Origin: Companilactobacillus kedongensis
GTDB taxonomy: Bacteria; Bacillota; Bacilli; Lactobacillales; Lactobacillaceae
Assembly (NCBI RefSeq): GCF_003946625.1
Contig: NZ_RHOR01000005.1
Coordinates: forward strand, 1-64,000
Length of the DNA: 64,000 bases
Reading direction: 5' to 3'
Positions 1 through 64,000 of this stretch are shown in pieces; position 1 is the stretch's first letter, and every line of letters begins with the position of its first letter. The notes below the pieces were generated by a model that saw nothing but the letters and a program-made list of their open reading frames with translations, did no database searches and was not told the DNA's origin. A program made the position numbers and the translations under genes.

Positions 1-518
1 TGGTTCTCGCAATCAAGAGATAAGACGGCGTAGTATTTGTTGGTACTAGACTTACGAATTGTGACTGCTTTGATCTTGCCAACTATCTTTCGACCGGCAC
101 GATAACGCAAGTAGCCTAACTTAGGTAGCTTAATGAAATGATCATCTACCACTTCAATGTTATTTTTAACAAACTTACACTGATAGCTTTGCTTAGGAAA
201 TTTCTTACTTTTGAATCTAGGGTACTTCCTGATGTGTTTGAAGAAACCTTTGTAGGCTTCAATTAAATCATGATCAGTAACCTGTAAAGCTGTGCTTTCA
301 GCCAGCTTTAACCAGATATATTCCTTCTTTAATTGAGTAAGCAAGTAGTTCAAGTCATACGCACTCAAGAAGTCAGAATCAGGATTATTATCATATCTTT
401 GTTGGATCATATCCAGCATTTGATTCCAAACGAAACGGTTAGCACCAAAATTTAAAGTAATATGTTCAACCTGTTGTTTGTCAGGATAAATACGGAGTTT
501 GATACCTTTTAAAACCAT
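1..518 (-). CDS. tnpB: TnpB / IS200-IS605 OrfB transposase-type RNA-guided nuclease, N-terminal part, cut by window edge
   Basis: An open frame starts at an ATG at 518 and runs off the left edge of the window, giving 172 residues. It opens with MVLKGIKLRIYPDKQQ and contains RFVWNQML, then the K-YPRFKSKKFPKQSY segment and a beta-rich stretch ending near LDCEN, which is the order of the N-terminal helix-turn-helix/WED part of TnpB (OrfB) proteins. TnpB proteins are RNA-guided DNA nucleases carried by IS200/IS605 elements. The RuvC-like catalytic half, the element's right end and any omega RNA would lie to the left, outside the window. No TnpA transposase is seen upstream (519-729), so this is probably a TnpB-only element or a remnant. 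The ribosome site GAGGTG lies just upstream of the ATG. Confidence 0.9.
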   Translation of the reverse strand, partial: MVLKGIKLRIYPDKQQVEHITLNFGANRFVWNQMLDMIQQRYDNNPDSDFLSAYDLNYLLTQLKKEYIWLKLAESTALQVTDHDLIEAYKGFFKHIRKYPRFKSKKFPKQSYQCKFVKNNIEVVDDHFIKLPKLGYLRYRAGRKIVGKIKAVTIRKSSTNKYYAVLSLDCEN

Positions 519-556
519 TGTTATCACCTCTTTTCTACCTACAATTATACATTAAA

Positions 557-570
557 AGAACATATGTTTG
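557..570. promoter_or_regulatory. SOS (LexA/DinR)-box-like dyad upstream of tnpB
   Basis: The 14-mer AGAACATATGTTTG resembles the Gram-positive LexA box CGAAC-N4-GTTCG with changes at the outer bases. It sits about 40 bp upstream of the tnpB start, where a promoter operator would be expected. An AT-rich palindrome of this size can arise by chance, so the role is only suggested. Confidence 0.25.
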
Positions 571-729
571 TATAAAGCATTAAGAAAGAAACAAAAGTGC
601 AGTTGCTCAAGACGATGATTCATCTAGCAAATAAATTAACGAGTTTTCTTATCTACCAACTCGTATAAACTAATTCTCTGATATAATTAGAAATCGTTGA
701 ACTATAACGACAAAAGGGAGAGTTCATTT

Positions 730-1110
730 ATGAAAAAAAGAATTACTATTCTATTGATGTCATTGTTGATGCTTGTTAGCGTTATTGCACCAGCAACCGC
801 CACAACCGTTGATGCTAAAACGAATAACATCAAGGTTACTTACATTCTAAAGAAGAACAAGAAACAAATTGCCAAGAAAACTGTTACTTTAAAGAAAAAT
901 GCAACAGTTATGGATGGAACAAAGAAAGCCTGGAAAGTTAAGCAAAAAGGCGGCTTCATCTCGGCCATTGATGGCAAGAAACAAAATAACAAAAAGAAAA
1001 TTTATTGGACTTTTACAGTTAACGGCAAGCAAGTTAACGTCAGTGCTGATAAGAAGAAGTTGAAGAACAAAGATAAGGTTACTTTCACATTATCAAAATA
1101 TAACGGTTAG
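730..1110 (+). CDS. Small secreted DUF4430-like protein
   Basis: This is a 126-residue basic protein. Residues 1-35 form a typical signal peptide (MKKR, hydrophobic core LLMSLLMLVSVIAP, then ATA-TTVDA). The mature part has a lysine-rich beta region ending in the pattern YWTFTVNGKQV...LKNKDKVTFTL, which matches the DUF4430 (transcobalamin C-terminal-like) fold found in many exported Firmicute proteins. The start is ATG 730, preceded by AAAGGGAG; an in-frame ATG at 697 lacks a ribosome site and would put residues in front of the signal peptide. A TATAAT at 682-687 is a likely -10 box. It stands alone and is closed by a strong hairpin at 1151. The ligand is unknown. Confidence 0.8.
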   Translation: MKKRITILLMSLLMLVSVIAPATATTVDAKTNNIKVTYILKKNKKQIAKKTVTLKKNATVMDGTKKAWKVKQKGGFISAIDGKKQNNKKKIYWTFTVNGKQVNVSADKKKLKNKDKVTFTLSKYNG

Positions 1111-1150
1111 TTTCCGCCTCCAAGACTGAAATTAATTTAGACATAAAAAT

Positions 1151-1193
1151 AGGAGCTGTATCACAATTGATAAACAAATGTGATACAGCTCCT
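1151..1193. terminator. Bidirectional terminator-like hairpin of the GTATCACA family
   Basis: Perfect 15-bp arms (AGGAGCTGTATCACA and its complement) enclose a 13-nt loop and are followed by TTTT. It lies between the convergent secreted-protein and immunity-like genes. Related hairpins with the same GAG(C/T)TGTATCACA arm occur at 5156, 41102 and 58222. Confidence 0.8.
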
Positions 1194-1205
1194 TTTAGTT
1201 AATTT

Positions 1206-1520
1206 TTAAAATTGTGCTCTGGGATCAGTTGGTCCCAATGGTGAACCTTGAAATCCTTCAGTTTTAGCTAACATTATCAATTGTTTCAAACGTTTCCAAT
1301 TAGTTTCATCTAGTTTTGACTTACTAACTGTATTAGCTAACAAAATTCCATTAACTGTTTTAGAAGCAATTATTTGCGGAGCACTCTTCTTTTCACTTAA
1401 ATAGATACCAGCTGTCATTAAAGTCTTAATAATTTCTGGATCAGTGTCCTCTTTTTTAGATAAAGAATTATACATTTCGTCAATAATTTCAAATACTTGT
1501 TCATCAACTGACTTTTTCAT
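1206..1520 (-). CDS. Putative bacteriocin immunity protein (EntA_Immun-like)
   Basis: This is a 104-residue mostly helical protein. Its size, helical pattern and C-terminal ending (GSPLGPTDPRAQF) resemble the enterocin A immunity family, whose members end near ...D-(K/R)SQF and protect cells from class IIa bacteriocins by binding the mannose PTS receptor complex. That family role is established; assignment of this protein is tentative. I chose ATG 1520 (MKKSVDEQ) because the longer frame to 1697 reads through a non-coding cloverleaf repeat. The only Shine-Dalgarno candidate is a run of nine G at 1535-1543, 14 nt upstream of the ATG. No bacteriocin precursor is adjacent, so it would be an orphan immunity gene. 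Confidence 0.55.
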   Translation of the reverse strand: MKKSVDEQVFEIIDEMYNSLSKKEDTDPEIIKTLMTAGIYLSEKKSAPQIIASKTVNGILLANTVSKSKLDETNWKRLKQLIMLAKTEGFQGSPLGPTDPRAQF

Positions 1521-1534
1521 ATAAATTTGTTTTT

Positions 1535-1543
1535 CCCCCCCCC
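1535..1543 (-). promoter_or_regulatory. Nine-G homopolymer at the Shine-Dalgarno position
   Basis: Read in the gene direction, a run of nine G lies 14 nt before ATG 1520 and is the only purine-rich ribosome site available. Such tracts slip during replication, and a change in length would alter the spacing to the start codon. Confidence 0.5.
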
Positions 1544-1557
1544 TTAAATAATATACG

Positions 1558-1692
1558 CTTATATAGCCAGGGAACGCTAGCGAATACGCCAACAGTAAAA
1601 TTGCTTTGAACGACAAAGTTGTCCTTACGTAATCAATGATTCTGAAATTTGCGCTCGCACAGCAGGCAAATTCATTGGTATTCGGAGACGGA
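1558..1692 (-). repeat. Cloverleaf repeat, degenerate copy with internal deletion
   Basis: Read on the minus strand this matches the left end (GAGACGG complement), the CAGCAGGC arm, the GATTCTGAAATTTGCG segment and the third hairpin of the other copies. The first hairpin and half of the second are missing, so the outer right arm follows the GATTTGCG block almost directly. A residual outer stem pairs GAATAC-CCAA with TTGG-TATTC. It lies directly upstream of the immunity-like gene. Confidence 0.65.
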
Positions 1693-1760
1693 TTCATTTT
1701 AACTGACTATTTCTAAAAACAGTTTATACTAGGCGTTAAAAATACAAGAAGGTATTTGTT

Positions 1761-2120
1761 ATGGATAAAAATATCGAAACGATCAAAAAATACTTCGAAC
1801 TATCTGATTTAGCATCTAGTGACGAAAAAGCTCTCACTGAAATAATCGACTTATTCGCAGAAGACACGTCTATCAAATCAGGATTAAGTGAAACAGCTAC
1901 TGGTAAGAAAGAAGCCTCAGAATTTTTTAAAACATTCTTCAATCGCAACAAAGAATTAAAACACTTATTTAAAATAGAATCCTTCACTGACTACTATCAA
2001 GCTGAATGGGCAGTTGCCGGTCTTAAAATCGATGGATCACTATTTTCATTACATGGCTTCGACTATTACAAATTCAACGATGCAGGAAAAATAACTTCTC
2101 TAGTCGTTAATATTAGCTGA
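1761..2120 (+). CDS. SnoaL/NTF2-like fold protein
   Basis: This is a 119-residue protein with an N-terminal helix pair (IETIKKYFELSDLASSDEKALTEI), the motif IDLFAEDTSI, and a beta-sheet half with AEWAVAGLKIDGSLFSLHGFDYYKFNDAGKI. This arrangement is typical of SnoaL-like/NTF2-fold proteins, a cone-shaped fold used by small enzymes and ligand-binding proteins. Nothing in the sequence reveals the substrate. ATG 1761 follows AAGAAGG. Its last 21 bases overlap the 3' end of the convergent rpiA-like gene, and no terminator separates the two. Confidence 0.7.
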   Translation: MDKNIETIKKYFELSDLASSDEKALTEIIDLFAEDTSIKSGLSETATGKKEASEFFKTFFNRNKELKHLFKIESFTDYYQAEWAVAGLKIDGSLFSLHGFDYYKFNDAGKITSLVVNIS

Positions 2121-2768
2121 GACTGATATTACTTTTTCCCCATCTGCTAATAAAGCCTTTGTGATCAAATTATGGAAATAAGATGTTCCAACAACCCCGT
2201 TGAACTCACTTAATTCTTGATCGATCACATCGATCTTTTCCCAATTATTAAACGTACAATCAACCAAACAGTTGCCTAATCTCGTTCGCACAATACCGGC
2301 TATATCCTGTGACTGGCGCACTTTTGCGTGTCCACCTAAAGCGGTTACTAATTCGATCACCTGTTCAATTGCTGGTTCGATTACTTCTAAACTTAAGAAT
2401 ACATCCGCATTCAATTGTTCCCGCATACGTTCTTTAGGCCCTAAAATTATATAATCCTTAGCTAAATTGGCATAAATCTTTTCATATGTATGAATTCCGC
2501 CATTACTTTTTAAGGCGTTTAGATTCCTGTCTAATGAATCGCAACCGTCAAAGGCTAGGTCACTTTTATCAAGTTGATTCAATTCTCTAACTTCTAAACC
2601 TAGTTTCTGACAAGTGTCTTTGGTAACTTCGGATGGTGTACAGACAATAATATCAAGCTTTTTAGCAGCTACTTCATGTAAAAGTCTGCCCACTGTATTT
2701 CCACCACCAAAACTGACGATCATTTTTGGTTGAATCAATTTAATTGCTTCTTCAAGTAATTTTTCCAT
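2100..2768 (-). CDS. Divergent ribose-5-phosphate isomerase A-like protein
   Basis: This 222-residue protein follows the RpiA layout: a nucleotide-fold start with SFGGGNTVGR (family GSGST), FDGCDSLD (family FDGADE), a lysine in KSNGGIHTYEK (family KGGGGAL-REK), IRTRLGNCLVD and a closing GVVGTSYF. RpiA interconverts ribose 5-phosphate and ribulose 5-phosphate in the pentose phosphate pathway. The catalytic-region Asp, Lys and Glu (YEK) appear kept, but FDGADE and the glycine loop are altered, so it may be a paralogue with a different sugar phosphate. GAGGAAA precedes ATG 2768. It stands just downstream of the TetR gene and may be co-transcribed with it. Confidence 0.75.
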   Translation of the reverse strand: MEKLLEEAIKLIQPKMIVSFGGGNTVGRLLHEVAAKKLDIIVCTPSEVTKDTCQKLGLEVRELNQLDKSDLAFDGCDSLDRNLNALKSNGGIHTYEKIYANLAKDYIILGPKERMREQLNADVFLSLEVIEPAIEQVIELVTALGGHAKVRQSQDIAGIVRTRLGNCLVDCTFNNWEKIDVIDQELSEFNGVVGTSYFHNLITKALLADGEKVISVSANIND

Positions 2769-2817
2769 ATTTTCCTCATAAAATTTGAGTGGTCATATCT
2801 GATCACTCTTTTTTTGT

Positions 2818-3390
2818 CTAATCTTCAGGTTGAATCTGTAACAAGATTGCTTTACGGATCGTATCAACTGCAGCGGCCACGTCATCAATTTCTCCATCAC
2901 CATGAGACAACGCCCATTGAATAACTGTCATTTGAACATTCATCCCCATAGACGCCATCAAATCCTCTGGAACTTTCATTTTCCCGCCGGATTCTTTGAT
3001 AAATCGTTTCCACTCTCTTAGTAGAAGCGTTCTGAAATTGGCTTCCAAATCGGCATTAGGCTCATGAACTGTAAATAATGTCAAAAGTGCATCACGATTA
3101 TCTGCCATATCCACAGCCAACCCACGCAACAAATTGTCAGTTTCACCATTTATGATCTGCTTAAAACGGAGACCCACTCTATTTTCAAACAATTGAGTAA
3201 ATCCATCTACTATTTTATCTAATAGATCATATTTATCTAAATAATGTGCATAAAAAGTTGATCGACTAGTCATAGAAAGCTGACATATATCGGCTACAGT
3301 GACTTGACGAAATGTCTTTGAATTTAATAACGTCAACAATGCTTGCTGAATATCACGTTCCGTTTTGATTTTTCGGACATCTTTTGACAT
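2818..3390 (-). CDS. TetR/AcrR family transcriptional regulator
   Basis: This is a 190-residue protein. Residues 10-55 form the TetR N-terminal helix-turn-helix (IQQALLTLLNSKTFRQVTVADICQ, then SRSTFYAHYLDKYDLLDKI), with the FY-HY-DK pattern of the family. The remainder is a helical ligand and dimerisation domain with no recognisable ligand motif. ATG 3390 is preceded by TTGGGGGATCATC. The divergent neighbour at 3601 encodes a small membrane protein, and the dyad at 3453-3477 between them is a plausible operator. It may control itself and that membrane protein. Confidence 0.85.
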   Translation of the reverse strand: MSKDVRKIKTERDIQQALLTLLNSKTFRQVTVADICQLSMTSRSTFYAHYLDKYDLLDKIVDGFTQLFENRVGLRFKQIINGETDNLLRGLAVDMADNRDALLTLFTVHEPNADLEANFRTLLLREWKRFIKESGGKMKVPEDLMASMGMNVQMTVIQWALSHGDGEIDDVAAAVDTIRKAILLQIQPED

Positions 3391-3452
3391 GATGATCCCC
3401 CAATTATTTTATTAAATTCAGCATAACACAATCAATTTCAATTAAAATGTAT

Positions 3453-3477
3453 CTTTTCGAACAAAATGTACGAAAAG
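3453..3477. promoter_or_regulatory. Possible TetR operator dyad
   Basis: The arms CTTTTCG and CGAAAAG are separated by 11 nt in the divergent region between the TetR regulator and the membrane protein gene. Position and symmetry fit a TetR-type operator. Another short inverted repeat (AGCAAGATTATTGCT) lies just to the right. Confidence 0.45.
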
Positions 3478-3600
3478 TGTCCGTAATCCAACAATAGCAA
3501 GATTATTGCTAGTGTACCCATTGGTATAACCGCCCTATTATGTAGTTGTTGAAAGCAATGGGAACAGCTTTCAAATTTAAAAAGAAATGGGGTAATCAAT

Positions 3601-3867
3601 ATGTTTACATGGATGTTTTGGATCTTAGCAATTTGGTTTATTGTTAACTTTGTATGGATGTGGTTCGATCTCGATGACCAAAAATTGCAAAAGACTTTTG
3701 CATGGATCAACGTCGTCGCTGTCATCCTTGGTTTTTGGACTTTCTACGGAGCAACTCCTGTGGATAGTTTATCAACCTGGTTCCAAGTTCTAAACTGGGT
3801 CAACGTCGTGTTAGCTGTCACTCAATTCTACTTCGGCTATCGTAAGTTGGAGCACAAAGTAGCATAA
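3601..3867 (+). CDS. Small aromatic-rich membrane protein of unknown function
   Basis: This 88-residue protein is rich in Trp and Phe. It has about three hydrophobic segments: residues 1-24 (MFTWMFWILAIWFIVNFVWM), about 36-52 (INVVAVILGFWTFYG) and about 63-80 (VLNWVNVVLAVTQFYFG), ending in a basic tail. AAATGGGGT precedes the ATG. I do not recognise a family with a known role. The divergent TetR gene and the dyad between them suggest it is expressed on a signal. A hairpin at 3908 closes the transcript. Confidence 0.75.
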   Translation: MFTWMFWILAIWFIVNFVWMWFDLDDQKLQKTFAWINVVAVILGFWTFYGATPVDSLSTWFQVLNWVNVVLAVTQFYFGYRKLEHKVA

Positions 3868-3907
3868 TTAAGCATTTATTACAAAAATTTAATAAACAGT
3901 TCAATGA

Positions 3908-3945
3908 ATACCCCTTAATCTTCTGATTATGGGGTATTTGTTTTG
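3908..3945 (+). terminator. Rho-independent terminator
   Basis: The arms ATACCCCTTAATC and GATTATGGGGTAT enclose a 4-nt loop and are followed by a T-rich stretch, downstream of the small membrane protein gene. Confidence 0.75.
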
Positions 3946-4022
3946 CACAATTTGTCGGATATTGTTTTTACAAAGGCGGATCTTTGGTACACTAAAAGAA
4001 AAATGAAAGAAGATCTTATAAA

Positions 4023-4940
4023 ATGAGAAAATTTGGCATAATCGGTATTGGACATGTTGGAGTAACCATTGCCTATACCCTCGTTACTAAAGGTATTGCA
4101 GACGAATTAATTTTAATCGACAATAATGAGAAAAAAGCAGTGGCTGAACAACTCGATCTTGAAGATGCACAGGCAAGATTAGATACAACTACTCAAATCA
4201 AAATTCAGGACTATTCTGAATTAAAGGATGTTGATATTTTATTCTTAACTGCCGGCAAGATCGATGCCGCAAAGGAAACTGGTAGTCGTTGGGCTGAATT
4301 TGAGTTCACTAACGCTATGGTCAAAGAAGTTGCACCAAAAATCAAAAAATCAGGATTCAATGGTGTTGTGATAGACACAACTAATCCTTGCGATGCAATT
4401 ACCCAATATCTTCAAAAATCTACCGGACTTTCTCAACAACAAGTCTTTGGTACTGGAACATTCTTAGATACTGCCAGAATGCAACGTGTAGTCGCTAAAC
4501 AATTTAATGTCAACTCCAAAAATATTGCCGGTTATACACTTGGTGAACATGGTGATTCACAATTCGTCGCCTGGTCAGGTGTTACTGTAAATAGTCATCC
4601 TCTAGTGGAATTTGCCAAACAACAAGGAAAAGATCTCGATTATACCGCTCTTGAAGAAGAAATCAGAAAAGGCGGCTGGTCAGTATATCAAGGTAAAGGA
4701 TATACTAGCTACGGAATTGCTACATGTGCCGTCAAATTGGCAGAAGCTGTCCTTTCAGATGCTCAATTGGAATGTCCTGTATCCTGTTATGATAAAGAAT
4801 TTGATACTTATATCGGCCAACCAGCCGTAATTGGTAAAAATGGTATCGAATATGTCAATCCAGTTACTTTAACTGATGATGAAAAAGCTAAATTTAAGAA
4901 TTCAGCTGAGACTATTAAGAGTAAGTTTTCTACTATGTAG
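4023..4940 (+). CDS. hicD: L-2-hydroxyacid (hydroxyisocaproate-type) dehydrogenase of the LDH family
   Basis: This 305-residue protein belongs to the L-lactate/malate dehydrogenase family. It has a Rossmann start GIIGIGHVG (residues 5-13), the acidic residue LIDNN that binds the NAD ribose, the substrate arginine in LDTARMQR near 152 and the catalytic histidine in GEHGDS (174-179). The sequence resembles L-2-hydroxyisocaproate dehydrogenases of lactobacilli, which reduce branched or aromatic 2-oxo acids from amino acid breakdown to hydroxy acids and regenerate NAD. The exact substrate cannot be read from sequence, and L-lactate dehydrogenase activity is possible. The gene is monocistronic. 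A cloverleaf repeat begins five bases after its stop codon. Confidence 0.85.
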   Translation: MRKFGIIGIGHVGVTIAYTLVTKGIADELILIDNNEKKAVAEQLDLEDAQARLDTTTQIKIQDYSELKDVDILFLTAGKIDAAKETGSRWAEFEFTNAMVKEVAPKIKKSGFNGVVIDTTNPCDAITQYLQKSTGLSQQQVFGTGTFLDTARMQRVVAKQFNVNSKNIAGYTLGEHGDSQFVAWSGVTVNSHPLVEFAKQQGKDLDYTALEEEIRKGGWSVYQGKGYTSYGIATCAVKLAEAVLSDAQLECPVSCYDKEFDTYIGQPAVIGKNGIEYVNPVTLTDDEKAKFKNSAETIKSKFSTM

Positions 4941-4944
4941 GATT

Positions 4945-5118
4945 CCGTCTACAGAACCGAAAATATTCACCTGCTATGCGGAACGGGGCGAGCCATGGTC
5001 TCGCCTCCTCGGTTTGAAGCCTTGCAAAGTTCAGCAAGTCTTCGAACACGCCCGGTGGTGTAATGGCTAAAGCCATAACGCCACTGTCATAGCTGGTGGA
5101 TATTTTCAGTTCTTCCGA
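4945..5118 (+). repeat. Cloverleaf intergenic repeat, complete copy A
   Basis: The outer stem pairs 4954-4978 with 5088-5112 over about 25 bp with few mismatches. It encloses three hairpins: GGCGAG/CTCGCC near 4987-5005; TTGAAG-CTTGC/GCAAG-CTTCGAA near 5013-5045; and a 14-bp stem at 5055-5068 with 5071-5084 containing GTAATGGCT/AGCCATAAC. The same order recurs at 40898 and, inverted, at 41191, 51836 and 58886. It lies between hicD and the terminator hairpin at 5156. Confidence 0.85.
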
Positions 5119-5155
5119 CTAAATTATCCTTTCAATAATCTATATAAATACAAAG

Positions 5156-5196
5156 ATGGAGTTGTATCACACTAATAAAATGTGATACAACTCCAT
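5156..5196. terminator. Bidirectional terminator hairpin of the GTATCACA family
   Basis: Perfect 16-bp arms ATGGAGTTGTATCACA and complement enclose a 9-nt loop between the convergent hicD and gudD genes. The core is nearly the same as in the hairpin at 1151. Confidence 0.8.
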
Positions 5197-5204
5197 TTCA
5201 ATTT

Positions 5205-6533
5205 TTACCTAACCATTGCTGGTTTCTTTGAATCAAATTTCCAACCTGGAATTAAGAATTGCATTGCGGCTGCATCGTTACGTGCACCGAGTTTCTTTTC
5301 AACATACAATTGGTTGGCTTTCTTGATGCTATCGAGATCGATTTCAACGCCCAGACCTTCGTTGGTCTTTGGCACTGTTAATTGGCCGTTTTCGATCTTG
5401 TATGGATTCTTAGTTAGATTTTGACCATCTTGCCAGATCCAGTGAGTATCAACATCGAAGACACGTCCGGGAGCAGCAGCGGCAGCATTAGCTACCATAG
5501 CTAGTGAGATGTCAAAATGATTATTTGAGTGAACTCCCCAATTAAGATTAAATTCATTACACAATTGAGCTACTCGAACGGCACCTTCCATGGTCCAGAA
5601 GTGTGGATCGGCTAATGGGATCGAAACTGAATTCAAAGCAATTGCATGTGACATTTGGCGCCAGTCAGTATCAACCATATTTGTAGCTGTTGGCATATGT
5701 GTGATCTTTTGAAATTCTGAAAGGATCTCTCTTCCGGAGAATCCTTCCTCAGCTCCACATGGATCTTCAATATAATGAAGAATATCTTTCATTTCATCCG
5801 CATAGTGTAAAGCTTGTTTCAATGACCAAGCACCATTTGGATCTAAGTCTAATTTAGCTTCAGGGAATGCCTTGTGAAGTGCTTTCATAGCGGCAACTTC
5901 TTCTTCACCGTCAAAGACACCACCCTTTAACTTAAAGGTCTTGAAGCCGTATTTATCATAGGCAGCCTGAGCAAGTTTAACAATTGATTCAGGGTCCATT
6001 GCTGGTTTACGACGTAATTTGCCCCAATCACTAGTATTATCATCATCTTGAATATATGGTAAATCTGTCTTGCTGGTATCACCAACATAGAATAGATATC
6101 CTAACACTCCGACCTTTTCTCTCTGTTGACCGTCACCTAGTAGTGCGGCAACTGGAACGTGAAGGTGTTTACCTAATAGATCAAGAAATGAGGTTTCAAT
6201 AGCGGTAAGTGCATGAACCATAATTCTCAAATCAAATGTTTGCTTACCTCTTCCACCTTTATCAAGGTATGAAAACTTCTCTCTTACCTTTTGCAATACA
6301 TCTTTATATTCACCGATCGAACGACCGATAACTAACTCTTTAGAAGCTTCCAAAGTACTTGTGATTTTTTCACCACCAGGAACTTCACCAACACCAATTT
6401 GACCTTCATCAGTTGTCAGTACAACGATATTTCTTGTAAAATATGGACCATGTGCACCACTAAGGTTCATCAGCATACTGTCATATCCAGCAACTGGATA
6501 GACATCCATTTTGGCTATTTTAGGAATACTCAT
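5205..6533 (-). CDS. gudD: Glucarate dehydratase (enolase superfamily)
   Basis: This is a 442-residue protein of the usual length for GudD. It carries the capping domain (residues 1-150, with [12 protein letters not shown] and [10 protein letters not shown]) and a TIM barrel with [32 protein letters not shown] and VHSNNHFD; these supply the base lysine, the metal-binding acids and the catalytic histidine of the glucarate dehydratase subgroup. The enzyme removes water from D-glucarate (and L-idarate) to give 5-keto-4-deoxy-glucarate. AAGAGGAGA precedes ATG 6533. The divergent LysR gene at 6712 is the likely regulator. No keto-deoxy-glucarate aldolase is seen nearby. Confidence 0.93.
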
Positions 6534-6622
6534 AATAATATCTCCTCTTATTTGTTTGTGATTTAATTAACAATTTTGCTTAACTCTATTATATTGTGTC
6601 TATTTCAACTAAAACAGTTACT

Positions 6623-6684
6623 CTTTGGACGTATGATGAACCAAAGGTACACACAAGCCTTAGTGTATAATGATCATCACTAAG
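6623..6684. promoter_or_regulatory. Two inverted repeats in the gudD-lysR divergent promoter region
   Basis: CTTTGG-N12-CCAAAG at 6623-6646 and CTTAGTG-N12-CACTAAG at 6659-6684 share the same 12-nt spacer. The second one encloses TATAAT (6666-6671), a likely -10 box for the LysR gene. The layout fits a LysR-type recognition site plus an autoregulatory site. Confidence 0.55.
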
Positions 6685-6711
6685 TATAGTTAAAGTTTAG
6701 GGGCTGAAAAC

Positions 6712-7608
6712 ATGGATATAAATAAACTAAAAACCTTCTTGACCGTATCGAAATCGGGCAGCTTTAAATCTGCTGCCGAAAAGTTATTTCTTTCGCCACG
6801 AGCTGTTTCCAAACAAATGGACCAAATTGAAAACGAATTAGGTGTAGAATTATTCACTCGTAACAAAAATAGCACTGAATTAAACGCTACTGGTAAACAA
6901 TTCATCGTTACGGCCCAAGATATTGTCAATAGCTATAATGATGCTTTGACACGATTAAAAACTGTCGATGAAACTCCTAAAAACAAACTAGAAATAGGCT
7001 TCTCATCAATGAATCAAGCTACTATTTTGCAAACGACAATACTTCCCTTTATGACTAAGAATCCCAATATTGAAATCGAGCTAAAAGAAGAAAGTGGTAA
7101 ACGTCTAGTTCACTTGGTAGAAAAAAATGCCATTGATTTTGCAGTGACTCCTTATTATGCCTTAGATAACGATTTTGACGATTACGAAACTGTTCAACTA
7201 ATCAAACTTACTGAAGGCGAGTTGACCCTTGGAATTAGTCGTTTAAATCCTTTAAGTGACGCTGATTCGATCAGTTTAAATAAGATAAAGGATATGAAGC
7301 TTCTATATTACAGTTCATCTGACTCAATTTATTTACGAGATGTTTTTTATAAGAAATTCTCAGGATACTTTGAAAAAGAACAGATCAGTCGTGTTTCTTC
7401 TTTAGAGCAAAGGGACATGTTAGTTGCGTCGAACAACGGTGTGGGATTTTATCCAAGTCCTTTACTCACAAAAGAAAAATCACAGAATCCCATGATCAAA
7501 TTTCTCAAGATCAAAGATGACGTAAATAAATATTATGCTTCAACCTTCCTATACAATAAGAATAATAAAAATCCTATCTTAAAAAAATTAGTTGAAAAAT
7601 TATCTTAG
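6712..7608 (+). CDS. LysR-type transcriptional regulator
   Basis: This is a 298-residue protein. Residues 1-60 form the LysR winged helix-turn-helix (MDINKLKTFLTVSKSGSFKSAAEKLFLS, with SPRAVSKQMDQIENELGVELF). Residues about 90-295 form the two-lobed effector domain (KLEIGFSSMNQATILQTTILPF, then NNGVGFYPSPLL). It is divergent from gudD with about 180 bp between the two starts. Two N12-spaced inverted repeats lie in that region. It most likely responds to glucarate or a related aldarate and activates gudD; the effector is inferred from context only. TTTAGGGGCTG provides the ribosome site. Confidence 0.9.
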   Translation: MDINKLKTFLTVSKSGSFKSAAEKLFLSPRAVSKQMDQIENELGVELFTRNKNSTELNATGKQFIVTAQDIVNSYNDALTRLKTVDETPKNKLEIGFSSMNQATILQTTILPFMTKNPNIEIELKEESGKRLVHLVEKNAIDFAVTPYYALDNDFDDYETVQLIKLTEGELTLGISRLNPLSDADSISLNKIKDMKLLYYSSSDSIYLRDVFYKKFSGYFEKEQISRVSSLEQRDMLVASNNGVGFYPSPLLTKEKSQNPMIKFLKIKDDVNKYYASTFLYNKNNKNPILKKLVEKLS

Positions 7609-7614
7609 ATAACA

Positions 7615-7650
7615 ATGGTGATACTTGAAGAAAACTTCAGATATCACCAT
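7615..7650. terminator. Bidirectional terminator
   Basis: Arms ATGGTGAT-CTTGAAG and CTTCAG-ATATCACCAT enclose an AAAA loop and are followed by ATTTTT. It separates the convergent LysR and lactonase genes. Confidence 0.75.
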
Positions 7651-7660
7651 ATTTTTCTGC

Positions 7661-8788
7661 TTACTTCAAGAAATCAGTTGCTTCTAAGACACGTACACAA
7701 GCATCATGCTTAATATTTCTTTGAGCAACAGTTAAATATCCGCTTTTTTTGTCACGTTTATAAAGGATCAGATCATTAGTATTTTGATTTGCACAGAGTA
7801 AATAATCTTCGTTATAGCTCAAACTAAAATCACGTGGGAAAACTCCTTCTGTCTTGATTTGTTGAATCTTTTCGAGATGTTTTCCACCATCAATGACCTT
7901 GTAAACCGTCAATGAATTGTGTCCACGATTTGAAATATATAAGAACTTTTCATCTGAAGTTAGACGAATGGCAGCTGAACCGTTGTGTCCAACATAACCT
8001 TCAGGAATATTAGAATAATCGGCGATACGTGATAAAGTTCCTGTCTTAGGATCATATTTAACAACACCGACACGACTTGCCAATTCACCTAATACATAGA
8101 TATAATTACTGTTTTTAGCAATTGCCAACTGACGAGGTCCAAAACCTGGCTTCGTATCAAACTCTGAAACTAATGTGATTTCGGCATTATCAAAATTAAC
8201 ATCATAAATAAATAATTTATCACAACCTAATCCACAGACCATCAATCTACCATCGGGCAATTGTCTAGCAAAGTGAATATGTGCATGATCTTGTTCAACC
8301 AAGGGACCATTGCCTTCAATTGGATATGTATGACTGTCAGTTATCTTGTAGTCATCGTCCATCTTATAAGTATGAATAGCATTAGTATTGTAATTTGCGG
8401 CAAATAATACCTTGTGTTTAGTATCAATTGAAATATAGGAAGGAACTGTATAAGGCAATTCATTCCAGAAGTAGAGATTCTTAGCAGCATCGTAGGCTTC
8501 ATATGAACCATGCTTCTTTGGCAAATAGCTGGCAGAAATTAATTTACCAGTCTTTACATCAACGATACCTACTCCACCTTGATTATTATCTTTTGTCAAA
8601 ACTGTAGCAATTTTTTGATCGGTATCTGATAAATTAAAGAATGCTGGATTTTCTACTTTTGCCAACAAACTAATATCAGTAATTTCTCCTTTATCAGTGT
8701 CCAATGTGGCAGTATAAACACCATCGGATTGATTATTTGGAGTGTAATTGTCCTCGGTATATCCACCTAAAATAAATTTATCTAACAT
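7661..8788 (-). CDS. Lactonase family protein (YbhE/Pgl seven-bladed propeller)
   Basis: This 375-residue protein is built of repeated beta blades with the family signatures HAHIHFARQLPDGR, GPRQLAIAKNSNYIYVLGE, GHNGSAAIRLTSDEKFLYISNRGHNSL and FPRDFSLSYNEDYLLCANQNT. These mark the YbhE/6-phosphogluconolactonase family, which hydrolyses sugar lactones. In this locus, between two acid-sugar dehydratases and close to a gluconate permease, the natural substrate may be an aldarolactone or aldonolactone; that is inference. It lies 30 bp downstream of the enolase-superfamily gene on the same strand and is probably co-transcribed with it. GGAGGAATT precedes ATG 8788. Confidence 0.85.
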   Translation of the reverse strand: MLDKFILGGYTEDNYTPNNQSDGVYTATLDTDKGEITDISLLAKVENPAFFNLSDTDQKIATVLTKDNNQGGVGIVDVKTGKLISASYLPKKHGSYEAYDAAKNLYFWNELPYTVPSYISIDTKHKVLFAANYNTNAIHTYKMDDDYKITDSHTYPIEGNGPLVEQDHAHIHFARQLPDGRLMVCGLGCDKLFIYDVNFDNAEITLVSEFDTKPGFGPRQLAIAKNSNYIYVLGELASRVGVVKYDPKTGTLSRIADYSNIPEGYVGHNGSAAIRLTSDEKFLYISNRGHNSLTVYKVIDGGKHLEKIQQIKTEGVFPRDFSLSYNEDYLLCANQNTNDLILYKRDKKSGYLTVAQRNIKHDACVRVLEATDFLK

Positions 8789-8818
8789 TATTAAATTCCT
8801 CCATTTATGTTTGGTATG

Positions 8819-10036
8819 CTATTTGATCGTGACCATCTTACATTTGGCAATAACTTCTGGCTTTAATTCTTGGCCGATACCTGGGCGATCAGGAATATCA
8901 ATAAATCCGTTAACTGGTTGATAGTCATCATATAGACAGGTTGCACGATCTTTGGCATTGATAGCACGTTGATAGACTTCATGGATCAAGAAGTTTGGAA
9001 TTACAGCCTCAACTTGTAAGGCTGCGGCAATCGCAATTGGTCCACCACAAACATGAACTTGAGCATTGATATCATATGTATATGCCATATCACAAATCTT
9101 TTTAGCTTCAGAAATACCTCCAGCCAAACAAAGATCAGGTTGTGCAACTTTGATAGAACGATCTTCAAAGAACTTACGGAACCCAAAACGAGTAAAGACA
9201 CGTTCTCCAGCAGCAACAGGAATATTAACTTTTTGGGAAACTTCTAATGTATTATCAGGATTCAAGGTGCTGACTGGTTCCTCATAATAGAGAATATTCA
9301 AATCTTCTAGCGCTTGCCCAATCTTAATAGCAGAAGTCGTATCTGAATTAGCATGCATATCAATAATGATATCCATATCATCCCCGCCAGCTTCACGCAT
9401 AGCTTTAACACGATTGTAAGCAACATCGATCACGTGCTTTGAAACAGTACCTTTAGTGATCCATTTTCCACCGCCGTCTGGTTGATCACTAAGCATGATC
9501 GGATCAAACTTCAAAGCATCATAACCCTCTGATCTAACTTTCTTGGTAACCTCAGCATAATCCTCTGGTGTGATCAGCTTTAACTTATCAATATGTTCAC
9601 CCCAGTTATATTGCAGCTGGCTGGCATAAGCACGCAAGTGATCATTTGTCTTACCGCCAAGTATTTCGTACGTAGGAGTGTTGTAATACTTACCTTTAAT
9701 ATCCCAAAGTGCAATATCAATGGCACTAATAGCAGCATCGACAACTACGCCACCTGCAATACCCCAATAAGTAGTAGTTAATAACTTATCCCAGATCTTT
9801 TCGATATTTAATGGATCTTCTCCGATAATAACTTCGCTAAAATCTTGAAGCATACCGAATCCACCGCGCCAGCCTTTGCCATATGCTAAGCCGGCTTCAC
9901 CGAATCCAGAAATACCCTTATCAGTATTAACTCGAATTACTAATGGACACCAATCTTCTTTGGAGCCTTGTCCATTACCACTAAAGCTTGGATCTTCGCT
10001 TGGAACCTTCATTATATCTACACTAATAATTTTCAT
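8819..10036 (-). CDS. Mandelate racemase/muconate lactonizing-type acid-sugar dehydratase (enolase superfamily)
   Basis: This is a 405-residue enolase-superfamily enzyme. The N-terminal capping domain includes GFGEAGLAYGKGW. The barrel supplies DALKFDP (K-x-D), IIIDMHAN (Asp ligand), LYYEEPV (Glu ligand), PVAAGERVF (third acid) and AQVHVCGG (His). Members act on acid sugars such as galactonate, galactarate or related compounds, and the substrate here is not decided by sequence. Two ATGs are in frame; I chose 10036 because GGAGG lies six bases before it, whereas the ATG at 10042 abuts the ribosome site. A cre-like site lies 30 bp upstream, so catabolite repression is likely. Confidence 0.85.
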   Translation of the reverse strand: MKIISVDIMKVPSEDPSFSGNGQGSKEDWCPLVIRVNTDKGISGFGEAGLAYGKGWRGGFGMLQDFSEVIIGEDPLNIEKIWDKLLTTTYWGIAGGVVVDAAISAIDIALWDIKGKYYNTPTYEILGGKTNDHLRAYASQLQYNWGEHIDKLKLITPEDYAEVTKKVRSEGYDALKFDPIMLSDQPDGGGKWITKGTVSKHVIDVAYNRVKAMREAGGDDMDIIIDMHANSDTTSAIKIGQALEDLNILYYEEPVSTLNPDNTLEVSQKVNIPVAAGERVFTRFGFRKFFEDRSIKVAQPDLCLAGGISEAKKICDMAYTYDINAQVHVCGGPIAIAAALQVEAVIPNFLIHEVYQRAINAKDRATCLYDDYQPVNGFIDIPDRPGIGQELKPEVIAKCKMVTIK

Positions 10037-10065
10037 TTTCATCCTCCGTTCTCATTTACGATTGC

Positions 10066-10079
10066 GGTAACCGTTTACA
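10066..10079 (-). promoter_or_regulatory. Catabolite-responsive element (cre)-like site
   Basis: On the minus strand the sequence TGTAAACGGTTACC matches the CcpA consensus TGWAANCGNTNWCA at 13 of 14 positions. It lies upstream of the enolase-superfamily gene and lactonase. Confidence 0.6.
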
Positions 10080-10323
10080 GCTTCGATTATAGTTAAGGAT
10101 TTCACTAGTTCACAGTTCCGACTCATTCCCCTGCTGAACCTTTTATGTATCTAGACCAGTTTGTTTTCATTTTTATAATATGAATAAATCATTGATAAAC
10201 CACTATTGTTCCTATACTAGGGGCTTTTTTGTTTTCATAGATTATTTTCACATGTCATATTTAGTTCGGCTGGCGTCCATTCCGTAACTGTGTGTTAGTG
10301 AATTTGTTAACTATAATAATATT

Positions 10324-10336
10324 TGAAAGCGTTCCA
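10324..10336 (+). promoter_or_regulatory. cre-like site upstream of the dehydrogenase/transporter genes
   Basis: TGAAAGCGTTCCA keeps the TGAAAGCGTT half of a CcpA site, with an imperfect second half. It lies 56 bp before the start of the 2-hydroxyacid dehydrogenase gene. Confidence 0.45.
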
Positions 10337-10391
10337 TAGCTTAAAGAATCATCGCTACATAAAAAAAGAATCTTACTGGGAGGATCACATT

Positions 10392-11369
10392 ATGAAGAAA
10401 GTTCTATTGAGTGAAAAAATAGACGACAAAGGAATTCAACTTCTAAAGGACAACGGATTTGAGGTAAAAGTTTCCGCTGATACAGATGTTGAAACTATGA
10501 AATCAGAAATTGCTGATGCATACGCAGTCATCATGCGTTCATCAGAATTGCCAGCCGAAGTTATCGACGCTGGTAAAGAACTGAAAATCATTTCTAGAAA
10601 TGGTACTGGGATCAATAATGTTGATGTAACCGAAGCTACTAAGAAAAATATTATGGTAGCTAAAGTTAACGGAGCCAATGCCTTTTCCGTTGCCGAATAC
10701 GTTATTACTACTATGTTGATGTTGAGTCGCAAGATCATGCCTGCTGACAAACTCATCCATGACAAAAAAGAAGAACTAGCAGCTGATGGTTCACTACCTG
10801 GCTTCTCAACTAAATACAATTTGAATGGTAATCAATTAAAAGACAAAACTTTAGCAATTTTAGGTTTAGGTAAAATTGGTCAGGTTTTGGTAAAACTAGC
10901 CGAAGCTTTTGGTATGAACGTTGTTGGTTATGACCCATATATCAAAAATTCACCTGTTAAACTTTATGACAACTTAGAGGATATCTATAAAGTGGCCGAC
11001 TTCCTATCTATTAACATGCCATTAACACCTGAAACTAAAAACATGATCACTAAAAAAGAACTAAAAACTATGAAGAACAATGTCTTCATTATTAATTCTG
11101 CTCGTGGTGGGATCATCAATGAAAATGATCTTGCAGAAGCATTGAACAACGATGAAGTTGCCGGTGCTGCTATTGACTCATTCAATCCAGAACCTCCAGC
11201 TCCAGATAACCCACTATTTACAAGTAAGAATACTATTCTAACTACACACTTGGCCGGTACTACTGTTGAAGCCAACCAAGCTTTAGGATTAGGTGCTGCT
11301 CAAGCTATCATTGATTTTTCAAACGGCAAAACACCGGAATTTCCAGTCAATGCAAAGGATTTGAAATAA
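10392..11369 (+). CDS. D-isomer specific 2-hydroxyacid dehydrogenase (SerA-like)
   Basis: This 325-residue protein has a substrate domain (residues 1-100) and a nucleotide domain with ILGLGKIGQ, VVGYDPYI, INSARGGIINE (substrate Arg), a glutamate in FNPEPP and TTHLAGTT (catalytic His). Relatives include 3-phosphoglycerate dehydrogenase and hydroxypyruvate/glyoxylate reductases, but no regulatory ACT domain follows. In an aldarate locus it could reduce tartronate semialdehyde or hydroxypyruvate; that is inference. ATG 10392 has GGGAGG eight bases upstream; an earlier in-frame ATG at 10323 lacks one. It is followed at 31 bp by a transporter gene on the same strand. Confidence 0.85.
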   Translation: MKKVLLSEKIDDKGIQLLKDNGFEVKVSADTDVETMKSEIADAYAVIMRSSELPAEVIDAGKELKIISRNGTGINNVDVTEATKKNIMVAKVNGANAFSVAEYVITTMLMLSRKIMPADKLIHDKKEELAADGSLPGFSTKYNLNGNQLKDKTLAILGLGKIGQVLVKLAEAFGMNVVGYDPYIKNSPVKLYDNLEDIYKVADFLSINMPLTPETKNMITKKELKTMKNNVFIINSARGGIINENDLAEALNNDEVAGAAIDSFNPEPPAPDNPLFTSKNTILTTHLAGTTVEANQALGLGAAQAIIDFSNGKTPEFPVNAKDLK

Positions 11370-11400
11370 TTAATTATTCATAAAAAGGAGATCTTCCATT

Positions 11401-12798
11401 ATGAAACATAAAAAAACAGTTGCCGGCATTATTGGAATAATTTTAGGAGTTATAATCGCCTTCTTTATCCCTACGCCAGATGGACTGACACATGCCGGGA
11501 TGATCGTTTTGGCATCACTTGTTACCGCAAATATTTTCTGGATCTTTAATGTTATTCCAAGTTTTGCAACTGGTCTACTAATGCTATCCTCATGGGTCGC
11601 ATTAGGGGCCGTCAAATTTGAAGTATCTTTCGCTATTTTCTCAACGACTACTATGTGGATCATCATTGGTGGTTTAGGTTTAGGAGCCGCAGCTACCAAA
11701 ACAGGTTTGATCAAACGGATTGCTTTAAAGATCATGACCTATTTTCCAGCTAACTTTAGAGGTCAGACTTTGGCTTTGTTCACAGCCGGAACAATTATTG
11801 CTCCAATGATTCCCAGTGCCCATCCTAAAGCTGCGATGAGTACTCCGATTGCTAAAGGTATCAGTAACGCTTTAGGCTACAAAGAACACGATAAGGGCAG
11901 TTCTGGTATTTTCTTAGCTGCAATGTGGGGCTTCTTCGTCACTGAAGCAAGTTTTTTGAGTGCTACTGCTCAAAATTATGCATTTAAAGGTTTGATCCCT
12001 GCTAGTGCTCAAAAAATTTTGAGCTGGGGTAATTGGTTCGTCATGATGATTCCTTGGACGATCATTATTTTAGTTGGTGGTTACTTCTTGCTTAGATTTT
12101 TATTTAAACCTAAGGATGATAAACCTATTTCAAAGGAATTCATTTCTAAACAATTAACTGAATTAGGACCTATGTCACGTGCAGAAAAAATTACTGCTGC
12201 AGTTATTCTTGTTTCTATCATTTTCTGGATCTTAGAATCAGTTGTTAACATCCCTGCCGCTGTTACAGCTTTGATCGGTGTCAGTGTCTTGGTTGCTACT
12301 AAAGTTCTTACACCAGATGATTTCAAGAACCGTCTCAGCTGGAGTACGATCATCTTCATCGGTACTGTTATGGCTTTAGGAAATGTTATGCAATCTGCCG
12401 GTTTGACTACTTGGTTACGTACCGTTTTGCAACCAGTTATCAGTCCAATTATCGGTAATGTTTACATTACAGTTATTGCTTTACCTATCATTATCTATCT
12501 ATGTAAATTTGTCGTTGTCTCATTGATCTCAACTGGTACTTTGATCACGATCGGTTTACTTCCATTCTTCAGTACCATGAGTTTTAGTCCAGCCATTATC
12601 GCTATCATTGTTACAACTAGTGTTAACGTTTGGTTGCTATCTTACATGAATGCACCATTCTTAACTGGTGGTGCTGCTGTAAATGACAGTATGGTATCAA
12701 GAGGTGCCATGGCAAAATCATCACTTGGTTATATGCTGATAAATATTATTGGTTTACTAGTCTGTGTCCCACTTTGGCAAATTATGGGAATTGCTTAG
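11401..12798 (+). CDS. DASS family (SLC13/CitT-type) anion:sodium or anion exchanger permease
   Basis: This is a 465-residue integral membrane protein with about 12 hydrophobic segments. Features of the divalent anion:sodium symporter family include TTTMWIIIGGLGLGAAATKTGL, PMIPSAHPKAAMSTPIAKGI and the late segment IVTTSVNVWLLSYMNAPFLTGGAAV. Members import or exchange di- and tricarboxylates (succinate, malate, citrate, tartrate). Beside glucarate dehydratase the plausible substrate is an aldarate or other dicarboxylate. AAAAGGAGATC gives a strong ribosome site. It probably shares a transcript with the preceding dehydrogenase; a hairpin follows at 12806. Confidence 0.85.
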   Translation: MKHKKTVAGIIGIILGVIIAFFIPTPDGLTHAGMIVLASLVTANIFWIFNVIPSFATGLLMLSSWVALGAVKFEVSFAIFSTTTMWIIIGGLGLGAAATKTGLIKRIALKIMTYFPANFRGQTLALFTAGTIIAPMIPSAHPKAAMSTPIAKGISNALGYKEHDKGSSGIFLAAMWGFFVTEASFLSATAQNYAFKGLIPASAQKILSWGNWFVMMIPWTIIILVGGYFLLRFLFKPKDDKPISKEFISKQLTELGPMSRAEKITAAVILVSIIFWILESVVNIPAAVTALIGVSVLVATKVLTPDDFKNRLSWSTIIFIGTVMALGNVMQSAGLTTWLRTVLQPVISPIIGNVYITVIALPIIIYLCKFVVVSLISTGTLITIGLLPFFSTMSFSPAIIAIIVTTSVNVWLLSYMNAPFLTGGAAVNDSMVSRGAMAKSSLGYMLINIIGLLVCVPLWQIMGIA

Positions 12799-12805
12799 GA
12801 CGCAA

Positions 12806-12838
12806 AAAAGGGAATGCATTATGCAGTTCCCTTTTATT
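12806..12838 (+). terminator. Rho-independent terminator
   Basis: AAAAGGGAA-TGCAT pairs with ATGCA-TTCCCTTTT, followed by ATTTT. It closes the dehydrogenase-DASS transcript before the GntP gene. Confidence 0.7.
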
Positions 12839-12897
12839 TTAAAATTGTATGTGAAATAAATCACTTTAAAAATAGAGGATAGAAAGGAGGATTTATC

Positions 12898-14235
12898 ATG
12901 TCTATCTACATCATGTTACTTGGTGTTCTAATACTATTCTTTTTGATAATAAAATTAAAATTGAATACATTCTTTTCATTAGTTATCGTTTCCGTCATTG
13001 TAGGGTTATTATTGGGAATTCCTTATACAAAACTACCTGAAGTCATCGAAATGGGGATCGGTGATCAGGTTGGACATTTGATAATTATCTTCGGTTTAGG
13101 ATCAATGCTTGGGATGTTGATCTCAGATTCTGGAGCCGGTATTTCCATTGCCAATACTTTTACTAAACGGATCGGTCGGAAATATATCGTCTGGGCGGTA
13201 GTCCTGACGTCATTTATTATTGGATTAGCACTATTCTTTGAAGTAGGATTAGTTATTTTACTACCTATCATCTTCGTTATAGCTGAAGAACTAGATATTG
13301 CCTTTCTCTATCTAGCTTTGCCAATGGCAGTTTCATTAAATGTTGCGCACTCTTTTCTGCCACCACATCCTGCTCCAACAGCCGTAGCCGAAATACTAGG
13401 TGCACCAATCGGACATGTTATCCTATTGGGGATCTTGGCAGCAATTCCTGTTACTATTTTAATGGGTCCAGTCTACAATCACTATCTAAAGAAAATCTAT
13501 CCAAAAGTTTATCGTAAACATATCAAGATACCATCATTAGGAAATATTAAAACCTCTGCTAAAGATGACAAAATACCAAAGTTTTCCGTCAGTATTTTAA
13601 CTGCAACTATGCCGCTGATATTGATTATTCTAGCGACTATCTTTAAATACATTTTGCCAGAAAAAAATCCTGTCAATATGGTCATTCAATTCATTGGTAA
13701 TGCTGATATAGCCATGATCATATCCTTATTGATTGCCATTTATACTTTGGGTATTGCTCAAAAGACACCGATGAAACAAATTGGTATAACTATGGAAACT
13801 GCTATTAAACAAATTTCGATGATGCTCCTGATCATCGGTGGTGCCGGAGCTTTTAAACAAGTATTAATTACTGGTGGGGTTTCCAAAGATGTCTCTAGCC
13901 TGTTCATCAACTCTAACTTTCCTGTCCTGATTGCAGCTTGGTTAATTCCAGCCGCACTTCACTTCTGTCTTGGCTCTACGACAGTTGCTGCATTAACTGG
14001 TGCTGGACTTGTCGCACCTTTAGTTGTCAGTTCAACCATTAATCCAGCTCTAATGGTACTCGCAGTCGGTGCTGGATCAGTCTTTTGTGATCATGTTAAT
14101 GGTGCAGGTTTCTGGATGATCAAGCAATATTTTGGATTATCACTAAAAGAAACTCTCCTTACGTGGACAATATTATCAATGGCCATGTCTGTTACTGGTT
14201 TAATAGTTGTCCTATTGCTGTCACTGATTTTTTAA
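12898..14235 (+). CDS. Gluconate:H+ symporter, GntP family
   Basis: This is a 445-residue membrane protein with 12-14 hydrophobic segments. GntP-family hallmarks are IIFGLGSMLGMLISDSGAG, LFFEVGLVILLPI, FLPPHPAPTAVAE, LIIGGAGAFKQVLI and GSVFCDHVNGAGFWM. The family imports gluconate and related sugar acids with protons. Its place beside the lactonase and acid-sugar dehydratases suggests uptake of an aldonate or aldarate. GAAAGGAGG precedes ATG 12898. It lies about 100 bp after the DASS gene behind a terminator, so it may have its own promoter in that gap. Confidence 0.9.
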   Translation: MSIYIMLLGVLILFFLIIKLKLNTFFSLVIVSVIVGLLLGIPYTKLPEVIEMGIGDQVGHLIIIFGLGSMLGMLISDSGAGISIANTFTKRIGRKYIVWAVVLTSFIIGLALFFEVGLVILLPIIFVIAEELDIAFLYLALPMAVSLNVAHSFLPPHPAPTAVAEILGAPIGHVILLGILAAIPVTILMGPVYNHYLKKIYPKVYRKHIKIPSLGNIKTSAKDDKIPKFSVSILTATMPLILIILATIFKYILPEKNPVNMVIQFIGNADIAMIISLLIAIYTLGIAQKTPMKQIGITMETAIKQISMMLLIIGGAGAFKQVLITGGVSKDVSSLFINSNFPVLIAAWLIPAALHFCLGSTTVAALTGAGLVAPLVVSSTINPALMVLAVGAGSVFCDHVNGAGFWMIKQYFGLSLKETLLTWTILSMAMSVTGLIVVLLLSLIF

Positions 14236-14306
14236 ATTCTAAAAAGGGGCTGTGACATAACTATTTTCACCTTAAACATGTAGACATAGCTTTTTCAGGT
14301 TAAAGC

Positions 14307-14347
14307 AAATGGCTCCGTAATCCGGCTTTGGATTACTGGAGCCATTT
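14307..14347. terminator. Hairpin between GntP and oxidoreductase genes
   Basis: The arms AAATGGCTCC-TAATCC and GGATTA-GGAGCCATTT enclose a 6-nt loop and end in TTTT. It lies between convergent genes. The preceding GGGGCTGTGACATAA resembles ends often seen in lactobacillar intergenic elements. Confidence 0.6.
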
Positions 14348-14378
14348 TCCTTAACGCTCGAAAACTAACCATATCTCA

Positions 14379-15371
14379 CTATTTATTTACTAAAGTTATC
14401 TTACCAACGTTATGACCAGTCTGTAATAAGTCCAATGCTTGATTTAATCCATCTGCATTTATACCCGTAATAGTCTTCGTATCAATTCTCTTCAAAATAC
14501 CACTATCAATCAAATCAGTTACCTTACTTAAAATTTTACTTTGAGTAGAAACCTGATAATCCTCAGCGGCCTTCGTGAACATCAACTCCCAGTCAAATGA
14601 TAAAGATTTTCTCTGCATGGGTGTGATATCTAGTGGACCGTCTACACCAACAATTGTTCCAATATGACCAAACGGTTTAGTTAATCTGATCATTTCAGGT
14701 AAATAACTGCTTATGTCGTAGAAACAAACTGTTGCATCAAAACTACTATCATCCAAAATCCGCAAAAAATTGTCACTATCTACGTGATAGTCAATTGAAT
14801 GATCGACTCCGTGCGACTCCAACCAGTCAAAGTTCTTTGGACTTGATGTCGCATAAACACTAAGTCCGGACCACTTAGCTAATTGGCCAGCAATTGAACC
14901 AACACCACCTGCACCATTGATGATCAGAATTCTTTTACCTTTGTTGACATTTTCCTCTGGAACGAATCCAAATTTTTCAAACAGCATTTCATAAGCCGTC
15001 AAACTTACTAATGGAAAACCAACTGCCTGTTCTGGAGTTAAATTTTTTGGTGTACGGCTGACTAATCTTGAATCTATCAGTTGTTCTTCTTGAAAGCTAC
15101 CGTTTCTTAAATTACTGCCGGCATAGTAAACTACATCACCTACTTCAAAATCAGTTACTCGCTCGCCTTTTTCTAAAATAGTTCCTAATCCATCATAGCC
15201 AACAATCTTAGGTCGTGACGGATTTAGATGTTCTACTTTTCTCACATCAGCGGGATTGATAGAAACTGCCTGAATTTTTACTAGCAAATCTAATCCATGA
15301 ACTTCCTGACTATCTTCAATATCATCGACAAATTTATGATTCTCTATTTTAACTACTCTTCTCTTTGACAA
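14379..15371 (-). CDS. Zinc-type alcohol dehydrogenase-like / quinone oxidoreductase (MDR superfamily)
   Basis: This protein of about 330 residues has the MDR layout: a GroES-like half with VSINPADVRKVE and VGYDGLGTI, then a Rossmann half with RILIINGAGGVGSIAGQLAKW, and a C-terminal TGHNVGKITLV. The structural zinc cysteines are absent, as in NADPH quinone reductases and the zinc-binding-ADH-like family. A paralogue lies at 44531. The GTG at 15380 touches the AGGAA ribosome site, so I favour the TTG at 15371 (MSKRRVVKI), nine bases downstream of it. The gene is divergent from aspD. Its substrate is unknown. Confidence 0.85.
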   Translation of the reverse strand: MSKRRVVKIENHKFVDDIEDSQEVHGLDLLVKIQAVSINPADVRKVEHLNPSRPKIVGYDGLGTILEKGERVTDFEVGDVVYYAGSNLRNGSFQEEQLIDSRLVSRTPKNLTPEQAVGFPLVSLTAYEMLFEKFGFVPEENVNKGKRILIINGAGGVGSIAGQLAKWSGLSVYATSSPKNFDWLESHGVDHSIDYHVDSDNFLRILDDSSFDATVCFYDISSYLPEMIRLTKPFGHIGTIVGVDGPLDITPMQRKSLSFDWELMFTKAAEDYQVSTQSKILSKVTDLIDSGILKRIDTKTITGINADGLNQALDLLQTGHNVGKITLVNK

Positions 15372-15430
15372 ATTGATCACTTCCTAACTATATTGTACCA
15401 AAAATTTAGTTCTAACAAAAAATATGAAAC

Positions 15431-15508
15431 GTCACGATAGACATATGTTCAGTATTCAAAGAAAGTAAAACGATTACAAAGATTGAATGCAGTTATCGTG
15501 ACTTTTTT
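15431..15508 (+). promoter_or_regulatory. Inverted repeat with T-run and cre-like site upstream of aspD
   Basis: GTCACGATA at 15431-15439 pairs with TATCGTGAC at 15494-15502, followed by TTTTTT. This could be a terminator or attenuator with a long loop, or a regulator site. Inside the loop, 15465-15478 reads on the minus strand as TGTAATCGTTTTAC, matching the cre consensus at 12 of 14 positions. Confidence 0.4.
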
Positions 15509-15592
15509 CACATTTAAGACAAATTTTAGTATCTTTTTTGCTATTTACCGTTACAATAAAATTGATGGAAAGTATTTAGCAGGAGGATACTC

Positions 15593-17218
15593 ATGAAAGT
15601 TTCTGAAGAAAAAAAGCTTGAAGATCTGGAATCATTTGTTATCAGTAGCAAGATGACCTCACTAGCTAAGGAAAATGCCAAAAATAACATTTTTCTAGAC
15701 GCTGGTCGTGGTAATCCGAATTGGATCAATAAAAAAGCTCGACTTGCCTTCAATCGCCTAGTTGAATTCGGCATTATCGAATCTGAACGTACTATTAACA
15801 AAGGCGATATGGCTGGATATACTGAACAACATGGTATGCGCCAACGTTTTGAAGCCTTTCTAAGACCGGAAGAATATAAAATCGATGACTTCTGGTTAAG
15901 TGTTTTGGATTATATTCGTGACGATATGAAACTCAATCAGGATGAAGTTATCAAAGAGTTCGTTGATGGCGCTATTGGTAATAACTATCCTCTACCCGCT
16001 CGCTGTTTGAGAAATACTGAAAAAATCATTAATCAATATTTGCAGACGACACTTTATAATGGTGTTGATCTGAAGGATGAGACTAGTGTATTTACTACCG
16101 AGGGTGGAACGGCTGCCATTGTCTACATCTTCAACACATTACGAGAGAATAAATTGATCCATTATGGTGACAAGATAGCTATCAATACTCCTATCTTTAC
16201 ACCTTACATTGAAATACCAACTTTAAATGACTACCAAATGGTTGAGGTTGATTTAAACTCTGATGCTTCCAATAATTGGGAAATTGCTCCCGGAGAAATC
16301 GACAAATTACTTGATCCCTCTATTAAATTATTTGTTGTTGTTAATCCAAGTAATCCCGGTTCTAAGGCTTTTAGCCAAAAAGATCTAGCAGAGATAAAAG
16401 AAGTTATCAAAAAACGTCCTGACCTAATGATCGTAACTGACGATGTTTATGGTACCTTTGTGGAAAACTTCCAGACTTTATACAGTGTGGTACCAAATAA
16501 TACGTTATTAGTTTATTCATTTTCAAAATTATTTGGAGCAACTGGCTGGCGTTTAGGATTAGTAGCTGCACATGATCAAAATGTCTTTGACAAAATTATT
16601 TCAGAATTGCCTGACAAGGATAAAAAAGAACTCGAGAAACGTTACGGATCAGTTGAATTTGATCCATCCAAGATGAAATTTATCGATCGATTAGTAGCTG
16701 ACTCGCGTTCAATAAGTCTTTATCACACCGCTGGACTATCTACACCGCAACAGATAATGGAAGATTTATTCAGTCTGACGCATCTCGTTAACAAAAATCA
16801 AACTGATTCATATATCGAAACTTCCAAGCGAATCGTTGGTAAACGTTATACAGATCTACATGATTCTCTCAATTATCCTAAAGATGAAAGCGGCGATAAT
16901 TCTAAATACTACTCAATCATCGATATCTATAATGTTGCAGAACGTAAATACGGCAAAGACTTCCGTAACTACTTGGAGAATAATTTTGAGCAATTAGACT
17001 TCTTAGTTAACCTTGCTCAAAAGAATGGTGTTGTTTTGATGGATGGTGTCGGGTTTGGTACACATCCGGGATGCTTGCGTGTTTCACAGGCCAACTTGCC
17101 AACTGAAGATTACCGTCTGATCGGTAACCAGGTCATGCAATTACTAGCCGACTATCACAAACAATTTATTGAGCATAAAGTAAAAACTAGCAACGAATTT
17201 ATGGCTCCAAAGAACTAA
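15593..17218 (+). CDS. aspD: Aspartate 4-decarboxylase (bifunctional aspartate aminotransferase)
   Basis: This 541-residue fold-type I PLP enzyme matches the length and signature of L-aspartate beta-decarboxylases: FLDAGRGNPNW, GDMAGYTEQHGMRQRF, FTTEGGTAAIVYIF, VVNPSNPGSKAFS, IVTDDVYGTF and the PLP lysine in VYSFSKLFGATGWRLG. It converts aspartate to alanine and CO2, which consumes a proton and, with the AspT aspartate:alanine exchanger, can make a proton-motive force. No aspT is adjacent, unlike the classic asp operon. AGCAGGAGG precedes the ATG. It is monocistronic, with a terminator at 17221 and possible regulation by the inverted repeat and cre-like site upstream. Confidence 0.93.
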   Translation: MKVSEEKKLEDLESFVISSKMTSLAKENAKNNIFLDAGRGNPNWINKKARLAFNRLVEFGIIESERTINKGDMAGYTEQHGMRQRFEAFLRPEEYKIDDFWLSVLDYIRDDMKLNQDEVIKEFVDGAIGNNYPLPARCLRNTEKIINQYLQTTLYNGVDLKDETSVFTTEGGTAAIVYIFNTLRENKLIHYGDKIAINTPIFTPYIEIPTLNDYQMVEVDLNSDASNNWEIAPGEIDKLLDPSIKLFVVVNPSNPGSKAFSQKDLAEIKEVIKKRPDLMIVTDDVYGTFVENFQTLYSVVPNNTLLVYSFSKLFGATGWRLGLVAAHDQNVFDKIISELPDKDKKELEKRYGSVEFDPSKMKFIDRLVADSRSISLYHTAGLSTPQQIMEDLFSLTHLVNKNQTDSYIETSKRIVGKRYTDLHDSLNYPKDESGDNSKYYSIIDIYNVAERKYGKDFRNYLENNFEQLDFLVNLAQKNGVVLMDGVGFGTHPGCLRVSQANLPTEDYRLIGNQVMQLLADYHKQFIEHKVKTSNEFMAPKN

Positions 17219-17220
17219 AG

Positions 17221-17256
17221 AAAACGCAGTTGAGAAATTAATCTCAACTGCGTTTT
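17221..17256. terminator. Bidirectional terminator
   Basis: The arms AAAACGCAGTTGAGA and TCTCAACTGCGTTTT are near perfect with a short loop, between the convergent aspD and purine permease genes. Confidence 0.85.
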
Positions 17257-17264
17257 CTATTTAT

Positions 17265-18611
17265 TTAACTGTGTGGTAAAACATTAATAATATAAAGCAA
17301 TAATGCGAAGACGAAGAATAGACCGTACATAATTCCATTAACTTCTTTTCTTCTACCCGCTGCGATCATTGTCAATGGATATGCTAAGAATCCAAAGGCA
17401 ATACCATATGTGATGTTATATGTAAGTGGCATTGCTAGAACAGTCAAGAACGCTGGTAAAGCAATCTCGAACTTTTCCCAGTGAATACCTTTCATTGATT
17501 GTGCCATCAAAGCACCAACAATAATTAGAACGGGTGCCGTTACGTTTGATGTAACGACTGTCAAAAGTGGTGAGAAGAACATTGAAATTGCAAATAATCC
17601 TCCGACTACTACTGAAGTTAATCCTGTTCTACCGCCAACTGCGATACCTGCACTTGATTCAACATAAGCTGTTGGAGGTGTTGTACCCATGATAGCTCCA
17701 CCAACCATTGAGATAGAATCAGCCATCAAAGCACGTCCGATTCTTGGCATCTTGCCATTTTCCATCAAATGAGCCTGTTCAGCTAATCCGATCAAAGTAC
17801 CTGCAGTATCAAAGAATGCTACCAATAAGAAAATGATAACGACCGCCCAAAGTTGTGGCTGTTTAATATCACCAACGTGTGCAATACCAACGCCAAATGT
17901 TGGCTTCAAACTAGGAATACCAGAAACAATATGACTTGGTAATGGAATAAGTTTCGTAGCTAATCCGGCAATCGTAGTAAAGACCATACCAATAAAGATA
18001 GCACCGGGAACTTTACGACACATAAGTCCAGCCGTAACGATCAAACCAGCAATAGTTAGTAATGTTGTTGGATTTGTGAATGAACCGATCTCAACTAATG
18101 ACGATTTACTGGCTTCGATCAATCCTCCACCTTGTAAACCAACAAAGGCAATAAATAACCCTAAACCAGCTGAAACAGCTAATTTTAAATCTTGCGGAAT
18201 TGAGTTGATAACCAATTCACGTAGTTTCAATAATGAAATAACCAAGAAAATTATACTAGCAACAAAAACACCTGCCATCGCTGTTTGCCAAGGAATACCC
18301 ATTGCAATAACAACTGAATAACTGAAAAAGGCATTGTCACCTAATCCTGGTGCAATAGCAATCGGATAGTTCGCTAAGATCCCCATTAAAACTGATCCGA
18401 TCACACCAGTTAGTGCTGTGGCTGTGAACAAGGCACCCTTGTCCATACCTGATGCTCCTAAAACTTGTGGATTAACAAACAAAATGTATGCCATTGACAC
18501 AAATGTCGTCAATCCTGCTAGAAACTCACGCTTGATCGTAGTTCCAGCTTGATTAAGATGAAATAGTCGTTCAATAAAGCTTAAATTCTTTTCATCATTT
18601 AATGATTCCAA
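17265..18611 (-). CDS. NCS2/AzgA-type purine (guanine/hypoxanthine/adenine) permease
   Basis: This is a 448-residue membrane protein of the AzgA/PbuG branch. It shows REFLAGLTTFVSMAYILFVNP at the start, PIAIAPGLGDNAFFSY, LVAFFDTAGTLIGLAEQA and GTTPPTAYVESSAGIAVGGRTGL. These import purine bases with protons. The best start is TTG 18611, since GGGGGCG lies about eight bases before it and no ATG is better placed. A PurBox-like sequence at 18710 suggests control by PurR; no purine riboswitch core is visible in the leader. The gene stands alone, with a shared terminator at 17221. Confidence 0.9.
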   Translation of the reverse strand: MESLNDEKNLSFIERLFHLNQAGTTIKREFLAGLTTFVSMAYILFVNPQVLGASGMDKGALFTATALTGVIGSVLMGILANYPIAIAPGLGDNAFFSYSVVIAMGIPWQTAMAGVFVASIIFLVISLLKLRELVINSIPQDLKLAVSAGLGLFIAFVGLQGGGLIEASKSSLVEIGSFTNPTTLLTIAGLIVTAGLMCRKVPGAIFIGMVFTTIAGLATKLIPLPSHIVSGIPSLKPTFGVGIAHVGDIKQPQLWAVVIIFLLVAFFDTAGTLIGLAEQAHLMENGKMPRIGRALMADSISMVGGAIMGTTPPTAYVESSAGIAVGGRTGLTSVVVGGLFAISMFFSPLLTVVTSNVTAPVLIIVGALMAQSMKGIHWEKFEIALPAFLTVLAMPLTYNITYGIAFGFLAYPLTMIAAGRRKEVNGIMYGLFFVFALLLYIINVLPHS

Positions 18612-18709
18612 AATAAACGCCCCCGAAGAAAGATTACGAACTTATCTAGTATTACAGAAACATTTTGATTTTACAAGACAATTAGAAACATTTATTACAT
18701 AAATCAAAT

Positions 18710-18723
18710 TATAGTTCGTGTTT
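18710..18723 (-). promoter_or_regulatory. PurBox-like PurR site
   Basis: On the minus strand AAACACGAACTATA matches the lactic acid bacterial PurBox core (A-rich, then CCGAAC/ACGAAC, then A/T). A second GAAC core in opposite orientation lies near 18641-18650, closer to the permease start. Confidence 0.45.
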
Positions 18724-18755
18724 TACAGAACGTTAGCTTGCTACTTTCATAAAAA

Positions 18756-18789
18756 AAGACACCTTACATTTATCTGTAAGATGTCTTTA
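18756..18789 (-). terminator. Terminator of the HTH-clpL-small ORF operon
   Basis: AAGACATCTTACAG pairs with CTGTAAGGTGTCTTT-type arms (minus-strand reading) and runs into a T stretch. It lies just after the 42-codon gene. Confidence 0.7.
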
Positions 18790-18797
18790 AAGAGTTT

Positions 18798-18926
18798 TTA
18801 CGCTCTTTGTTTTAATTTATCAACGGCCTCTTGAATCGTTCTACCGTTCTCAAAAACATTCGAATCATTCTTGTCCACAGCCGTAAATAATTGATCTTTT
18901 AAATCTAACAAAATCCGATACTTCAC
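18798..18926 (-). CDS. Small 42-residue protein downstream of clpL
   Basis: This short frame starts with GTG at 18926, eight bases after a perfect AAGGAGGT, and encodes MKYRILLDLKDQLF and then TAVDKNDSNVFENGRTIQEAVDKLKQRA in two runs. It begins 20 bp after the clpL stop codon and ends just before a terminator, so it is very likely the last gene of the clpL transcript. The sequence looks like one beta strand and two helices. I do not recognise a family. The strong ribosome site and operon position are the reasons to call it real. Confidence 0.6.
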   Translation of the reverse strand: MKYRILLDLKDQLFTAVDKNDSNVFENGRTIQEAVDKLKQRA

Positions 18927-18946
18927 GATCAATTACCTCCTTAGGA

Positions 18947-21028
18947 CTAGTTTTTTACAATTTTAATAGTACCCTCAGCTAATTCAGCTTTAAGACTCTT
19001 AACATCCAAGTTATCCAAGTAGAATTCAGCGACTTTATCTCTGATCTGTTGCTCGATAACTCTTCTCAATGGTCTAGCACCCATAGCCTCATCGTATCCT
19101 TCATCGATCAGCCATTCTTTTGCTTCGGGTGTAACTTCCAAAGTAATTTGCTTCTTAGCCAAATTCTTATTCACATCATCCAACATCAAATCAACGATCT
19201 GATTCAAATCTGCTTTAGATAGATGTGTAAATTCAACTATACCATTGAATCTATTTAGAAATTCAGGACGGAAGTATGGTGCTAATTTATCCATTAATTT
19301 TTCATCTTTAGTAGCTTTTTCACCAAAGCCTGCATTAGATGTAGCAATGATGATCGTATTCTTGAAGTCGACCACGTTACCTTGTCCATCAGTCAAGCGA
19401 CCGTCATCCATAACTTGTAAAAGTAACGTCAAAACTTGTGGGTTAGCTTTTTCAATTTCATCTAGTAAAACAATGGAATATGGATTACGTCTTACTCGTT
19501 CAGTCAAAGTATTACCGTTATCCTCATATCCAACATATCCAGCAGATGTACCAATTAATTTAGATACAGCTGTTAGATCAGAATACTCACTCATATCCAA
19601 ACGAATTATGGCATTCTTACTGCCAAACATGTCACTAGCTAATTGTTTTACAAGTTCTGTTTTACCGACACCTGTTGGACCGACAAATAGGAAACTACCG
19701 ATTGGACGATTTCCTTCATCAAAGCCTGCACGGTTACGCCGAATTGCTCTAACGACCATATCAACAGCCTCATCTTGACCGATGACATGACCCTTCAATC
19801 TCTTGCCCATATCCTTTAATCTCTCGATATCACTAGCACCCATTTGAGAAACAGGTACACCAGTTAATCTTTGAACAGATTCAGCAATATCATTAACTTT
19901 TGCTATTGGTTCCGCTGGATCATCGTTATTTAACTTTTTATTGATATCTTCGATCTGTTTCTTAAGATCAGCGGCCTTTTCAAATTCTTCATTCTTAGCG
20001 GCTTTTTCTTTGTTATTTTCTGCTTCTTTTAAAGACTTCTCAAGACTGACCTTGTCAGTTACAGGATGTTTAGCGGCCAAATGTGCAGCCGTCATATCGA
20101 TAAGATCGATAGCTTTGTCAGGCAATGATCTCTGTGGAATATATTGTACTGAATAATCCACAGCTGCCTTCAAAACATCATCAGGCAATTTAACGTTATG
20201 ATGGTCTTCATAGGCTTTGCGCAATCCCTTTAAGATAGCTACTGTTGCTTCTTTACTTGGTTCATTGATCGTTACATCATTGAATCTTCTTGCTAAAGCA
20301 GCGTCTTTCATAATCGTGTTACGGTACTCATCTTGCGTTGTAGCGCCGATAACTGCTAGATCACCACGGCTCAAAGCTGGTTTGATAATATCGGATAACC
20401 CTTTACTACCAGCCTCTCCACCAGCAGCTCCAGTTCCAATGATCTGATGGATCTCATCAAAGAATAGAACCACGTTACCAGCTTTTTTGACTTCTTTAAG
20501 TAAATTCTGAACATTTTCTTCAAATGAACCACGATATTGTGTACCAGCTTCAAGTGCCGATACATCAACGGAAATAATCACTTTGTCCTTGATAGCAGCT
20601 GGAACGTCACCTTTGACAATAGCTTGTGCTAAACCTTCAACAACAGCGGTTTTACCAACACCAGCATCCCCAACAAGAATAGGATTATTTTTAGTACGAC
20701 GGCTCAAGATTTCAGCCGTTTCTTGAATTTCTTTATCACGACCAATGACGGGATCAAGTAAACCATCACGAGCCTCTTGCGTTAAATTACGTCCTAATTT
20801 ATCTAGTAATTTACCGTTTCCGGTACCTTTACTGTCTGCTTTTTGCTCTTCAACCGGAATATTTTTACCAGCCGTGCGCATTTCTTGATATCTTGCCAAT
20901 TCTTCAGGTGTCAATTCATGGCCGTTAACATAATACTTCGTACCACCTTTTTGACCCATTAAACTGTTAAAGATATCGTCCATATCGTTATTTGAAAACA
21001 AATCGTCATCCCAAAATGATCTTGCCAT
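18947..21028 (-). CDS. clpL: ATP-dependent chaperone ClpL (Hsp100)
   Basis: This is a 693-residue AAA+ protein with two ATPase modules. The first has GDAGVGKT at 120-127 and [10 protein letters not shown]; the second has GPTGVGKT in the middle of the chain, VLLDEIEKA and the C-terminal D2-small domain [13 protein letters not shown] short coiled middle domain lies at about 320-370. It lacks the repeat N domain of ClpC and the zinc finger of ClpE, and the length fits ClpL, a stress chaperone of lactic acid bacteria that confers heat tolerance without needing ClpP. GAGGAGG precedes the ATG. It follows a small HTH gene by 12 bp; no CtsR box is obvious. Confidence 0.9.
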
Positions 21029-21040
21029 ATAATTGCCTCC

Positions 21041-21262
21041 TCACTTCAGATAATGTAACTCCAAATCACGTAAAACTCTCCACATCTCAATATCCTGCGC
21101 TTTGGCAATCGCCTCAATATCACGCAGATTAAGTGGAGTCGCGGAAGATTGGTCTTTGTTAAACGACTTATGCAGAGTGGTATAACCATACCCGCTCTTC
21201 TTCGCTATGAAGTAGATTGTTAAGTGCTTATCTTCTAAGTACGATTTAATGTCTATTTCCAT
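21041..21262 (-). CDS. Small HTH DNA-binding protein, first gene of the clpL operon
   Basis: This 73-residue protein (MEIDIKSYLEDKHLTIYFIA...) has a helix-turn-helix-like core: LTIYFIAKKSGYGYTTLHKSF, with the second and third helices around SGYGYTTLHKS, then NLRDIEAIAKAQDIEMWRVL. It resembles compact Cro/XRE-type repressors. The start is ATG 21262 behind GGTTGGAG; the longer frame to 21325 would extend into the operator region. It lies 12 bp upstream of clpL on the same strand, so the two are co-transcribed. Three regularly spaced dyads cover the promoter, which suggests that this protein represses its own operon and thereby clpL. Confidence 0.75.
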   Translation of the reverse strand: MEIDIKSYLEDKHLTIYFIAKKSGYGYTTLHKSFNKDQSSATPLNLRDIEAIAKAQDIEMWRVLRDLELHYLK

Positions 21263-21290
21263 ATCTCCAACCTCCACAACTACAGTATAG

Positions 21291-21334
21291 CACATATGTG
21301 ATATATTACAAATGTGAAGTATCACAGACGTGAC
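21291..21334. promoter_or_regulatory. Three tandem operator dyads over the HTH-clpL promoter
   Basis: Three similar palindromes, CACATATGTG (21291-21300), TTACAAATGTGAA (21306-21318) and TCACAGACGTGA (21322-21333), are centred about 16 bp apart. On the minus strand a likely promoter TTGTAA-16-TATACT overlaps the first two. The consensus is TCAC-N4-GTGA-like. Their place fits cooperative repression by the HTH protein. Confidence 0.6.
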
Positions 21335-21396
21335 ATATCTTTTCTCGTTATTATTAATCAGAATTTTGTTACACTGGTATTAACAGAGGTGATCAG

Positions 21397-23106
21397 ATGA
21401 AAGAATTACTTAAATCATTGGATAAATTAAATCGTATTTATGATCAATTTGACCTGTTGAATTTTCGAGCACATAAAGTAATGCCACTGACTTTTAACAA
21501 AAAAGACAGCAAAAAATTATTGCCTCAAAATAAACGGCTCTATTTTAGTTATTCATATCTTGATAAAGAAAAAACCAGATTAACAAATCTGATCCTTTCG
21601 CAAGCTATTGATTTAAAAGATCCACTATTCAAACAGAATAAAGAACTGCATCCTGCTTTGATCGACAAAGCATTGAAACTAAAAAACATCGATGAAACAC
21701 ATAAAAAAGAAATATCTGAACTACCAAACAGAAATCGTAAGATCAACAAATTAAAACGCCTGATCACAATGATCGAGGATGAAAATATTGGACTGTGCCA
21801 AGGATATTTAACGCAAATGAAAGTCCTTTTATATCAAAATAAAGATTCTCTATTTATCGAACGCACACAAAAATATCAAGCAAAAGAACTGCTTGATGAC
21901 GCTGACTTTAGAATGAAGCTCATGCAATTTGATTATGACCGTTACCTATATGAGGACTTCACGCCAGAGAACTTCTTGAACTATCTGATTTTTGAAAAGG
22001 TCCAAAGGCATGCTAGTTTCATCAAATCATATGACGCCCGTGTTTTATTGCCTGAAGCTGAACAATGCGGCTTTTCTGGTATCGCCTATGAAGTTGAGAT
22101 AGACGGAATTCGTGAATGCTATGTTACTTTCAAAGGTACAGAAGCCGATATGGATTATACTGAAAATTCCCGAAGCAAACGTTTAGAGAAGTTTTTATTG
22201 GAAGGATATAAAGACTGGAATTATAACGTTAAAGCTATTCTAGTCGGCACTTCTGAGGAATTAGATCAATTAGCCGTCGCTAGAAAATTCATTGATTATT
22301 TACAGAAAAGTATTCAAGATAAGTGCTTCATATATGGTCTTGGTCACTCATTAGGTGGACATTTCGTCCAAACCTTACAACTGACTGATGATTGCTTTAA
22401 AGCCGGTTACACCTTAAATTCTGCCCCTGTGAACCTAAAACAAGTACAAGAAGTCACTCCAGAACTGTTTGATGAACAGACCTGGAATAAATTATTTGAG
22501 TTGACTAATCAAAAAACGGTTACCAATATTCTCAATCGAGAAATCAAACATTTGTTGCCTAGAGAATATCCTGAGATAATCAATCAGAGTTTTGAACAGG
22601 ATCTGACCCAAGTATTCTATGAGATACCATATACGATTTGGGTCGGACAAAAGTGGGAATACAATCTCAATACTTGGAAGTATCCTTTCAAGCATCATTT
22701 AGCATCGTACCTTACTGAAAGTGAGATCCATTCCTATCAACATTTCTTTGCACAACTATTCAATTACTTGCAAGATTCCACAACTGGACCACAAGTAATG
22801 CGTAATACTCTGGGATTCATGCGTGCACGTGTAAAGATTCTCCAAGATGATATTGATAAACCTGAAACAGCTGAATTCTTCTATGACTACTCTAATTATC
22901 TTTATGAATCAGGAATATTTCTCGATCGACCACAGGAAGTGACCGATGACTTTAGCAAGTCACAGCCAACTATGTGGAAATCATCAAGACGAGAATGGCC
23001 ATTCTTGAAGAGTTTGAATATGGACATGCTGGAATTGTCAGTTTACTTCCATATTATTTCCGGGGTTAAATATTTCTTGAATCACACACCTAAAAAAATT
23101 GAATAA
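21397..23106 (+). CDS. Large lipase-like alpha/beta hydrolase-fold protein of unknown function
   Basis: This is a 569-residue protein with no signal peptide or membrane segment. Residues 1-190 are helical and charged. The middle has GFSGIAYEVEIDGIRECYVTFKGTE, a lipase class-3-like strand pattern, followed by CFIYGLGHSLGGHFVQTL near residue 315, which holds the nucleophile-elbow motif G-H-S-L-G-G. The C-terminal 200 residues are helical. I do not recognise a named family. The motif supports serine esterase or lipase chemistry; the substrate and cellular role are unknown. AGAGGTGATCAG is the ribosome site. It is divergent from the clpL operon and monocistronic. Confidence 0.65.
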   Translation: MKELLKSLDKLNRIYDQFDLLNFRAHKVMPLTFNKKDSKKLLPQNKRLYFSYSYLDKEKTRLTNLILSQAIDLKDPLFKQNKELHPALIDKALKLKNIDETHKKEISELPNRNRKINKLKRLITMIEDENIGLCQGYLTQMKVLLYQNKDSLFIERTQKYQAKELLDDADFRMKLMQFDYDRYLYEDFTPENFLNYLIFEKVQRHASFIKSYDARVLLPEAEQCGFSGIAYEVEIDGIRECYVTFKGTEADMDYTENSRSKRLEKFLLEGYKDWNYNVKAILVGTSEELDQLAVARKFIDYLQKSIQDKCFIYGLGHSLGGHFVQTLQLTDDCFKAGYTLNSAPVNLKQVQEVTPELFDEQTWNKLFELTNQKTVTNILNREIKHLLPREYPEIINQSFEQDLTQVFYEIPYTIWVGQKWEYNLNTWKYPFKHHLASYLTESEIHSYQHFFAQLFNYLQDSTTGPQVMRNTLGFMRARVKILQDDIDKPETAEFFYDYSNYLYESGIFLDRPQEVTDDFSKSQPTMWKSSRREWPFLKSLNMDMLELSVYFHIISGVKYFLNHTPKKIE

Positions 23107-23109
23107 ATG

Positions 23110-23145
23110 AAAAAAGCTGCCAATCATTTGATTAGCAGCTTTTTT
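23110..23145. terminator. Bidirectional terminator
   Basis: AAAAAGCTGC-AATCA pairs with TGATT-GCAGCTTTTT between the convergent hydrolase and surface-protein genes; it touches the stop codon of the latter. Confidence 0.85.
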
Positions 23146-24346
23146 AGACGATGTCGTTTGCAAACAACCATTCATTTGTTGAAACACGATAAGCATGTTT
23201 TCCATTGATAGTTGATGATTTGTCAGTTTTCCAAGATGAATTAGGTGCTACAGCTCGATTCCTTATTCTCTGACCCTTGGCATTGTATAAGAATTTTGCC
23301 TTGCCATTTGAAGTAGTTACCGAGGTTGAAATGGTTGTATATTCAAAAACATCACTAGCCTTAACAAATTCTTCAGTTGAAACTCCATAGTATGTTTCAC
23401 CGTTGATTGTCATTTTTTTATCTGATAACCAATCGGAATTTTTGGCAAGTCCTCTATTATGAACAACCTTACCATCCTGTGTATAAAGTTTTGATACATC
23501 GTGCGTTGTGATATTACCCTTGAATAAAGTAATATTTGCAGTTTTTTTGACAAGTTTGATTTCTAAGTCTTTCTTAGCTTTATCGATCGTAACCTCTTTT
23601 AGTTCGTTTTCTGCTAAGTCGTAGCCTTCCGGAATATCAAGTTTGTATTTTTGTCCGTGAGTTCCAGATAGATTTAGTGTAGTTACTTTTTTGTTTGTTG
23701 ATTTGTCTATGAAATTTACTGTTGTGTTGAATTTTTGGACTGGTTTACTGGGTTTTGTATTGACAAGTTCATTTGCAGTTATATTGAGATAAACCGCTCC
23801 ATTTGAAATTGGTTGTGATAACGCCCCACTATGACCGGTATAATGATACCCCTTAGGAAGTAAATCATCAGTTGAAATAATATATTCATCATCCTTACTA
23901 ACCATTATAAAAATTGGATCAACTTTTTCACCTGACTTTGGATCCATAATGTCATAATTTACAGCTATCCTAACCTTTTCCTTAGATGGAATTTTTTCAG
24001 TAACCTTTCTCATTTCTACAATAATTTTATTTTCAAAAATATTAAATTTTTCTGTATTATAATCATCTAATACATAGGAACTGTTATTAACTATGGATTC
24101 CAGTTGTCCCTTATCCAAATAAGTAGCATCCTTGTCAACCATAAACGCTAATCTTCTAAACTCTTTATTATTAACATTTAAAATAATGGTAATAAATCTC
24201 CTATCATCTATTTCTCCTTTGTTGACACTTATCTCAGGCTGAGATTTACTATCAGCATAAACAGTAACACCTTGATTAACTAATGGACTAAATACCATAG
24301 TACTAAACATCAATCCAGATACGGCTAGCGACTTTGTTTTATTCAT
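23144..24346 (-). CDS. Secreted surface protein with MucBP-like module and two C-terminal SLAP repeats
   Basis: This is a 400-residue protein. Residues 1-32 form a signal peptide (MNKTKSLAVSGLMFSTMVFS...VYA). A unique region of about 170 residues is followed by a module TTVNFIDKSTNKKVTTLNLSG...HGQKYKLDIPEGYDL at about 205-265. Two SLAP-type repeats end the protein, each with LYTQDGKVVHNRGLAKNSDW or LYNAKGQRIRNRAVAPNSSW and a closing YYGVSTEEFVKASDV or AYRVSTNEWLFANDI. SLAP repeats bind the cell wall non-covalently. It is a paralogue of the next gene upstream (24461). TTAGGAGA precedes ATG 24346. Confidence 0.85.
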   Translation of the reverse strand: MNKTKSLAVSGLMFSTMVFSPLVNQGVTVYADSKSQPEISVNKGEIDDRRFITIILNVNNKEFRRLAFMVDKDATYLDKGQLESIVNNSSYVLDDYNTEKFNIFENKIIVEMRKVTEKIPSKEKVRIAVNYDIMDPKSGEKVDPIFIMVSKDDEYIISTDDLLPKGYHYTGHSGALSQPISNGAVYLNITANELVNTKPSKPVQKFNTTVNFIDKSTNKKVTTLNLSGTHGQKYKLDIPEGYDLAENELKEVTIDKAKKDLEIKLVKKTANITLFKGNITTHDVSKLYTQDGKVVHNRGLAKNSDWLSDKKMTINGETYYGVSTEEFVKASDVFEYTTISTSVTTSNGKAKFLYNAKGQRIRNRAVAPNSSWKTDKSSTINGKHAYRVSTNEWLFANDIV

Positions 24347-24460
24347 TAATTTCTCCTAAACTTGCATATTTTTATATAAAAAAAGACCATCATAAGGACT
24401 GGCCTTTACTTGGTTTTGTTGAGTTTTAAGTGTGAATATGAAGGATGGTATCAGATGAAT

Positions 24461-25852
24461 TTAGCCTAGATCACTAGCAAATACCCATTCGTTTGTTGAA
24501 ACGCGATAAGCATCTTTGCCGTCAATTCTTGTTGTCTTATCTGTTCTCCAGAATGTGTTAGGTGCTAACGCACGATTACTTACCATTTCACCTTTACTAT
24601 TATAAAGATGCTTTGATACGCCATTTGAAGTTTTGATAATTGTATTTACTGTTTGGTATTCAAAAATGTCACTAGCCTTAACGAATTCGTTTGTTGAAAC
24701 ACCGTAATATGTTTCGCCGTTAAGAACCATTTTTTTGTCTGCCATCCAGTCACTGTTTTTACCAAGACCTCTGTTAGCAACTTGCTTACCGTCCTTTGAG
24801 TAAAGTACAGCTGGATTCTTAGTTGAGATCAAACCTTTGAAAGCAGTAATTTGAGCTTTAGCTGATTTAACAACCTTAACTTCTACAGTTTTCTTGTTCT
24901 TATCGACAGTTAGTTGCTTAGAAACACCTTTAGCTAATTCATAGCCTTCTGGAACAGTTAAAGTAACTTTTTGTCCATGTTTTCCAGATACACTGGCTGT
25001 GTTAACTTTCTTCTTTGTTGCTTGATCAATAAAGTTAACTGTTGTTTTGTATGTTGTTTTATCGGTTGATGGCTTTGGTGTTGGTTTTACTGTTGAACCT
25101 GGATTAGGAGTAACGTCCTTTACTAAAATAATCTTGATTGACTTTTTACTGTTATCAGTCGTAATATCGTATTTATTTTCAGAAGAAATTGTATATTTTG
25201 ATAGGCTATTTTTAACTAGTACTTCTTGAATGCTTTCTTTGGTTATTTTGTTGTTATCGACCTTGAATTTTTCTGTAACATTTTTAATTTCTTTATTAGT
25301 CTTTTTATCAATAAAACTTACTGATACAGATTCTTTTTTCGTAAGTTTAACTGTAACTACATTGCTGTCATCCATTGTATAAACTGCATTCTCTTCAGCT
25401 AAAGTATAATCTGCCAAATCTCCAGTAGCATACTTTGATAAAAATTCAGTAACATCCTTCTTATTGACAATATTAATTTTATTATCAGTACCCTTTGATA
25501 GAGTTACTGAAACTTTTTCTTTAAGAGACTCTAAATCAGATATTTTCTTATTATCCTTATCTACAAAGTTAAATGAAATATCCTTTTTTGTTTCTGGTGT
25601 TGAACCTGGTGTTGAACCTGGTGTTGAACCTGGTGTTGAACCTGGTGTTGAACCTGGTGTTGAACCTGGTGTTGAACCTGGTGTTGAACCTGGTGTTGAA
25701 CCTGGTGTTGAACCTGGTGTTGAACCTGGTGCTTCTGTTGACACAGTCGCACCATCAGCAGCTTGGACAACCAAGCCTTGAATGGTACTTGGATTTAAGG
25801 CCATGGCACTAAATAATAAACTCGTTATAACAAGGGACTCTGTTTTCTTCAT
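24461..25852 (-). CDS. Secreted SLAP-domain surface protein with (GSTP)11 repeat
   Basis: This is a 463-residue protein: signal peptide at residues 1-32, then eleven Gly-Ser-Thr-Pro units at about 42-86, then three beta modules starting DISFNFVDKDNKKIS, VSVSFIDKKTNKEIK and TTVNFIDQATKKKVN (MucBP-like), and two SLAP repeats at the C terminus. The Pro-rich repeat probably acts as a stalk, while SLAP repeats attach the protein to the wall. The last module and SLAP repeats are close copies of those in the 23144 gene, showing a tandem duplication followed by N-terminal divergence. CTTAGGAGA precedes ATG 25852. Ligand unknown; a surface adhesin role is inferred. Confidence 0.87.
   Translation of the reverse strand: MKKTESLVITSLLFSAMALNPSTIQGLVVQAADGATVSTEAPGSTPGSTPGSTPGSTPGSTPGSTPGSTPGSTPGSTPGSTPGSTPETKKDISFNFVDKDNKKISDLESLKEKVSVTLSKGTDNKINIVNKKDVTEFLSKYATGDLADYTLAEENAVYTMDDSNVVTVKLTKKESVSVSFIDKKTNKEIKNVTEKFKVDNNKITKESIQEVLVKNSLSKYTISSENKYDITTDNSKKSIKIILVKDVTPNPGSTVKPTPKPSTDKTTYKTTVNFIDQATKKKVNTASVSGKHGQKVTLTVPEGYELAKGVSKQLTVDKNKKTVEVKVVKSAKAQITAFKGLISTKNPAVLYSKDGKQVANRGLGKNSDWMADKKMVLNGETYYGVSTNEFVKASDIFEYQTVNTIIKTSNGVSKHLYNSKGEMVSNRALAPNTFWRTDKTTRIDGKDAYRVSTNEWVFASDLG
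25596..25727. repeat. Eleven tandem copies of a 12-bp repeat inside the surface protein gene
   Basis: The unit GGTGTTGAACCT (plus strand) is repeated 11 times without change and encodes GSTP on the minus strand. Because the unit is a multiple of three, gain or loss of copies would change stalk length without a frameshift. Confidence 0.95.
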
Positions 25853-25986
25853 AAAATCTCTCCTAAGGGTTTAATAATTTGTTACGAGATAATCATAAGT
25901 GACAGTTGTATATTTAATGTAAATGGGATGTAATGTTAGAGTAAATTTTCAGAAAGTATTTGTAAAAACTTATAACTTACAAAAAA

Positions 25987-26020
25987 AGGATCGAGCAAAA
26001 GTTTAATTTTGCTTGATCCT
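25987..26020 (-). terminator. Terminator of the mntH-tetR operon
   Basis: AGGATCAAGCAAAA pairs with TTTTGCTCGATCCT (minus-strand reading) around a 6-nt loop, followed by TTTTTTT. It starts within the TetR stop codon. Confidence 0.85.
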
Positions 26021-26627
26021 ATTTTGTTAATAATTTTATCAACAGGCTTATTTCAGCTTCTGTTTTCTTCTTAATTTCATTACTTATCATTTCTTTGTTC
26101 TTCAAGATGAGTTCATCGTAAAGTGATTTTTGGAAAATCGCCACGATGGCTCCTGTCGCATTAACGAGATCGTCTTCATTGATTTTAAGAAGTGGTAACA
26201 AAGTATGAAACTTTTTACCTAACTTTATCTGGATATTATCCAATATCTTAATCAACCAATCGGACTGCGCATCACTAAGTAATGGACGCTCCCTAATGGT
26301 TATCATGAAGGAACGATAACCATCCTCATCTTCAAAGATCGAGCATATCTGCTCATATAAACCAATAATCTGAGCTTCTAATTCTTCGACGGTCTTAATA
26401 TCTGAAAACCAATCGTCTATTATTAAAGTTCGACTTTCAATTCCTCTTTGTACAATGGTATCAAGAATTTCTCGTTTACCATCTGGAAAATAATAATAAA
26501 GTGAGCCATCAGAAATATCAGCTTTTCGACTGATTTCCCGCGTTGTTGTAGCATCATAACCTTGTTCAGAAAACATGCTTTGAGCAACTTTGATTATCTT
26601 ATCTTTTTGAAGTTCACTTTTTTCCAT
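26019..26627 (-). CDS. TetR/AcrR family regulator in operon with mntH
   Basis: This is a 202-residue protein. Residues 8-55 form the TetR helix-turn-helix (KVAQSMFSEQGYDATTTREISRKADISDGSLYYYFPDGKREILDTI). The rest is a helical sensing domain. GTAGAGGCAAG precedes ATG 26627, which lies 10 bp after the mntH stop, so both genes are co-transcribed. Two copies of a TTGAGCG-CGCTCAA-type palindrome upstream of mntH are its probable operators. Control of an Mn transporter by a TetR protein is unusual, since MntR (DtxR family) is the usual regulator. The inducing signal is unknown. Confidence 0.85.
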   Translation of the reverse strand: MEKSELQKDKIIKVAQSMFSEQGYDATTTREISRKADISDGSLYYYFPDGKREILDTIVQRGIESRTLIIDDWFSDIKTVEELEAQIIGLYEQICSIFEDEDGYRSFMITIRERPLLSDAQSDWLIKILDNIQIKLGKKFHTLLPLLKINEDDLVNATGAIVAIFQKSLYDELILKNKEMISNEIKKKTEAEISLLIKLLTK

Positions 26628-26637
26628 AAGCTTGCCT

Positions 26638-28002
26638 CTACATTCCTGCTATTGTTTGAACAATCAGATAAACGTTTAAGATGATCAGAACAATCGTAGC
26701 AAACCAGGCACTGTACTTGACCCACTTCTTATTAATGAACTCGCCCATTAGCTTCTTATCACTAGTAAAAATAACTAATGGAATAATCGCAAATGGCAAG
26801 GCAACACTCAAGAATACTTGTGAGAATGTCAAAAGATTTTCGATTTTTGCTTCATTATCATGATAGTAGATAGCGAAGATCAAAACTGGTGTAACTGACA
26901 AAAGTCTTGTCAAAAGACGTTGTGCCCATAGTGGCATCTTTAATCTGATGAAACCTTCCATGATGATTTGTCCAGAAAGTGTACCAGTAATAGTTGAACT
27001 TTGTCCTGATGACAACAAGGCAACAGCGAATAACATACTTAGAATAGGACTGGCAATAGCACCAACGACTTGTTTGTTGCTTAAAGCATTGAACAAATCA
27101 ACGAAACGTCCCAAATCACTATTTGTTCCATAGAACAAAGCGGCACCTAAGATCAATAGTAAACTGTTAACGATGAAGGCAAGAAACAATTGAATATTTG
27201 AATCAATTGTTGAGAACTTGATTGCTTTCGCAATATCCTTCTTATTCTCACGATCAACTTTTCTAGTCTGTGAAATAGATGAACCTAAGTACAAATCATG
27301 CGGCATAACTGTTGCACCAACGATACCTAGTGAGAGGTAAAGCATCGATTTGTTAGTAATAATGCTGCTGGCTGGAACATATCCGCCAATAATACCTGAA
27401 ACACTTGGCTTTGCTAAAAATACTTCGTATAAGAACACTAATAAAATAACTGCAACTAAGGTAGCAACGATAGCTTCGATCTTACGAAATCCTAATTTCA
27501 TCAGTAACAATAGGATCAAAACATCGGCTGCTGTAATCAAAATACCAACGATCAACGGTATATTGAACAACAATTTAATAGCAATACCGGAACCAATAAT
27601 TTCAGCAATATCGGTAGCCATGATGGCAAGTTCGGCGATGATCCACAAAATGAATCCACCAACTTTGGAAGTTCTTTCTCTAGTTAATTGAGCAAGATCT
27701 TTTCCAGTTACGATACCTAATTTGGCAGACATTGACTGCAATAACATCGCAATCAAACTGGAAATAAGTACAACTGACAAGAGTGTGTACTTGAATTGTG
27801 CACCACCGGCGATAGATGTGATCCAGTTACCAGGATCCATGTAGCCAACAGCAATTAAGACACCTGGTCCAGTGAAAGTCATCAAAGTTCTCCAGAAACC
27901 AGCGCCTTCTGGAACTTCAATACTTCCATTGATTTCGTCCAAACTCTTATTATCAGCTGAGCTTGAGCTTACAAACTTCTTTGTTTCACCACTATTTTTC
28001 AT
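26638..28002 (-). CDS. mntH: NRAMP family manganese transporter MntH
   Basis: This 454-residue membrane protein has about 11 transmembrane segments. The NRAMP metal-site motif DPGNWITSI (family DPGN) lies near residue 57, and the second motif [10 protein letters not shown] (family MPH) near 235. It imports Mn2+ (and some Fe2+) with protons; lactic acid bacteria accumulate Mn as an antioxidant. AAAAGAGGTAC precedes ATG 28002. It is the first gene of a two-gene unit with TetR. Two palindromes lie 88 and 140 bp upstream. Confidence 0.93.
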
Positions 28003-28089
28003 AGTAGTACCTCTTTTCTATTGGTTTAGAAATTCGGCGATATATTATCATTTCAACTTATGACGTTATCTCCGTATTTTTCAGGGGAA

Positions 28090-28157
28090 TTGAGCACACG
28101 ATCAAGCTATGCAGTCTAAAAAGCTTTTAATATTGAATAATTTGAGCGTGCGCTCAA
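28090..28157. promoter_or_regulatory. Two TetR operator-like palindromes upstream of mntH
   Basis: TTGAGCACACGATCAA at 28090-28105 and the perfect palindrome TTGAGCGTGCGCTCAA at 28142-28157 share the arms TTGA-C / G-TCAA and are centred 52 bp apart. They resemble TetR operators and flank the likely mntH promoter. Another pair of complementary decamers (GTATTTTTCA and TGAAAAATAC) lies at 28072 and 28184. Confidence 0.6.
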
Positions 28158-28242
28158 TTGACCATTGATACTATATCACGATTTACTGAAAAATACAGTA
28201 TTTTTCTTTGTGAAACCTAAAAAAAATTTATGGAAAATAAAA

Positions 28243-28274
28243 AAAAGATGATAACCAATTGGCTATCATCTTTT
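28243..28274 (-). terminator. Terminator of pgi
   Basis: AAAAGATGATAGCC pairs with GGTTATCATCTTTT around AATT, followed by TTT on the minus strand, 30 bp after the pgi stop. Confidence 0.85.
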
Positions 28275-28307
28275 ATGAATTATTTTACTTTAAGCATTAA
28301 TTACAAA

Positions 28308-29648
28308 TTATAGACGTTCGTTTAATTCCTTGCCAAGTTCTTCAAATCCAGGTTTGCCAAGCAATGCAAACATGTTCTTCTTGTATGCTTCAACACCTGG
28401 TTGGTTGAATGGGTTGATACCATTCAAGTAACCAGAAATACCAACGGCAATTTCGAAGAAGTAGATCAAGTAACCTAATGTGTAAGCATTTTGTTCTGGA
28501 ATGTGAACACTCATTACAGGAACACCACCATCTGTATGGGCAAGAACAACACCTTCGTAAGCACGCTTGTTTACGTAGTCCATTGTCTTTCCTTCAAGAT
28601 AGCCAAGACCATCAAGATCTTTGTCTTCCTTAGGAATTTCAAGTTCAAAACGAGGTTTGTCAATCATAACAACTGTTTCCATCAAGTTACGACGACCCTC
28701 TTGGATATATTGACCTAATGAGTGAAGATCAGTTGAAAAGTTAGCTGATGATGGGTAGATACCTTTTTGGTCTTTACCTTCTGATTCACCCATCAATTGC
28801 TTCCACCATTCACCGAAGTATTGTAGGTTTGGTTCGTAGTTCTCAAGAAGTTCTGTTGTATAACCTTTACGATACAAGATATTTCTCAAAGCAGCATACT
28901 TGTAAGCTTCGTTCTTTGTAAGATCAGCTGATGAATAATCAGTACGTGCAGCAGCAGCACCTTCCATCAACTTATCAATGTCGACACCAGCAACGGCGAT
29001 TGGCAATAGACCAACAGCTGTAAGAACTGAGAAACGACCACCGATATCATCAGGAACAACGAATTCTTCGTAGCCTTCTGCATCAGATTCACTCTTAAGA
29101 GCACCTTTAGCACGGTCAGTTGTAGCAAAGATACGTTCCTTTGCTCCTTCCTTACCATACTTTTCAACTAATTTAGCTTTCAAAATTCTGAATGCAATTG
29201 AAGGTTCTGTAGTTGTACCAGATTTTGAAATAACGTTAATACTGAAATCACGATCACCGATAACATCGATCAAGTCAGAAAGATAGTTAGGAGAAATTGA
29301 GTTACCTGCAAAGTAAACTTCTGGAACATCTTTACTGTTTTTAATGTTATAGAATGATGAGTTTAAGAAATCGACAGCAGCACGAGCACCTAAGTATGAG
29401 CCACCGATACCAATTCCAACAAATACTTCTGAGTTAGATTGGATCTTTTTAGCAGCTTTCTTGATACGTGAGAATTCATCCTTGTCATAATCAACGGGTA
29501 AGTCGATAAAACCACGGAAGTCATTACCAGCACCAGTACCCTTACGTAATTCTTCGTCAGCGGCGTTTACAAGTGCTTGCATTTCGCCAAGTTCATTTTC
29601 ATGAACAAATTTGCCCAACTTAGAATCGTCAAATTTAATGTGTGTCAT
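28308..29648 (-). CDS. pgi: Glucose-6-phosphate isomerase
   Basis: This 446-residue protein is a full-length bacterial phosphoglucose isomerase. It shows [15 protein letters not shown] (sugar phosphate loop), [17 protein letters not shown] (signature 1), [16 protein letters not shown], and the C-terminal [18 protein letters not shown] with the catalytic lysine. It interconverts glucose 6-phosphate and fructose 6-phosphate in glycolysis. ATG 29648 has GGAGGAGATAAT upstream; the open frame continues to 29735 without a ribosome site and is not used. The gene is monocistronic, with a terminator at 28243. Confidence 0.95.
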
Positions 29649-29701
29649 ATTATCTCCTCCATATTCTTCAAAAACTAGATTAATCATTTTCGATGAAAAT
29701 T

Positions 29702-30319
29702 TCAAATATTTATTCGTCTTTTTACTATGGAACATATCAAATATAACAAATATCCGACAACGGTTCCAATCGTATTAAAGATAACATCATCGATATCTGT
29801 TACACCTGTATTGAGCACAAACTGCATAGCCTCAATTGATACAGAGATCAGCGCCCCTGTTAATATAACTCTAAAGAAACCTTTTTTAATATTCAACGCC
29901 GGTATGAAAAATCCCATTGGAATAAACCAAAAAATATTTCCATAAAGATTATAAATAAAATCAACTAATGACTTTCCACTCGCCAGTTTCAAAGTTTCCA
30001 CCATTGGTTTAAGATTTATTTGCCACAGTGGTCGATGCCAGTAGAATTTAAATTGCCAAATAAAATAACCATCCCTAAAGACGGTCAAGGCAAATAAGAG
30101 TAAAACATAGAAGGCAAAGACAACGATCCAGAATTCTCTGACTGGTTTTACCTTGCGGTGTTTAACCTTGAGCCAAATAAATCTTAATATAATAAAAAAT
30201 ATCGTATATAATATGGCTTTGTCTATTGCATAGAAAGAAAGACGAATCAAAGGAAAATGATTGATTCGCGTTGCATAAGTGTTCGCGATATAGTTATATA
30301 ACGGTCCTAAAAAAATCAT
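29702..30319 (-). CDS. VanZ-like membrane protein
   Basis: This is a 205-residue protein with about five hydrophobic segments. The VanZ-family region runs from about residue 75 to the end: [18 protein letters not shown], then [36 protein letters not shown]. The E-x-x-Q-(F)-x4-G-x-x-D-x-DD-x-x-x-N pattern is the family core. Founding member VanZ affects teicoplanin resistance; most homologues have unknown roles. I chose ATG 30319, with GGGAGG 11 bases upstream, over the TTG at 30349. The gap to pgi is about 50 bp, so the two may share transcripts. Confidence 0.85.
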
Positions 30320-30424
30320 TTTCCCATTCTCCTCCCATTTTTTACTCAATACGTATTATACTAGCAATTAAGCAATTTATTTAGAAGTAATTATAAGGAA
30401 TTTTAATAAATAAGGGTTTTTTAA

Positions 30425-32569
30425 ATGAATAAAATCAAAAAATTTTTAAATAAGCGATTAGGGTTCATGACTCTCTTGATTATTTTTCTCTGGATCAAGT
30501 CTGTTATTGCCTATTACATCGACTTTTCTCTAGGTGCAACTGATCCACTTCAACATCTAATTATGATCATTAATCCCATCGCTACAGCGGTGATTTTGTT
30601 AAGTCTAGCGTTATACATTAATAAAACGCTGATATCTTACATCGTTATGGGAATAGTCTATATTTTGGAAACAATCTTACTCTATGCAAATATCCTCTAC
30701 TATCGAGAGTTCAGTGATTTTATTTCCTTTAATACAATCATGGGAGTTTCTAAGGTTTCTAAGGGTCTTGGTAACAGTGCCATGAATTCAGCCGCTCCTC
30801 ATGATTTTATCTACTGGATAGACTTTATCGTTATAGCATTACTATTTATCTCTCATTTTATTAAGTTAGATAAACGTCCGATAAGAAAGTTAACGGCCGC
30901 CGCAACTACTATTTTGGGAGTTATGCTATTCTCATTTAACTTGATGTTAGCTGAAAGTAACCGTCCACAATTATTAGGTCGTACTTTTGACCGTGCTTAC
31001 ATTGTTAAATATCTAGGATTCAATTCATTTTTGGCTTATGATTCGATCAAGACGGCTCAGAACAATCAAGTCAGATCATCTGCCGTTGGTACTGATATGG
31101 ATACCGTTTTGCAGTATACTAACAACAATTATGCGGCACCTAATCCTGTCTATTTCGGTAAAGCTAAGGGTAAAAATATTATCATTATCCATCTGGAGAG
31201 TTTCCAACAGTTCTTGATCAATATGAAGGTCAATGGTCAAGAGGTCACTCCGTTTTTGAATAGCATCTATTCTGACAAAAGCACCATGTCATTTGATAAT
31301 TTCTACCATGAAGTTGGACAAGGTAAGACCAGTGATGCCGAAACTATGCTAGAAACTGGGCTCTTTGGTACTTCTGAAGGATCATTCTTCCAATCACTCG
31401 GTGGTGACAACACCTTACAGTCAGCTCCCGCAATCCTTAGCCAAAAGGAAGGCTATACTAGTGCTGTCTTCCATGGTAATGTGGGTAGCTTCTGGAACCG
31501 TGACAACGTATACAAGAATATGGGATATAACTATTTCTTTGACGAATCCTATTACAATCAAACCGACAATTCCAATACGGGTTATGGTATGAAGGACAAG
31601 TTAATGCTGTCCGAAAGTGTTAAATATTTGGAACAATTACAACAGCCTTTCTACGCTAAATACATCACTGTAACTAATCATTATCCATTTGAATTATCCG
31701 ATGAAGATAATGATGGCTTTGTTAAACCAGACACTAACGCGGACACAGTTAATAATTACTTCTTAACTGCACATTATTTGGACAATTCCTTAAAAGAATT
31801 CTTCAACTATCTAAAAGACAGTGGGCTATATGACAACTCAATGATTGTCTTATATGGTGATCACTATGGTATCTCTGACGATAAGAATCCTGATTTGGCT
31901 CCACTATTAGGTTATGACGCTGATAGCTGGAATGACTTCAATAATTCTCAACTGCAACGTGTTCCATTCATGATCCACATGAAAGGACTTAAGGGTGGCA
32001 TCAATCACACTTATGGTGGTGAAATTGACGTCTTGCCTACAATCATGCACCTGGCTGGTATTAATACTCAAAACTACGTTCAAGTTGGATCTGATCTATT
32101 ATCTAAGCAGCACAAATCTCTCGTTGCCTTTAGAAATAAGACTTTCGTTACAGCTAAATATACAGTTTTAAAGGGGAACAATGGTAAACCTGAAGTTTAC
32201 AACAATAAGACTGGCGAACTGATCGACTTGGAAAATGATCCTAAATTAAAAGGACAAGTTAAAAAGTGGCAACAAGAAGTTAACCAAAAGCTCAAAATAT
32301 CTGATGTCACAAATAACAAAAACTTACTGAGGTTCTATACTCCAACGGGCTTTACACCAGTTGATCCTAAGAATTACAGTTACCAAGACGAGATTCAGCA
32401 ATTGATCAAAACTAGAAATAAGTTAGGTCTGAAATCAACTAGTGTCTATTCTAAGAATGGTAATCAATCAACTACCCCTCTTTATAATACCGATGCACCA
32501 GAAATTGGTGACGATCGAACTAATATTGACAGCTGGGAAAATGTTTTAAAAGACGATGCTAAAAATTAA
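30425..32569 (+). CDS. LTA synthase family protein (LtaS-like phosphoglycerol transferase)
   Basis: This 714-residue protein has five N-terminal membrane segments (residues 15-175) and an extracellular sulfatase-fold domain (about 245-600). Key residues match LtaS: metal-binding Glu258 in IIHLESFQ, the catalytic threonine Thr302 in GQGKTSDAE, NRDNVYKNMGY, VTNHYPFEL and the metal site LYGDHYG. LtaS polymerises glycerol phosphate from phosphatidylglycerol onto the lipoteichoic acid anchor. The extended C-terminal tail (about 610-714) is longer than in minimal LtaS. Several LtaS-like paralogues usually coexist in this group, so whether this is the main polymerase is open. The ribosome site is weak (AAGGG, eight bases away). 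Confidence 0.9.
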   Translation: MNKIKKFLNKRLGFMTLLIIFLWIKSVIAYYIDFSLGATDPLQHLIMIINPIATAVILLSLALYINKTLISYIVMGIVYILETILLYANILYYREFSDFISFNTIMGVSKVSKGLGNSAMNSAAPHDFIYWIDFIVIALLFISHFIKLDKRPIRKLTAAATTILGVMLFSFNLMLAESNRPQLLGRTFDRAYIVKYLGFNSFLAYDSIKTAQNNQVRSSAVGTDMDTVLQYTNNNYAAPNPVYFGKAKGKNIIIIHLESFQQFLINMKVNGQEVTPFLNSIYSDKSTMSFDNFYHEVGQGKTSDAETMLETGLFGTSEGSFFQSLGGDNTLQSAPAILSQKEGYTSAVFHGNVGSFWNRDNVYKNMGYNYFFDESYYNQTDNSNTGYGMKDKLMLSESVKYLEQLQQPFYAKYITVTNHYPFELSDEDNDGFVKPDTNADTVNNYFLTAHYLDNSLKEFFNYLKDSGLYDNSMIVLYGDHYGISDDKNPDLAPLLGYDADSWNDFNNSQLQRVPFMIHMKGLKGGINHTYGGEIDVLPTIMHLAGINTQNYVQVGSDLLSKQHKSLVAFRNKTFVTAKYTVLKGNNGKPEVYNNKTGELIDLENDPKLKGQVKKWQQEVNQKLKISDVTNNKNLLRFYTPTGFTPVDPKNYSYQDEIQQLIKTRNKLGLKSTSVYSKNGNQSTTPLYNTDAPEIGDDRTNIDSWENVLKDDAKN

Positions 32570-32574
32570 TAATC

Positions 32575-32607
32575 AATCCTTTAGGTCTAAAAGCCTAAGG
32601 GATTTTT
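32575..32607 (+). terminator. Terminator of the ltaS-like gene
   Basis: AATCCTTTAGGT pairs with GCCTAAGGGATT around a short loop and is followed by TTTTTAT, directly after the stop codon. Confidence 0.75.
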
Positions 32608-32704
32608 TATTAGATAAAATTAGTTATATTATCACAATTGTACATTATAAGAGCATTATACGGTGTATTATCAGTATCCCATAATTAAAATATTCTAATT
32701 TAAC

Positions 32705-32733
32705 TTGACATCTTTTTTAATAATGACTATATT
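32705..32733 (+). promoter_or_regulatory. Sigma-A promoter of the T-box-controlled permease
   Basis: TTGACA (32705-32710) and TATATT (32728-32733) are separated by exactly 17 bp, just upstream of the T-box leader. Confidence 0.8.
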
Positions 32734-32744
32734 GAATAGCAACA

Positions 32745-33020
32745 AGAAAAGTTCAAACAATAAGATTCGGAAAGTAATTTCGATTAAGTGAGAAAGAGAG
32801 TTGCCGTTTGGTGTGAGGCAATCACTTATGAAAGACGAAAATGGCCGATGATTGGTTAGTATGATCGTCATGAGAATGCTAAACGGTTTGGTCCACGTTA
32901 CTCGGACACGCCTTTATTTTATATGAAGGTTGTTAAGGCTTATTTGGGCAACCAAATAAACAAACCAGAATGGTAACGTGCTAGAGCACTTCTGTATATG
33001 CAGGAGTGCTCTTTTTTTAT
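32745..33020 (+). ncRNA. T-box riboswitch, specifier read as ATG (methionine)
   Basis: The leader has the T-box order: a stem I start with AAAGTAA, AGTGAGAAAGAGAG followed by a hairpin TTGCC...GGCAA with loop GTTTGGTGTGA, a specifier loop where the lower stem TCGG/CCGA encloses AAAATGG, then the T-box-like AACCAGAATGGTAACGTG (about 32961-32980). A terminator AGAGCACT...AGTGCTCT at 32983-33012 with a T run follows. The specifier candidate ATG at 32841-32843 is in the same context as the ATG of the met operon leader (62765-62767). Uncharged tRNA-Met would stabilise the antiterminator and turn on the permease. Confidence 0.85.
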
Positions 33021-33052
33021 TGTTTGGCTTTGGAAAAAGAGGCTTGATAATA

Positions 33053-34447
33053 TTGTTAAGTAAAACTAGTGAAATTGGAATAAACGCAGATGGCACAAGA
33101 CGTGGTCTATCTAATTTAGCTGTACAAATGATTGCTTTCGGGGGATCTATCGGAACTGGATTGTTCCTTGGTGCTGGTAGTACTATTCACAAAACTGGTC
33201 CTTCGATTATGCTGATATATCTTGTGATCGGTGTCTTCTTTTTCTTCATGATGAGAGCCATCGGTGAAATGATGTATTCGGATCCAGAGCAACATACCTT
33301 CGTATCATTTATTGGAAAATATATTAGTCCTCGTTTTGGATATTTTGCAGCCTGGAGTTATTGGGCTGAGTTGATCCTCGCTGGAATGGCTGAACTTACT
33401 GCCATCTCAACTTACATCAAATATTGGCTCCCCGGTACACCTGCTTGGCTAGTTCAACTTGTTTTCTTAGCTGTATTAACAGTCGTTAATCTTTCAATGG
33501 TTCGTTCATTTGGTAGATCTGAAACTTTCTTATCTGGTATCAAAATTGTTGCCATTCTAGTTTTAATTATTGTTGGTATCTACATGATCGCTACTCATCA
33601 CGAAAATCCTGCTGGAACACACGCATCCCTAACTAACTTAACTGATGGATTTACAATGTTTCCTAATGGTTTCCATTCATTCATAAATGCCTTTCCAATG
33701 GTTTTCTTCGCCTTTCAAGGAATGGAATTTGTTGGTATTACAACTGCTGAAACTAAACAACCTCTAAAGGTTTTACCACACGCCGTAAATCAAATTATCG
33801 GCAGAATTCTTCTATTTTATATTGGCGCCCTATTTATTATCATGACTATCACGCCTTGGAGATCCCTTAGTCAATCACAAAGTCCTTTCGTTCAAATCTT
33901 TGAACTAGCTGGTTTACCTGCAGCTTCACAAATCATCAATTTAGTTGTTATTGCCGCTGCTTGTTCCACTTTAAATAGTGCTATTTTTTCAACTGGACGT
34001 CACTTATATCAATTGGCTCAAGAATCAACTGGTAAATCTCTCAAACCATTTGAAAAAGTTTCAAAGAGTGGTATTCCATACGGAAGTGTCCTCTTCTCAG
34101 CCGGTATGATGATCCTTGCTCCAATCATCAGTTCATTCAATGGTCTTGGTGCCGCCTTTACTTTTATTGCATCTATTTCCAGTGATATTTATATCTTAGT
34201 TTGTATCTTAACCATGGTGGCACATTGGAAGTATCGTCATTCAGAAGACTTCCTCGAAAAAGGATTCAAGATGCCTCATTATCAATGGACTAATCCACTG
34301 ACAATTGCTTTATTCGTCGGTATCTTCGTTACACTATTCTTCAATAAGGAAACCTTACTACCAGCCGTTGGTGCTTTAGTTTGGTTAGTTGGCTTCAATA
34401 TCATCCTATCTATATCTAATAGAAATAAAGTAGTCTTAGATGAATAA
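33053..34447 (+). CDS. APC family amino acid permease (T-box controlled; probably methionine)
   Basis: This is a 464-residue AAT-type amino acid permease with 12 membrane segments. It shows GLSNLAVQMIAFGGSIGTGLFLGAGS at segment 1, MMRAIGEMMYSDPEQHTF, FFAFQGMEFVGITTAETKQP and AACSTLNSAIFSTGRHLYQLA. The family takes up amino acids with protons. The leader is a T-box whose specifier reads ATG, so methionine is the best substrate guess. The start appears to be TTG 33053 (LLSKTSEIGINADG), behind AAGAGG; the frame upstream overlaps the leader terminator. It is monocistronic with a bidirectional terminator at 34446. Confidence 0.88.
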   Translation: MLSKTSEIGINADGTRRGLSNLAVQMIAFGGSIGTGLFLGAGSTIHKTGPSIMLIYLVIGVFFFFMMRAIGEMMYSDPEQHTFVSFIGKYISPRFGYFAAWSYWAELILAGMAELTAISTYIKYWLPGTPAWLVQLVFLAVLTVVNLSMVRSFGRSETFLSGIKIVAILVLIIVGIYMIATHHENPAGTHASLTNLTDGFTMFPNGFHSFINAFPMVFFAFQGMEFVGITTAETKQPLKVLPHAVNQIIGRILLFYIGALFIIMTITPWRSLSQSQSPFVQIFELAGLPAASQIINLVVIAAACSTLNSAIFSTGRHLYQLAQESTGKSLKPFEKVSKSGIPYGSVLFSAGMMILAPIISSFNGLGAAFTFIASISSDIYILVCILTMVAHWKYRHSEDFLEKGFKMPHYQWTNPLTIALFVGIFVTLFFNKETLLPAVGALVWLVGFNIILSISNRNKVVLDE

Positions 34448-34483
34448 AAAAAGCCTGATTCAAAAATCTGAATCAGGCTTTTA
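34446..34483. terminator. Bidirectional terminator
   Basis: AAAAAAGCCTGATTCA pairs with TGAATCAGGCTTTT around a 6-nt loop, between the convergent permease and KDGP aldolase genes. Confidence 0.9.
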
Positions 34484-34491
34484 ATGTGAAA

Positions 34492-35232
34492 TTATTTAAC
34501 TAGTTTTTCGACAATTTCAAACAATTTTTGAACGTCTTGTGGTCGTGTATCATTGGTTCCTTTATCAATAATTGAACTGTAAATATGAGGAATGATCTTC
34601 TTAACTCCGGCATCTAACGCAATTTGAAGAATTTCTTCAAAGTTTTCTAAGTCAATCCCGCCAGTTGGTTCAAGTGAAAAGTCATTATCTGCACAAGCTT
34701 TAGCAACGACTTTAAATTCGTCAACGTGGGCTAAACCTTTCATAGGGAAAAACTTGATTGAACTTCCACCCATATCTTTAAGCATGGCGATAGCTGTTTC
34801 GATAGGAACATCAGCAGCTACTTCTTGACTACTCAAAGGACCAGTAGCAACGTTAACATAACCTAATTTACCAGTTGGTGAAACTAGACCATTGATAAAT
34901 GTTTCTGATTGTCCTAATAGAGCACGACTAGTACCAACACCAGTGAATACTTGATTGATGTGTTGTGGTTGTAATTCAGCGGAAATTCGGCTTACCATTT
35001 GACTTTGGTTAGGATCACCAGCACCCAATCCAACAGATAAAGCATTGTTTGTTTCTGCTTGATAACGTTTCATATCTTCGATGGCAGCTTCGTCAGAATC
35101 ATAATTCTTTGACAAAACTCCTAAAACAACGTGGTGTTCGGCTGCTTCATAACAGTCTTTAGCATTTTGAACTGAATTTGCTAAAACATTTAGGCAAACA
35201 CGATCTTGATAAAAGTTTGGTTTATTTGACAT
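34492..35232 (-). CDS. KDGP aldolase family protein (DgaF-type), last gene of the DUF4310 operon
   Basis: This 246-residue TIM-barrel protein matches the 2-dehydro-3-deoxy-phosphogluconate aldolase type found in D-glucosaminate (dga) and EF_0830-like clusters. It has VCLNVLANSVQNAKD, ALSVGLGAGDPNQ, VNVATGPLSS, the Schiff-base lysine in SSIKFFPMKGL and FSLEPTGGIDLENF. The reaction splits a 2-keto-3-deoxy-6-phospho sugar acid to pyruvate and glyceraldehyde 3-phosphate. ATG 35232 has GAGG eight bases before it, better than the GTG at 35241. It completes the pathway that begins with the amidohydrolase and PLP enzyme upstream. Confidence 0.85.
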   Translation of the reverse strand: MSNKPNFYQDRVCLNVLANSVQNAKDCYEAAEHHVVLGVLSKNYDSDEAAIEDMKRYQAETNNALSVGLGAGDPNQSQMVSRISAELQPQHINQVFTGVGTSRALLGQSETFINGLVSPTGKLGYVNVATGPLSSQEVAADVPIETAIAMLKDMGGSSIKFFPMKGLAHVDEFKVVAKACADNDFSLEPTGGIDLENFEEILQIALDAGVKKIIPHIYSSIIDKGTNDTRPQDVQKLFEIVEKLVK

Positions 35233-35250
35233 AATTTTCACCTCAAGTTT

Positions 35251-35907
35251 TTATTTTAATGATATTGGGAAGAAGGCTCCAAGAACCATAGCCCCTAAAA
35301 TAGCTCCACCAGCAATTGGCTTTTTCCAAAGATAAAAGATTACGGCACCGATAATTGAACCAATACCAATTGGAATTGAAGCCGTTGCGGCACTGATCAA
35401 AATCAATGGGCCAAGGAAACGTCCAGATGAGTTACCCGCACCCATCATGACGTCAGCTCCAAAACTAGCTTGTGATTGATTAATCGTATACTTACGAACT
35501 AAAGTGATGATCCCACCAATTGCGAGTCCTAAAACTAACCCAGTCGCAATCGCAAATGAAAAATTAGTTATTGGTGCTTTCCAGCCGACACTTAACATAA
35601 TGGCCGGTATACCAATACCAACACCAGTCAGGATCGAACCACCCAGATCCAAAATACCAACTAATGAACCTTCCAAAATTCTGGCAAACAAGAAACTAGC
35701 TCCAAAAGCAGCGGCAGCACCATAAGAACCGCCATCCATACCAGCCTTTAACATGGCTACGATAGCCACTTCATTAAAAGCTCCTACTCCATACTGATAA
35801 TACATATGTGTTCCGGCAAAAACCCCAGCTGACATCAATCCGACCAGAATCGGAAAGGACCATTCGGAGTACCAGAAACTCTTCTTATCTATTTCCATCG
35901 ATTCCAT
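35251..35907 (-). CDS. DUF4310 family membrane protein
   Basis: This 218-residue protein has about six hydrophobic, glycine-rich segments (FPILVGLMSAGVFAGTHMYY, then GGSILTGVGIGIPAIML, GLVLGLAIGGIITLV and IPIGIGSIIGAVIFYLW). It matches DUF4310, always encoded with DUF4311, DUF4312 and the SFCGS protein. The pair of membrane proteins is thought to make an uncharacterised transporter with PTS-like features; that is inference from gene clustering. AATAGGAGAG precedes ATG 35907, 14 bp after the DUF4311 stop codon. Confidence 0.85.
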   Translation of the reverse strand: MESMEIDKKSFWYSEWSFPILVGLMSAGVFAGTHMYYQYGVGAFNEVAIVAMLKAGMDGGSYGAAAAFGASFLFARILEGSLVGILDLGGSILTGVGIGIPAIMLSVGWKAPITNFSFAIATGLVLGLAIGGIITLVRKYTINQSQASFGADVMMGAGNSSGRFLGPLILISAATASIPIGIGSIIGAVIFYLWKKPIAGGAILGAMVLGAFFPISLK

Positions 35908-35920
35908 TTAATTTACTCTC

Positions 35921-36700
35921 CTATTTCACATTAAATAATCCGTGCAAACTGTCTAACCAATTTGGTACAGGCAACTTGAAACTTTCGATCATTTGAACAT
36001 CGAAACCTCTAAAGAAAGCGCTAAGAACGAATAGCACAATGATTACTGTAAACATGATCTTTGTAAGTTTTACCCAACCTAATTCATCGACACCTTTACC
36101 GATCAAGATACCTAGAACGACACCAGGAACAGCATTTCCCATGATCATGGCTGATAAGCCACCAAAAACTGTTGCCCAGAGTCCACTTCTTTTACCAGCA
36201 TCAATAGCGGCCAACCAGAAAATAATCGGCATAACAATGTTGATCAGCAATTCAGCAGCTGGCACCAAAACCTTGACCGCTGTTATTTGTAATGACTTAG
36301 GAATTGCTGAAGCAGTGGTATTTAGGAAAACAACGACTACGATACCAATAAGAGCACTGGTAAAGGCCATCTTCTTAGGATCATGCATTGTTTCTTCAAT
36401 CTTTTTATTACGTACTAACAAAGCTGATGCAGCCCAGTTAGGAATTACACGGTGAGTAATATCCTGTGTGAAAGCACCGGCACCAACGGTTGATGCCCAG
36501 GCATTAAAGAAAAAACCTAATCCAAATGAGAAATGTGATGCTGGATCTCCTTCACAGGCATTCATTTCTCCAAGTGTTCTAAAAGCACCTAAAGCTTGCA
36601 CATTTGGTGCATTAAACATTCTGGCAGCTCCCATTCCGGCAGCAAAACCTACCAGACCACCAATCAAAATCGATTTCAATAAAATTAGTACAAACGTCAT
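35921..36700 (-). CDS. DUF4311 family membrane protein
   Basis: This 259-residue membrane protein has about seven segments, including VLILLKSILIGGLVGFAAGMGAARMF, ALGAFRTLGEMNACEGDPASHFSFGLGFFFNAWAS and VVGVLGILIG-like GVVLGILIGKGVDELGW. The conserved polar stretch LGEMNACEGDPASHF suggests a substrate or metal pocket. It matches DUF4311. The start is ATG 36700 behind AAAGGGAGGGAT, two bases after the DUF4312 stop; a longer frame to 36727 would overlap DUF4312. Likely the partner of DUF4310 in a membrane transporter. Confidence 0.85.
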   Translation of the reverse strand: MTFVLILLKSILIGGLVGFAAGMGAARMFNAPNVQALGAFRTLGEMNACEGDPASHFSFGLGFFFNAWASTVGAGAFTQDITHRVIPNWAASALLVRNKKIEETMHDPKKMAFTSALIGIVVVVFLNTTASAIPKSLQITAVKVLVPAAELLINIVMPIIFWLAAIDAGKRSGLWATVFGGLSAMIMGNAVPGVVLGILIGKGVDELGWVKLTKIMFTVIIVLFVLSAFFRGFDVQMIESFKLPVPNWLDSLHGLFNVK

Positions 36701-36702
36701 CT

Positions 36703-37068
36703 TTATCCCTCCCTTTGCCAACTCCAAAATCTTGGTAACTGTAATCCATTCGGATCAGCTACTTGATTTTTGATAAACTCAATTTCATTTAAATCTAAAT
36801 ATTTTACTTCTGTTGCTACCCTTAGTTTTACTTGATACATTTCACGTTTTCTTGGCAAAAAGAAAAATAGAAAATGTTCGATATATTGGTTCACCTTAGC
36901 TTCTTCTATCTCAACAGAAACTGGTGTTATCTGAATTGTCAGATCCATATCTTGGCTGATCGTCTTAGATACCTTGGCAAGTGCATCGGCCATGGCTTCC
37001 TTTTTACTGCCGCCGTTACCTGATACCGTCAAAATTTTCTCTACGATTTTTTGAGAATCTTTCTTCAT
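36703..37068 (-). CDS. DUF4312 family cytoplasmic protein
   Basis: This is a 121-residue soluble protein: residues 1-35 contain EKILTVSGNGGSKKEAMADALAKVSKTI, residues 50-95 an EIEEAKVNQYIEHFLFFFLPRKREMYQVKLRV segment, and the end is LQLPRFWSWQREG. It matches DUF4312, a small alpha/beta protein that occurs only in this cluster and is probably a cytoplasmic component of the putative transporter. Its ribosome site GGGG overlaps the stop of the SFCGS gene, indicating tight translational coupling. Biochemical role unknown. Confidence 0.82.
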   Translation of the reverse strand: MKKDSQKIVEKILTVSGNGGSKKEAMADALAKVSKTISQDMDLTIQITPVSVEIEEAKVNQYIEHFLFFFLPRKREMYQVKLRVATEVKYLDLNEIEFIKNQVADPNGLQLPRFWSWQREG

Positions 37069-37077
37069 TGCTGACCC

Positions 37078-37431
37078 CTAACCGTTAACGCGCTTATATG
37101 CTTCAACCAGTTTCTGACCAAGTTCTTCAGTATCCATGAATCCAAATCCTAAAGCTTGAATACCATCTTCAATAGCAGTGACACCTTCTTGAACTGATCT
37201 CATACTGTGACGTTCTGTATATCCATATTTATTCTTAGCAGTAATTGCACCAGCACCACCACTACCACAGAAAGAAATACCAATATCGGCTTTTTCCTGA
37301 TTCATTACATCACCTAAACGCATATCTGCACCCATACCTGGGACCACTACAGCAACTCCTCCAGCTTTTTCTACACCAGCGGCAACGTGTTGGCCTTTTC
37401 CCATTCGATCTGCTATTACAACTTTTGTCAT
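37078..37431 (-). CDS. Glycine-rich SFCGS family protein (PTS IIB-like?)
   Basis: This 117-residue protein is glycine-rich and carries the family-naming motif IGISFCGSGGAGAI near residue 53, after VVIADRMGKGQHVAAGVEKAGG. The exposed cysteine in a glycine loop resembles the phosphocysteine loop of PTS IIB proteins, so a phospho-transfer or nucleotide role is possible; this is inference only. AATTAGGAGAAC precedes ATG 37431. It lies 12 bp after the PRD gene in the same operon. Confidence 0.85.
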   Translation of the reverse strand: MTKVVIADRMGKGQHVAAGVEKAGGVAVVVPGMGADMRLGDVMNQEKADIGISFCGSGGAGAITAKNKYGYTERHSMRSVQEGVTAIEDGIQALGFGFMDTEELGQKLVEAYKRVNG

Positions 37432-37443
37432 TTATATGTTCTC

Positions 37444-37782
37444 CTAATTTTTTGCCACTTCAAAGTGAACGGCTAAAATATATTTTTCTTGTTCATTCAA
37501 ATTACCAATTCTCTTAGCAACACGATCAGCAGCGTCTAAACTGTCTTGTGACAAGCTATGAAACATTGCAATATCAACCTCTTCAAGAGTTTCACCTGTT
37601 TCAGAACGGTTGACCATTTCAGCTAAGTGATTGGTTAAAACCTCAACTTGAGTTTCATCAGGACTAGCATCAATAACTTCCATTTCCTTCAATGCCTGGT
37701 CCAAAATTTGTTCAACTTTTTCAGAATACGGACTATCATTAATTATTTTCTTGGTATTTTCACTAACTGGTATCAGCTTCAT
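37444..37782 (-). CDS. PRD domain protein of the DUF4310 cluster
   Basis: This 112-residue helical protein (VEQILDQALKEMEVIDASPDETQVEVLTNHLAEMVNR...EKYILAVHFEVAKN) matches the stand-alone PRD family of the EF_0829 type. PRDs are helical phosphorylation-controlled modules of PTS-linked antiterminators and activators, normally phosphorylated on histidine; here the histidines in LTNHLAEM and LAVHFEVA fit that pattern. Lacking an RNA- or DNA-binding domain, it may act as a phosphate carrier or modulator for the transporter. CATGAGGTAAG precedes the ATG, five bases after the PLP-enzyme stop codon. Confidence 0.8.
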   Translation of the reverse strand: MKLIPVSENTKKIINDSPYSEKVEQILDQALKEMEVIDASPDETQVEVLTNHLAEMVNRSETGETLEEVDIAMFHSLSQDSLDAADRVAKRIGNLNEQEKYILAVHFEVAKN

Positions 37783-37787
37783 TATTC

Positions 37788-38888
37788 TTACCTCATGATT
37801 TTTGTTATTTTTTCAATAATTGTCTTCATTTCTTGTTCATGTACAGCTCTAACATCAAACTCAATGATTCCCATATTGGCACGATATTCACGTGTATAAA
37901 TAGCTGGACTGTCAACTTTCATCTTAGCTATCAACTCTTTTGCATCAATCGGAGAATTCTTATCCACCGTTACGCTAGCGCGATAGATATCTCTACCGGC
38001 CGAATCTTGAGTGATTTTAGCAGATAGATGATCAATACTATTGAGTTCTTCCACAAAAGGAGCAAGTCTTGTTTTCATTGAATCGCCATTCTCAGGACCA
38101 AATTCAATATAATCTTCAATAGCTCTAGTCAATCCTAAGATATTATCCTTACCAACCTTCATCGCACGGCCGATACCTTTAGACTGCATTCTGATCCATT
38201 CAATATATGGTTTCTTACCCAAAACTAAACATGATGAAGGACCTGAAAATGCTTTAGCACCACTATAAATCACAATATCCACACCCATATTGATGTATGT
38301 ATATAAATCTTCTTCTGCGGCTGCATCAAGGATCAAAGGCAAATTATTGTCATGAGCAACATCAAGTGCTTCTTTGATCGACAACATACTTTTTTGTACC
38401 GCATGGTGACTCTTAACGTAGAGGATCGAACTAGTCTGTGGAGTGATCATCATTTTTAGATGTTCGACTGAACACATATTGGCATATCCAGCTTCGATTA
38501 TTTTTCCACCACCGAGTTCGATCATTACTTCTTCGGGAGCACCATAGTCAACATTTTGACCCTTAGGAATAATTACTTCTCGATCAGTATATTTTTCACT
38601 GAACGGGTGATAAACGTGATACATACTGCCCTTACCAATAATACCGGCGATACTTTCTGCGATTGCAGCTGAAGCAGATGGTAAGATAACCCCGTCTTCT
38701 GAACCAATTAATTTGGCAAGATGTTGACCAGTTTTTAAAACTAGATCACTCATTTCAAAGAAATGTTGACCACCAAATTTTTGAGCTTCTAAAACTGAAT
38801 CAGAAACCTTTGAAACACCAAGAATAGTCATTTTCCCACTGGCATTTATTACTTGTTTTAAATCATATTTTTCATAAATATCACTCAT
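37788..38888 (-). CDS. DgaE/SelA-like PLP-dependent ammonia-lyase family protein
   Basis: This 366-residue fold-type I PLP enzyme has INASGKMTILGVSKVSD, ILPSASAAIAESIAGI, LPLILDAAAEEDL and the PLP lysine in IVIYSGAKAFSGPSS. It is related to L-seryl-tRNA selenium transferase, but within the branch that includes the D-glucosaminate-6-phosphate ammonia-lyase DgaE. That enzyme makes 2-keto-3-deoxygluconate 6-phosphate, the substrate of the aldolase at 34492. Its ATG overlaps the amidohydrolase stop codon (TAATGA), showing translational coupling. Confidence 0.83.
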   Translation of the reverse strand: MSDIYEKYDLKQVINASGKMTILGVSKVSDSVLEAQKFGGQHFFEMSDLVLKTGQHLAKLIGSEDGVILPSASAAIAESIAGIIGKGSMYHVYHPFSEKYTDREVIIPKGQNVDYGAPEEVMIELGGGKIIEAGYANMCSVEHLKMMITPQTSSILYVKSHHAVQKSMLSIKEALDVAHDNNLPLILDAAAEEDLYTYINMGVDIVIYSGAKAFSGPSSCLVLGKKPYIEWIRMQSKGIGRAMKVGKDNILGLTRAIEDYIEFGPENGDSMKTRLAPFVEELNSIDHLSAKITQDSAGRDIYRASVTVDKNSPIDAKELIAKMKVDSPAIYTREYRANMGIIEFDVRAVHEQEMKTIIEKITKIMR

Positions 38889-40015
38889 TAAAATTCCTCC
38901 AAATTTGTTTCATAGACCTCACCGGCAACGACTGCAAAATGCGGTACAACGACCATATCAGTCGTCCGTTCATTACCGTTAGAGTCAGTCAAAACTTTAG
39001 ATTTATTTTCAACATCAAAAATCGTTAAATCTCCGTCAAATCCTTTTTTAAGCTGTCCTTTGTTACTCAAATGAAAATTGTCAGCTGGATTTTCGGTGAT
39101 CATCGGTAGAATTTCACCCAGTGTATAACCGAGGTACAGCATCTTATCCAAACAAGTTGCCAAATTATAAACGGGACCATTCTCACGATTTCGATGATAT
39201 AGATCACTACTAATCGACTTAGGTCTAAGTCCCATACTGCGTGCTTCTTGGGCTACGTCGAAATTAAAACTATCCGTACCATGACCGATATCAAAAATAA
39301 TTCCACGGTTATATCCTTCGATAGCGAAATCTTTGATCTGATGAAGATCTAAATTCATAATTCCGTTCGGCTTACCGTTATAACAGTGTGTCATAATATC
39401 TCCAGGACTCATTAACGACATGATGTTGCTCAACTCAGGAGGATTGGTTCCAATATGGACCATCAATGGCAGATCGTCGTTTAACCTTTGAATTTCTTTA
39501 GCTCGTTCTAAGGGATGAATGCCGTTGCCAGATACAACCGACTTGCTCATTCGTGCCTTAATACCAACTACAAAATCAGGATACTTCTCGATCATCTCTT
39601 TGACTAAGTTGTTATCTATCTTAGTCATATCACCAAGCTCATCCTGAGCAACAATACCTGTTTCAGAAATATTACACATTGCATAGACATTGGTTCTGAC
39701 ATTTTTACTCAATTCGTAAAAATCAGGTAAGTTGTCATATCCTGTTGATCCAGCATCGACCACCGTTGTAACGCCGGCATCAACTCCATCTAAATCTGGT
39801 TTATCATAATATAAAGTTAATTTCTCGTAACAATGAACGTGATCATCGATCCAACCAGAACTGACATAATACTTTGAATGAAGATCAAAAACTTTTTTAG
39901 CTTCAACAGTACCGGCAATCTTGGGTGCAACTTCAACGATCTTGCCTTGATCAATTAATACTTCTATCGACTGACCAGTGATAGTTTTTCCATTTTTCAC
40001 ATATAAATCGACCAT
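38888..40015 (-). CDS. Amidohydrolase/deacetylase family metallohydrolase (EF_0837 type)
   Basis: This 375-residue protein belongs to the amidohydrolase superfamily: an N-terminal sandwich strand, then WIDDHVHCYEKL (metal HxH), the carboxylated-lysine candidate in VGIKARMSKS, LMVHIGTNP, MTHCYNGKP, FDIGHGTDSF (metal Asp) and a C-terminal DLTIFDVENKSK. Relatives are N-acyl-amino sugar or amino acid deacetylases. In this operon it may deacylate the transported amino-sugar compound before the PLP enzyme acts. AATAGGAGGATATC precedes ATG 40015. It is the first gene of the structural operon, just after the promoter at 40044. Confidence 0.85.
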   Translation of the reverse strand: MVDLYVKNGKTITGQSIEVLIDQGKIVEVAPKIAGTVEAKKVFDLHSKYYVSSGWIDDHVHCYEKLTLYYDKPDLDGVDAGVTTVVDAGSTGYDNLPDFYELSKNVRTNVYAMCNISETGIVAQDELGDMTKIDNNLVKEMIEKYPDFVVGIKARMSKSVVSGNGIHPLERAKEIQRLNDDLPLMVHIGTNPPELSNIMSLMSPGDIMTHCYNGKPNGIMNLDLHQIKDFAIEGYNRGIIFDIGHGTDSFNFDVAQEARSMGLRPKSISSDLYHRNRENGPVYNLATCLDKMLYLGYTLGEILPMITENPADNFHLSNKGQLKKGFDGDLTIFDVENKSKVLTDSNGNERTTDMVVVPHFAVVAGEVYETNLEEF

Positions 40016-40043
40016 GATATCCTCCTATTTATTATTCGAATAG

Positions 40044-40081
40044 ATAATAACATTATAATGTTTATATGTAAAACGCTTTCT
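40044..40081 (-). promoter_or_regulatory. Promoter of the DUF4310 operon with embedded palindrome and cre-like site
   Basis: On the minus strand TTTACA (40067-40072) and TATTAT (40044-40049) are spaced by 17 bp. The spacer contains the perfect palindrome AACATTATAATGTT (40049-40062), a good candidate for a GntR operator. The -35 box overlaps GTAAAACGCTTTCT (40068-40081), which carries the core of a CcpA cre site. The layout suggests repression by both GntR and CcpA. Confidence 0.6.
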
Positions 40082-40784
40082 AAATCTCATATTTAATTTT
40101 ATATGGATTTAGAGAAGTTAAATAAATGGCCTCTGAATATTCAATCATTTTCCCTAAGTGATTATAGGACTTTCTAATCCTTCTAATACCTATATCTTCA
40201 GTAGTTTGGAGTTGTCTTTGCTCATCGGAATTTAATTTATAAGCGAAAAATTCATCATCAAAATTATTGACCATTTCGCCAACTTCTTTAATAACTTGGT
40301 AAAGTGACACCTTTTCTAATTCATATTTCATCTCATCAGTTAACTGAAATGGCAAATAATGGTGTAACAAAATATATGGCTTACCATTGAGATCGTATAT
40401 TTTACTGATCCGTGAAATATGACCAGTTAAACGATTTAAATCAAACTGAACTGGACTATCTTCTGAGGAGACTTCATCGATCGATAAAATTCTCTTCTCC
40501 AGTTGACTACCCTCATGTTCCAAAATGCTGCTGAAAGATTGGGCTTTTGACAGACGATTAAATAAAAGGTTACTAATAACCGTCGTACCTTTACCACTCT
40601 GTTTTTCAACGTAGCCTTCACTAACCAATACTTTTATAGCGTTACGAACGGTGATTTTACTAACGCTATAAATTCTTTCAAGTTCAGTTTCAGTTGGCAG
40701 AAAATCCCCAACATCATATTCACCAGATAAAATCTTTCTCTTCAGATCATCAGCAACTTGTTGATATAAAATAATTCTTTCCAT
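40080..40784 (-). CDS. GntR/HutC family regulator with UTRA domain
   Basis: This is a 234-residue protein. The N-terminal winged helix (residues 5-70) reads LYQQVADDLKRKILSGEYDVGDFLPTE, YSVSKITVRNAIKVLVSEGYVEKQSGKGT. Residues about 90-230 are the UTRA sensing domain (ISRISKIYDLNGKPYILLHHYLPF ... RIRKSYNHLGKMIEYSEAIYL). Regulators of this type in DUF4310-like clusters probably respond to a phosphorylated amino-sugar intermediate. TGGAGAAAA precedes the ATG. It lies directly upstream of the operon it likely controls. The repeat ATAATGATTAT occurs twice in its own upstream region (40815-40845). Confidence 0.88.
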   Translation of the reverse strand: MERIILYQQVADDLKRKILSGEYDVGDFLPTETELERIYSVSKITVRNAIKVLVSEGYVEKQSGKGTTVISNLLFNRLSKAQSFSSILEHEGSQLEKRILSIDEVSSEDSPVQFDLNRLTGHISRISKIYDLNGKPYILLHHYLPFQLTDEMKYELEKVSLYQVIKEVGEMVNNFDDEFFAYKLNSDEQRQLQTTEDIGIRRIRKSYNHLGKMIEYSEAIYLTSLNPYKIKYEI

Positions 40785-40897
40785 AAATTTTCTCCACTAG
40801 TTAATACTTTCTATAATCATTATATTATCATAATCATTAATTTAATTGTTAGAAATTCGATAAAAATCGACTTATATCTTTATTAATAGAGCTGTAT

Positions 40898-41065
40898 TCG
40901 TCTCCAGGCCTGAGAATATTTACCTTCTATTCGGAACGATCCGAGCCAAAGTCTCGAATCTCGGTTTGAAGCCTTGCAAGCAAGTCTCCAAACTCGCCCG
41001 GTGGTGTAAGAGCTAAAGCTCTAACGCCACTCTCACAGCAGGCTAATATTCTCAGACCTTCCGAC
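40898..41065 (+). repeat. Cloverleaf intergenic repeat, complete copy B
   Basis: The outer stem pairs 40907-40920 with 41045-41058 (GGCCTGAGAATATT with AATATTCTCAGACC). Inside are GAGCCAAAGTCTC, TTGAAGCCTTGC/GCAAGTCTCCAA and the 14-bp hairpin GTGGTGTAAGAGCT / AGCTCTAACGCCAC. The last stem differs from copy A at two base pairs, both compensated. The end GTCTCCAGG is the same as in the copy at 58886. It lies upstream of gntR and faces copy E. Confidence 0.85.
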
Positions 41066-41101
41066 TTAGTTTGTTTTTTTATATTTATTCACAATAAAAA
41101 T

Positions 41102-41151
41102 AGGAGTTGAATCAAACTTGAAATAAATCAAGCATGATTCAGCCCCTTCCT
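41102..41151. terminator. Imperfect hairpin of the GTATCACA family
   Basis: AGGAGTTGAATCA pairs imperfectly with TGATTCAGCCCCTTCCT. It follows copy B by 36 bp, as the hairpin at 5156 follows copy A. No gene ends just before it, so its role as a terminator is uncertain. Confidence 0.5.
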
Positions 41152-41190
41152 ATTAAGATTAACTTTCGATATTACATAAAAAACAATATA

Positions 41191-41360
41191 GCAAACGATT
41201 TTGAGTCATGGAACCAGTTGCGACTGTGGCGTTAGAAGGTGTATTTCCTTCTTACACCACGAACGATTCTGAGATTTGCGTTAGCAAAGCTTGGAATCGA
41301 GGTCCAAGACCAAGGCTTGGACCGGTTCCGTAACAGGTGGAATTACTCAAAATCGTATGC
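41191..41360 (-). repeat. Cloverleaf intergenic repeat, complete copy E (inverted)
   Basis: The outer stem pairs GCAAACGATTTTGAGT with ACTCAAAATCGTATGC, continuing inward for about 29 bp. The plus strand shows hairpins GTGGCGTTAGAAGG/CCTTCTTACACCAC, GATTCTGAGATTTGC/GCAAAGCTTGGAATC and GGTCCAAG/CTTGGACC. This is the same three-hairpin order as copies A, B and D in reverse orientation, with largely different stem sequences. It ends five bases before the histidine kinase stop codon. Confidence 0.85.
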
Positions 41361-41365
41361 GGAAG

Positions 41366-42853
41366 TTATTTCCCATCTGCAGTATGTTCATACCCATCAT
41401 CAAAGAAAGTAACCGTAAAGGTAGTACCTTTATCCAGCTTACTCTTAACATCGATCTCGCCACCATGGTTTTCGATCAACTGATGAACGATCGACAATCC
41501 CAAACCAGACTCACCGTATTTACGATTCTTACGCGATGGATCGGCTTTATAATAACGATCCCAAATATTCTTAACTTGATCTTCGGACATCCCAATACCG
41601 GTATCCTCGATCGTAAAGATCGAAGCGTGCCTATCATCAGCACGATAACCAGTTACGACAACTTCACCATCATTGGTAAATTGAATCGAGTTTTGCATGA
41701 TATTGAACATAACTTGAACGAAACGATCATAGTCAGCATAGGTCATCAATTTATCTTCCGGAGTTTCCAAAATCAATTTATCATTAGATTCTTCAGCTTT
41801 TTTCTTAAGTTGTGACGTAATATCTCTTAACGGAACATTGGCGTCAAATTCTCTTCTAGCTAAAGTAATCTGATTAGTTCTGATTTTTTCATAATCAAGA
41901 TTTTCATTGACCAAACGAATCAAACGATTGGTCTCATTTCGCATCAATTCAATACTTTGGCCTTTAGATTCCTCAGGAATGGCATCATATGCCAGACCCT
42001 CCAGCAATCCATTGATAGTGGTCAAAGGTGTCCTCATTTCATGTGATGCATCGGCCATAAATTCCTTACGACGTTGTTCTTGACGTTTGATTTCTTTATC
42101 TGAAGCTTCCAACGACTTAACCATCTTATTAAAGTCATCGGCCAAATCATCCAATTCATCCCGATTCTTACTTTCGATTTGAACTGAAAAATCATTATTG
42201 GCAACTCTTCTCGTTGCACTACGCAATCTATTTATTCGGTTAACTTGATAGCGTGACAATAAGAAACTCAGAATTATCGCAGCTAATAAGGAGATCAGCA
42301 AGGCAAAGTACAGCCGGCTATTGATCTCACCAATATTAGTTTGTAATTCACTCACATCAGAACCCGCCCAAACGGCGGCAACTAATTTACCATTCTGAAA
42401 CCACGGCGTCAGCACATAAACATAACTGATGTCGCCCTTCTTGCTTAGTTGTGGATTGCCCTCGGTACCTTCTGGTTTCTGAATATTTCGAATAGTTTTA
42501 CCTTGTTTTAATTTATTCCAGTACGACTTTTTCAAATGTAATTTCACATTATTAGGATGTGCTGGATAAACTTGATTATTCTTATAATCAAACACAGCAA
42601 ATTGAACATTACGTTCTGACAAAACTTGCTCGACAGTACGAATGTTATCGCCGGTAATATTGTGGATTTCACCTGTATTAGGGTCTGTTTTAAGTGCTAT
42701 TTTTTCCAAATTTCCTGCGTAACTCTCCAAGCTCTTGTAAGTTCGGTTATATTCCCAAGTCGTTGAAGTACTGGTAACTGAATAGAGAATAATTCCAAGA
42801 GTCGTCAAAATAACGATCAAGAAACTCAGCATATTTTGATAAATTAATTTCAT
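41366..42853 (-). CDS. Sensor histidine kinase (HAMP-HisKA-HATPase)
   Basis: This is a 495-residue membrane kinase. A first membrane helix lies at residues 8-30, an extracytoplasmic domain of about 150 residues follows, and the second helix lies at about 183-205 (LYFALLISLLAAIILSFLLS). Next come a HAMP linker, the phosphoacceptor segment FMADASHEMRTPLTTI and the ATPase with VQVMFNIMQNSIQF (N box), IEDTGIGMSEDQ (G1) and GLGLSIVHQLI (G2). It phosphorylates the response regulator encoded three bases upstream. The signal is unknown; the outer domain has no recognisable ligand motif. It ends against a cloverleaf repeat rather than a clear terminator. Confidence 0.92.
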   Translation of the reverse strand: MKLIYQNMLSFLIVILTTLGIILYSVTSTSTTWEYNRTYKSLESYAGNLEKIALKTDPNTGEIHNITGDNIRTVEQVLSERNVQFAVFDYKNNQVYPAHPNNVKLHLKKSYWNKLKQGKTIRNIQKPEGTEGNPQLSKKGDISYVYVLTPWFQNGKLVAAVWAGSDVSELQTNIGEINSRLYFALLISLLAAIILSFLLSRYQVNRINRLRSATRRVANNDFSVQIESKNRDELDDLADDFNKMVKSLEASDKEIKRQEQRRKEFMADASHEMRTPLTTINGLLEGLAYDAIPEESKGQSIELMRNETNRLIRLVNENLDYEKIRTNQITLARREFDANVPLRDITSQLKKKAEESNDKLILETPEDKLMTYADYDRFVQVMFNIMQNSIQFTNDGEVVVTGYRADDRHASIFTIEDTGIGMSEDQVKNIWDRYYKADPSRKNRKYGESGLGLSIVHQLIENHGGEIDVKSKLDKGTTFTVTFFDDGYEHTADGK

Positions 42854-42856
42854 ATT

Positions 42857-43600
42857 CTAATCAGCCTTGACTCCTGAGTCATCAAATTTATATCCAACAC
42901 CCCAAACAGTTTCAATAACTTGAGGCCCAACTTTCTCGATCTTTTGGCGTAATTTCTTAATATGAGCATCAACAGTACGCTCTTCACCAAAGTAATCGTA
43001 GTCCCAAACTTGTTCCAAAAGTTGTTCTCTTGAGAAAACCTGTTTAGGTTTGCTTGAAAGAGTCTTCAATAAATCAAATTCCTTGGGTGTTAAGTCAGGA
43101 ATTTCTTTACCATCCAGAAAGGCTTCACGTGTATTGGAATTCAGCTTAAAGTAACCTGTATTGATGTCAAAACCTTCAGTATCTTCTTCAGCAGTTTTTT
43201 CGCTGCTAGTTTTGGCAACTTCTTCAGCAATATTTTCGTTTCTTCTATGAATAGCTTTCATTCTGGCAATCAAAGTTATCGGGCTGAATGGTTTAGTAAC
43301 ATAATCATCAGCACCAAACTCCAATCCCAAAACTTGGTCACTTTCAGTGTCACGTGCTGTTAGCATAATAATCGGAACGGTTTTTGAAACTTTACGAATT
43401 TCTTTAGCTACTTCCATACCATCTTTGCCCGGTAAGTTAAGATCCAAAGTGATCATATCCCACTCATCAGCAGATTCATTGAACATATCAACTGCTTCAT
43501 TACCATCATAAGCAAAACTTGCATCCCAATTCTCTTTTTGGAAAAACATACTCATCATTTCGGAAACAGATTTATTATCTTCTATCATTAGTATTTTCAT
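42857..43600 (-). CDS. OmpR/PhoB family response regulator
   Basis: This is a 247-residue protein. The receiver domain (residues 1-120) contains IEDN, the phosphoacceptor aspartate in ITLDLNLPGKDG, the switch Thr in MLTARD and the Lys of VTKPF. A linker rich in Glu (about 130-150) precedes the winged-helix DNA-binding domain (about 155-240: LTPKEFDLLKTLSSKPKQVFSREQLLEQVWDY, RTVDAHIKKLRQKIE, VWGVGYKF). It forms a two-gene unit with the kinase. GGAGTGGAATAT precedes ATG 43600. Target genes are unknown. Confidence 0.93.
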   Translation of the reverse strand: MKILMIEDNKSVSEMMSMFFQKENWDASFAYDGNEAVDMFNESADEWDMITLDLNLPGKDGMEVAKEIRKVSKTVPIIMLTARDTESDQVLGLEFGADDYVTKPFSPITLIARMKAIHRRNENIAEEVAKTSSEKTAEEDTEGFDINTGYFKLNSNTREAFLDGKEIPDLTPKEFDLLKTLSSKPKQVFSREQLLEQVWDYDYFGEERTVDAHIKKLRQKIEKVGPQVIETVWGVGYKFDDSGVKAD

Positions 43601-43693
43601 TTATATTCCACTCCATATAGTTAGCACTACCTCAAACGGTCAAAACTTGTTACTATTAGTAAGTAAGCAAAATTAATTGAGGTTGGTGATTTT

Positions 43694-44470
43694 TTGAATA
43701 AGAACTATCAAGGCACAGTATTCTTTGATCTTGACGGCACTTTATTAAACGAACACTCGCAAGTTGATCCCGATGTAGCAGACGCAATTCATCAACTACG
43801 CGAAAATAACTATCTTCCAGTTATCTGTACAGGCCGTGCACCTGACGAGATTGTTGATATAACAGATGCAACTGGTATTGATACTAATATTACTTTAAAT
43901 GGCGCACTTGTCCAATCAGAACAAGAAATTATTTATGAAAATATTCTTGAGCCTGAATTGATCGAACAAGTTATCGACACAGCCACTGACTTTGGCGATG
44001 TAGTTGGTATGCATTCATATACTACAACAAAGATCAATCGCAGAACTGATGTAGTTGAGGACTTCTATGATATGGTACATATCGACTTACCCAAGGTAGA
44101 TGCAGATTTTTACAAGAAGGTAAAAGTCCCAATGATCGTAGTTGTTTCTCCTGAAAAAGAAGACCGCTATCAAGTTCAATATCCATCATTAAAATTCTAT
44201 AAGACTGGTACTTACTCAATTGACGTTGTCAAAAAAGGTATCACCAAAATGAGCGGTATCCAAAATCTTATTAAGAACATGGAATTGACTGACAAGCCTG
44301 TCTACGCTTTTGGAGACGGTCCTAACGACTTAGAAATGATTCAATCGGCAGATTACAGTATTGCAATGGCAAACGGAACTGATGAAATCAAGAATTCCGC
44401 TAGCTATGTAACTTCCGCTAATGTTGACAACGGGATCAGAAATGGTCTCAAACATTATAACTTAATTTAA
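43694..44470 (+). CDS. Cof-type HAD-IIB family phosphatase
   Basis: This is a 258-residue HAD hydrolase: motif I FFDLDGTLL (nucleophile Asp and acid Asp), motif II ICTGRAP, the IIB cap domain (about 80-180), motif III lysine in VVKKGITKMSGI and motif IV FGDGPNDLEMI. Cof-type enzymes dephosphorylate sugar phosphates, FMN or pyridoxal phosphate, and the substrate cannot be assigned here. It starts at TTG 43694, with GAGGTTGG upstream. It is divergent from the two-component genes and ends at a clear terminator. Confidence 0.9.
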   Translation: MNKNYQGTVFFDLDGTLLNEHSQVDPDVADAIHQLRENNYLPVICTGRAPDEIVDITDATGIDTNITLNGALVQSEQEIIYENILEPELIEQVIDTATDFGDVVGMHSYTTTKINRRTDVVEDFYDMVHIDLPKVDADFYKKVKVPMIVVVSPEKEDRYQVQYPSLKFYKTGTYSIDVVKKGITKMSGIQNLIKNMELTDKPVYAFGDGPNDLEMIQSADYSIAMANGTDEIKNSASYVTSANVDNGIRNGLKHYNLI

Positions 44471-44475
44471 CTCAG

Positions 44476-44520
44476 AAAAGGATTCGTTATTTACGCTTAG
44501 TAAATTACGAATCCTTTTTT
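44476..44520 (+). terminator. Rho-independent terminator
   Basis: AAAAGGATTCGTAA-type arm pairs with TTACGAATCCTTTT around a loop, ending in T7. It separates the HAD and quinone-reductase genes, which converge. Confidence 0.85.
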
Positions 44521-44530
44521 AGCGTAGGAA

Positions 44531-45523
44531 CTAGGCAATAACAACTACCTTTCCCTTCATATGTCCTGCCTCTACTAGTTTAGTTGCTTCTTTTAGTGAA
44601 TCTAAATTAAAGCCTTTGATAACTTTAGTGGTCGTTGACTTAATGACACCAGAATCAAGATCTTGTGCTAATTGTTGTAAATACTGGCCTTGTGTAGACA
44701 TTGAGTCCAAATGATAAAACGCTTTGGTAAACATCCATTCCCAGTTAAAGTTAACTGACTTACTCTTCAAATCTGAAACATTTGATTCTCGTAAATTAGT
44801 AATCGTGGCAAAGGTTCCAAATGGCTTGATCAATTCGACAATTTCTGACCAATGCGGATCATTATCACTTAAACCTAAGATATAATCAACATCTTTTATA
44901 TTCAAATCATGTAATTGTTTAATTAAATCTTGATGGTGGTCAATAACTAGGTCTGCGCCCAATCCTTTGATCCAATCCACCTTAGTACCAGTGGCAGTCG
45001 CAATAACTCTTAGACCGGCCAAATGAGCCAATTGAACAGCGATAGAACCGACTCCTCCAGCACCATTAATAATTAAAACAGTTTTATCAGAATTATCTGA
45101 CTTTGGATCAATATTTAATTTTTCATATAACAGTTCACTAGCCGTCAAAGTTATCAAAGGCATCGAAACACTATCTTCAATAGATAACTTTTTAGGTGCT
45201 AAAGCAACTAGTCTTTGATCGATCAACTCATATTCTTGATAACTACCCTCACGTGAATAATCTCCGGCAAAGAAAACAGTCTCACCAATTTCAAACTTAT
45301 CAACTTCAGGACCTTTTTTAACGATCTCACCATAGCCGTCAAATCCAACTACTTTGGGATCAGTCAATTGGTCTTTAATATTCTTTCGAGTGGCAATATC
45401 TACTGGATTAATGGACACACCATCGATCTTAACTAAAATATCTTGTCCTTTAGGTTCAGGGACATCTCTAATTATCTCGGTCAAACTATCTAAATCACTA
45501 TTTACAAATCCATATGTTTTCAT
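44531..45523 (-). CDS. Zinc-type alcohol dehydrogenase-like / quinone oxidoreductase (MDR), paralogue of 14379
   Basis: This 330-residue MDR protein has the same landmarks as the gene at 14379: VSINPVDIATRK, VGFDGYGEIVKKG, VLIINGAGGVGSIAVQLAHLAG, and the closing AGHMKGKVVVIA. No zinc-ligand cysteines are seen. It probably uses NADPH to reduce quinones or enones, but the substrate is unknown. The two paralogues are about 30 kb apart and clearly share ancestry, each being the only gene of its transcript. The ribosome site AAGGGCG is weak but suitably placed before ATG 45523. Confidence 0.85.
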   Translation of the reverse strand: MKTYGFVNSDLDSLTEIIRDVPEPKGQDILVKIDGVSINPVDIATRKNIKDQLTDPKVVGFDGYGEIVKKGPEVDKFEIGETVFFAGDYSREGSYQEYELIDQRLVALAPKKLSIEDSVSMPLITLTASELLYEKLNIDPKSDNSDKTVLIINGAGGVGSIAVQLAHLAGLRVIATATGTKVDWIKGLGADLVIDHHQDLIKQLHDLNIKDVDYILGLSDNDPHWSEIVELIKPFGTFATITNLRESNVSDLKSKSVNFNWEWMFTKAFYHLDSMSTQGQYLQQLAQDLDSGVIKSTTTKVIKGFNLDSLKEATKLVEAGHMKGKVVVIA

Positions 45524-45572
45524 TCAGCAACACGCCCTTTCGTTGATATTTTACAACAAATAACGCTAGTTA

Positions 45573-45613
45573 CCAAAAAAGACCAAAGGAAACAATTTCC
45601 CCTGATCTCTTTG
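45573..45613 (-). terminator. Terminator of the 3D-domain gene
   Basis: On the minus strand AGA-GATCAGGGGAAA pairs with TTTCCTTTGGTC-TTTTTT around TTG. Its first arm shares 17 nt with the start of the met operon T-box leader. Confidence 0.6.
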
Positions 45614-45627
45614 ATGTGATTATTATT

Positions 45628-46299
45628 TTAAACAATTTCAACTGTTGCACTAGTGATCCCATATGATGGAATCATATTGTTTGGCATAGCAACATCGATC
45701 TGGTAAGGATTCGATGCTGCAAATGTTCCTGTATCGTTAACAGTTCGATACCAAACATCCCCTTGTGCAGTGGTAATTTTCAAACGTGAACCGCGTGGAA
45801 TAACTCCCAAGTTAGTTGCCACACCGCCATAACCCATGTTTGATCCTAAAACAGCTGGATCATAGAAACTAATTTTAAAAGTTCCAACACTATGAGTCGT
45901 TTGAGCTTGTTGAGTTGTTTGTTCTGGTGCTTGTGTTGCCGCTTGTGTAACCTGCTGTTGGGCTGGTTGTTCTGCGGGTGTTTCTACTTGATTCACTACT
46001 GGTGTTGCCTTTGGTTCTGGTGTGAGATCAACATCTTCCATATGATGGTCTTTCTCACTATATTTAATACCAGGAATAAATTCTTTATTACCTGGTAAAG
46101 AGATTTTCTCGTTTAGTTTTTTAGCATTTTCTGCATTATCAGTTAAACCTGACAATGTGCCATTAAAATCCCCTACATTACTTGCTGTTGAATCGATACT
46201 GTTTTGAGTTGCAGCATATGCAGTAACTGTACATCCTGTACCTGCAATTAGCATTAATCCTGCTACAAATAATGCTTTAATTTTAGTTTGCTTAATCAA
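45628..46299 (-). CDS. Secreted protein with C-terminal 3D-type (RlpA/lytic-like) domain
   Basis: This 223-residue protein has a signal peptide (residues 1-30, LFVAGLMLIAGTGCTVTAYA) and a helical spacer with DHHMEDVDLTPEP. A Gln/Thr/Ala-Pro-rich linker follows (about 90-135), then a C-terminal domain of about 85 residues: FKISFYDPAVLGSNMGYGGVATN, GSRLKITTAQGDVWYRTVNDTGTF and NPYQIDVAMPNN. The last part is the double-psi barrel with the D-T-G core of 3D domains, seen in wall-acting proteins such as Rpf/YocH/RlpA. It may cleave or bind peptidoglycan. The TTG start follows a GGGGGG ribosome site. Confidence 0.8.
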   Translation of the reverse strand: MIKQTKIKALFVAGLMLIAGTGCTVTAYAATQNSIDSTASNVGDFNGTLSGLTDNAENAKKLNEKISLPGNKEFIPGIKYSEKDHHMEDVDLTPEPKATPVVNQVETPAEQPAQQQVTQAATQAPEQTTQQAQTTHSVGTFKISFYDPAVLGSNMGYGGVATNLGVIPRGSRLKITTAQGDVWYRTVNDTGTFAASNPYQIDVAMPNNMIPSYGITSATVEIV

Positions 46300-46577
46300 C
46301 TAATCCCCCCGGTTTTTTTCTTAATCACCAGAAGACACTATACAAGATGAATATTTCAAACATATTACGCTGAGAATAAAAAATTTCGAGGAAAGGTCAA
46401 TTTTGTAACATTCACGTAACATATATCATATTTGCAATATTTATTTTTAAATTAATGACATTATTAACTATTGACCAAAATTTGTAGACAAACTTGATGT
46501 TTTACGAGAACAATAATTTGTTCAATAATTTTATTTATGCTAAGTTGGATATATAGAAGGAAATGGAGGAATTTAGT

Positions 46578-47126
46578 ATGTCAAAGAAAATTGCTGTTAT
46601 CGTCGGTAGTTTGCGTAAGGGATCATTCTCACGTCAAATTGCTAATAACTTGGTAGGACTATTCCCAAGTGAGTATGAACCAGAATTTATTGAAATTGGT
46701 AACTTGCCACTTTATAACGAAGATATTGATACACCAGAAAACGTACCTGCTGCTTATACAGAATTCAGAAAACAATTGAAGGATGTTAGTGGTGTATTGT
46801 TCGTGACACCTGAATATAATCGTTCAGTTCCTGGTGCTTTGAAGAATGCTATTGATGTTGGTTCACGTCCTTATGGTGCAAATATGTGGGACGGTAAGCC
46901 AGCAGCTATCGTCAGTGTTTCACCTGGTGCTATCAGTGGATTTGGTTCAAATCACCACTTACGTCAATCATTGGTATTCTTAAATATGCCAACATTGCAA
47001 CAACCAGAAGCATATCTTGGTAATGTTACAAATATCTTGGACGAAAACGGAAAAGTTTCTGATAAGACTATTGGATTCCTACAAAGCATTATTGATGCAT
47101 ATGTTGATTTGTTAAATCGCTATTAA
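46578..47126 (+). CDS. NADPH-dependent FMN reductase family protein
   Basis: This 182-residue flavodoxin-fold protein shows IAVIVGSLRKGSFSRQIA (FMN phosphate loop), LPLYNEDID, FVTPEYNRSVPGALKNAIDV and the conserved WDGKPAAIVSVSPG. The family transfers electrons from NADPH via FMN to quinones, azo dyes or chromate. The start is ATG 46578, with ATGGAGGAATTTAGT upstream; the ATG at 46563 overlaps that ribosome site. It stands alone and ends at the hairpin at 47132. Confidence 0.92.
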   Translation: MSKKIAVIVGSLRKGSFSRQIANNLVGLFPSEYEPEFIEIGNLPLYNEDIDTPENVPAAYTEFRKQLKDVSGVLFVTPEYNRSVPGALKNAIDVGSRPYGANMWDGKPAAIVSVSPGAISGFGSNHHLRQSLVFLNMPTLQQPEAYLGNVTNILDENGKVSDKTIGFLQSIIDAYVDLLNRY

Positions 47127-47131
47127 TAAAC

Positions 47132-47159
47132 AAAAGCGTCTCCTATGAGGCGTTTTTTA
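47132..47159 (+). terminator. Rho-independent terminator
   Basis: AAAAGCGTCTC pairs with GAGGCGTTTT around CTAT and runs into TTTT. Confidence 0.75.
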
Positions 47160-47341
47160 TTTGCATATATATACTACTAATAAGTTATATTACATTTTAT
47201 CAACAGTTTGCTCTGTTTCCTTGTAACGAGTAAAAAATATGATAATTTAAATATATTGCAAATTCCATGTTAGTTTTCGAAAAAAAGTCACACTTTTATG
47301 GTAAAACAACATGTATAGAAGATGGAGGCAATGTTGGTTGT

Positions 47342-47593
47342 ATGGTAACTATTGGAAAATATTTGAGAACAAAAAGGTTCTTTAAAGAAATGACCTTACA
47401 ACAGGTAGTTTATGCTGCTAAACATGATTATAATTTATCAACATCAACTTCTGTTTTAAGCGCCCTTGAAACAAACAAAACTCGCACCATGGACGGAGCA
47501 TTATTATTTGTCCTAGCCGACTTATATGATATTGATTTAAATGAACTTCGCTCAGTTATTCTTGAGGGTAAAAAAGAACAAGACTTAAATTAG
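47342..47593 (+). CDS. Small XRE-like helix-turn-helix protein
   Basis: This 83-residue protein begins MVTIGKYLRTKRFFKEMTLQQ and continues with YAAKHDYNLSTSTSVLSALETNKTRTMDGALLFVLADLYDIDLNELRSVI. The second half (SVLSALETNKTRTMDGALLFVLADLYDIDLNEL) is the typical end of a Cro/CI-type HTH domain. GGAGG lies 13 bases before ATG 47342, farther than usual, and an upstream frame to 47267 is open but lacks a ribosome site. Its stop codon sits inside the shared terminator hairpin. The target is unknown. Confidence 0.7.
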   Translation: MVTIGKYLRTKRFFKEMTLQQVVYAAKHDYNLSTSTSVLSALETNKTRTMDGALLFVLADLYDIDLNELRSVILEGKKEQDLN

Positions 47594-47606
47594 TCTTGTT
47601 CTTTTT
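47571..47606. terminator. Bidirectional terminator overlapping both stop codons
   Basis: AAAAAGAACAAGAC pairs with GTCTTGTTCTTTTT around an 8-nt loop. It contains the stop codon of the HTH gene and touches that of the GH3 gene. Confidence 0.9.
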
Positions 47607-50196
47607 ATTTGTCTTCAATTAGTTTTTTAAACTTATCAGTTTTCATAATAACTTTTAAAATATGAATTGCCGACTTTTGTAAATCGCCTAAATTCAAATC
47701 ATTATTATCTTTCCATTTACCTTGAATCAGAATATGGCTGTCATCAAGTATCTGCACATCTCCATTGAAGAATAGTTCTTTAATTTTATCGTCAACCTCA
47801 TCAGAAATTTTTATTTTAACTAAAACATCCCCATCATCATCAGGAACAAAATCATTCCACAATTTTACTGTATCAAGTTTCATTTCAGCTACATTCAAGA
47901 CTTTCTTTGTCGCAATACTGCCATCACCATTAAATCTTGGCTTCAAGTCATTGATTGCCGCAAAGAGTGTATCTTTAGAGTCTCCTGGCATGATCAGATC
48001 ATTACCCGCATGAACACTCTCTTTAGGGTCAGCCACACTGAACCAATCAGTCATGACCATGCCCTCAAAATGCCATTCATCACGTAAAATATTAGTCAAT
48101 AATTCAAAATTAGCACCTGAAAAATAATTGTTTACCATATTATATGACGACATAGCAGCTAAAGGTTGAGCGTCTTTAACGACGATCTCAAAATTCTTCA
48201 AATAGATCTCTCGTAACGCCTGCTCACCAATAATACTATTACCGATATTGCGAAAGCTTTCTTGATTATTCCCAACAAAATGCTTGATCGTAACACCTAA
48301 TCCAGAATGACTCTGAACGCCTTTAGTTTCAGCTGCAGCAATTGTTCCAGATAAGAATGGATCTTCTGAAAAGTATTCAAAATTACGTCCGCCTAAGGGA
48401 TTTCGATGAATATTCATCCCCGGAGCTAGCCAGAACGTTATCCCTAATTGCTTCATCTCATCACCGATTGCAGAGCCGATTTTTTGAATCAATTCACGAT
48501 TCCATGTTTGAGCTAGCAATGTCCCGACCGGCCAAGCAGTGGTTTTAGCATCTAAACGTAACCCTGCTGGTCCGTCAGCATTAACCGTGGCTGGAATACC
48601 ATGTTTTTTATTCTCAACTGTCTGACCAGCAGCACCTTTCACTAAACTAGATCCATTACCAATAATACTGCCACCACTAGGTTTCAAGTCACCTTCGACA
48701 ATATCGACTAATTCTTGATCTGTTAAGTTCGCTACAAAGCTTTCAATTGAGATTTTTTTGTTGTAAACGTCAGCCAGCGTAAAATCAGTCAATTTATTTT
48801 TGGCAACTGTCTTCTCATCCAAATATTTTCCCGGAAGAACTCGATCATTGACTGTATAAGTCGTCACATCAGACTTCTTTTGATACTTCACAGGTTCATC
48901 TTGTCCAAAATTCTCTGACTTCAACAAGAACAATGGCACACCAGAAGTACGATGCAATTCAACCTCATTTTTTCTCAATTTAGTGGGATCAAATTGTGGC
49001 AGCATCTTGTGTTCGACTGTTTTAATAATAGTCTCACGGTCCAATTTAACTTCACCTACGACTGTTGTATTACGAGAACTATTACCTATTCTTAGGATAT
49101 AAACTCCTGGAATTAATACAAAGGCTGCTCTTCTCTCATCGTAAACGGCTAGATCCTTAGTCTTGAAGTTAAGCGTTAATTCTTGTGATTCATGGCGTTT
49201 TAAAATTTTAGTTTTAGCATAAGCATGTAAAACTTGATATGGAGTAGGAATATCCGATTGAGGATTAGATACATATGCTTGAACTACTTCTTGGCCCTGA
49301 AACTTATCACCGTCATTTTTTACTTCGACTTTAAATGAAATATGATCTTCATTGACTGAGACTTTTTCAGTCTTAATATCAAACTTGGTATAACTCAAAC
49401 CGTAGCCAAATTCATATCTAGGTTTAATATTGAAACTGTCAAAATATCTATAACCAACGTAAATCCCTTCAATATATTCAGGATTTCTAGTGCCAAAGTC
49501 ATTACTTGAAGGATAATCCTGATAATCAGCCCAAGTATCAGTCAACTTACCAGATGGTGTTTTAGTGCCATCTAGTATTTCTGTAACAGCATTTCCAGCC
49601 GTCATTCCCGGTTGTGATATCAACAAAATACTATCTAATAATGGGCATTGGTCGACAAAACTAGTATCGATCACCCCACCAATATTCAATAACAAAATAC
49701 TATTTTCATAAAATTCACTCAAACGTTTGATATTTGAAAGCTCATTTTCTGATAATTGAAAATCACCCGGTTCATCCTTACGGTCATAACCTTCACCAGA
49801 ACTACGTGAAATAACATAAATTCCAACAGTTCCCTCTTTGAAGTCGTCGATTTCTGGATCATCCATATCAAATGCTGGTGATAAGATATTAGCAGTTTTG
49901 TTATATTCAGACTTCTTAGATTCATAATACCTTTGAAAACGTGTCAACCATGCCATTGTAGTGATATTAAAACCAGAGTTCTCTAATCCTTCAACAATAC
50001 TGATCGTCTTTTGATCAACATCTCCAGAGCCGGTTCCACCTTTGACTGTCGCAAAAGCTCCACTACCGTAGAGTGCAACGGTTTTATTACTCAAGGGTAA
50101 AACGTGATGGTTATTTTGTAGTAAAACCATCCCCTCTTGAGCTGCTTTTTTTGATAGAAGCACATTTTTTTCACTATTTAAATTCGTATTTTCCAT
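47605..50196 (-). CDS. Glycoside hydrolase family 3 beta-glucosidase with swapped domain order
   Basis: This 863-residue GH3 enzyme has its domains permuted. The alpha/beta sandwich domain comes first (residues about 10-230: VLLSKKAAQEGMVLLQNN, GSGAFATVKGGTGSGDV), then the fibronectin III-like domain (about 260-385). The TIM barrel follows in the C-terminal half (about 480-770: GIPATVNADGPAGLRL, GMNIHRNPLGGRNFEYFSEDP, VTIKHFVGNNQE). The catalytic nucleophile is Asp717 in GMVMTDWFSV. This order is known from some Clostridia and rumen beta-glucosidases and differs from the common barrel-first form. It probably cleaves terminal beta-glucosides or xylosides. It has no signal peptide, so it acts in the cytoplasm. 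Confidence 0.92.
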   Translation of the reverse strand: MENTNLNSEKNVLLSKKAAQEGMVLLQNNHHVLPLSNKTVALYGSGAFATVKGGTGSGDVDQKTISIVEGLENSGFNITTMAWLTRFQRYYESKKSEYNKTANILSPAFDMDDPEIDDFKEGTVGIYVISRSSGEGYDRKDEPGDFQLSENELSNIKRLSEFYENSILLLNIGGVIDTSFVDQCPLLDSILLISQPGMTAGNAVTEILDGTKTPSGKLTDTWADYQDYPSSNDFGTRNPEYIEGIYVGYRYFDSFNIKPRYEFGYGLSYTKFDIKTEKVSVNEDHISFKVEVKNDGDKFQGQEVVQAYVSNPQSDIPTPYQVLHAYAKTKILKRHESQELTLNFKTKDLAVYDERRAAFVLIPGVYILRIGNSSRNTTVVGEVKLDRETIIKTVEHKMLPQFDPTKLRKNEVELHRTSGVPLFLLKSENFGQDEPVKYQKKSDVTTYTVNDRVLPGKYLDEKTVAKNKLTDFTLADVYNKKISIESFVANLTDQELVDIVEGDLKPSGGSIIGNGSSLVKGAAGQTVENKKHGIPATVNADGPAGLRLDAKTTAWPVGTLLAQTWNRELIQKIGSAIGDEMKQLGITFWLAPGMNIHRNPLGGRNFEYFSEDPFLSGTIAAAETKGVQSHSGLGVTIKHFVGNNQESFRNIGNSIIGEQALREIYLKNFEIVVKDAQPLAAMSSYNMVNNYFSGANFELLTNILRDEWHFEGMVMTDWFSVADPKESVHAGNDLIMPGDSKDTLFAAINDLKPRFNGDGSIATKKVLNVAEMKLDTVKLWNDFVPDDDGDVLVKIKISDEVDDKIKELFFNGDVQILDDSHILIQGKWKDNNDLNLGDLQKSAIHILKVIMKTDKFKKLIEDK

Positions 50197-50258
50197 CTCA
50201 TTCCTACTCCTTTGGTGGAAATATATCTATTACTTTCAATTTTACACTTCTCAGTTGC

Positions 50259-50300
50259 AAAAAAAGAGTCATTGCCGGTAATAATTATCGACAGACTCTT
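50259..50300 (-). terminator. Terminator of the small membrane protein gene
   Basis: TAAGAGTC pairs with GACTCTTTTTTT on the minus strand with a long loop, which has its own short pairings. It overlaps the stop codon at 50299. Confidence 0.6.
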
Positions 50301-50490
50301 ATTTTTTACTAAATATCTTCTTTAAAACTAATTTGTAGATCAGATAAACTGCGATAAGTATAATAATACCGATGAATATTTCGCTCGTCCAAAAATTAAA
50401 GCCTACATTTTGAAATAATTTTAATAACGGATCATTCCCAACTAGAAATAATAAAATGGCAACAATTATAATAATGGTCGAAGTATACAT
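50299..50490 (-). CDS. Small two-segment membrane protein of unknown function
   Basis: This 63-residue protein has two hydrophobic helices, about residues 3-20 (TSTIIIIVAILLFLVG) and 37-55 (EIFIGIIILIAVYLIYKLV), with a basic end LKKIFSKK. The inside-positive tail predicts the C terminus in the cytoplasm. AATAGGAGGTCAAT is a very good ribosome site. No family is recognised. It lies between GH3 and coaBC, is divergent from coaBC, and has a terminator. Confidence 0.65.
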   Translation of the reverse strand: MYTSTIIIIVAILLFLVGNDPLLKLFQNVGFNFWTSEIFIGIIILIAVYLIYKLVLKKIFSKK

Positions 50491-50570
50491 ATTGACCTCC
50501 TATTACTAAAAATATTATCACATAACAAAACATGTATAATAGAAGAAAGAAAGTTTTTTGAGGTGAAATT

Positions 50571-51773
50571 ATGTTAAAGGATAAACATGTAACTCTTTAT
50601 GTTTCGGGGGGCATCGCGGTTTACAAGGCACTCGGTGTTGTTCGAGAATTGATCAAGGCCAATGCTCAAGTTCAAGTAGTCATGACAGAGGCTGCACAGA
50701 AATTTGTCACACCACTAACCTTTGCTACTCTCAGTCAGCGACCAGTTCTAACCGACAATTTCTCGGCTCAATCAAGTGCTGATGACTTTATCCCTCATAT
50801 CAAATTGGCACGCTGGACAGATTTAGCCATTATTCTACCGGCAACAGCCAATATCATCGGAAAAATTGCCAACGGTATCGCTGACGATTTAGCAACAACT
50901 ACTTTATTAGCCACTGACGCACCAAAGATCGTCTTTCCTGCCATGAACACAACCATGTGGGAAAATCCCGCTGTTCAAAAAAACCTTCGTACACTAGACT
51001 TAATGGACATGACTGTAATCGAACCAGCATCAGGATTTCTAGCTGAAGGTGAAACGGGCAAAGGTCGCTTACCAGAATTAACCAATATCATGGTAGAAAT
51101 TTATAAGACCTTCACTAAACCAGTTTTGGCCGGCACAAATGTCGTCGTTACAGCCGGAGGAACTAAAGAAGCTATAGATCCAGTAAGATTTATCGGTAAT
51201 AAATCATCTGGGAAAATGGGTATTGCTCTAGCCAATGTGGCCGCAGATATGGGCGCACATGTTACTCTGATCAGTACCGTTCATGATCCTATAAATTCAC
51301 CAAACATTGAGGAAGTTCATGTTTCAACTGCCATCGAAATGCAAAAGAAACTGGAAGAAGTCTTCCCGATAAACGATGTCTTAGTAATGGCCGCTGCCGT
51401 ATCAGACTTCAGACCTGTACATAAGGCTGATCAAAAGATCAAAAAGAATAATGATCAAGATATTTACACGATCAATCTCCAAAAAAACCCTGATATTCTA
51501 AAGGAAATTTCCAAGAAAAAAACAAATCAATTCGTAGTAGGCTTTGCAGCCGAAACCGAAAACCTAGTTCCATACGCACAAAAGAAATTAAAAGAAAAAA
51601 ATGTTGATATGATCCTAGCCAATGACGTTTCAAAAGCCAGTTCAGGATTCAACGTTGACACAAACGAAATCACAGTTATCCAACCAGAAAAAGATCCAGT
51701 AACATGGCCACTAATGTCAAAAGACGATGTAGCTGCCAAATTCTGGGAATACTATCAAAACAACGTAAAATAA
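50571..51773 (+). CDS. coaBC: Bifunctional CoaBC (phosphopantothenoylcysteine decarboxylase / phosphopantothenate-cysteine ligase)
   Basis: This is a 400-residue two-domain enzyme of coenzyme A synthesis. The N-terminal FMN decarboxylase CoaC (residues 1-180) has LYVSGGIAVYKA, the catalytic histidine His76 in IPHIKLARW and PAMNTTMWENP. The C-terminal CTP-dependent ligase CoaB (about 185-400) has VVTAGGTKEAIDPVRFIGNKSSGKMG and VMAAAVSDFRP. One oddity: the substrate-recognition loop reads GFLAEGETGKGR, so the usual cysteine of LACG is Glu159. GAGGTGAAATT precedes the ATG. A terminator follows at 51781. Confidence 0.92.
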   Translation: MLKDKHVTLYVSGGIAVYKALGVVRELIKANAQVQVVMTEAAQKFVTPLTFATLSQRPVLTDNFSAQSSADDFIPHIKLARWTDLAIILPATANIIGKIANGIADDLATTTLLATDAPKIVFPAMNTTMWENPAVQKNLRTLDLMDMTVIEPASGFLAEGETGKGRLPELTNIMVEIYKTFTKPVLAGTNVVVTAGGTKEAIDPVRFIGNKSSGKMGIALANVAADMGAHVTLISTVHDPINSPNIEEVHVSTAIEMQKKLEEVFPINDVLVMAAAVSDFRPVHKADQKIKKNNDQDIYTINLQKNPDILKEISKKKTNQFVVGFAAETENLVPYAQKKLKEKNVDMILANDVSKASSGFNVDTNEITVIQPEKDPVTWPLMSKDDVAAKFWEYYQNNVK

Positions 51774-51780
51774 TAAACAT

Positions 51781-51815
51781 AAGTGGTCATCTGAAATACA
51801 GAGACCACTTTTTTA
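51781..51815 (+). terminator. Terminator of coaBC
   Basis: AAGTGGTC pairs with GACCACTT, and TTTT follows. Confidence 0.75.
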
Positions 51816-51835
51816 TTACCACCCACTATATATTT

Positions 51836-52012
51836 AGCCGGAGAGTACAAGAAGAATGGCAGCAGTGAAAATGTCGTTAGGACGGTGGTTTACCGTTCTT
51901 ACGACATCGGCGATTCTGAGATTTGCGAAAAGCAAAGCTCAAAATCGAGATTCCAGACCTTGGCTGGAATCGGCCGCACAGCAGACCATTCTTCTTGTAC
52001 TCGTAGGCGGCT
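51836..52012 (-). repeat. Cloverleaf intergenic repeat, complete copy F (inverted)
   Basis: The outer stem pairs 51843-51867 with 51977-52002 (GAGTACAAGAAGAATGG with CCATTCTTCTTGTACTC) and extends to AGCC/GGCT. Inside are hairpins ATGTCGTTAGGACGG/CCGTTCTTACGACAT, GATTCTGAGATTTGC/GCAAAGCTC-AAATC and GATTCCAG/CTGGAATC. The GATTCTGAGATTTGCG block is the same as in copy E. It lies between coaBC and the permease, both on the plus strand, so it is antisense to any shared transcript. Confidence 0.85.
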
Positions 52013-52191
52013 TGCTCAACGCTACTCCTACATATATGAAAGCGATTACAAAAACTTAGTCTTTTTCCCTAAAATCTATTGTTTTTTACTGAAAAAATTG
52101 ATATAAAAATATATGTTGTTACTAATTTGAGACCACAAGTTGTTTAAACATTGCATCACAAAAATTGTTTAAGTGATTGGGGGCTTCTATT

Positions 52192-53814
52192 ATGGAAGAT
52201 CCGCGTAAAAAATATATTAACTGGCCCACACTAGCATTAATGGGTTTCGTGACTGTCGTCGGATTTGACGACTTGATATACAATTTTCAGAATCAAGGAT
52301 TAAGCGTCATCATCTCTTGGATCCTGATGATCGTACTCTATGTTGTACCGTATTCGATGATGGTAGGACATCTGGGTTCGGCATTTAATCACGAGACCGG
52401 TGGACTGTCATCGTGGGTACGTGGTACTAACGGTGATTTTATGGGTTATTTGACAGCTTGGACACACTGGGCGGCCTCCATTCCCTATATCGTTGATACA
52501 GCCAATACGATTGTTATTGGGATCGGTTGGTTGATCAAAGGTAATGCTAATCTACAAGATCAATTATCAAACAGCGGTTTTGCTCTTCTAACTTTAGTCG
52601 TATTCGTCGTTTTCATTTATATTCAATCAAAATTTAAAAATTCAATGGAATTTCTGAGTAAAGTTGGCGGTATCGCAATGTTCAGCATGACCGTACTATT
52701 CGTAATCATGACCTTCGCAGCATTATCCATGGGTGGACATATTGAAACTGAACCCATTACGGCAAAAGCTCTCATGCCAAAATTTGATTTTCATTATCTA
52801 ACAACCATTGGTTTGTTGATTTATGGAATCAACGGTGCCGAATCCATTGCACCGTTCATAACCAAGATGCGCGATCCTCAAAAAGAATTTCCTAAAGCAA
52901 TGATCATGTTGGCAGCCATGACCGGATTTTTGACGATTTTTGGATCATTCTCATTGAGTGTTTTTTTCAACGCTTATCATTTACCAGCAGATCTCAAAAT
53001 GAATGGCTCATACTACGCTTTTCAAGCACTAGGACAGCATTTTCATCTTGGTAACATTTTTATGTATATTTTTGCTATTACTGAAATTTTTTATCTATCT
53101 GCTTTATTAGCTGTTCTTTTGGATGCGATGACCAGAATGCTGATTTCAGATACTGGAAGCAAATATATTCCCAAAGTACTCCAAAAAACCACTGATTCGG
53201 GTCTACCGATCAATGGTTATCTTTTGACGTGTGGATTAAGCGTTTTCATAATGATGTTGGGAATTTTTCTACCAAGTATGCTGGATGTTTTTGACTGGCT
53301 GCTTAATCTCAATGGAATCATATCTCCAGGTGTTACTTGCTGGGTCTTCTTCGCCTTTATTCAAGCTCGTAAAAGAAGCAGTGAATTTCCTTCCGATTAC
53401 GTCTTTATAAAGAATGACATAATAGCCCAAGCAATCGGCTGGTGGTGTTTAATCATCACTCTAGCCGCTACGATTTTTGGTATCGGTCCAAAGGATGTCC
53501 CTTCGATGTCCGGCACTTGGTGGTATGAATTGATCATTAACGTCGTCGCTATCGCCTCTCTAGTTGGACTTGGCGCTATATTACCTTATCTGGCTAAACG
53601 TGAGGGACGCAGCAATAAAGGCTCTGCCTTTACTCAAAAACAGTGGATCGCCATTTCAACTGCATTATTAGCTACGATCGTCGGTGATCTATATATCGGT
53701 GGAACTCATGTTAAAAATTCTACTTGGTTAATGATTTTAATAACAGCTATCGGAGTTACATTAATATACATTTGTGGTCATAAACAACACGATTTAAAAG
53801 AAGTGAATATATAA
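52192..53814 (+). CDS. APC superfamily amino acid permease (glutamate/GABA antiporter-like)
   Basis: This 540-residue protein has 12-14 hydrophobic segments: NWPTLALMGFVTVVGFDDLIYNFQNQGL, PYSMMVGHLGSAFNHETGGLSSWVRG (family E-x-GG motif), LIYGINGAESIAPFITKMRDPQKEFPKAMI and LNGIISPGVTCWVFFAF. These features fit the glutamate:GABA antiporter-like branch of the APC superfamily. The substrate is unassigned. ATG 52192 follows ATTGGGGGCTTC; a TTG at 52177 would include the ribosome site in the coding region. It ends at a perfect terminator. Confidence 0.85.
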   Translation: MEDPRKKYINWPTLALMGFVTVVGFDDLIYNFQNQGLSVIISWILMIVLYVVPYSMMVGHLGSAFNHETGGLSSWVRGTNGDFMGYLTAWTHWAASIPYIVDTANTIVIGIGWLIKGNANLQDQLSNSGFALLTLVVFVVFIYIQSKFKNSMEFLSKVGGIAMFSMTVLFVIMTFAALSMGGHIETEPITAKALMPKFDFHYLTTIGLLIYGINGAESIAPFITKMRDPQKEFPKAMIMLAAMTGFLTIFGSFSLSVFFNAYHLPADLKMNGSYYAFQALGQHFHLGNIFMYIFAITEIFYLSALLAVLLDAMTRMLISDTGSKYIPKVLQKTTDSGLPINGYLLTCGLSVFIMMLGIFLPSMLDVFDWLLNLNGIISPGVTCWVFFAFIQARKRSSEFPSDYVFIKNDIIAQAIGWWCLIITLAATIFGIGPKDVPSMSGTWWYELIINVVAIASLVGLGAILPYLAKREGRSNKGSAFTQKQWIAISTALLATIVGDLYIGGTHVKNSTWLMILITAIGVTLIYICGHKQHDLKEVNI

Positions 53815-53816
53815 AA

Positions 53817-53846
53817 AATAGCCTATCGGATTTCCGATAGGCTATT
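53817..53846. terminator. Bidirectional terminator
   Basis: AATAGCCTATCGGA pairs perfectly with TCCGATAGGCTATT around a two-base loop, between the convergent permease and MMPL genes. Confidence 0.9.
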
Positions 53847-53856
53847 AATTTACTCA

Positions 53857-56800
53857 TTATTCAGTTGTTTCTGGTTTCTTCTTTTTCTTACGATCATTGA
53901 AACCTTTTTTAGGCTGTGCAACTCGATGAATCCGATTTTCATGCCAAGTCGTCATACTGATCAACGACGAAAGTGTTAGTGGAAGGGCTATTACTAAGAT
54001 AACTAATCCGAAGATAACACCTAAAGCAACTTGAATCAAAGTAGTTACGCCTGATGGGATCAAGGCAGCAAAGGTACCACTCAAAATAATGGCAGCTGAG
54101 ATTACGACTGAACCAATTGCGGTAGCCGCATTCAACATTCTGACCTTGAGATCAGGTTCCTTTTCATCCTTGAAACGAACCATCAAGAAGATACTGTAAT
54201 CGACTCCGAGGGCCATCAACATAATAAATGTAAAGAACGGAGTATTCCAACTTAACATTGAATCTCCAAGTGCAACACGAGAAACAAAACGTGTGATTCC
54301 CATTGATGCTTCATATGTTAACAATAATGTTCCAATAATTGTCATTGGTTGCAAGATCGACTCTGTAACAACGATCAACGCAATACCGATACCAATTGTC
54401 ATAATAGTAGCTGTACGAACAAAGTCGCCATTAGCTAATTTACGTAGATCATTATTTTCAGATGTTTGTCCACCCACGGCAACTTTGGTACCCTTTAGAG
54501 CACTGTGCTTCAAGTGAGACTTCATATCTGATTGAATAGTCTTTAATTGTCCTGAAACTTTTTCGCTATTTGGATCACCCTTGAAGACAAGAGTTAATTC
54601 TGCGATCTTACGATCTTTATCCATATATGCGTCTAGAGATGGTTTGAAGACTGAACTTTGAATTGAAGCCTTTGGAAGATAGAAATCATTTCCAATGTAT
54701 GACTTCTGTACTTCAGTAAGATAAGACTTCATAGATGTATTACCTTGTGCCAATGTATCAAGGCCATCGGTTGCGCTAGTTAATCCATCTTCAAGTGCAG
54801 TAACTTGTGAAGCCATTGCTTGAAGTTGAGTATTCATTTGTTGAACACCACTGTTTACCGTAGCACCTCCACTGGCAACACTTTGGCCACCGCTAGTTAA
54901 TGTAGAACCTGAGGCTGCTAAAGTGCTTGTACCGTTAGCTAAAGTAGACATACCTGAAGTTAATGCTGGTACTTGACCTTGCAACTGTGTCATACCACCA
55001 GAAATTGCTGCTGAACCAGATGACAATTGACTAATTGCACCTTGTAAAGCACCCATTTCAGCGGCTGCAGTTGAAGTATTTTGACCAGTACTTGCTAACA
55101 AGGCTAGAATCTGACTAGCTTGTGAAGATAAAGCACTAACCTGAGTCTGTAATTGAGACAAGCCTGAAGTCAATTGTTGTGAACTGCTTGCTAAAGTAGA
55201 AACGCCGCTTGTCAAAGCAGGCATTGAACTGTTAGCACTTTGAAGTCCACTATTGACGCTGGAGACTCCACTAGTGTATTCATTAATACCACTAGACAAC
55301 TGTTGGGCACCACTTTGTAATTGACTAGTACCATTAGCTAGCTGTTGAACCTGGGCGGTACTTCCACTAATATTAGCGGCTTGTAACTGATTACTTGCTG
55401 ATGTCAAACCAGCTTTGATCTGTTCAATACCTTTAGTTGAAGCATCCAAGCCACTATTAATAGTAGCTAATTGATCTTTTAGATACATACTCTTTATCTT
55501 GCTACCGCCTGGTTGAGTTGCAGAAGCAACTGTTTTAACACCAGGTTCTTGCTTAAGATATTGTGTTAAATCATCAATAGCAGCAAGTTTAGCTTGAGTA
55601 TTTAATTTAGAATCACTTTGAATATAGACTGTTGCGGGAGCAGACATACCCTTGCTAAAGTGATCTTGAATTACTTCATAACCACGTTTAGCTTGATACG
55701 TATCTGGAACTTCATCCGCATTATTGAAATTCAAACTTGCGTTTGAATTGATCAAGAATGGGATTCCAACAGCTGCTATAACAGCAATGATAACAACTGG
55801 GTAGGCCAAAGCTGATCTGGACAAACCATACCAGATACGACTCTTACCTGAACCACTTGTGACCTTGCTTGGCCAGAACATCTTTTCACCAAGTGTTTCC
55901 ATGAAGAACATATTCAATGTCAACAAGACACCAAGTAAGACTAGAACACCGATCGCAACAGCGACCGCACTTTGATAGAATTCAAATTTAGCTAAAGCTA
56001 AAACAGTAAATCCGATCAAGACGGAAATACCACTGTACAAAATTGTACGTCCACCATGTCTTTGGGCATCGTGAGCAGCTTCGACTGCCGGTAATCCTCT
56101 GGAGAGCGCTCCCTTGAAGTAGTTATAAAGCAGGATATTATAATCTGTCCCAATTCCGAATAGTACAACTACCAAGAATACTTGAGTAAAGTTAGAAATT
56201 GGAAAGTTAGCTTTCTCTGCCAGATTCATTACGATACTCAATGATGTGACAAATGCTACACCAACGTTCAATAGTGAAATCAACGGAACAATTGGTGATC
56301 TGAAGACAAGGATCAAGACGATAAAGATAAAGATAACCGCAATGACTTCAGTCTTTTGGATACCTTTTTCAGTAACAGTCGTAAAATCATCATTTAAGGC
56401 ATCAGCACCTGTAACATAGGTCTTAATACCAGAAACTTTCAATTGAGTTTGTAATTCATCAACCTGTTTACTGATATCTCCACTACTCTTAACAGTGATC
56501 TGTGCCAATTGTGTTGTCTTATCTTTGGCAATCAACTGTTTCTTAGTTTGAGCGTTATCGCTCGGACCCATTACCTTCTTAATTTTAAGGTAACTTGTAT
56601 TTTGTAATTGATTTAACTTGTCGGTAATATCTTCTGACTGACTCTTTGATAATTTGGTATTATCTCGATCATTAAAGACAGCCGTATATGTTCTAACCGA
56701 CTTGTTCCCGTTAGCCTTTTTCTCAATCTTCTTAGCCTTTTGACTCTCAGTATAACTTGGTAACGTAATAGTACCGTTATCACGAACAAGCTGAGAAACA

Positions 56801-56883
56801 TTTGGCATGGCAAAGATTGCAGCTAATACAACAACGACCCACAAAACAAGAGCCGCTGTGTATTTTTTAGTAATCCATTTCAT
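53857..56883 (-). CDS. MMPL family RND-type exporter with YhgE-like coiled region
   Basis: This 1008-residue RND-superfamily protein has 12 predicted membrane helices in two sets: helix 1 at about 8-28, helices 2-6 at about 180-370, helix 7 onward at about 795-980. The motif GIGTDYNILLYNYF and its partner GVDYSIFLMVRF are the MMPL proton-relay segments. Between them lies a long extracytoplasmic region of about 420 residues. Its middle consists of Ser/Gln/Gly-rich heptads (SGVSSVNSGLQS, LTSGLSQLQTQV, LTSGMSTLANGTS) like those of YhgE/Pip proteins. Such exporters move lipids, siderophores or drugs. The divergent TetR gene probably regulates it. Confidence 0.9.
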   Translation of the reverse strand: MKWITKKYTAALVLWVVVVLAAIFAMPNVSQLVRDNGTITLPSYTESQKAKKIEKKANGNKSVRTYTAVFNDRDNTKLSKSQSEDITDKLNQLQNTSYLKIKKVMGPSDNAQTKKQLIAKDKTTQLAQITVKSSGDISKQVDELQTQLKVSGIKTYVTGADALNDDFTTVTEKGIQKTEVIAVIFIFIVLILVFRSPIVPLISLLNVGVAFVTSLSIVMNLAEKANFPISNFTQVFLVVVLFGIGTDYNILLYNYFKGALSRGLPAVEAAHDAQRHGGRTILYSGISVLIGFTVLALAKFEFYQSAVAVAIGVLVLLGVLLTLNMFFMETLGEKMFWPSKVTSGSGKSRIWYGLSRSALAYPVVIIAVIAAVGIPFLINSNASLNFNNADEVPDTYQAKRGYEVIQDHFSKGMSAPATVYIQSDSKLNTQAKLAAIDDLTQYLKQEPGVKTVASATQPGGSKIKSMYLKDQLATINSGLDASTKGIEQIKAGLTSASNQLQAANISGSTAQVQQLANGTSQLQSGAQQLSSGINEYTSGVSSVNSGLQSANSSMPALTSGVSTLASSSQQLTSGLSQLQTQVSALSSQASQILALLASTGQNTSTAAAEMGALQGAISQLSSGSAAISGGMTQLQGQVPALTSGMSTLANGTSTLAASGSTLTSGGQSVASGGATVNSGVQQMNTQLQAMASQVTALEDGLTSATDGLDTLAQGNTSMKSYLTEVQKSYIGNDFYLPKASIQSSVFKPSLDAYMDKDRKIAELTLVFKGDPNSEKVSGQLKTIQSDMKSHLKHSALKGTKVAVGGQTSENNDLRKLANGDFVRTATIMTIGIGIALIVVTESILQPMTIIGTLLLTYEASMGITRFVSRVALGDSMLSWNTPFFTFIMLMALGVDYSIFLMVRFKDEKEPDLKVRMLNAATAIGSVVISAAIILSGTFAALIPSGVTTLIQVALGVIFGLVILVIALPLTLSSLISMTTWHENRIHRVAQPKKGFNDRKKKKKPETTE

Positions 56884-56925
56884 TCCTATACTCCCAATCC
56901 CATAATCAATTCAAGTGTAAAATAA

Positions 56926-56939
56926 TTGACAGTTGTCAA
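56926..56939. promoter_or_regulatory. Palindrome in the mmpL-tetR divergent region (possible operator)
   Basis: TTGACAGTTGTCAA has perfect 6-bp arms around a two-base centre. On the minus strand it supplies a TTGACA -35 box for the exporter gene, so a bound TetR repressor would block it. A likely promoter for the TetR gene is TTGCAC-17-TATGTT at 57105-57133. Confidence 0.55.
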
Positions 56940-57177
56940 ACACAAAGTTAATAATAAAATTAATTTCACATATAGGCAAGGGACAATCCAAAAATAACTG
57001 TTAAATTTTAGACATTTCTTAATATAATGCAAAGAAATGAAAAGGCATTTCCTAGTTAACATGAAAATTCAAAAATTCATTGAAAATTTAAATCGGTTAC
57101 ATTTTTGCACTTGTAAAAATATAAACATATGTTAAGGTCAAATTATTCAGATTTAGTGATATAGGGTGAAGTAAATA

Positions 57178-57756
57178 ATGAAAATTGATGTAACTCAGCA
57201 CCTGACTTTAGGGGCAAAGCGAACACTTAAAGCCTTTCGTATAGCGATGTTTGAAGCTTTAAGTGAAAAAGAATTCGATAAAATAACTGTCAACGACATT
57301 TGTAAGAAGAGTGAATATCCACGTGCAACTTTCTATAATTATTTTGACGATAAATACGATCTGCTACAATATTTTTGGTCCTACATTGGAAAAGATATCC
57401 TGTCCAAAATTCCAGATGATTCTGACGAAGAAGAAGGAATAATCAGTATTTTCAATTTACTATTGGATTTTTTCTCCAGTCACCAAGATTTAGTCAAAAA
57501 TGTTATTAAAAATAATGGTGTCGACTCAAATCTCTGGCGCAGCATGTCCGGATATTTACGCCAAGAAGCAAATATTTTAGTCTACAATTACTGTTCAATC
57601 AATAAACAGATAACTGTACCAGTTAAATTGTTGGCTCGCTTTTATAGTGATCTGATTATTGCCGTACTCGAATGGTCCTTGTTTGAACAACCTGATATTA
57701 ATGTTAAGACCGCTGACAAATATCTCGCCTCGCTGTTAAATGGCGACTTTAAGTAA
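57178..57756 (+). CDS. TetR/AcrR family regulator of the MMPL exporter
   Basis: This 192-residue protein has its HTH domain at residues 15-65 (RTLKAFRIAMFEALSEKEFDKITVNDICKKSEYPRATFYNYFDDKYDLLQYF). The rest is helical and resembles the TetR_C group found in Lactobacillales regulators (VKNVIKNNGVDSNLWRSM). It is divergent from the exporter with about 295 bp between the starts, which contain a TTGACA-type palindrome. The usual role would be repression of the exporter until a ligand binds. AGGGTGAAG precedes the ATG. Confidence 0.88.
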   Translation: MKIDVTQHLTLGAKRTLKAFRIAMFEALSEKEFDKITVNDICKKSEYPRATFYNYFDDKYDLLQYFWSYIGKDILSKIPDDSDEEEGIISIFNLLLDFFSSHQDLVKNVIKNNGVDSNLWRSMSGYLRQEANILVYNYCSINKQITVPVKLLARFYSDLIIAVLEWSLFEQPDINVKTADKYLASLLNGDFK

Positions 57757-57818
57757 ATTGATTGGTCACAAATTTTGTAATAAAATAAACTTGAGAATAA
57801 TTATGGGGGAAAGTAATT

Positions 57819-58175
57819 ATGTCAACATTATCAACAAACTCTGAAGTAAAAGCTGCAATTGGGGAGCTCATTAAGGAATTAACAAACTATGATAATCAAT
57901 CACCAGAATTATTAGATATTATCGATGTTTTGGGACAAGTCGAAAAGAAGATAGATAAAAAAAAGCATCCTGAAACATTGGTTATTAGAATGGTAAATTA
58001 CATTCGTAGCACGGCTATGAAGGGTCAAATTCATTTTCTAAAACCTGAAGAAAGTATCATTATTGATCTTGGTGTCTTTGGTCAAAAAGCTGGTCTTAAT
58101 GGTCAGTATATGGCTGATTTTTCGGACAAGTCACAATTTTATAGCTTTACAGAACAAATGCCACGTCATAATTAG
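57819..58175 (+). CDS. Enterocin A-type bacteriocin immunity protein (orphan)
   Basis: This 118-residue helical protein matches the EntA_Immun family: IGELIKELTNYDNQSPELLDIIDVLGQVEKKI, then ETLVIRMVNYIRSTAMKGQIHF and the family ending GLNGQYMADFSDKSQF, near identical in pattern to enterocin A immunity protein. Such four-helix proteins recognise the class IIa bacteriocin-mannose PTS complex and block the pore. No bacteriocin gene, ABC exporter or peptide regulator lies nearby, so it probably protects against bacteriocins of other strains. GGGGGAAAG precedes the ATG. The tail YSFTEQMPRHN is an extension beyond the usual end. Confidence 0.88.
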   Translation: MSTLSTNSEVKAAIGELIKELTNYDNQSPELLDIIDVLGQVEKKIDKKKHPETLVIRMVNYIRSTAMKGQIHFLKPEESIIIDLGVFGQKAGLNGQYMADFSDKSQFYSFTEQMPRHN

Positions 58176-58185
58176 GTTTTAGGAG

Positions 58186-58211
58186 TTGTCTCCAGGGCTG
58201 AAAATATTAAT
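58186..58211 (+). repeat. Left-end fragment of the cloverleaf repeat
   Basis: TTGTCTCCAGGGCTGAAAATATTA matches the outer left end and arm of copies A and B, but no hairpins or right arm follow. Instead, a GTATCACG hairpin begins 11 bp further on. Confidence 0.55.
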
Positions 58212-58221
58212 GTACAGAAAA

Positions 58222-58262
58222 AAGAGTCGTATCACGTTTAAATTCAGCGTGACACGACTCTT
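58222..58262. terminator. Bidirectional terminator hairpin of the GTATCACA family
   Basis: AAGAGTCGTATCACG pairs with CGTGACACGACTCTT around an 11-nt loop, flanked by A6 and T6. It serves the convergent immunity and PspC genes. Confidence 0.88.
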
Positions 58263-58286
58263 TTTTATCAATTTTTAACTTTAATT

Positions 58287-58475
58287 TTAGTATGGCTTTT
58301 CCATCAACATCCATAGCAACAGGTAAACAATAACACCAGGGAAAACCGGAGTTAATGTCAATAACACATATAGGACACGTCCAATTGCTGGGTCCCAGTC
58401 ATAATGTTCACACAGACCGGCGATGACGCCGCCAAAAATTTGATTAGTTCTCGATCTTTTGATTGGAATATGCAT
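58287..58475 (-). CDS. PspC domain membrane peptide
   Basis: This 62-residue protein reads MHIPIKRSRTNQIFGGVIAG, LCEHYDWDPAIGRVLYVLLT and so on, ending YLLLWMLMEKPY. It is a minimal PspC domain: basic start, the I-x-GV-x-x-G-x-x-x-HY-x-WD motif and one or two hydrophobic helices. PspC proteins sense envelope stress in other bacteria. It is nine bases downstream of a close paralogue and shares its transcript. AGGAGATAATA is its ribosome site. Confidence 0.88.
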   Translation of the reverse strand: MHIPIKRSRTNQIFGGVIAGLCEHYDWDPAIGRVLYVLLTLTPVFPGVIVYLLLWMLMEKPY

Positions 58476-58484
58476 TATTATCTC

Positions 58485-58670
58485 CTATTCTGGACTTTCC
58501 ATTAACATCCATAGAACTAGATACGCAATAATTCCTGGAAGTGGAGTTAAAGCAATGATGACCCATAGTACACGAGCAATTGCGGCATTCCAGCCATAAT
58601 GTTCTGCGATACCACCGACTACCCCCGCAATAATTTTGTTATTTCTTGATCTCTTAATTGGAATATGCAT
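58485..58670 (-). CDS. PspC domain membrane peptide, tandem paralogue
   Basis: This 61-residue protein starts MHIPIKRSRNNKIIAGVVGG and has the PspC motif GGIAEHYGWN followed by IARVLWVIIALTPLPGIIAYLVLWMLMESPE. Its first nine residues are the same as in the neighbouring PspC, indicating a recent duplication. I chose ATG 58670, with GGGGGAATTATTT upstream; a longer frame to 58727 adds residues without family support. Both peptides probably respond to membrane stress, as in B. subtilis-type systems, but no LiaRS-like regulator is adjacent. Confidence 0.88.
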   Translation of the reverse strand: MHIPIKRSRNNKIIAGVVGGIAEHYGWNAAIARVLWVIIALTPLPGIIAYLVLWMLMESPE

Positions 58671-58772
58671 AAATAATTCCCCCTTTTCTTTATTAATAAT
58701 ATAATAGATTTCGCGCCCTAAGTACATTCATGACGCTTACAAACACCTTACAATTTTGTAAGATGAATTTTT

Positions 58773-58800
58773 GTTTGCCGTCTCCAGGGATAAGAATATT
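58773..58800 (+). repeat. Left-end fragment of the cloverleaf repeat
   Basis: GTTTGCCGTCTCCAGG at 58773-58788 is a perfect 16-bp inverted copy of 59047-59062, the outer end of copy D, and is followed by ATAAGAATATTC, like the next part of the arm. The fragment and copy D therefore bound a 290-bp segment with inverted ends. Confidence 0.7.
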
Positions 58801-58815
58801 CAACCATAATAAAAA

Positions 58816-58850
58816 CCCCTTAATTTGAATTTAAAAATCAAATTAGGAGG
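58816..58850. terminator. Hairpin between the left-end fragment and copy D
   Basis: CCCCTTAATTTGA pairs with TCAAATTAGGAGG around an AT-rich loop and is followed by CTTATTTT. It is of terminator type, though no gene ends directly before it. Confidence 0.5.
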
Positions 58851-58885
58851 CTTATTTTGTGTAATTATTTTAAATACCAATCAAG

Positions 58886-59059
58886 TCGTAAGGACTGAGG
58901 ATATTTACCAGCTATGACAACGCCGTTATGGCTTTAGCCATTACGGCATCGGGTGAGTTTGGAGACTTGCGAATCTTGCAAGGCTTAAAACCAAGGTGCG
59001 AGACCGTGGCTCGGACCGTCCCGCATAGCAGGTGAATATCCTCAGTCCTGGAGACGGCA
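58886..59059 (-). repeat. Cloverleaf intergenic repeat, complete copy D (inverted)
   Basis: The outer stem pairs 58891-58916 with 59024-59049 at 24 of 26 positions. Inside, plus-strand order is the hairpin GCCGTTATGGCT/AGCCATTACGGC (58922-58947), then GGAGACTTGC/GCAAGGCTT and then GTGCGAGACC/GGCTCGGACC. Read on the minus strand it matches copy A base by base except for stem changes that keep pairing. It begins 14 bp after the metI stop codon. Confidence 0.88.
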
Positions 59060-59073
59060 AACCTAAAACCAAG

Positions 59074-59763
59074 TTAATGTTCCAACTTACGAACTAGCAA
59101 ATCACCAATTCCTTGAATAACGAAAACCAATATCAAAATGAAAATCATTGAGACAATAGTTACATCATTTTCAAATCGTTGATAACCAACAGCGATGGCC
59201 ATATTACCTAAACCACCACCACCAACGGCACCAGCCATGGCAGTTAATCCGATCAAACTAATAGTCGTGAAAGTTCCTGAACGGATCAATTCTGGAAGTC
59301 CCTCTTTTAGATAAACTCTAAAGATGATCTTCATTGGTGATAATCCCATTGCTTCTGCAGCTTCGATCACACCATGATCAACTTCAACTAAAGCTAATTG
59401 AACTTGTCTAGCGAAGAATGGTGCTGTACCAATGATCAACGGTACTAATGCACCTTTTGGTCCAATCGTTTGACCAACGACTAACTTTGTAAAAGGTCCG
59501 ATTACGGCTAACAAAATAACGAAAGGAATCGAACGGAACAGGTTAACTAACTTGTCCAAAATATTGTAGAAAGTCTTGTGCGGAGTAATTCCGTCATCAG
59601 TTGTTACTACTAGCAAAATACCTAGGATGATACCAAAGATACCAGCGAATATGGCACTGACAAAAGTCATATATAATGTTTGCCAAATGGCAACTACGAA
59701 ACCATTGTCACCTTCCCAGTTTGCTACAACATTGGGGAGATATGTATTAATAAAATTGGTCAC
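59074..59763 (-). CDS. metI: Methionine ABC transporter permease MetI
   Basis: This 229-residue permease has five membrane helices. It carries the ABC permease coupling loop EAAEAMGLSPMKIIFRVYLKEGLPELI and the family segment LVNLFRSIPFVILLAVIGP, and ends with GVIQGIGDLLVRKLEH-like VIQGIGDLLVRKLEH. It forms the membrane channel of the MetNIQ methionine importer. It starts at GTG 59763 behind AAGGAGG, two bases after the metN stop codon. Last gene of the T-box controlled operon. Confidence 0.94.
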   Translation of the reverse strand: MTNFINTYLPNVVANWEGDNGFVVAIWQTLYMTFVSAIFAGIFGIILGILLVVTTDDGITPHKTFYNILDKLVNLFRSIPFVILLAVIGPFTKLVVGQTIGPKGALVPLIIGTAPFFARQVQLALVEVDHGVIEAAEAMGLSPMKIIFRVYLKEGLPELIRSGTFTTISLIGLTAMAGAVGGGGLGNMAIAVGYQRFENDVTIVSMIFILILVFVIQGIGDLLVRKLEH

Positions 59764-59765
59764 GG

Positions 59766-60827
59766 TTAAGCCTCCTTACTTTCTGTAATATCGATTTCTT
59801 TAACATTAACATTCAAACTGTTCAAATATTTGATTGCTTCACTAACTTTATCATCGTCTCCAGTTAAGGCAAACAACATGATACCAACGGTAGTTCCTTG
59901 CAATCTTTCAATATTACTGAAAAGTATATTAGCTTCAACGTCAAACTTCTTATACAAACCAACAACTAATGGTTCATTAGTTACATTACCAATATAGTTC
60001 AATTCAACTAAACGACCGGAAATAGAACCGGCAATACCGCTTTCCTTGATCTCATCAAGAACAGAACTGATTTGAGTTGACGTATCGACAAAGTCTTTAG
60101 TTAGTTTCTTCTTAGGACTACCAAAGATCGTCAACAAGTCGCCTTCCTCGATCAAAGCCCCATCTTCCATGACAGCTACTCGATTACAAATTTGTTTGAT
60201 AGCGTCCATTTCGTGGGTAATGATAACGATCGTAATGCCTAATTCTTTATTCAAACGACCCAATAATTTTAGTATTTCAGTTGTTGTCTTAGGATCTAAG
60301 GCACTTGTAGCCTCATCAGAAATCAAAATTTCAGGATCACTTGCTAAGGCACGGGCGATCGCAACACGTTGTTTTTGACCACCAGATAATTGTGAAGGGT
60401 AATTGTTAGCACGATCATCCAAACCAACCAGCTTCAATAATTTATCCACTTTTTCCTTACGTTCTTGTTTCGATAACTTAGAATCACGCAATGGAAAATC
60501 TACATTACCAAAAACAGTCAGCGAACGCATCAAGTTGAAATGCTGGAAGATCATACCAATATTCTTACGTTCTTTACGTAAATCTTTGACACTGAGTTTA
60601 GTCAAACTTTTATCGTTAACAATAACTTCACCAGACGTGGGTTTTTGTAACAAGTTGATGACACGTACTAAAGTACTTTTTCCTGCGCCGGAATAACCAA
60701 TAACACCAAAGATGTCGCCTTTATTTACGTTAATGGATACATTCTTAACAGCTTCGATCGTTTTTCCTTCATTATGGAAAGTAACGTCAATATTTTTAAG
60801 CTGTATTATTCCGCCTTTTTCTACCAT
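59766..60827 (-). CDS. metN: Methionine ABC transporter ATP-binding protein MetN
   Basis: This 353-residue ATPase has Walker A GYSGAGKST, the Q loop in MIFQHFNLM, signature LSGGQKQRVAIARAL, Walker B ILISDEATSALD and the H loop IVIITHEMD. The C-terminal NIL/ACT-like domain (about 265-350) is the methionine-sensing module that gives feedback inhibition in MetNI. ATG 60827 follows GAGGAGTAATTTA; the GTG at 60842 overlaps that ribosome site. It sits between metQ and metI. Confidence 0.94.
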   Translation of the reverse strand: MVEKGGIIQLKNIDVTFHNEGKTIEAVKNVSINVNKGDIFGVIGYSGAGKSTLVRVINLLQKPTSGEVIVNDKSLTKLSVKDLRKERKNIGMIFQHFNLMRSLTVFGNVDFPLRDSKLSKQERKEKVDKLLKLVGLDDRANNYPSQLSGGQKQRVAIARALASDPEILISDEATSALDPKTTTEILKLLGRLNKELGITIVIITHEMDAIKQICNRVAVMEDGALIEEGDLLTIFGSPKKKLTKDFVDTSTQISSVLDEIKESGIAGSISGRLVELNYIGNVTNEPLVVGLYKKFDVEANILFSNIERLQGTTVGIMLFALTGDDDKVSEAIKYLNSLNVNVKEIDITESKEA

Positions 60828-60861
60828 TAAATTACTCCTCACTTAAATTCTAAGAATTGTG

Positions 60862-61695
60862 TTAGAACTTGTAGTTCCATGCAGCATACGTTGATCCATT
60901 ATAAACTTCTTTGATCTTCTTAGCAGTAGCTTCTGTTTGGTAAGCCTTTACAACTTTCTTATATGTCTTGTTGTCTTTGTTTTTCTTTGTTGTAGCAACA
61001 ATATTTACGTAAGGTTTTGATTCTTTAGTAATCTTTTCCTTATAGATAGCTGAACTTGGTTTCAACTTAGCATCTTGAGCCACATCGTTATTAACAACGG
61101 CAATTGCTACATCAGTCAATGAATGTGCTGTTTGTGCTGCGTCTAAAGGTGTGATATCCAAATGTTTAGGATTTTCAGTTACATCCTTAGTAGTAAGAAG
61201 TTTTGATGATGAATCCTTAAGTTTGATAAGTCCGGCTTGTTGAAGAACTCTTAATCCACGATCCTCATTAGTTGAATCACTTGGAATGGCAACTTTAGCA
61301 CCGTCTTTTAATTCACTGATACTTTTCAATGACTTAGAATAAACTCTCAATGGTGCGATGTATGTATCACCGATTGAAACGATATCACCTTTATTAGCTT
61401 TGTTCCAATCATTCATGAAGTGATAGTTTTGGAAGGCATTGACGTCTAGTTCGCCTGATTCCAAAGCTTTGTTTGGAGTGTTGTAATCATTAAATTCAAC
61501 AATCTTTAGTGTAATACCTTGTTTCTTTAGTTTGCTGACGATTGGTTTCCAAACGCGATCATCTGATCCGTAGATACCAATTTTGACTGTCTTGTTAGCT
61601 GAATCTTTTTGTTGTCCACAACCTACTAATGCAAAAATTGAGAAAAATGAAATGGCTAGTAATAAAACCTTAGTTAGTTTATTTAACTTCTTCAT
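60862..61695 (-). CDS. metQ: MetQ/NlpA family methionine-binding lipoprotein
   Basis: This 277-residue lipoprotein has the lipobox ALVGC (cysteine about residue 26). The NlpA fold shows VKIGIYGSDDRVWKPIVSKLKKQGI, VEFNDYNTPNKALESGELDVNAFQNYHFM and TPLDAAQTAHSLTDVAIAVVNNDVA. It delivers methionine to MetNI at the outer face of the membrane. It is a paralogue of the next gene upstream, about half identical. AGGGGGATTTTAAT precedes the ATG. Confidence 0.92.
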   Translation of the reverse strand: MKKLNKLTKVLLLAISFFSIFALVGCGQQKDSANKTVKIGIYGSDDRVWKPIVSKLKKQGITLKIVEFNDYNTPNKALESGELDVNAFQNYHFMNDWNKANKGDIVSIGDTYIAPLRVYSKSLKSISELKDGAKVAIPSDSTNEDRGLRVLQQAGLIKLKDSSSKLLTTKDVTENPKHLDITPLDAAQTAHSLTDVAIAVVNNDVAQDAKLKPSSAIYKEKITKESKPYVNIVATTKKNKDNKTYKKVVKAYQTEATAKKIKEVYNGSTYAAWNYKF

Positions 61696-61707
61696 ATTAA
61701 AATCCCC

Positions 61708-62523
61708 CTATTTAAGATCATTATTCCAAGCTGGAATTGCGCTTCCTCCATAAACCTTCTTGATCTCTTTAGCAACGGCTTTAGATTGGAATGCCTTTAC
61801 AACTTTTTTATAATCTTTGTTATCTTTATCTTTTTTATTTGCGGCAATGATATTGATCCATGGTTTAGATTTAGCATTGACCTTTTCTGTATAAATTGCT
61901 TTATTAGGATCTAACTTAGCATCACTAGCAACGTTTCCGTTAACAATGGCTACGTCTACATCATCTAGTGAACGAGCTGTTTGTGCTGCATCTAACGGTG
62001 TAAATTTGAGATTCAACTTGTTTTCTTTAATGTTCTTAGTTGAAGGCATCTTTACACTGTCATCTAACTTGATAATACCGGCTGATTCTAGTAATTGTAG
62101 TGCACGACCTTCATTAGAAGCATCGTTTGGAATAGCAACTTTAGCGCCATTCTTTAATTGGTTCAAATTAGTTATCTTGTGTGAAAAGGCGGCCATTGGT
62201 TGAATAACGGTATCGCCAATTGGAACGATGTCTGTGTGATGTGACTTGTTCCAAGAATTTAGGAAATATCTGTGCTGATAAGCATTCATATCGATCTCGC
62301 CCTGGGCCAGTGCTGTATTTGGTTGATTGTAATCACTGAACTCAACGACTTTAAGATTGATTCCTTCCTTCTTAACTTTCTTTTTAACAACTTTCCAAAT
62401 CTCTGTATCAGAGTTATTAATTCCCACTTTAACAGTTGTATCCTTATTCTGATTGCCACAACCTGCTAATACGAAAACAAATACTGCTGTGAAAACCAAT
62501 AACAAAACTTTCTTAAACTTCAT
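61708..62523 (-). CDS. metQ: MetQ/NlpA family methionine-binding lipoprotein, first gene of the met operon
   Basis: This 271-residue lipoprotein has the lipobox VLAGC (about residue 21), then VKVGINNSDTEIWKVVKKKVKKEGI, VEFSDYNQPNTALAQGEIDMNAYQHRYF and TPLDAAQTARSLDDVDVAIVNGNVA. It is the closest gene to the T-box leader. Two binding proteins sharing one MetNI pair suggest different ligands, such as L- and D-methionine, methionine sulfoxide or a dipeptide; which is which is not visible. ATG 62523 has GGTGGGGAT upstream; the in-frame ATG at 62541 precedes that site. Confidence 0.92.
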   Translation of the reverse strand: MKFKKVLLLVFTAVFVFVLAGCGNQNKDTTVKVGINNSDTEIWKVVKKKVKKEGINLKVVEFSDYNQPNTALAQGEIDMNAYQHRYFLNSWNKSHHTDIVPIGDTVIQPMAAFSHKITNLNQLKNGAKVAIPNDASNEGRALQLLESAGIIKLDDSVKMPSTKNIKENKLNLKFTPLDAAQTARSLDDVDVAIVNGNVASDAKLDPNKAIYTEKVNAKSKPWINIIAANKKDKDNKDYKKVVKAFQSKAVAKEIKKVYGGSAIPAWNNDLK

Positions 62524-62576
62524 CTTCTTATCCCCACCCATACTGTCATTATTATTAATAAACCATTAACAGAAAC

Positions 62577-62877
62577 AAAAAAGCCGCTCCTGTAAAACAT
62601 CATTCGATGTTTTTAGAAGCGACTGATCGCGGTACCATTCTAATTCAAAATAAGCTTGCACCTATTTTCTCCACAACACACGGAAATAATCTATGTGCGT
62701 GTACTGTAAAGGGTACCAACCATTACGTCTTTATCCGTTAGGACTCAGAGTACCAATCACAGGTCATTTTCATTTAAGTTATTCGTCCTCTTCTCAACAG
62801 CTGAGGCTTTCTGTGCAAATAACTATAAATTACTTCCCCTGATCTCTTTGTTTGAAGTTATTGATTTATTAATCGTT
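62577..62877 (-). ncRNA. T-box riboswitch of the met operon, specifier ATG (methionine)
   Basis: On the minus strand the leader starts CAAAGAGATCAGGGGAAGTAA. The specifier loop AAGTAA/AAAATGACC lies above a CAGG/CCTG lower stem, and the specifier ATG is at 62765-62767. The conserved T-box TAGAATGGTACCGCG lies at 62628-62642. A terminator GTCGCTTC...AAAACATC/GATGTTTT...GAGCGGC (62583-62622) with T6 follows. Uncharged tRNA-Met would open the terminator and allow transcription of metQQNI. Confidence 0.93.
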
Positions 62878-62883
62878 GACAAG

Positions 62884-62912
62884 ATAATACAATCTACGGA
62901 TTAAAATGTCAA
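62884..62912 (-). promoter_or_regulatory. Sigma-A promoter of the met operon
   Basis: On the minus strand TTGACA (62907-62912) and TATTAT (62884-62889) are 17 bp apart, about 10 bp before the T-box leader. Confidence 0.85.
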
Positions 62913-63086
62913 CTCATTTATTAGAAATAATTATCCTAAAATAGATATGTTATATATGTTAACGATATATTTAATGAGTGATTGTATTGGTATATCAGCA
63001 TTATCATCCCATGATCGTAAATTAGATTTTACACATTTTCAGATTGAGATAATCTTAGTTTATTAAAATAAAAATAAAAAATAGAA

Positions 63087-63605
63087 CTACGCATATATTG
63101 TGAACTCTTTTGAATCGGACATATCGAAGTTGTCTTCGATATCACTTAAGCTGAATCCTCCTTGATCAAATCCATCACCGACTGACATAATCCACTGACT
63201 ATTTTTTATAGTTCCATAAAATTGACCGTCTGCTTTTATAACTACGAAAGCATAAATATATGTTTTGGCATCTGGTATATTCACCCTAGCTAAATAAAAT
63301 GTTGCGGCGGCTGGAACACTTTGATTAATTCGTAAGAAAAATTTATAAGACTTTTCAGATTCGTTATACATCAAGGTTGCCTTAGCCCTAGTAAAACCAC
63401 CAACTCCTCTAATGGAAAAATCACCAGTCCTTGATGAACACTCCTTAAATTTATTTAACGCTTTTTTAGCTTCTTTATTTTTCTTAATTACTGCTGGATC
63501 AGGTCCGGTTGGAGTCGAAGATGTAGTTTCACTGCTTGAACAAGCAGTTGTCACTAACATCAACAACAAAACCATTACTATTCCCCAAACCTTTTTCTTC
63601 ATCAT
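63087..63605 (-). CDS. Putative lipoprotein of unknown function
   Basis: This 172-residue protein has a lipoprotein signal peptide (KKKVWGIVMVLLLMLVTTAC, Cys about residue 22) followed by a Ser/Thr-rich linker (SSSETTSSTPTGPDP). The mature domain has a helix (IKKNKEAKKALNKFKECS) and about seven beta strands (GDFSIRGVGGFTRAKATLMY, YKFFLRINQSVPAAATFYLARVNI). I recognise no family. Two ATGs (63605 and 63602) share the ribosome site AAAGGGG, and the second has better spacing. It lies 15 bp downstream of the YxeA-like gene and is probably co-transcribed with it. Confidence 0.75.
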   Translation of the reverse strand: MMKKKVWGIVMVLLLMLVTTACSSSETTSSTPTGPDPAVIKKNKEAKKALNKFKECSSRTGDFSIRGVGGFTRAKATLMYNESEKSYKFFLRINQSVPAAATFYLARVNIPDAKTYIYAFVVIKADGQFYGTIKNSQWIMSVGDGFDQGGFSLSDIEDNFDMSDSKEFTIYA

Positions 63606-63620
63606 TATCCCCTTTAAACA

Positions 63621-64000
63621 TTATTTTTTCAGAGTTAACTTATCATCCTTTTCAGCCTTCTTATTGTCATAAGAATAAACAATCTGAGCTGTCTTGTTCT
63701 GATCAGATAATCTGACTTTGACACCTGTCACATAATTCTTATAGTTATCGTAAACATCATCTCGATCGATGACTAAATCATGTCCATCTTTTGAATAATA
63801 AACCGTTCTAAAATCAGGGTCATCATCATATGGATCTGCAAAGTTAACTGACATTTCATCCTTACTTAAAATTTCAACTTCATATCGAGGCTGATCTTTT
63901 GCGTAATACTCATTACCAACAATATTTGCACGATTCAAAATTATTTGAGTTTTTGCTCCTACAAATAATGCTAAGATAATCACCGAAGTTACAGTCTTTC
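63621..64000 (-). CDS. YxeA family (DUF1093) protein, N terminus beyond window edge
   Basis: The frame is open to the right edge and encodes at least 126 residues: a hydrophobic start VTSVIILALFVGAK (signal or anchor), then ANIVGNEYYAKDQPRYEVEI, DDDPDFRTVYYSKDGHDL and a C-terminal VRLSDQNKTAQIVYSYD. The GxxYY.K pattern and beta-rich layout match YxeA/DUF1093 exported proteins, an OB-fold family of unknown role in Firmicutes. The true start lies to the right of 64000. It is upstream of, and probably in an operon with, the lipoprotein gene. Confidence 0.75.
   Translation of the reverse strand, partial: KTVTSVIILALFVGAKTQIILNRANIVGNEYYAKDQPRYEVEILSKDEMSVNFADPYDDDPDFRTVYYSKDGHDLVIDRDDVYDNYKNYVTGVKVRLSDQNKTAQIVYSYDNKKAEKDDKLTLKK

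Follow-up and report, generated by a model that had tools for sequence, protein, structure and literature searches.

Dispersed cloverleaf repeats beside intrinsic terminators in Companilactobacillus kedongensis: a covarying fold that probably acts as DNA in what are probably old MITE-like passengers

Introduction

Terminator or gyrase-site roles have been proposed for REP elements, and for the EFAR repeats also. In 2007 Venditti et al. reportedly placed the EFAR of enterococci near stop codons and ascribed terminator activity to them; we know of no cloverleaf architecture for EFAR. Integron attC sites are folded-DNA targets of a recombinase and serve as landing sites for group II introns (group IIC). 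The part of PMC3733652 that deals with REP and BIME elements describes them as dispersed palindromic DNA at the 3' ends of transcription units, often arranged as inverted neighbours and mostly found between convergent or co-directional genes, and the same source treats EFAR as a MITE-like repeat of lactic acid bacteria (PMC3733652).

The repeats considered here were encountered in a window of 64,000 nucleotides (the whole stretch of DNA that was analysed) in the genome of C. kedongensis, an assembly of 2.27 Mb in 37 contigs. Judging by the 87–92% identity of long matches to the window, this genome is a close relative of that of C. keshanensis. A first-pass annotation of the window had described five complete copies of an intergenic repeat, each folding as a cloverleaf of three hairpins inside an outer stem, and had offered a non-autonomous mobile element or a structured RNA among its possible explanations. 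A published description of the family was not found in our literature search, with subscription papers largely outside its reach.

Results and Discussion

The search of the genome and its relatives that the first-pass annotation had proposed was conducted with a covariance model of 59 copies (alignment A2, for which 77 copies were extracted, seven truncated ones omitted and 59 of the remaining 70 used). It returned at least 149 matches in this genome, and seven more copies adjoining these bring the number to at least 156, with a unit of approximately 175 bp (range 160–193 bp); the small family of a few copies that would have told against the annotation was thus not what emerged. Nor did a match to a described RNA, the second outcome it had named as adverse: Rfam gave none at the gathering threshold in the window and nothing near threshold at the copies of seven loci, consistent with its knowing of no named RNA that has this layout.

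All five window copies described at the outset were recovered by the model, with ends within 3 bases and E values of 1e-25 to 6e-47, and their description as dispersed intergenic repeats holds. The copy at 58884–59058 (minus strand), which is kept in C. keshanensis, has its 5' end 15 nt past the stop codon of a MetI-like permease gene (59074–59763, minus strand), and a terminator-like hairpin (58812–58858, limits approximate, by eye) separates it from a 26-nt 5' remnant of a second cloverleaf at 58777–58802 (plus strand), on the opposite side of the terminator. The C. keshanensis copy corresponding to this remnant is whole, and the loss at this site lies on the side of the present genome. The 5' end of the copy at 4944–5120 (plus strand) is 3 nt past the stop codon of an L-lactate dehydrogenase gene (4023–4940). 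A convergent pair is formed by a left member at 40897–41066 (plus strand) and a right member at 41190–41363 (minus strand), the latter with its 5' end 2 nt past the stop codon of a histidine kinase gene (41366–42853, minus strand), and a terminator-like hairpin lies inside the pair (41096–41154, limits approximate, by eye). Alignment reveals no trace of the left member at the corresponding C. keshanensis site, which could be either a gain or a loss, while the right member has there lost its core and left outer-arm sequence. Last, the copy at 51836–52011 (minus strand) lies past the terminator of the coaBC gene, with its 3' end facing the terminator-like hairpin (51781–51814, limits approximate, by eye); it is absent from C. 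keshanensis, where a decayed end seems to persist. The count of five complete copies therefore stands, but two decayed ones had been overlooked, namely the 58777–58802 remnant and a copy at 1565–1692 (minus strand; E 2.3e-5 with the covariance model) that has lost part of its core. Readable sequence is common to the copies at 4944, 40897 and 58884, and those at 41190 and 51836 are more diverged, with the core in common and outer-stem arms that are different yet still complementary. By eye, the terminator between the genes at 40080–40784 and 41366–42853 differs from that of C. keshanensis with flanks that are alike (40820–41430), and as such terminator stems may turn over fast too.

Within Companilactobacillus, matches were found in 31 of 36 genomes, the present one included, leaving five without any at this threshold; six genomes have at least 76 copies each, and in C. 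keshanensis 38 matches amount to 31 distinct places. An exact DNA pattern of the core, sought in one genome each of 84,980 species, yielded 49 stretches confined to C. huachuanensis, C. nantensis, C. hulinensis and C. keshanensis, although the pattern is so tight that its absence in other species says little. In an order-wide sample of 198 genomes from 54 genera, the covariance model matched 14 genomes (this one included) from 8 genera. Within the same family, clear matches came from two genomes of a different genus (E values down to 1e-18 and 3e-16) and a weak one from a third, and three other families of the order gave weak matches, with a best E per genome of 4e-8 to 2e-4. Nine single distant copies fold with long outer stems and inner hairpins (z of -9.9 for the one in genome G048); their arms are unrelated, and by eye six have the GAGCC..GTCTC hairpin, two a variant of it and one neither. 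We regard these matches elsewhere in the order as leads rather than a measured distribution. A search for plasmid-borne relatives with one copy as query gave no match.

The core of the unit consists of three hairpins, two of which lie inside a short extra helix (A2 columns 44–46 with 125–127), and a long outer stem encloses the whole. Shuffle-controlled folding of two window copies gave a z of -8.0 for 58884–59058 as DNA and -10.7 for 51836–52011 as RNA, with none of 200 shuffles as good in either case. Two-sided changes occur at 49 of the 59 pairs, in 383 alignment cells versus 82 in shuffles, and 95.5% of cells are paired, as compared with 83.3% in shuffled alignments and at most 43.7% in slid controls, so that the loss of pairing with more copies, the third outcome named as adverse, did not occur. 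The outer stem is the least constrained part, in that near-identical cores carry unrelated but complementary arms. Each copy thus keeps its three-hairpin core within an outer stem by Watson–Crick changes on both arms, and the cloverleaf layout originally described is upheld by these changes but needs to be amended by the extra helix around two of the hairpins.

At 16 orthologous sites, chosen by hand, we count 83 double changes versus 18 expected for independent sites, 71 of them from one Watson–Crick pair to another; two of the site pairs, with identities of 56% and 67%, are perhaps not orthologous, and leaving them out gives 44 Watson–Crick double changes and seven others. Among 27 independent pairs of copies that are at least 88% alike there are 51 double changes (48 Watson–Crick and three others) versus 4.7 expected. 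Double changes this fast, even between copies so similar, suggest that the arms template each other.

A functional RNA tolerates G·U pairs on its own strand, while the matching A·C is rare, and the paired columns can be examined in this light. In 123 rows (from the 126 of alignment A3, omitting two opposite-strand shadows and the weakest copy) there are 6425 Watson–Crick, 198 G·T, 174 A·C and 220 other cells. A second set, mostly from other species and reduced from 123 to 119 rows by dropping four shadows, gives 6306, 148, 182 and 129, respectively; it also underlies the close-copy and clustering counts. Twelve tRNAs from the same DNA, serving as a control, display 250 Watson–Crick and 17 G·T pairs with no A·C or other pair. 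The tolerance of G·U on one strand and not of A·C is therefore not seen in the cloverleafs, and the near equality of G·T and A·C, set against 17 to 0 in the tRNAs, suggests that it is the DNA that folds and not a single RNA strand. Much of both counts, however, comes from a small number of columns in which wobble is standing. When one such pair is left out of the first alignment A·C exceeds G·T by 88 to 41, and single changes between close copies give A·C 37 and G·T 15; in these two subsets the excess of A·C amounts to a lean toward the minus strand. Taken together, the wobble counts speak against a plus strand selected as RNA, the case against the minus strand being only a mild one, and the earlier suggestion of a structured RNA working on either strand is disfavored accordingly, with some lean to the minus strand.

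It may be asked whether the covariation requires selection at all. Dead inverted repeats whose arms are rewritten by template switching at replication forks would covary with the fold itself unselected, and we give this purely mutational account a limited chance of being the whole explanation. The excess of Watson–Crick double changes in copies at least 88% alike is what it would lead one to expect, as is the parity of G·T and A·C, and a template-switch process in which hairpin arms template each other has been proposed for hairpins in general (PMC8794818). On the other hand, conserved junction bases and the similar core found in other families of the order call for selection or repeated spread, and adjacent double changes are only weakly clustered (6 versus 2.5, a value of 6 being reached in 53 of 2000 shuffles).

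The copies are placed about terminators in a regular manner. In this genome, grouping the copies separated by less than 1 kb gives 44 clusters, 43 of them "+-" and one "++-", with gaps of 45–482 nt that often contain a terminator-like hairpin; 60 of the 149 copies have no neighbor within 1 kb among the listed matches, some of which gain one via the seven added copies. Of 127 copies, 77 have a terminator-like hairpin no more than 130 nt from their 3' end and 16 have one as near to their 5' end (2 and 1 in shuffled sequence), with a median start of 29 nt. The first-pass annotation had seen no consistent orientation relative to genes; with respect to terminators in this genome this is refuted, the 3' end tending to face one. 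Gene contexts, assigned to 133 of the 149 copies by simple open-frame rules rather than annotation, are convergent for 59, divergent for three and unseen on one side for six, and the tandem contexts are split between 34 copies on the 3'-UTR side, following a stop codon in the sense direction, and 31 past the next terminator. For 96 of the 133 the gene on the 5' side reads in sense, and the 5' end often falls 1–20 nt past its stop codon. As copies occur on either side of a terminator, which looks alike from both, the cue for orientation is more likely the terminator than the gene.

Pair members resemble each other no better than copies drawn at random do (58.1% versus 57.7%, 47 pairs), which rules out a single inverted duplication as the origin of a pair and indicates that the members arrived or evolve independently. 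By eye, a GAGTTGTATCAC..GTGATACAACTC-like stem recurs in several of the terminators next to copies, which gives them the look of a dispersed family of their own. A shared terminator hairpin within the mobile unit was also considered, and a strict finder gave no enrichment of it (5 of 37 near copies, 3 of 35 far from them).

Other species follow this arrangement in part. Of the 49 exact-pattern loci, neighbors within 1 kb are "+-" in 33 of 38 cases ("--" in three, "++" and "-+" in one each). In C. huachuanensis the 3' end also faces the terminator, more weakly than in this genome: terminators within 350 nt are on the 3' side of 36 and the 5' side of 11 of 79 copies, and within 130 nt on the 3' side of 17 and the 5' side of 11 of 77, the contexts of the 79 being convergent for 23, tandem for 31 and divergent for nine, with the rest at locus ends. 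C. nantensis displays no terminator bias among 34 copies (3' side 7, 5' side 10), nor within 130 nt among 32 (4 and 9); its subfamily A has 0 and 1 among three copies, and of 37 contexts two are convergent, 21 tandem and six divergent, with the rest at locus ends. The terminator placement of this genome does not, as such, generalize fully to other species.

A placement of this kind could reflect a use to the host, with the folded DNA absorbing supercoils or blocking read-through as a bidirectional insulator at the transcription ends of convergent genes. This is conceivable, though we would hold it with reserve. A position symmetric about terminators, compensation at the orthologous sites (83 double changes against 18) and divergent promoter regions that are almost empty in this genome (3 of 133) would all suit such a role; however, the 31 places in C. 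keshanensis against at least 156 here mark the element as dispensable, five of the 36 genus genomes have no copies at this threshold, and the placement in C. nantensis differs.

The sense orientation of the 5'-side gene might alternatively be read as the mark of a structured RNA of 3' untranslated regions, lying between stop codon and terminator and either protecting the mRNA end or binding a protein. The strong covariation would agree with this, as would a 5' end so often within 20 nt of the stop codon and the two subsets with an excess of A·C, the minus-strand equivalent of G·U. Yet tandem copies lie past the terminator nearly as often as in the sense position (31 versus 34), and there is no overall G·U excess on either strand comparable to the 17 to 0 of the tRNAs. 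We consider an RNA of this type unlikely.

With regard to age and movement, the median similarity of a copy to its nearest relative is 78% in this genome and 91% for 79 C. huachuanensis copies. Decayed ends or arms persist at some C. keshanensis sites that lack a copy, among those compared, and such absences look like losses. The 17 candidate rows for empty sites include several that are opposite-strand or repeated rows of one site, and upon alignment some retain remnants while others are too diverged to read; as such, the clean presence or absence at orthologous intergenic sites that had been proposed as a check was not found at any of the loci compared.

In C. huachuanensis one subfamily is bounded by a 15-bp inverted repeat of IS4 type, ACTAAAGGTTGAAAG. 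With up to one mismatch this repeat occurs at 368 sites in C. huachuanensis and at nine in genome G029, and the reversed pattern once in each. We examined 26 bounded units of 108–1054 bp, a decayed insertion sequence included, and found target duplications of 5–6 bp in 13 (shuffled flanks: mean 0.8, maximum 5, in 2000 shuffles). Eighteen of the units are 313–341 bp long (about 320 bp); nearly all of these contain the cloverleaf or its core motif, and ten have a target duplication. The inverted repeats and duplications together support the reading of this subfamily as a MITE. Copies of an IS4-type insertion sequence of approximately 1.05–1.45 kb have the same ends, and the transposase family NF049925 has 14 matching pieces in C. 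huachuanensis, with no complete open frame seen among them; in other genomes such an element is partial or absent. The cloverleaf's own ends gave no clear target duplication in 128, 78 and 35 copies of three genomes, so that movement of the cloverleaf by itself is unsupported. The earlier proposal of a non-autonomous mobile element is therefore supported for one C. huachuanensis subfamily and not for the copies of this genome.

As a general driver the IS4-type transposase is at best partial: NF049925 matches eight of the 36 genus genomes, four of the six with at least 76 copies and four of the 30 others, and G008 and G029, each with at least 76 copies, are without an IS4-type match. On contig C18 of this genome (locus L312) a decayed IS4-type transposase lies between convergent cloverleafs at 465–638 and 2047–2173, where other pairs carry only a terminator. 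Loss of SbcCD as a cause of palindrome tolerance was also set aside, with SbcC-like matches in 36 of 36 genomes (none above the curated cut-off and very weak in G034) and long matches also in copy-rich genomes, namely the present one, G008, C. huachuanensis and G029. In the copy-rich G002 the SbcC-like gene (C1:273966–277102) is in two separate open frames of 785 and 378 aa. That the repeats are REP or BIME elements moved by a RAYT (Y1 transposase) is highly improbable, since Y1_Tnp, matched in 18 of the 36 genomes, does not track copy number, being absent from copy-rich G002, C. nantensis and G008, fragmentary in this genome and C. huachuanensis and full-length in copy-free genomes such as G006 and G025, and the unit is of about 175 bp rather than 20–40, despite the two full-length matches of copy-rich G029 and the inverted pairs at gene 3' ends, which recall the REP families as PMC3733652 in part describes them.

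In this genome several copies are cut off by the end of a contig. We inspected 46 contig ends, two from each of 23 of the 37 contigs. At four of them a cloverleaf gives way to the 5' end of a group II intron (RF02001, above threshold at two), and at another four the 3' end of a group II intron (RF00029) is followed by the remaining half of a cloverleaf. The eight junctions (start and end of C10, start of C16, end of C18, start of C34, end of C13, end of C35 and start of C37) share one minus-strand position, with ..CGCA or CTCA preceding it and TA(G/A)CAGGTG following, and the cloverleaf thus appears to be the homing site of a group II intron. At four more ends (C8 start, C34 end, C11 end and C14 start) cloverleaf or cloverleaf-like sequence is continued by other repeated elements, one or two in kind, with ends GCGTTAATCCC.. 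and GCGTTAGTACCC.., and as these begin inside such sequence the copies are in use by one or more additional mobile elements.

Conclusions

On balance we think it probable that these are short non-coding repeats with a DNA-level fold, situated in this genome beside intrinsic terminators, and that they are old MITE-like passengers. The copies would have been moved by borrowed transposases, presumably of the IS4 family in C. huachuanensis. Complementarity of the arms may have been kept in part by one hairpin arm serving as template for the other at replication, and in part by the restriction of movement or recognition to copies that still fold well. Terminators would offer the copies a tolerated or targeted niche, and core deletion may be the end stage of their decay. 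A more ambitious reading, which we entertain only tentatively, is of an order-wide conserved folded-DNA element that marks transcription ends, with a cloverleaf read as DNA by proteins or intron particles, arms that are free so long as they are paired, and a dual existence as a boundary at bidirectional terminators and a common point of entry for insertion sequences and group II introns. The reading as old MITE-like passengers still has two rivals, namely a role for the host at gene ends and a covariation of purely mutational origin.

When paired bases change in a compensatory way, this is usually accepted as proof that an RNA is functional. The present fold, multi-branched and covarying very strongly, shows no RNA-like wobble bias and is symmetric about terminators, and it therefore constitutes a natural case in which selection on DNA folds can be weighed against arm-templated mutation. 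Furthermore, as some related species have no copies and others at least 150, gain, decay and any effect at gene ends are directly comparable, and the repeated entry of group II introns at one position in the fold makes for a testable homing site.

In comparison with described systems, the inverted pairs at gene 3' ends in this genome are like those of REP and BIME elements. The unit, in contrast to a hairpin of 20–40 bp, spans 160–193 bp with three hairpins, and it is not a 20–40 bp palindrome with a GTAG or CGTC tag, although CGTC is common at its 5' end as part of the larger unit. Nor is there a consistent RAYT partner: of the six genomes with at least 76 copies, three are without Y1_Tnp, two have fragments and one has it full-length. 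The C. huachuanensis subfamily is akin to IS4-derived MITEs in its inverted repeats and 5–6 bp target duplications, whereas the copies of the other genomes examined are mainly without such ends (nine sites in G029), and the cloverleaf would accordingly seem to be a module of longer life than the particular ends around it. Like attC sites, it is conserved more in structure than in sequence and is a landing site for group II introns; unlike them, it is placed around terminators. Most probably, then, the cloverleafs are a new MITE/BIME-like family whose fold acts as DNA.
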